Shown: positions 1 through 15,402 of the stretch, one piece after another | How positions within the stretch are numbered: position 1 is the stretch's first letter | Layout: the number at the start of each line of letters is the position of its first letter | Assembly (NCBI GenBank): GCA_002712305.1 | Contig: PATE01000121.1 | Span: 1-15,402 of the forward strand | From: Gemmatimonadota bacterium | GTDB lineage: Bacteria; Latescibacterota; UBA2968; UBA8231 | Length of the DNA: 15,402 nt | Direction: 5' to 3' | Notes under the pieces: model-generated | Database searches by the model: none | What the model was told of the DNA's origin: nothing | Seen by the model: only the letters and a program-made list of their open reading frames with translations | Translations under genes and position numbers: made by a program

Positions 1-3000
1 ACACTACGCCTATTGCTGCGCAGCGATGCGGCTGACGCTTACCGAATCACCACCCGGAATTACTCATCTGATGCCGGCCGCGCCGAATGGCATGCAAGTG
101 CAGGGACCGACTATGCCACCGAAGAGAAGCACTACACCGGCTGGTTTCCGACGACGAAGGTCCGCCTGTGGCGCCGGCATGCTGCGGTTCGATTTCGAGG
201 AGCCGTGCACGAACTGGTCGAGGCCTCCTTGCAGGAGACCGGGCAGCGGGTAGGTGATTGTCTGGTGCCTGTTCACCACTACGGCTATGTCGAGAAGGAA
301 CGTGCTGCCGATCGTTATGTAGAGGCGGGTGAAAGAAAACTCGAGAGGTCCCCTGATGATCTGCAGGCGCGCTATGAGCTGGCCATCGCCTACCGTGATG
401 CGGGTCGATTGTCTGAAGGGCTGGATCAGATTCGCTTCGTCGTCAGCAACACGGCGGCAGCAGGAACCGGATCAGACTATCTGGATCCTGACAATGTCGA
501 CCTCGTGCACGCCGATCTGCTCGATCGTGCCGGCCACCTGCAGGAGGCGCTCGACGTGGTAGAAGGCCTCATCGAACGATCGCCTGCGTCGACGGCGGCC
601 CACAACAATGCCGGCAGTCTGCTGACCCGATTGGGGCGTCATCATGAGGCCCTGGCCGCTTATGGTCGTGCCCATGCACTGGCGCCCGATCACGAGGTGA
701 TCGCCGGCAATCTCGAAAGGCTCAAGCGTCACCTGGCCGATGGCGCTGAAGCGACACCAGAGCTCATCGCGGCCTCACCGGTCGAGGCTGATCGTGGATA
801 CAGGCTCAGCGCCTGTCTCATCGCCCGCGATTGCGCCACCGACCTGGCACGTTGCCTCGACAGCATCGCCACCGTCGCGGATGAAATCGTCGTCGTCGAT
901 ACGGGATCACAGGACGATACCGTGGCCGTCGCCGAACGCTTCGGGGCTGTGGTGGGCCATTTTCCATGGTGCGACGACTACGCGGCGGCGCGCAACGAAT
1001 CACTGCGTCTGGCATCGGTTGGCGAGTGGATCCTCTGGCTTGATGCCGACGACTTCCTGCTACCGGAGGATCGGGACAAGATCGAGCGCGCCAAGCAGCT
1101 GCCACCGGACCAGGCGCTGCAATGCACCCTCACCAACACCGAGGGGTCAGATCGCACCAGCTTTCGCCAGATCAAGATGTTCCCGCGACGCGATGACATC
1201 CGTTTTGAGCGGCCTGTGCACGAGACCGTCCTGCCCTCGCTGCGGCGACTCGAGTTGCCCATCCGGTTGACGGATGTGCGCGTCATGCACACCGGCTATG
1301 CAGATCCTGCCACCGTGGCGCGCAAGAGTGACTACTACCGGCGGCTGATGGAAGGATGGGTTGCCGAACATCCGGATGATCTGGATGTCTGCTTTCGCCT
1401 AGGCCATACGGCCTACGTCGACGGCGACCGGCCACGAGCGGTCGACTACTTCGATCGCATTCTCGAGTCGTCACAGCCAACCCGCTCATTGGAGCGACAT
1501 GCGGCCGTCTTCCGTGGCCGTTGTCGCCTTGAGGCAGGAGACTGGGAGGAAGCGATTCCCGATTTCGAGCGGGCCCTGGCCATCGACCCACAAGACGTGT
1601 TCGCCCATGCATCCATCGGCGACGCACTGACAAAGGCGGGTCAGTATGCGCGAGCCCGGGATCACCTTGAGAAGGCACTGGCGGGGCAACTGGAGGGGAG
1701 TTTCCCCCTCGACCCGGTCGCAATCGAGTATGGAGTCCGGTTCTTTCTCGGACAGTGTCTGGCGGCCCTGGGGGATCATCCGGGTGCCATTGCATCGATG
1801 GAGCAGGCTGACCGCCTCTTGCCGGAACGTACCGAGGCGGCGGCTGCCCTGCGCGAGCTACGCCCAAGTCTAGCCGGCAAGGTGCTGCCGGCGACACCCG
1901 TCGCCTCGAGTCAGCCAGGCCAGCCGGAGACGGCCGTGACGCATCCAGATGCACGGCTGACGCTCTGTATGATCGTGCGCGATGAAGAGAGCCGACTGGG
2001 CAAGTGCCTCGACAGTGTCGCTGGGCTGGTCGATGAGATCGTCGTCGTGGATACGGGCTCAACGGATGGGACCGTCGAGGTGGCACGTGGCCATGATGCC
2101 GTGCTGGGCACATTTGTCTGGTGTGATGACTTTGCTGCGGCCCGTAACGAGTCGCTCCGGCTGGCAACAGGGGACTGGATCATGTGGCTGGACGCCGACG
2201 ATGTCATGCCGGCTGAGTATCACGCCCCGATCCGGCAACTGGTCGCCGGACCGCAGGATCGCGGCTACTTCTTCGTTCTCGACGATCAGGGATACGAGAA
2301 TGTGTCCTGCCTGCAGATGCGGCTGTTCCCGAATATCGAGGGGGTTCAGTTCGAGATGCCGATCCACGAGCAAGTGACTCCCTCTCTGGGGAAACTCGGC
2401 ATCGACATGCAGCCCACAGAGATCCGTGTGGTCCATACGGGCTACACCACACCGGAGGTGGTGCGAGAAAAAAAGAAGCGCTACCTCGGCATCATTGAAC
2501 GGTGGTTGCAGACCCACCCCGGTGACTACATCGTCCGCTCCCATGCCTGCCTCACCTATCACACAACGGGGCGTTTTGACGAAGCTGTGGCGGGTTATCG
2601 GTATATCCTTGAGCAGACCGATTGCCTGGCTGACCACAACTATGTCATCTACACGACATCTCTGTTGTTCCTTGGACGGACCTATCTCAAGATGGCCCGT
2701 GTGGAGGATGCCCAGGAATGGATCGGCAAGGCCTACGAGTTCGACCGCGACTACGTTTTGAGCCGGTTCTCGATGGCTGAAGTGAGTCTGGCGGCCGGGA
2801 ACTGGCAACAGGCGGTTGAGTCTGCCCGCTCCGTGCTGTCCGGTGACATGCAGTTGACATTCTTTCCTATCGATCAGCAGGAGCTCACCTATTCAAGCTT
2901 GTGTGTGCTCGGCCGAGCACTGGCCCAACTCGACGATCTGGATGGGGCCGCGGAGGCACTGCAGCGAGCTTCGGAGGCTGGTGTACAGCGTCGCAGCGAT

Positions 3001-3858
3001 GCGCTGGGGATCCTTTCAGAGATCTACAAGGCCAAGGGGTGCCGCGATAAAGCGTACCAAGTGCTGTCCGGCGCCCTGGCCTTGTCGCCGCAGGATCCCA
3101 AACACCGCTTCAATCGAGGGGTGCTCGATCTGGAAGCGAATCGCCTCGAGGCGGCAACGACTGCCTTCAAGAGCGTCCTGGAGGTGACTCCTGACTACGC
3201 GCCGGCCCTGATGAATCTGGGATTCATCGCCAAAAGCAGTGGTGACCTTGACGGCGCACAGGGATGGTATTCGAAGGTCTTGGCCACCGATCCGGAGAAT
3301 GGCGACGGTCACGCCAACCTCGCGCATCTGTACCTGGGCCAGGATCGATATGCAGAGGCGGAGACGCATTTTGCCAGGGTGCAGGTGGAAAAGCCCGATC
3401 TGCTCGACATCCAGCTTGGTCTGCTGCTGGCCCGGATGGCTCAGGGGGCCTGGGATTCAGACCTGGCTCGTATCGTCCTGCGTGCGCTGCCGCAGGCGGC
3501 TGGCCTCGATCTCTCCTCCGCCCTGAGTGCTTCCCCGTCCTTCCTGCAACTGGGCGTGTCTCTCATACACCGAGAGGTCGTGTCATGCGCCCAGATCGCC
3601 TTCTCGTGTGCCGTGTTGGGCGGCCAGCAAGATCCGAGGGGAATGCCCGTCGTGGTGCAGGCCAAACGCTGCCTGGGCGAGTTGTACATGACTCTCGGTC
3701 AGCCCTGGAAGGCAGTGGAGCAATACGAATGGCTGCTGCAGGCCAATCCAAGCGATGCCGAGTCATTCCAGCGACTCGGAGACTGCTATACGCGATTGGG
3801 CGTGGAAGATGCGGCCCGTATGTGCTACGAGCGGAGCCAGCAGTTGGGGCAGGCCTAA
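1..3858 (+). CDS. Multi-module GT2 glycosyltransferase / TPR protein, 5'-truncated; candidate flagellin glycosyltransferase
   Basis: The reading frame is open to the window edge, so the true start lies upstream. Residues here count from the TTG at 13. Seen: residues 40-95 are the tail of a first GT2 module (VHE at 65-67, HHYGY at 88-92). TPR-like helices follow to about 250. GT2 module 2 spans 263-430 (VVDTGSQDD with its Asp at 296, LDADD at 343-347, VHE at 402-404, HTGY). More TPRs run to about 620. GT2 module 3 spans 647-815 (MIVRDEE, VVDTGSTDG, LDADD at 726-730, IHE at 784-786, HTGY), and TPRs fill 815-1281. Known: DxD and DTGS motifs bind nucleotide sugar and metal in GT-A folds, and the WCDDFAAARNES block is typical of SunS-like TPR glycosyltransferases. 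Inferred: cytoplasmic O-glycosylation of flagellin, because three flagellin genes follow. Module 2 has RDCATD where module 3 has RDEESR. An S-layer or other cell-surface protein target cannot be excluded. Confidence 0.85.
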   Translation, partial: TLRLLLRSDAADAYRITTRNYSSDAGRAEWHASAGTDYATEEKHYTGWFPTTKVRLWRRHAAVRFRGAVHELVEASLQETGQRVGDCLVPVHHYGYVEKERAADRYVEAGERKLERSPDDLQARYELAIAYRDAGRLSEGLDQIRFVVSNTAAAGTGSDYLDPDNVDLVHADLLDRAGHLQEALDVVEGLIERSPASTAAHNNAGSLLTRLGRHHEALAAYGRAHALAPDHEVIAGNLERLKRHLADGAEATPELIAASPVEADRGYRLSACLIARDCATDLARCLDSIATVADEIVVVDTGSQDDTVAVAERFGAVVGHFPWCDDYAAARNESLRLASVGEWILWLDADDFLLPEDRDKIERAKQLPPDQALQCTLTNTEGSDRTSFRQIKMFPRRDDIRFERPVHETVLPSLRRLELPIRLTDVRVMHTGYADPATVARKSDYYRRLMEGWVAEHPDDLDVCFRLGHTAYVDGDRPRAVDYFDRILESSQPTRSLERHAAVFRGRCRLEAGDWEEAIPDFERALAIDPQDVFAHASIGDALTKAGQYARARDHLEKALAGQLEGSFPLDPVAIEYGVRFFLGQCLAALGDHPGAIASMEQADRLLPERTEAAAALRELRPSLAGKVLPATPVASSQPGQPETAVTHPDARLTLCMIVRDEESRLGKCLDSVAGLVDEIVVVDTGSTDGTVEVARGHDAVLGTFVWCDDFAAARNESLRLATGDWIMWLDADDVMPAEYHAPIRQLVAGPQDRGYFFVLDDQGYENVSCLQMRLFPNIEGVQFEMPIHEQVTPSLGKLGIDMQPTEIRVVHTGYTTPEVVREKKKRYLGIIERWLQTHPGDYIVRSHACLTYHTTGRFDEAVAGYRYILEQTDCLADHNYVIYTTSLLFLGRTYLKMARVEDAQEWIGKAYEFDRDYVLSRFSMAEVSLAAGNWQQAVESARSVLSGDMQLTFFPIDQQELTYSSLCVLGRALAQLDDLDGAAEALQRASEAGVQRRSDALGILSEIYKAKGCRDKAYQVLSGALALSPQDPKHRFNRGVLDLEANRLEAATTAFKSVLEVTPDYAPALMNLGFIAKSSGDLDGAQGWYSKVLATDPENGDGHANLAHLYLGQDRYAEAETHFARVQVEKPDLLDIQLGLLLARMAQGAWDSDLARIVLRALPQAAGLDLSSALSASPSFLQLGVSLIHREVVSCAQIAFSCAVLGGQQDPRGMPVVVQAKRCLGELYMTLGQPWKAVEQYEWLLQANPSDAESFQRLGDCYTRLGVEDAARMCYERSQQLGQA

Positions 3859-3929
3859 GGCCTGGGCAGAGCCGATACCGTTGCGGGCGCCGCAGCGGAA
3901 AAAAACTTCCTTTGCCTCCGGTTTTAGGA

Positions 3930-3962
3930 CCGTGGCTGCCCTTGCGGGCGGTTGCGGTTTTT
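3930..3962 (+). terminator. Rho-independent terminator of the glycosyltransferase gene
   Basis: A 12-bp stem (3930-3941 with 3946-3957, four G-U pairs, no mismatch) closes a TTGC loop. TTTTT and then CTGTTT follow directly. It lies 72 bases after the stop codon and before the sigma-54 promoter, so it separates the glycosyltransferase transcript from the flagellin transcript. Confidence 0.85.
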
Positions 3963-4052
3963 CTGTTTGGGGCGAGGAGGAGGCCTGAATGGTAGACATA
4001 AATTCTTTTAAAACAACAATATATGAGATTGATGCCACTTCCTTGTTTATAG

Positions 4053-4070
4053 TTGGCATACCCCTTGCAA
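4053..4070 (+). promoter_or_regulatory. Sigma-54 (RpoN) promoter for flagellin 1
   Basis: TTGGCATACCCCTTGCAA fits the consensus YTGGCACG-N4-TTGCW closely. GG at 4055-4056 and GC at 4067-4068 are separated by exactly 10 bases, the invariant sigma-54 spacing. Transcription would start near 4080, giving a leader of about 130 bases. Sigma-54 promoters need an enhancer-binding ATPase of the FlrC/FleQ/FlgR type, which is not in the window. Confidence 0.85.
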
Positions 4071-4156
4071 GACCGCGTTTGAGATACTCAGGCTTCCACG
4101 TCCGGGAGCCGGAGCGCAACGTTGAAAGGCCTACTGGCGCACGACAAGATTGTCCA

Positions 4157-4202
4157 GGGCCCACCAAGGATGGCCCGGCCTCAATAGGCCCACCAAGGAG
4201 GT
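4157..4202 (+). promoter_or_regulatory. Flagellin 1 leader: GGA-loop hairpin plus Shine-Dalgarno, candidate CsrA target
   Basis: GGGCC (4157-4161) pairs with GGCCC (4172-4176) around a loop containing CCAAGGAT. The Shine-Dalgarno AAGGAGGT is at 4195-4202, six bases before the ATG. The same 13 bases, GGCCCACCAAGGA, occur in both places (4158-4170 and 4187-4199). Two AAGGA sites, one in a hairpin loop and one at the ribosome site, are the classic layout of CsrA repression. CsrA binding is inferred. Confidence 0.5.
4158..4199 (+). repeat. 13-bp exact direct repeat in the flagellin 1 leader
   Basis: GGCCCACCAAGGA occurs at 4158-4170 and at 4187-4199, offset by 29 bases. The second copy runs into the Shine-Dalgarno. 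The repeat suggests duplication of a protein-binding or ribosome-binding element. Confidence 0.85.
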
Positions 4203-4208
4203 AGACCA

Positions 4209-5654
4209 ATGCCGCTTCGAATCGGTACTAATGTTACATCGCTCAACGCCGCTCGACATCTGAGCAGAGCTGCTGGCGACTTCACAAAACGCGTGGAGCG
4301 TCTCGCTTCCGGTCTGCGGATCAACCGTGGCGCCGACGATGCAGCAGGTCTGTCGGTGTCGGAGGGAATGCGTGCCGAGGTGCTCGGCATGCGACAGGGT
4401 GTCCGCAATGCTGAGCAGGGCGTGAGCCTCATTCAGCTGGCCGAGGGGTCTCTCAACGAGGTGAGCGCCATGCTCACTCGTATGCGTGAGCTGGCCGTGA
4501 CCTCAGCCAACTCGACGATCAACGACGTAAATCGTCAGAGCTTGACCTCAGAATTCAATCATCTGACGGTTGAAATCGATCGCATCGCAAACTCAACGAC
4601 CTACAACAAGCAGGTCCTGCTCACCGGCTTCGGCAATGCCGTGTCCCAGGTGGGCTCTATTTCAACGGCCCTGGCGGGCTTTTCCGGTGTCAGTGAGGTC
4701 GGTATCTCGGGCGCCGTTCCGGGAACCTACATCTTCACGGACACAAGCGATCAAGACAATCAGCTGACCCTTTCGGTGACCCTGCCGGATGGTACCAGGC
4801 TCGAGCAGTCAATCGATGTGGGATCTGCCATGGATCGTGACGGTGGCAAGAATGTTGTGGCGACGGGGACAACATTCGCCGCGAACTTCGATCGTGTCGG
4901 TATGCAGGTCACTATGAATGGTCCGGGAGTGAAGACGGGGACGACCTTCAAGTCGACCACGGCGACCGGCCAGGATGGCGTGATCACCATGACCAAGGCT
5001 GATGGCGGCACGGACTCAGTGAGGGTCACGGCGGGCCAGGATCTGAGCACGATCGCCACCGAACTCAACACCAAACTCTCCACGCTTGATTCGACCGCCT
5101 ATGCCTTGATCGACCCGATCACCGGTGAACTTCATGTAGATACGGGCACCCTCACCGTCGAGGGGCTCTCCGAGACGATCGGCGCCGTCGGGGGCAATGC
5201 CTATGTGGACGGGCGCCTCGACGGTAAGACACTCGTCGTGGAGGAAGGCGAGGGGGGTGTATTGCAGGTCGGCGCCAATGACAACGCAGATAATCGGATT
5301 TCGCTGAACATCGGCGACATGCGGGCCAGTGGGAATGTCCTGAACCTGAACGGTCTGTCCGTTGCCAATATCACCAGTTCCCGCTCGACGATCTCTGTGA
5401 TTGACACAGCGATCGTGGCAGTTGCCCGTCAACGTGGAGACCTGGGCGCGATTCAGAATCGACTGCAATTCACCTCCAACAACCTTGGGAATGCGATCGA
5501 GAACCTGCAGGCGGCTGAGTCAGCGATTCGTGATGCGGATGTGGCGGAGGAGATCTCTGCCTTCACGCGAAGCCAGATTATAACCCAGGCGGCGACGGCC
5601 ATGGTTGCTCAGGCTAATGCATTGCCGCAGAATGCTTTGACTCTTCTTCGATAA
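4209..5654 (+). CDS. fliC: Flagellin 1 (sigma-54 controlled, with a central insertion)
   Basis: Filament subunit of 481 residues, exported by the flagellar type III system. Seen: the N-terminal D0/D1 domain (about 1-145) has SGLRINRGADDAAGL, NAEQGVSLIQLAEGSLNEV and RMRELAV; the C-terminal D1/D0 domain (391-481) ends LPQNALTLLR, as flagellins do. No Cys is present. Compared with the two paralogs downstream it carries about 90 extra residues (239-329) between GMQVTMNG and YVDGRLDGKT. That insert includes an IN-like stretch (VRVTAGQDLSTIATELN) and probably adds a surface domain. The start is fixed by AAGGAGGT six bases upstream. A sigma-54 promoter and a terminator (5754-5785) make it a single-gene unit. 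Inferred: expressed before the sigma-28 class, perhaps as the hook-proximal filament. Its many Ser and Thr residues could be glycosylated by the upstream enzyme. Confidence 0.95.
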   Translation: MPLRIGTNVTSLNAARHLSRAAGDFTKRVERLASGLRINRGADDAAGLSVSEGMRAEVLGMRQGVRNAEQGVSLIQLAEGSLNEVSAMLTRMRELAVTSANSTINDVNRQSLTSEFNHLTVEIDRIANSTTYNKQVLLTGFGNAVSQVGSISTALAGFSGVSEVGISGAVPGTYIFTDTSDQDNQLTLSVTLPDGTRLEQSIDVGSAMDRDGGKNVVATGTTFAANFDRVGMQVTMNGPGVKTGTTFKSTTATGQDGVITMTKADGGTDSVRVTAGQDLSTIATELNTKLSTLDSTAYALIDPITGELHVDTGTLTVEGLSETIGAVGGNAYVDGRLDGKTLVVEEGEGGVLQVGANDNADNRISLNIGDMRASGNVLNLNGLSVANITSSRSTISVIDTAIVAVARQRGDLGAIQNRLQFTSNNLGNAIENLQAAESAIRDADVAEEISAFTRSQIITQAATAMVAQANALPQNALTLLR

Positions 5655-5753
5655 CTCTCGGACTAACGAGATTTCGGAGGCGAAACGGGAAGAACAGCAG
5701 CGGCCAAGCCCTCTGGGTCCACCCAGTCAACACGACACGACAGAAGCGACCCC

Positions 5754-5795
5754 AATGGCTCTCAGGCAAACTCCGGAGGGCCGTTTTGCTTTCTG
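5754..5795 (+). terminator. Probable rho-independent terminator of flagellin 1
   Basis: AATGGCTCTC (5754-5763) pairs with GAGGGCCGTT (5776-5785) through 10 base pairs, two of them G-U, around a 12-base loop. TTGCTTTCTG follows. The U tract is interrupted, so some readthrough into flagellin 2 is possible. Confidence 0.6.
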
Positions 5796-5827
5796 TGTGA
5801 AAAAAATGTGGAGCGGATTCCTGTCGC

Positions 5828-5835
5828 GTCGATAA
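5828..5835 (+). promoter_or_regulatory. Possible sigma-28 -10 element upstream of flagellin 2
   Basis: GTCGATAA matches the sigma-28 -10 consensus GCCGATAA at 7 of 8 positions. No TAAA lies 15-16 bases upstream (that spot reads TGGA or GTGG), so the promoter is incomplete. It is the best candidate found for flagellin 2; readthrough from flagellin 1 is the alternative. Confidence 0.25.
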
Positions 5836-5917
5836 TAGGGTTGTAATACCAAGTATCATTAAGTGGGTGCAATAGAATGTAACGAACTGAAAAATAGCCC
5901 ATTGAAACGCGCAATCG

Positions 5918-5938
5918 CCCTCATGGAGGAATGCAGGG
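5918..5938 (+). promoter_or_regulatory. Upstream GGA-loop hairpin in the flagellin 2 leader
   Basis: CCCTCAT (5918-5924) pairs with ATG-c-AGGG (5931-5938, one bulged C), leaving the six-base loop GGAGGA. It lies 60 bases before the Shine-Dalgarno hairpin. A hexaloop with GGA is the preferred CsrA ligand shape; the assignment is inferred. Confidence 0.4.
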
Positions 5939-5991
5939 GATCGGCGAGTCGGTGGCGACAGAAGGACGAAGCCCGGTTTTATAAGTTCTTG

Positions 5992-6012
5992 CCATGACAA
6001 GGAGGTCTATGG
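5992..6012 (+). promoter_or_regulatory. Flagellin 2 Shine-Dalgarno displayed in a hairpin loop
   Basis: CCATGAC (5992-5998) pairs with GTC-t-ATGG (6005-6012, one bulged T), exposing the loop AAGGAG. That loop is most of the Shine-Dalgarno AAGGAGGT (5999-6006), which sits 7 bases before the ATG at 6014. The stem includes an out-of-frame ATG at 6009 that is only two bases from the Shine-Dalgarno and so is not a likely start. This is a candidate CsrA-blocked ribosome site. Confidence 0.5.
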
Positions 6013-6013
6013 T

Positions 6014-7192
6014 ATGCCAAACGCATTGAACGTGAACAACAATATCGACGCGATAAATGTGCGTCGGCATTTGAATGCAAACAGTCTTGACCAGGGGATT
6101 CGCCACGAGCGATTGTCCTCAGGACTACGAATCAACAGTGCCCAGGACGACGCCTCCGGTCTGACCGTCTCGGAGGGTTTCCGGGCTCAGATCACCGGCC
6201 TGACGATGGGCGTTCGCAATGCCGAGCAGGGCTCCAATATGCTGCAGGTAGCGGAGGGATCGCTCAATGAGGTCAGCAGTATGCTCATCCGCATGCGCGA
6301 ACTGGCCGTGCAGTCATCGAACAGCACGATCAATGATCAAAACCGAGAAGCGATTGAAGCTGAGGTGACTCAACTCAAAAACGAGATCGATCGCGTCGCG
6401 CTATCCAGTGAATATAACGGACAAACGCTTCTGACCGGCTTTGGTGCTCGAGCTGATGAAACGGTCTCTACGGCGCTCACCGACGAGGCAGACACGGGTG
6501 TCGCACGGATCTCGGCTTCCGGAACGCCAACTGGCACATACACTTTCATCGACAATGGCGGTGACGGCGAGATCACCCTGGGGAACGGGACGGTGACCCA
6601 GACGATCCGCATGGCGACGCAGTTGGACACGGGGCTCAATGTTGCAACCGGCTCAACCGTGGTAGCCAACTTCGACCGCCTCGGGGTACAGGTAACGCTC
6701 GCCGGACAGGATGGGTCGCCGAATACGACGGGCAGCTATATCGACGGCGATCTCAATGGCAAGACGGTGGCCGTCACCGGCGGTACAGGTGGTTCGTTCC
6801 AGGTCGGTGCTGACAACGTCACTGAAGACCGTATCGACGTGGGGATTCACGATATGCGGGCCTCGGCCGCCTTTCTGAATCTGAACGCTGTCTCCATGTC
6901 GACCCTTTTCTCCTCACGTTCGGCGATCACCCAGCTCGACGAAGCGATCAGCAAGGTTGCGCAGGTCCGTGGCGACCTGGGTGCGGCCATGAACCGCCTC
7001 CAGCACACGATCAGTTTTACCGGAAACTCGATTGAGAACAACACCAATTCTGAAGCCACGATCCGTGACGCCGATATCGCCACTGAAGTCACGAATCTCT
7101 CCAAGAGCCAGGTCATGACACAAGCCGCTACTTCGATGCTGGCTCATGCCAACCTTACCCCGCAGAGAGCTTTGCAGCTGATAGGGAACTAA
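6014..7192 (+). CDS. fliC: Flagellin 2
   Basis: Filament subunit paralog of 392 residues. The N-terminal domain has SGLRINSAQDDASGL, NAEQGSNMLQVAEGSLNEV and RMRELAVQ; the C-terminal domain carries QVRGDLGAAMNRLQ, ATIRDADIATEV and ends TPQRALQLIGN. The central region (about 145-300) is short and shares GVQVTLAG, the DGDL.GKT stretch and GGTGGSFQVG with flagellin 3, to which it is closer than to flagellin 1. It diverges at both ends: the N-terminus reads MPNALNVNNNIDAINVRRHL, and the C-terminus replaces the LPQNAL signature with LTPQRAL. No Cys is present. The start follows a perfect AAGGAGGT. Transcription may come from a weak sigma-28-like element at 5828 or from readthrough. Inferred: a minor or stage-specific filament component. 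Confidence 0.95.
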   Translation: MPNALNVNNNIDAINVRRHLNANSLDQGIRHERLSSGLRINSAQDDASGLTVSEGFRAQITGLTMGVRNAEQGSNMLQVAEGSLNEVSSMLIRMRELAVQSSNSTINDQNREAIEAEVTQLKNEIDRVALSSEYNGQTLLTGFGARADETVSTALTDEADTGVARISASGTPTGTYTFIDNGGDGEITLGNGTVTQTIRMATQLDTGLNVATGSTVVANFDRLGVQVTLAGQDGSPNTTGSYIDGDLNGKTVAVTGGTGGSFQVGADNVTEDRIDVGIHDMRASAAFLNLNAVSMSTLFSSRSAITQLDEAISKVAQVRGDLGAAMNRLQHTISFTGNSIENNTNSEATIRDADIATEVTNLSKSQVMTQAATSMLAHANLTPQRALQLIGN

Positions 7193-7266
7193 GGGGCCTT
7201 CAAGGGGCAAATAGTTCCACCCGACGGGAATACAACGCCCAATATTCAGGGCAAATCAGGCTGGTG

Positions 7267-7303
7267 AATCGGGGCTCTGCAAAAAGGATGTAGGCCCCCG
7301 ATT
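7267..7303 (+). terminator. Hairpin after flagellin 2, possible terminator
   Basis: AATCGGGG (7267-7274) and CCCCGATT (7296-7303) form a perfect 8-bp stem. The following bases (AAAGTTCTGG) are not U-rich, so intrinsic termination is uncertain. The 3' arm overlaps the TAAA of promoter P1, and the loop contains AAAAAGGAT. Confidence 0.45.
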
Positions 7304-7330
7304 AAAGTTCTGGCAGGGTGCTGTCGATAT
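7303..7330 (+). promoter_or_regulatory. Sigma-28-like promoter P1 for flagellin 3
   Basis: TAAAGTTC (7303-7310), 12 bases, then GTCGATAT (7323-7330). Against TAAAGTTT-N11-GCCGATAA the elements match at 7 of 8 and 6 of 8 positions, with one extra spacer base. The predicted start near 7337 would give a leader of about 375 bases. Confidence 0.55.
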
Positions 7331-7448
7331 ACAAGGCAGGTCCTGGAAACAAGCAAGACCGCCGTGAATGGATAAGCTCCCGACTTGCATGTTAATGGTT
7401 GCCGTCGATCAAGGGGAGGGGATCCCCAGGGCGGCGAGAATTTCCGGT

Positions 7449-7476
7449 TAAAGCTTGGTCTTCAGGATACCGATAG
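7449..7476 (+). promoter_or_regulatory. Sigma-28-like promoter P2 for flagellin 3
   Basis: TAAAGCTT (7449-7456), 12 bases, then ACCGATAG (7469-7476): 7 of 8 and 6 of 8 matches, with the same one-base-longer spacer as P1. The predicted start near 7484 gives a leader of about 228 bases. Two elements with the same spacing 146 bases apart suggest tandem promoters. Confidence 0.5.
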
Positions 7477-7499
7477 TCCCTCTGTAACGTCTTTCATCC

Positions 7500-7519
7500 G
7501 GATCCCCGTCCCGGGATCC
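7500..7519 (+). repeat. GGATCCC/GGGATCC hairpin
   Basis: A perfect 7-bp stem (7500-7506 with 7513-7519) encloses the loop CGTCCC. It would lie at the 5' end of the P2 transcript, where it could stabilise the leader. There is no U tract. Confidence 0.6.
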
Positions 7520-7520
7520 C

Positions 7521-7553
7521 AATCAAGGAGGGTATCACTATCCCGTTTTGATT
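7521..7553 (+). repeat. Inverted repeat enclosing an SD-like AAGGAGG without a start codon
   Basis: AATCAA (7521-7526) pairs with TTGATT (7548-7553). Inside, GGGTA pairs with TA-t-CCC around TCAC. AAGGAGG at 7525-7531 resembles the flagellin Shine-Dalgarno sites, but no ATG or GTG follows at a usable distance. It could be a third CsrA-type site, a transcript-ending structure (GTTTTGATTTG follows), or a remnant of a lost gene start. Confidence 0.4.
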
Positions 7554-7660
7554 TGAAGTTGGTAGATCTGTGTAGCTTGTGGATGTAGGTAAGAATTCCA
7601 CGGATCGATCGGAACAGGTGTGAAGCAGCCACGTTGGGGAACGAGGCAGCTTAATTCGAC

Positions 7661-7702
7661 ATCGGCAAGGATGCCGATTGGCGATAAGATCAACAAGGAG
7701 GT
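7661..7702 (+). promoter_or_regulatory. Flagellin 3 leader: AAGGAT hexaloop hairpin plus Shine-Dalgarno, candidate CsrA target
   Basis: ATCGGC (7661-7666) and GCCGAT (7673-7678) form a perfect 6-bp stem around the hexaloop AAGGAT. The Shine-Dalgarno ACAAGGAGGT follows, with AAGGAGGT at 7695-7702, nine bases before the ATG. The known high-affinity CsrA ligand is RUACARGGAUGU with GGA in a hexaloop, and the B. subtilis hag leader has the same pair of sites. The match is by eye. Confidence 0.55.
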
Positions 7703-7711
7703 TCGACGAAT

Positions 7712-8872
7712 ATGCCGCTCCGTGTAAACAACAATGTTGCCGCCTTAAATGCGCGGCGGCACTTGAATATGAATAACAAGGTCCTGAGCACTCGCCTCGA
7801 GCGTTTGTCTTCAGGATTGCGCGTAAACCGCGCCTCGGATGATGCCGCAGGGCTCAACATCCGTGAAGGTATGCGAGCAGAGATTGCCGGATTGAAGATG
7901 AACGTCCTCAATGCCGAGATGGGCAGTAATCTACTTCAGGTCGCGGAAGGATCTCTTAACGAGGTCAATTCCGTCCTGATTCGCATGCAGGAATTGGCCA
8001 CGCAGTCTGCGAACTCAACAGTCACTGACCAGAACCGCGAAGCCATTCAGGCTGAGTTCACGCAGTTGAGCTCTGAGATCGACCGTATTGCTCAGGCCAC
8101 CACGTACAACAACCAGAATCTGTTGCAGGGTTTTGGTAACTCGGTGACATCCGCGTCCACCGTGGTGACCGGCAGTGATACCAGTGGTGTCACGCGAGTG
8201 AACATCTCTGGTGCTGAGGTGGGCACGTATACGTTCGCTGATTCCACTGGTGATTCAACCATCACCCTCGGCAATGGCACGGTTTCGCAAACCATCTCGA
8301 TCGGTACGATTCTTGATGGTACGCAGGTTGCTACCGGAACACAGATAGTGGCCAACTTTGATCGTATCGGTGTGCAGGTCACCCTCGCGGGTGCAAATGT
8401 TTCAAACGCTACCGGGCAGTATGCCGATGGCGACCTGGATGCCCAGACTCTCATTGTCGAATCGGGAACGGGTGGTTCGTTCCAGGTCGGTCCGAAGGAT
8501 CGAGCTTACAACCGCATCGAAGTCAGCATCGGTGACATGAATGCAAGCGGTGAGAATCTGAATCTGACCGGCGCGTCCGTATCATCGATCTCGAGTTCCC
8601 GTGCGACGATTACACAGATCGACTCGGCGATCCTTGCAGTGTCACTGCAGCGCGGTGACTTGGGTGCGTTCCAGAATCGCCTCAATTTCACGATCTCTTA
8701 TACCGAGAATGAGATTGAGAACATTCAAGCCTCGGAGGCGTCCATCAGCGATGCTGATATCGCCGCCGAAGTCACATTGTTCACCAGGGCTCAGATCCTG
8801 TCGCAGGCAGCGACGGCGATGTTGGCCCAGGCAAATGTGCTTCCGCAGAACGCACTGGCCCTGTTGCAGTAG
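7712..8872 (+). CDS. fliC: Flagellin 3 (sigma-28 class)
   Basis: Filament subunit of 386 residues. The N-terminal domain has MPLRVNNNVAALNARRHL, SGLRVNRASDDAAGL and NAEMGSNLLQVAEGSLNEV; the C-terminal domain has LQRGDLGAFQNRL, EASISDADIAAEV and the canonical end LPQNALALLQ. The central region is compact, with no equivalent of the flagellin 1 insert, and no Cys is present. The helix that in many flagellins reads RMRELAVQ (the TLR5 contact) is RMQELATQ here. The start follows AAGGAGGT. Two sigma-28-like promoters and a CsrA-type leader suggest the highest and most tightly controlled expression, so this is probably the major filament subunit. A hairpin at 8929-8946 lies before flaG and may reduce readthrough. 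Confidence 0.95.
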   Translation: MPLRVNNNVAALNARRHLNMNNKVLSTRLERLSSGLRVNRASDDAAGLNIREGMRAEIAGLKMNVLNAEMGSNLLQVAEGSLNEVNSVLIRMQELATQSANSTVTDQNREAIQAEFTQLSSEIDRIAQATTYNNQNLLQGFGNSVTSASTVVTGSDTSGVTRVNISGAEVGTYTFADSTGDSTITLGNGTVSQTISIGTILDGTQVATGTQIVANFDRIGVQVTLAGANVSNATGQYADGDLDAQTLIVESGTGGSFQVGPKDRAYNRIEVSIGDMNASGENLNLTGASVSSISSSRATITQIDSAILAVSLQRGDLGAFQNRLNFTISYTENEIENIQASEASISDADIAAEVTLFTRAQILSQAATAMLAQANVLPQNALALLQ

Positions 8873-8928
8873 AGTCAGCGACTCGCGTTACTGCACAGGA
8901 AGTGGTTGGATGATTGGATGGTCGGTGC

Positions 8929-8946
8929 CAGGCACTTGGGTGCCTG
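8929..8946 (+). terminator. Hairpin after flagellin 3, likely attenuator
   Basis: CAGGCAC (8929-8935) and GTGCCTG (8940-8946) form a perfect 7-bp stem with loop TTGG. AGGCCGCCTTCCTTC follows, which is pyrimidine-rich but not a clean U tract. It could give partial termination, so that flaG and fliD are made at lower levels than flagellin 3. Confidence 0.5.
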
Positions 8947-8999
8947 AGGCCGCCTTCCTTCACCGAAACGCGAGAAGAGACAAAGGACAGGATAGCTAG

Positions 9000-9425
9000 G
9001 TGGAAGAGTTCAACGGGATGTCCATTACAGAGAGGCAAAATACAATGGACGCAATCATCGCCACAAAGATCGTCGGCGCACCATCCCATGAGAGCTCCCG
9101 ACCATCTCCGAGGCCGCGGAACGTTTCTGGGGGTTTCTCTGGTGACACTGCTCCGGCACCACAAGCCAGGGCAGAAAATTCGGCGGCGGTACAGCCTGCA
9201 GAGCATGAGGCTGTCCAGCAGCTCGCAGCCGAACTCGAAAGCGCACTGAATCAGAACCAGGGTGATATCTCGGTCTCAGTTGATCAGGAATCTGGTATGG
9301 TAATCGTGCGGATTACTGACGAAGTCACTGGTGAGATCGTCAAGCAAGTTCCAGCTGAGGAGCTTCTCAAGGTGGATCAGAGCATGGAGAAGATCATAGG
9401 TCTTCTCATCGACGATCTGGCATAA
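9000..9425 (+). CDS. flaG: FlaG family flagellar protein
   Basis: A 141-residue protein. The C-terminal half (about 65-141) matches the FlaG family (PF03646): ISVSVDQESGMVIVRITDEV, then TGEIVKQVPAEELLKV, ending in MEKIIGLLIDDLA. The N-terminal half is Ser/Pro/Ala-rich and looks unstructured. FlaG lies next to fliD in many bacteria, and its loss lengthens filaments in some; the mechanism is not settled. The start is uncertain: GTG at 9000 has AGGA seven bases upstream, while in-frame ATGs at 9018 and 9045 are alternatives that would shorten the protein by 6 or 15 residues. No promoter is obvious between flagellin 3 and this gene, so it may depend on readthrough. Confidence 0.9.
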   Translation: MEEFNGMSITERQNTMDAIIATKIVGAPSHESSRPSPRPRNVSGGFSGDTAPAPQARAENSAAVQPAEHEAVQQLAAELESALNQNQGDISVSVDQESGMVIVRITDEVTGEIVKQVPAEELLKVDQSMEKIIGLLIDDLA

Positions 9426-9475
9426 TGTTCAAGCACTCGTAGTTGAATACAGCAGTTCAGGACACCTCTGCTGAT

Positions 9476-9502
9476 GCGCGCCGCTTCGCCCCAGCGGCGC
9501 GC
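9476..9502 (+). repeat. Perfect 10-bp GC-rich inverted repeat between flaG and fliD
   Basis: GCGCGCCGCT (9476-9485) and AGCGGCGCGC (9493-9502) pair perfectly around the loop TCGCCCC. No U tract follows on either strand. It could be a rho-independent pause, a transcript-stabilising 3' end for flaG, or a protein-binding site. The 236-base gap contains no plausible gene. Confidence 0.75.
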
Positions 9503-9581
9503 AAGAGAGGCAGAGAACATCACCAACGCACGAAGCCGGTGATGGAGAGTCCTCAAGAAGACGGTCGCGCGGTGGGGGTTG

Positions 9582-9597
9582 TTGGTTTCCTCACTGC
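9582..9597 (+). promoter_or_regulatory. Weak sigma-54-like element upstream of fliD
   Basis: TTGGTTTCCTCACTGC keeps the GG-N10-GC spacing (GG at 9584-9585, GC at 9596-9597). It lacks the CACG of the -24 box and has CTGC rather than TTGC at -12. It is listed because fliD has a 236-base upstream gap; it may be chance. Confidence 0.2.
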
Positions 9598-9661
9598 GCT
9601 ATCGTTGTTTCGCGCACTTCGATGTATCCCATGATGGGCAACGGAGGCGCCAGGAATAGAG

Positions 9662-12600
9662 ATGTCCCAAGGAATCACATTTCAAGGCTTAGGATCCGGT
9701 CTCGACACCGGTTCCATCATCGAACAGCTTGTCGCCATCGAGCAGCGGCCGGTGACGCTGATTCAGCAGCGTCAGGCGACCCTCGAGACGCAGAAGCTGG
9801 CGATCGCGGATATCAATTCCGCCTTGCTCAATCTGAAGAGCCAGGCTGAGAATCTGGCGGATGTCGATCTGTTCTCGATTACCAAGATCAATTCCTCTGA
9901 CAGCTCGAAAGTCTCGGTCTCGGCAACGAACGATGCCGCCATCGGTTCGATCAATGTCGAGGTCCTCGAACTGGCGCAGGCCCGATCGCTGTCATCGCGA
10001 TCATTTTCCGCCTCTGATGAGGACCTGGGTCTGGCCGGCGAGTTTGTCGTCAACGGCGTCGGTATCGAAATCGCGTCGACGGACAGCCTGATTGACGTGC
10101 GCGACACGATCAATGCCGCCGATGCCGGTGTCAACGCGCAGATTCTCACCGTCGCCGATGGTGACAATCGACTGATCGTCAGTGCCGAAGAGGTCGGTGC
10201 TGCTGGCTTTGATCTGCGTGATGCCTCCGCTGAGGATGTCCTGCAGGGCCTGGGGCTCACTTCGGCAGCGACACAGGTCAAGAACACCTTTGCCGATGGC
10301 GCTCGCTCGGCGCAGTTCCTCTCTGACAGCGACAGTGTCGGCACACTTTTGAATCTCAGTTCGCCGCCAGCGGGCACGGTCTCGATCGCGGGAACTGATA
10401 TCACCGTTGACCTGGCGACTGATTCGCTGACCAGCATCGCCGACAGCATCAACACGGCCGGAATTGCAGGGGTTTCTGCTGCCGTAACCAGTGTGGACGA
10501 CGGCGGCCTGATGCGCTATCAGCTCGAGATCCAGGGTACGACCGAGATCGTCGACAACACGGGTGCCATGGAAACCATGGGTGTGCTTGATTCCAGTGGC
10601 GACGTGGTCGATGAGATCATTGCCGGAGCCGAAACCGACGCTTTCACCAGTACGACGACCTCTCTGGGGTCGCTGTTGTCACTGGGAACCGGTCCACAGG
10701 GCTCGATCTCCATTGCCGGACAGAGTGTCGCCATCGATCTGGCTGAGGACAGTCTTACCGATATTCAGACTCGCATCAACGATGCGTCGATTGCCGGTGT
10801 CACGGCGACGGTGACCACAAGTTCCCACGCGGATGGTAAAAGTCAGTTTCGACTGCGGATCGACGGGACGACAGACCTGGTCGACGATGGGAATATTCTC
10901 GAGAGTCTCGGCGTGTTACAGGGCTCGAACTCAGCCTTCGAATCTGTTGCCCGGGTGCTTACGGCAAATACTCCCAACCAGGTCCGTGGCGCAGTTCTGA
11001 ATCCCGTTGGAGGCAGCGGCGCCAAGAGTATGGAAGTCGCCAGCGATGCCGATCCCCTGTCGACGACGATCGGTTCCACTGCCAGCGGCAGCGTTTCTAT
11101 TGATGGCGTGGCCGTCGCCATCGACCTCAACACCGATTCGCTGAATGATGTAAGGGACAAGATCAACGCTACGGGGATCAGTGGTGTCACGGCGACGGTG
11201 AATACAGTCGGTCCGGCCACTTTTGAACTGGAGATCTCCGGCACGCAGACCTTCGATGATGACGGCGGCGTGTTGCAGGATCTCGGTGTGGTGGGGGCCA
11301 ACTCGGTGGCGACCGACAACACGCGTTTCGGTGATATCGCCAATGTCAATGTACAGGCAGGCGATACCGTCTCCATCAGTGGTCGCAATCGCGATGGCGA
11401 TCAGGTGGCGGGCACATTCACGATCAGCAACAGCAATCTGCGGATTGACAATCTTCTGACCACCGTGGAGGGGCTCTTCGGTGACGACGTGACCGCATTT
11501 GTCGACGCCATGGGGCGGATTTCGCTGGCTGACAATGTGGCCGGTACCAGTTCCATGTCGCTGACCCTGACGGCGAACAACGAAGGCGGCGGAAATCTGA
11601 CCTTCGGTGATCTATCCGTGACGACGCAGGGCGCCGATGCCAGATCCTCCGAACTGCAGGCTGGGACTGATGCCGAGGTCCGTATCAACGGGATCACACT
11701 GAGTCGCTCGACGAACACGATAACCGATGCGGTCGAGGGGGTGACCTTGACCCTGAATCAGATCACCGATGAAGAGGAGGTCGTCGAAGTCAGTGTGTCG
11801 AAGGACGACACCACGCAACTGCGGAGCCAGCTGGAAGGATTTGTCGCCGAATACAACACGGCCATGGGACTCATTCAGGCGCAGATGGCTGTGGATACGG
11901 ATACCGGCGAGCGCAGTTCGCTCACCGGAGATGCCACCATCCTGGGCGTGCAGTCGCGACTGCGCTCGGCCATCATCAATGAGATTGATGTTGAAGGTGA
12001 GTTCAATGCCCTCGTCTTTATGGGGATCAACTTCGACCGCGATGCCGAACTGACAATTGACGACGCACGTCTCACCGAGGCGCTGGAGAACAACCTCGAG
12101 GACGTGCAGGCGCTCTTTGTAGAGCGTGGCAGTACAACGAACGAGGATGTCGAGTTTGTTCGGTCCACGACGCGGACCCTGGCCGGGAACTACTCCCTGG
12201 ATGTCACACAGGCCGCTCAGCAGGCCGAACTTCTGGGGAGTGTCGACCTGTCTGGTGGGCTGGCTGAAGCTCAAACGCTCACGATCACGGAAGTCGGCAG
12301 TCTGAGCAGCACAGCCGTTGTCGAGCTGACTGCTGGTGATACCACCGATGACATCGTCGAGAAGGTCAACAGCGCACTCAGCAGCGAGGTGGCCGAAGTG
12401 CGCCGTGGTTCGGTAGCCAACACAACCGATGGCGCCGCTGCAATCGATGAAGATACCGTCTTTGCCGACATTTTTGGTGCCGGTGTCGTCAATGGTGACA
12501 GCATCCGGATTCAGGGAACCACTCATGACGGTTCAGCTGTGCAGCGCTCCTACGAGATCGAGGATGCGGCGACCCAGGACATAGGTGATCTACTGAGCGA

Positions 12601-13336
12601 GGTCCGGGCGACATTCGGGAACGACATCAGCGCCAATATCGACGCCGATGGGCGGATTCTGGTGACCGACAACCAGGTTGGCCCGAGCAGTCTGACCGTG
12701 ACGCTGGTGGAAGCCAACGAAGGAGGCGGCAATCTCGATCTGGGCAGCATCGAGGCAGAGACAGAGGGACGCTTCCCAATGGAGATCACAGCTATCAATG
12801 TGGATGGCAGGCTGCAACTCCGGCACGACTCCTACGGCGACAATTCCGGATTCAGTGTCACTCAGAGTGTCGATCAACTTGGCCTGGCGACGGACGAGGT
12901 GCGTGGCGCGGATGTGGAAGGCTCGATCAACGGTGAAGTTGCGGATGGATTTGGTCGCATTCTCACCGGCTCGCGAGACAATGCGACGACGGATGGTCTG
13001 ACCCTGCGCGTGACCACGACACAGGCAGAGTTGGACGCCGACAGCAGTGATCGCGGCAGCGTCGGTCTCGTCTACGGTGTGGGGCGATCGCTCACCGATC
13101 TGCTATCTTTCATTACCGACGACATCGATGGAACGCTGAAGACCCGCGAAGATGCGATCGATGATACCATCGACAACCTCGGTGATCAGATCACCGTGCT
13201 GGAGCGACGCGTTGAGCAGACGCGGACCCATTTGGTCAGTAAGTTCGCGACGTTGGAAGGGAGTCTGGCAACGCTGCAGTCTCAAGGGGATTTTCTAGCC
13301 TCCCAGCTCGCCGGCCTGTCGTCCGGCAGAGGTTGA
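9662..13336 (+). CDS. fliD: FliD filament cap protein, oversized (1224 residues)
   Basis: FliD forms the cap at the filament tip and promotes insertion of exported flagellin. Typical members have roughly 450-700 residues, so this one is about twice normal. Seen: FliD_N begins ITFQGLGSGLDTGSIIEQLV; a hook-IN-type stretch lies near 120-170; three IN-like repeats span 221-309, 325-419 and 461-544; a module of about 105 residues (556-661) precedes the FliD_C core (662 onward, INGITLSRSTNTITDAVEG). An insertion (about 830-1100) holds a second FliD_N-like stretch, a second copy of the module (934-1037) and YGDNSGFSVTQ. The coiled-coil C-terminus ends FATLEGSLATLQ and DFLASQLAGL. No Cys was seen. 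AGGA six bases upstream supports the start. fliS follows after 28 bases. Inferred: the additions are exposed outer domains that could mediate adhesion or fit three different flagellins. Confidence 0.93.
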   Translation: MSQGITFQGLGSGLDTGSIIEQLVAIEQRPVTLIQQRQATLETQKLAIADINSALLNLKSQAENLADVDLFSITKINSSDSSKVSVSATNDAAIGSINVEVLELAQARSLSSRSFSASDEDLGLAGEFVVNGVGIEIASTDSLIDVRDTINAADAGVNAQILTVADGDNRLIVSAEEVGAAGFDLRDASAEDVLQGLGLTSAATQVKNTFADGARSAQFLSDSDSVGTLLNLSSPPAGTVSIAGTDITVDLATDSLTSIADSINTAGIAGVSAAVTSVDDGGLMRYQLEIQGTTEIVDNTGAMETMGVLDSSGDVVDEIIAGAETDAFTSTTTSLGSLLSLGTGPQGSISIAGQSVAIDLAEDSLTDIQTRINDASIAGVTATVTTSSHADGKSQFRLRIDGTTDLVDDGNILESLGVLQGSNSAFESVARVLTANTPNQVRGAVLNPVGGSGAKSMEVASDADPLSTTIGSTASGSVSIDGVAVAIDLNTDSLNDVRDKINATGISGVTATVNTVGPATFELEISGTQTFDDDGGVLQDLGVVGANSVATDNTRFGDIANVNVQAGDTVSISGRNRDGDQVAGTFTISNSNLRIDNLLTTVEGLFGDDVTAFVDAMGRISLADNVAGTSSMSLTLTANNEGGGNLTFGDLSVTTQGADARSSELQAGTDAEVRINGITLSRSTNTITDAVEGVTLTLNQITDEEEVVEVSVSKDDTTQLRSQLEGFVAEYNTAMGLIQAQMAVDTDTGERSSLTGDATILGVQSRLRSAIINEIDVEGEFNALVFMGINFDRDAELTIDDARLTEALENNLEDVQALFVERGSTTNEDVEFVRSTTRTLAGNYSLDVTQAAQQAELLGSVDLSGGLAEAQTLTITEVGSLSSTAVVELTAGDTTDDIVEKVNSALSSEVAEVRRGSVANTTDGAAAIDEDTVFADIFGAGVVNGDSIRIQGTTHDGSAVQRSYEIEDAATQDIGDLLSEVRATFGNDISANIDADGRILVTDNQVGPSSLTVTLVEANEGGGNLDLGSIEAETEGRFPMEITAINVDGRLQLRHDSYGDNSGFSVTQSVDQLGLATDEVRGADVEGSINGEVADGFGRILTGSRDNATTDGLTLRVTTTQAELDADSSDRGSVGLVYGVGRSLTDLLSFITDDIDGTLKTREDAIDDTIDNLGDQITVLERRVEQTRTHLVSKFATLEGSLATLQSQGDFLASQLAGLSSGRG
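10322..11293 (+). repeat. Three IN-like repeats inside FliD
   Basis: Protein-level repeats at residues 221-309, 325-419 and 461-544. Each follows the pattern VSI.G..V.IDL..DSL..I...IN...I.GV.A.V and ends near L/MGVL or LGVV. The G-[TS]-[VI]-S-I cores start at residues 238, 347 and 476. This resembles the flagellin/hook IN motif family. The spacing is uneven and the copies have diverged. Confidence 0.75.
11327..12772 (+). repeat. Duplicated module of about 105 residues inside FliD
   Basis: Copy a covers residues 556-661 (nt 11327-11644) and copy b covers 934-1037 (nt 12461-12772). Shared landmarks are F.DI near the start, a GD..I/S..G strand, a DA/DG-RI/L...DN..G.SS turn, and NEGGGNL followed by a Gly- or Glu-rich end. 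They flank the FliD_C core, so the duplication is not a simple tandem repeat. Confidence 0.75.
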
Positions 13337-13364
13337 TTGACCCATCCGTGGCGAAGGGAGATCT

Positions 13365-13790
13365 ATGAATCGTAGCCCCAGGCACCGCCAGTACAATGAG
13401 GTGCAGATCAAGACCGCGAACAAGGGACAACTCATCGTCCTTCTCTATCAGGGTGCCCTGCGGAACATGCGCAAGGCGCTGCTGCAGCTGGAGGAGAAGG
13501 ATATGGAGGGCAAGGGGAACTCCCTCATCAAGGCGCAGGATATCATCCTGGAGCTGATGTGCGCCCTAGATCAGAGCATGCTTGAAGAGGGCAACGAACT
13601 GGCAGCCAATCTTCAGCGTCTCTATCTGTATTGTTATCGCCAACTCGTGCAGGCGAATCTCAAGATGGCTCCCAAGCCGATCGAGGAAGTGATCGAGTTG
13701 CTGGCCAATCTTCTGGAGGCCTGGGAACAGGTGGCGGCCAATGGCGGCGGCGACGGTGGCATCCATCCAACGGTCGCCCTGACGGGTTGA
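13365..13790 (+). CDS. fliS: FliS flagellin export chaperone
   Basis: A 141-residue four-helix-bundle protein. It matches FliS (PF02561): YNEVQIKTANKGQLIVLLYQGALRNM is the family's N-terminal signature, followed by KGNSLIKAQDIILELMCALD, LQRLYLYCYRQLVQANLKM and the closing helix ELLANLLEAWEQVA. The length is normal for the family, with a short Gly-rich tail (NGGGDGG). FliS binds the flagellin C-terminus in the cytoplasm, prevents premature polymerisation and delivers the subunit to FlhA. GAAGGGAG is the ribosome site. It lies 28 bases after fliD, and its stop overlaps the Shine-Dalgarno of the next gene. With three flagellins sharing C-terminal D0 features, one FliS may serve all, though flagellin 2 diverges at its C-terminus. 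Confidence 0.95.
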   Translation: MNRSPRHRQYNEVQIKTANKGQLIVLLYQGALRNMRKALLQLEEKDMEGKGNSLIKAQDIILELMCALDQSMLEEGNELAANLQRLYLYCYRQLVQANLKMAPKPIEEVIELLANLLEAWEQVAANGGGDGGIHPTVALTG

Positions 13791-13801
13791 GGTCGCCAGT
13801 G

Positions 13802-14233
13802 ATGACAGTCGCCGTCGATATTCGCAGCCACGTTGAGTTTCTCGACGCTCAGTATGAGGATTTTCAGCAGATGAAGGGACTCGGACGCCGCCAGCGCGAG
13901 TGCCTGCTGCGAGACGACCTGAAAGGTCTGAGTCAGGCCATGACGCAGATGCAGGAGCTCATGGTCCGTGTTCGTCTGCGCCAACGCGATCTGGCCGTTG
14001 AGCTTGATGACGAGGCCCGCTGCAGGCCTGAGGTCGCAGAGCGGGTCGAACGCCTGCGCCATCTGATCGAGTCCGTTGCTCAGGTGCGCTCGCAGAGCGA
14101 GGAGGTCACCCGTATGTTGCTGCACCAGACCCGCCAGGAGATGGAGCAGTCGACCCGCCAGAAGCGGGCTACGCGTGGCTACGGGCAACCCGCCCGCGTA
14201 AACGAGCCGCGATTCACCGACGGACTCCGCTAG
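13802..14233 (+). CDS. FliT/FlgN-like flagellar export chaperone
   Basis: A 143-residue helical protein. The central part resembles FlgN/FliT chaperones: FLDAQYEDFQQMKGLGRRQR, then ECLLRDDLKGLSQAMTQMQE and LMVRVRLRQRDLAVELDD, which is the pattern of a long helix with a self-partner hairpin. A second helix ERVERLRHLIESVAQVRSQ follows, and the basic tail (RQKRATRGYGQP) looks disordered. FliT binds FliD and FlgN binds FlgK/FlgL; position directly after fliD and fliS favours the FliT role. I prefer ATG 13802, although the frame stays open upstream inside fliS: GAGGT at 13789-13793 overlaps the fliS stop and sits 8 bases before it, implying translational coupling. An in-frame GTG lies directly before. 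Family assignment rests on pattern and context. Confidence 0.75.
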   Translation: MTVAVDIRSHVEFLDAQYEDFQQMKGLGRRQRECLLRDDLKGLSQAMTQMQELMVRVRLRQRDLAVELDDEARCRPEVAERVERLRHLIESVAQVRSQSEEVTRMLLHQTRQEMEQSTRQKRATRGYGQPARVNEPRFTDGLR

Positions 14234-14315
14234 ACCCTACCCCCAATTTGCCAGCCTCACCGCCGGACCGGAGAATAGTCGATTGGCTGTTTTTGGGTGT
14301 CGTGGTATATTTCGC

Positions 14316-14342
14316 TAAAGTATCTGCTGTTGCTGCCGATAT
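14316..14342 (+). promoter_or_regulatory. Sigma-28 (FliA) promoter for flgM
   Basis: TAAAGTAT (14316-14323), 11 bases, GCCGATAT (14335-14342): TAAA with the exact 15-base gap to the -10, and 7 of 8 matches to GCCGATAA. It is the best sigma-28 match in the window. The start would be near 14350, about 73 bases before the flgM ATG. It gives the feedback loop known from other flagellar systems, in which sigma-28 drives its own inhibitor. Confidence 0.85.
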
Positions 14343-14422
14343 CTATCGATAGAGGCGGAAGTCCGACCCACTTCCTTCCCCGGGAAAGAGCAGGGTCGCT
14401 ACCAGAGCAAAGGGGGGAGCAC

Positions 14423-14878
14423 ATGCGCATTGAAGGGTTACCCAATCTTCAAAAGGTATCCCAGCCCACTCAGCGAACTGACTCGACGCGGCAGCGGCGA
14501 TCGGCCAGCGAGGCATCTGATTATGTCGAAATCTCGACGACGGCGAAGCAGGCCGCCGATCTGAGCGCAGCGGCTCGGTCGGCACCTGACACGCTGAACC
14601 CCCGGATCGAAGAGGTCCGGCAGCGGGTTGCATCGGGATTCTACGACTCTGATGATGTCCGACGCGAAATCGCTGGGGCAATTCTGGATTCCGATAGCGT
14701 GCGGCCAGTCGTTGACGAGATTGGCGTGGTGCGTCAGGCCAAGCAGCAGCTTGATAGCGTCCCTGACACACGTCCTGATCGTGTGAACGAGGCACGTGAG
14801 CGGGCCACCAGCGGTTTCTATGATCAACCTGAGGTCCGTGAAGCGACGGCTGACGGGTTTATCGACGAGTTGGTCTGA
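14423..14878 (+). CDS. flgM: FlgM-like anti-sigma-28 factor with duplicated helix motif
   Basis: A 151-residue protein, longer than classical FlgM (about 97). Residues 34-88 fit the FlgM C-terminal domain: YVEISTTAKQAADLSAAAR, then RIEEVRQRVASGFYDSDDV and IAGAILDS. In FlgM this region binds sigma-28, and the N-terminus is disordered and carries the export signal; here the first 30 residues are likewise Ser/Thr/Arg-rich. A second copy of the motif sits at 117-151 (RVNEARERATSGFYDQPEV, with GFIDEL at the end), offset 59 residues from the first. Both copies begin PDT, have R[IV].E.R.R..SGFYD and a following V-R. The start is ATG 14423 with AGGGGGGAG just upstream; an upstream in-frame ATG at 14297 precedes the sigma-28 promoter and is excluded. 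A FlgM-related regulator with a different partner is possible. Confidence 0.75.
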   Translation: MRIEGLPNLQKVSQPTQRTDSTRQRRSASEASDYVEISTTAKQAADLSAAARSAPDTLNPRIEEVRQRVASGFYDSDDVRREIAGAILDSDSVRPVVDEIGVVRQAKQQLDSVPDTRPDRVNEARERATSGFYDQPEVREATADGFIDELV

Positions 14879-14905
14879 CAGCTCGCCTGATGTGTTCGGT
14901 TCGGT

Positions 14906-14926
14906 GTCGACTCCTCTGGAGTTGAC
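14906..14926 (+). repeat. 9-bp stem hairpin after flgM
   Basis: GTCGACTCC (14906-14914) pairs with GGAGTTGAC (14918-14926), with one G-U and loop TCT. GGGCTGG follows, so it is not a typical intrinsic terminator, but it may protect the flgM transcript end. Confidence 0.5.
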
Positions 14927-14983
14927 GGGCTGGATGTCGTCTGGCTGGGTGACAGAGATCTAAGTGACATGAGTGATCAGCTG

Positions 14984-15020
14984 GGGGGACGATTGATCAA
15001 ATCGTTCCCCTTGATTCGTT
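14984..15020 (+). terminator. Probable terminator between flgM and the kinase gene
   Basis: GGGGGACGATT (14984-14994) pairs with AATCGTTCCCC (15000-15010) through 11 base pairs, one of them G-U, around the loop GATCA. TTGATTCGTT follows, a broken U tract. It probably separates the flagellar genes from the following metabolic gene. Confidence 0.6.
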
Positions 15021-15084
15021 CTGCGCAGTTCGTATTTCTGTCATATCGCTTGTCCCCTCACAGGTTTGCTGAAGGATGACGCAG

Positions 15085-15402
15085 ATGGACCTCCATCATC
15101 TGGTGGGAATCGATGCCGGCGGCACCCGTACCCGTGCGCTGGCAGCCCATGAGAATGGTGTATTCTCACGGTGTGAGGCAGGGGCGGGAAACTACCAGCT
15201 TCTCGGCCTGGAGGGTGTTGTCGAGCTGTTCGCAGGTCTGCTGGCTCAACTGCAGTTGGATTCAGATCGTACTACGGTCTGTGCCGCCGTGGCCGGAGCC
15301 GGTCGACCTGTAGAGCAGGAGCGTCTCAGCGCTGCCCTGCTCGCCCGTGGGTTGGCCGCTCGTGTCTGTATCGTGACGGACGCCTGTGCCGCCCTCGAGG
15401 GA
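15085..15402 (+). CDS. BadF/BadG/BcrA/BcrD-family ATPase / N-acetylglucosamine-kinase-like, 3'-truncated
   Basis: The frame runs from 15085 to the window end with no stop, so only the first 106 residues are visible. The N-terminus reads LVGIDAGGTRTRALAA, the phosphate-1 loop (DxGGTxT) of the ASKHA fold. CAAVAGAGRP (a connect-1-like Gly-rich strand) and VCIVTDACAALEG (the D.....AL.G element) follow. This pattern fits PF01869, which includes N-acetylglucosamine and N-acetylmuramic acid kinases as well as activators of benzoyl-CoA reductase-type enzymes. GAAGGA at 15071-15076 is 8 bases before the ATG at 15085; the ATG at 15076 lies inside that site and is less likely. It is probably not part of the flagellar unit, being behind a hairpin terminator. 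A role supplying phosphorylated amino sugar for flagellin glycans would be speculative. Confidence 0.8.
   Translation, partial: MDLHHLVGIDAGGTRTRALAAHENGVFSRCEAGAGNYQLLGLEGVVELFAGLLAQLQLDSDRTTVCAAVAGAGRPVEQERLSAALLARGLAARVCIVTDACAALEG

Follow-up and report, generated by a model that had tools for sequence, protein, structure and literature searches.

In the window, which is the whole stretch of 15,402 nucleotides analysed here, three flagellin genes, flaG, fliD, fliS and an flgN-like gene lie on the 5' side of a gene that most likely encodes FlgM, the protein that keeps FliA, the flagellar switch, in check while the motor is still under construction. Closest to this flgM gene are fliS (13365..13790, forward strand; PF02561, 119.8 bits), whose product is a candidate partner, and the flgN-like chaperone gene (13805..14233, forward strand, predicted start; PF05130, 28.1 bits, slightly below the cut-off of 30.5). 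The flgM gene (14423..14878, forward strand) starts with an ATG at 14423 and its stop codon ends at 14878, giving a product of 151 residues; an alternative longer frame from 14297 was dropped since no homology backs the upstream start. FliD (9662-13336) is unusually long here, at 1224 aa; in relatives it has about 1000-1220 aa across the phylum and 553-701 aa in the second phylum-level group that also carries this flgM.

A sigma-28 type promoter, TAAAGTAT-N11-GCCGATAT, lies ahead of flgM at 14316..14342 on the forward strand. It scores 13/14 and is the top sigma-28-like site when the window is scanned on both strands, confirming what the earlier note had claimed for it; 5 sigma-28 matches with 3 mismatches or fewer were found in the window for 1.5 expected, and only the one at 14316-14342 is free of mismatches. 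Across the 4.77-Mb draft genome, this promoter is also the sole perfect match to TAAAGT-N13-GCCGATA. Sites of at least 11 points precede 12 of the 19 tandem flgM genes scanned (the gene under study counted), and the upstream scan gave no site above shuffle level in G003, G025, family f6 and the second group. The conservation of the promoter before most orthologs of the class, together with the flagellar neighbours, bears out the placing of the gene in a sigma-28 circuit that the same note had proposed, and the promoter would presumably be used in vivo, judging from its sequence. Weaker sigma-28-like sites precede the third flagellin gene (7303-7330 and 7449-7476), and no clear site of this kind was seen upstream of the first two.

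The protein carries an internal repeat. PDT is present twice, at residues 55 and 114, as is SGFYD, at 71 and 130, both with a spacing of exactly 59, and R-[IV]-x-E-x-R-x-R is kept in both copies (RIEEVRQR at 61-68 and RVNEARER at 120-127). When the two halves (residues 31-92 and 93-151) were aligned locally, they scored 96, compared with 24.4 +/- 4.9 for shuffles, none of which reached that score in 5000 (z 14.7). The two tandem motifs offset by 59 residues that the earlier note had described are thus real and align far beyond chance. At the DNA level, the repeated motifs lie at 14585-14647 and 14762-14824, the pair covering 14585-14824; of the span 14602-14878 first given for them, the end agrees with the stop codon, but the start falls inside copy 1 and removes the first PDT, since the first motif begins at 14585.

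Three parts can be told apart along the chain. Residues 1-31 (14423..14515, forward strand) form an N-terminal tail that is predicted to be disordered (AlphaFold2 pLDDT < 50) and that we presume, by analogy with canonical FlgM, to be the export signal region; such disorder is compatible with flagellar type III export. Copy 1 (residues 33-92; 14519..14698, forward strand) is a full FlgM domain by its PF04316 score and the model, with a D-x-V-E-I-S segment followed by modelled helices at 39-53, 60-70 and 77-89. Copy 2 (residues 93-150; 14699..14872, forward strand) is a repeat of the helical arm, with modelled helices at 94-112, 117-129 and 136-150, and it lacks the V-E-I-S segment. Alignment and model thus both find the two-helix C-terminal arm of FlgM twice in one protein.

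FlgM is the textbook checkpoint that ties gene expression to flagellum assembly, acting as a secreted inhibitor of FliA. The membership of the tandem protein in this family, which had first been suggested from the letters of the DNA, is upheld by both curated profiles: it scores 48.1 bits with TIGR03824 of NCBIfam (cut-off 40.75) and 47.7 bits over two stretches with PF04316 of Pfam (cut-off 25). Taken singly in the PF04316 genome search, copy 1 is above that cut-off (33.1 bits) and copy 2 below it (17.9 bits). In three orthologs, however, copy 2 exceeds it by itself (G046, 34.9 bits; G045, 33.7 bits; G025, 29.6 bits), which indicates that copy 2 is a genuine FlgM-type module whose sequence has drifted in the family of this genome. 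Weak PF04316 matches on contigs C68 and C137 are not flgM, their host frames having no FlgM features.

The duplicated architecture, which the earlier note had proposed to look for in related phyla, was found in the class, in family f6 and in the second phylum-level group. Intact tandem genes number 14 in the Latescibacterota class (this genome, G001, G003, G004, G007, G008, G011, G017, G019, G025, G035, G042, G045 and G046), three in f6, another family of the same phylum (G048, G052 and G059), and five in the second group, where all five genomes examined have one (G064 and G066-G069). These counts leave out G012, whose frame is broken in copy 2, and G005, whose gene is split across two contigs; the collection was scanned with a narrower alignment, alignment A1 being too diverse. 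An assembly artefact as the origin of the tandem was ruled out, since the identical architecture recurs in many independent genomes. The order fliD-fliS-(flgN-like)-flgM is found in nearly all loci of sufficient length in both phylum-level groups (the G025 contig ends first), and tandem flgM is generally absent from genomes without a FliA above cut-off; G005, G012 and G025 have the gene with no FliA found, in assemblies that are incomplete. At locus L100, a 'VSSGFYDSVNVQKEVANAM' stretch lies inside a 227-aa frame. A half-domain tree of 33 columns groups the copies by position, with no resolution on whether both phylum-level groups share one duplication. Conserved in one phylum and in a second phylum-level group, the doubled form probably represents a functional version of the textbook regulator and not an accident.

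This distribution bears on whether copy 2 could be a leftover duplicate, that is, a helical tail or stabiliser without a partner of its own. Its weaker score on the FlgM profile, in this genome and family, would fit such a fate, but it has been retained in 22 intact genes of two phylum-level groups. Moreover, in an alignment of 16 Latescibacterota sequences, R117 is invariant and P114 and Y133 are nearly so. The whole-gene dN/dS between this genome and G001 is 0.04, and values for either copy within genus g4 are 0.11-0.38, with several dS values near saturation; purifying selection acts on both copies. Second-group proteins even conserve copy 2 better than copy 1 (mean identity of 0.61 vs 0.40). 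Altogether, we consider a leftover duplicate very unlikely.

The two copies are not equally preserved everywhere. Among class sequences, all 13 first copies have a hydrophobic residue (Val or Leu) at position 65/124, where the 12 second copies all have Ala or Thr, and position 83/142 is hydrophobic in 13/13 first copies vs 3/12 second copies; the second copy of G046, which has a two-residue gap, is excluded from these second-copy counts. With two hydrophobic positions of copy 1 lost from copy 2, the arms are probably not interchangeable in the class. In the second group, the equivalents of positions 124 and 142 are hydrophobic in all second copies; the specialisation of the copies thus differs from lineage to lineage.

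An AlphaFold2 model built on the 16-sequence alignment repeats the three-helix pattern, with a pLDDT of about 75-88 in copy 2, and its pTM of 0.24 means that it predicts no mutual arrangement of the arms. The model of a second-group protein has a comparable helix pattern at lower confidence. A Foldseek search with the tandem FlgM model, which has no fixed tertiary arrangement, returned no usable fold match. That models of both phylum-level groups' proteins lack fixed packing between the arms would suit a bivalent sponge, in which each arm holds its own FliA, one FlgM thus taking up two FliA and making the switch steeper. It is also in favour of such a sponge that copy 2 looks at least as complete as copy 1 in f6 and among second-group proteins, but the arms are not equivalent, given that copy 2 has no V-E-I-S and has lost two face positions in the class. 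We therefore regard the sponge as rather improbable.

FliA itself gives a single match above cut-off in this genome (274.9 bits; G000:C66:106887-107555, minus strand), as in nearly all tandem-bearing relatives, and exactly one in 5/5 second-group genomes. We thus discarded the idea that the two arms exist to serve two FliA paralogs: a second FliA above cut-off was found only in G042, where it scores lower and lies on contig C435. G042 also has an additional small FlgM-like frame, located between its flgN and tandem flgM genes (L067, about 4140-4440).

In the A. aeolicus complex, FlgM is wrapped around a single FliA and masks the determinants in sigma2 and sigma4 that bind RNA polymerase (PMC4598750), and this complex frames our proposal that tandem FlgM binds FliA. 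The segments M60-G73 and A83-A90 of Salmonella FlgM tend towards helix, and its anti-sigma-28 activity requires them (PMC6275026); by alignment, the duplicated element consists of their counterparts. Our tentative best explanation, to which we give nearly even chances, is a functional two-armed FlgM whose copy 1 is canonical and whose copy 2 acts on a second site of the same FliA. Copy 1, as a complete FlgM domain, would bind and block FliA until the hook is finished, and FlgM would then be exported through the flagellar gate. Copy 2 duplicates the helical arm, keeps the signature R-x-x-x-V...G-F-Y and, in the class, has lost the two hydrophobic positions; it would most likely grip a second site of the same FliA, holding the 1:1 complex more tightly or allowing its release to be tuned more finely. 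FliA would drive flgM, closing a negative feedback loop. We infer FliA binding, inhibition, export, stoichiometry and the target of copy 2. This two-armed reading draws on the profiles, the copy-2 scores of orthologs, the distribution, the single FliA, the low dN/dS, the repeated helices, the promoter, the duplication of the essential Salmonella helices and the precedent of RsiG described below. It is weakened by the pTM of 0.24, the lack of a fold match, the missing V-E-I-S of copy 2 and the changes at positions 124 and 142, the last of which could mean a different target.

As a target of copy 2, the same FliA is our first choice and FliS the second. What makes FliS the main rival is its behaviour in Salmonella, where it binds FlgM and holds back FlgM secretion (PMC8527033; PMC7248283): copy 1 might sit on FliA and copy 2 on another flagellar protein, most plausibly FliS (or the FlgN-like protein), so that FlgM export would be metered by flagellin supply. 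In both phylum-level groups, most loci do have tandem flgM after fliD-fliS, although gene neighbourhood is by itself weak evidence, and the systematic difference between the arms at the two hydrophobic positions in the class would also suit distinct partners. However, canonical FlgM already binds FliS with one copy, which makes a second arm unneeded, and copy 2 of the second group retains the full hydrophobic face expected of a sigma-binding arm. A role of copy 2 on FliS is thus a serious but unlikely alternative to its gripping FliA.

The earlier note had counted a separate canonical flgM elsewhere in the genome against its reading. The Pfam PF04316 search found no second flgM in this genome, but the families of some relatives do have separate single-domain FlgM proteins, namely six genomes of families f2-f4 in the class and two of f6 in the same phylum; these genomes mostly hold a single FliA. 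Like the tandem protein, these paralogs are PF04316 members from the same phylum, with a module that resembles either copy; unlike it, they have one module, lie outside the fliD-fliS locus and mostly have no clear sigma-28 promoter. Those of f3-f4 (L073, L074, L075, L076 and L078) lie near TolC-like, M23-like and bactofilin genes, not flagellar genes.

This genome also encodes a divergent one-module protein of 71 aa (G000:C26, about 20243-20608, minus strand; L148 7244-7609). It has no FlgM match in Pfam or NCBIfam, but hhalign relates its family to FlgM with a probability of 96.3% across 43 columns. Its gene is downstream of SLBB/Wza-like and Wzz-like genes (named from sequence) of polysaccharide-export type, and close relatives of the protein occur only in family f1, in 12 genomes (this one included), each with FliA or tandem FlgM. 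GCCGATA lies 26-143 bases upstream in 11/11 copies of the gene, for 0.03 expected per 190 bases, with no TAAAG -35 beside it. Given this protein and the single-domain FlgM of relatives, FliA may have other binding proteins besides the tandem one. A broader and quite unlikely scenario would have an ancient class of two-armed FlgM, its arms with different targets, and a stand-alone one-module protein that co-sets FliA, wiring motility to surface polysaccharide. If this were true, tandem FlgM and proteins of the 71-aa type would compete for one sigma factor, the gene of the one-module protein sitting behind genes of polysaccharide-export type and following a -10 element of the sigma-28 type.

The nearest precedent for the doubling of the FlgM arm, in a separate protein family, is RsiG, the anti-sigma of the FliA relative WhiG, whose second motif arose by internal duplication and which binds as a monomer (PMC8325347). 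Like the twin-motif RsiG of Streptomyces, tandem FlgM would be an anti-sigma of a FliA-family sigma with an internally doubled motif and known single-motif relatives (PMC8325347). Unlike RsiG, which is armed by c-di-GMP, it belongs to a different sequence family and has no sign of nucleotide binding; the RsiG motif E(X)3S(X)2R(X)3[QH](X)3D is absent from all 21 tandem FlgM sequences scanned.

Compared with canonical FlgM of Salmonella and Aquifex, the tandem protein shares the passing of profile cut-offs, the V-E-I-S segment, the two activity helices and the disordered N-terminus, as well as flagellar neighbours, a sigma-28 type promoter and one FliA in the genome. It differs in having 151 aa (about 90-100 aa in canonical FlgM; 98 positions in the NCBIfam model), in carrying the helical arm twice and in a copy 2 without V-E-I-S and, in the class, without two hydrophobic positions. 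The two-armed form is most likely a functional variant of FlgM, a known family, with a second binding arm added; in the open-access literature searched, we found no description of a tandem FlgM. FlgM has been understood as a single disordered chain around a single sigma factor, and the conservation of a two-armed form in deep, uncultured lineages would illustrate ways of retuning the FlgM checkpoint.
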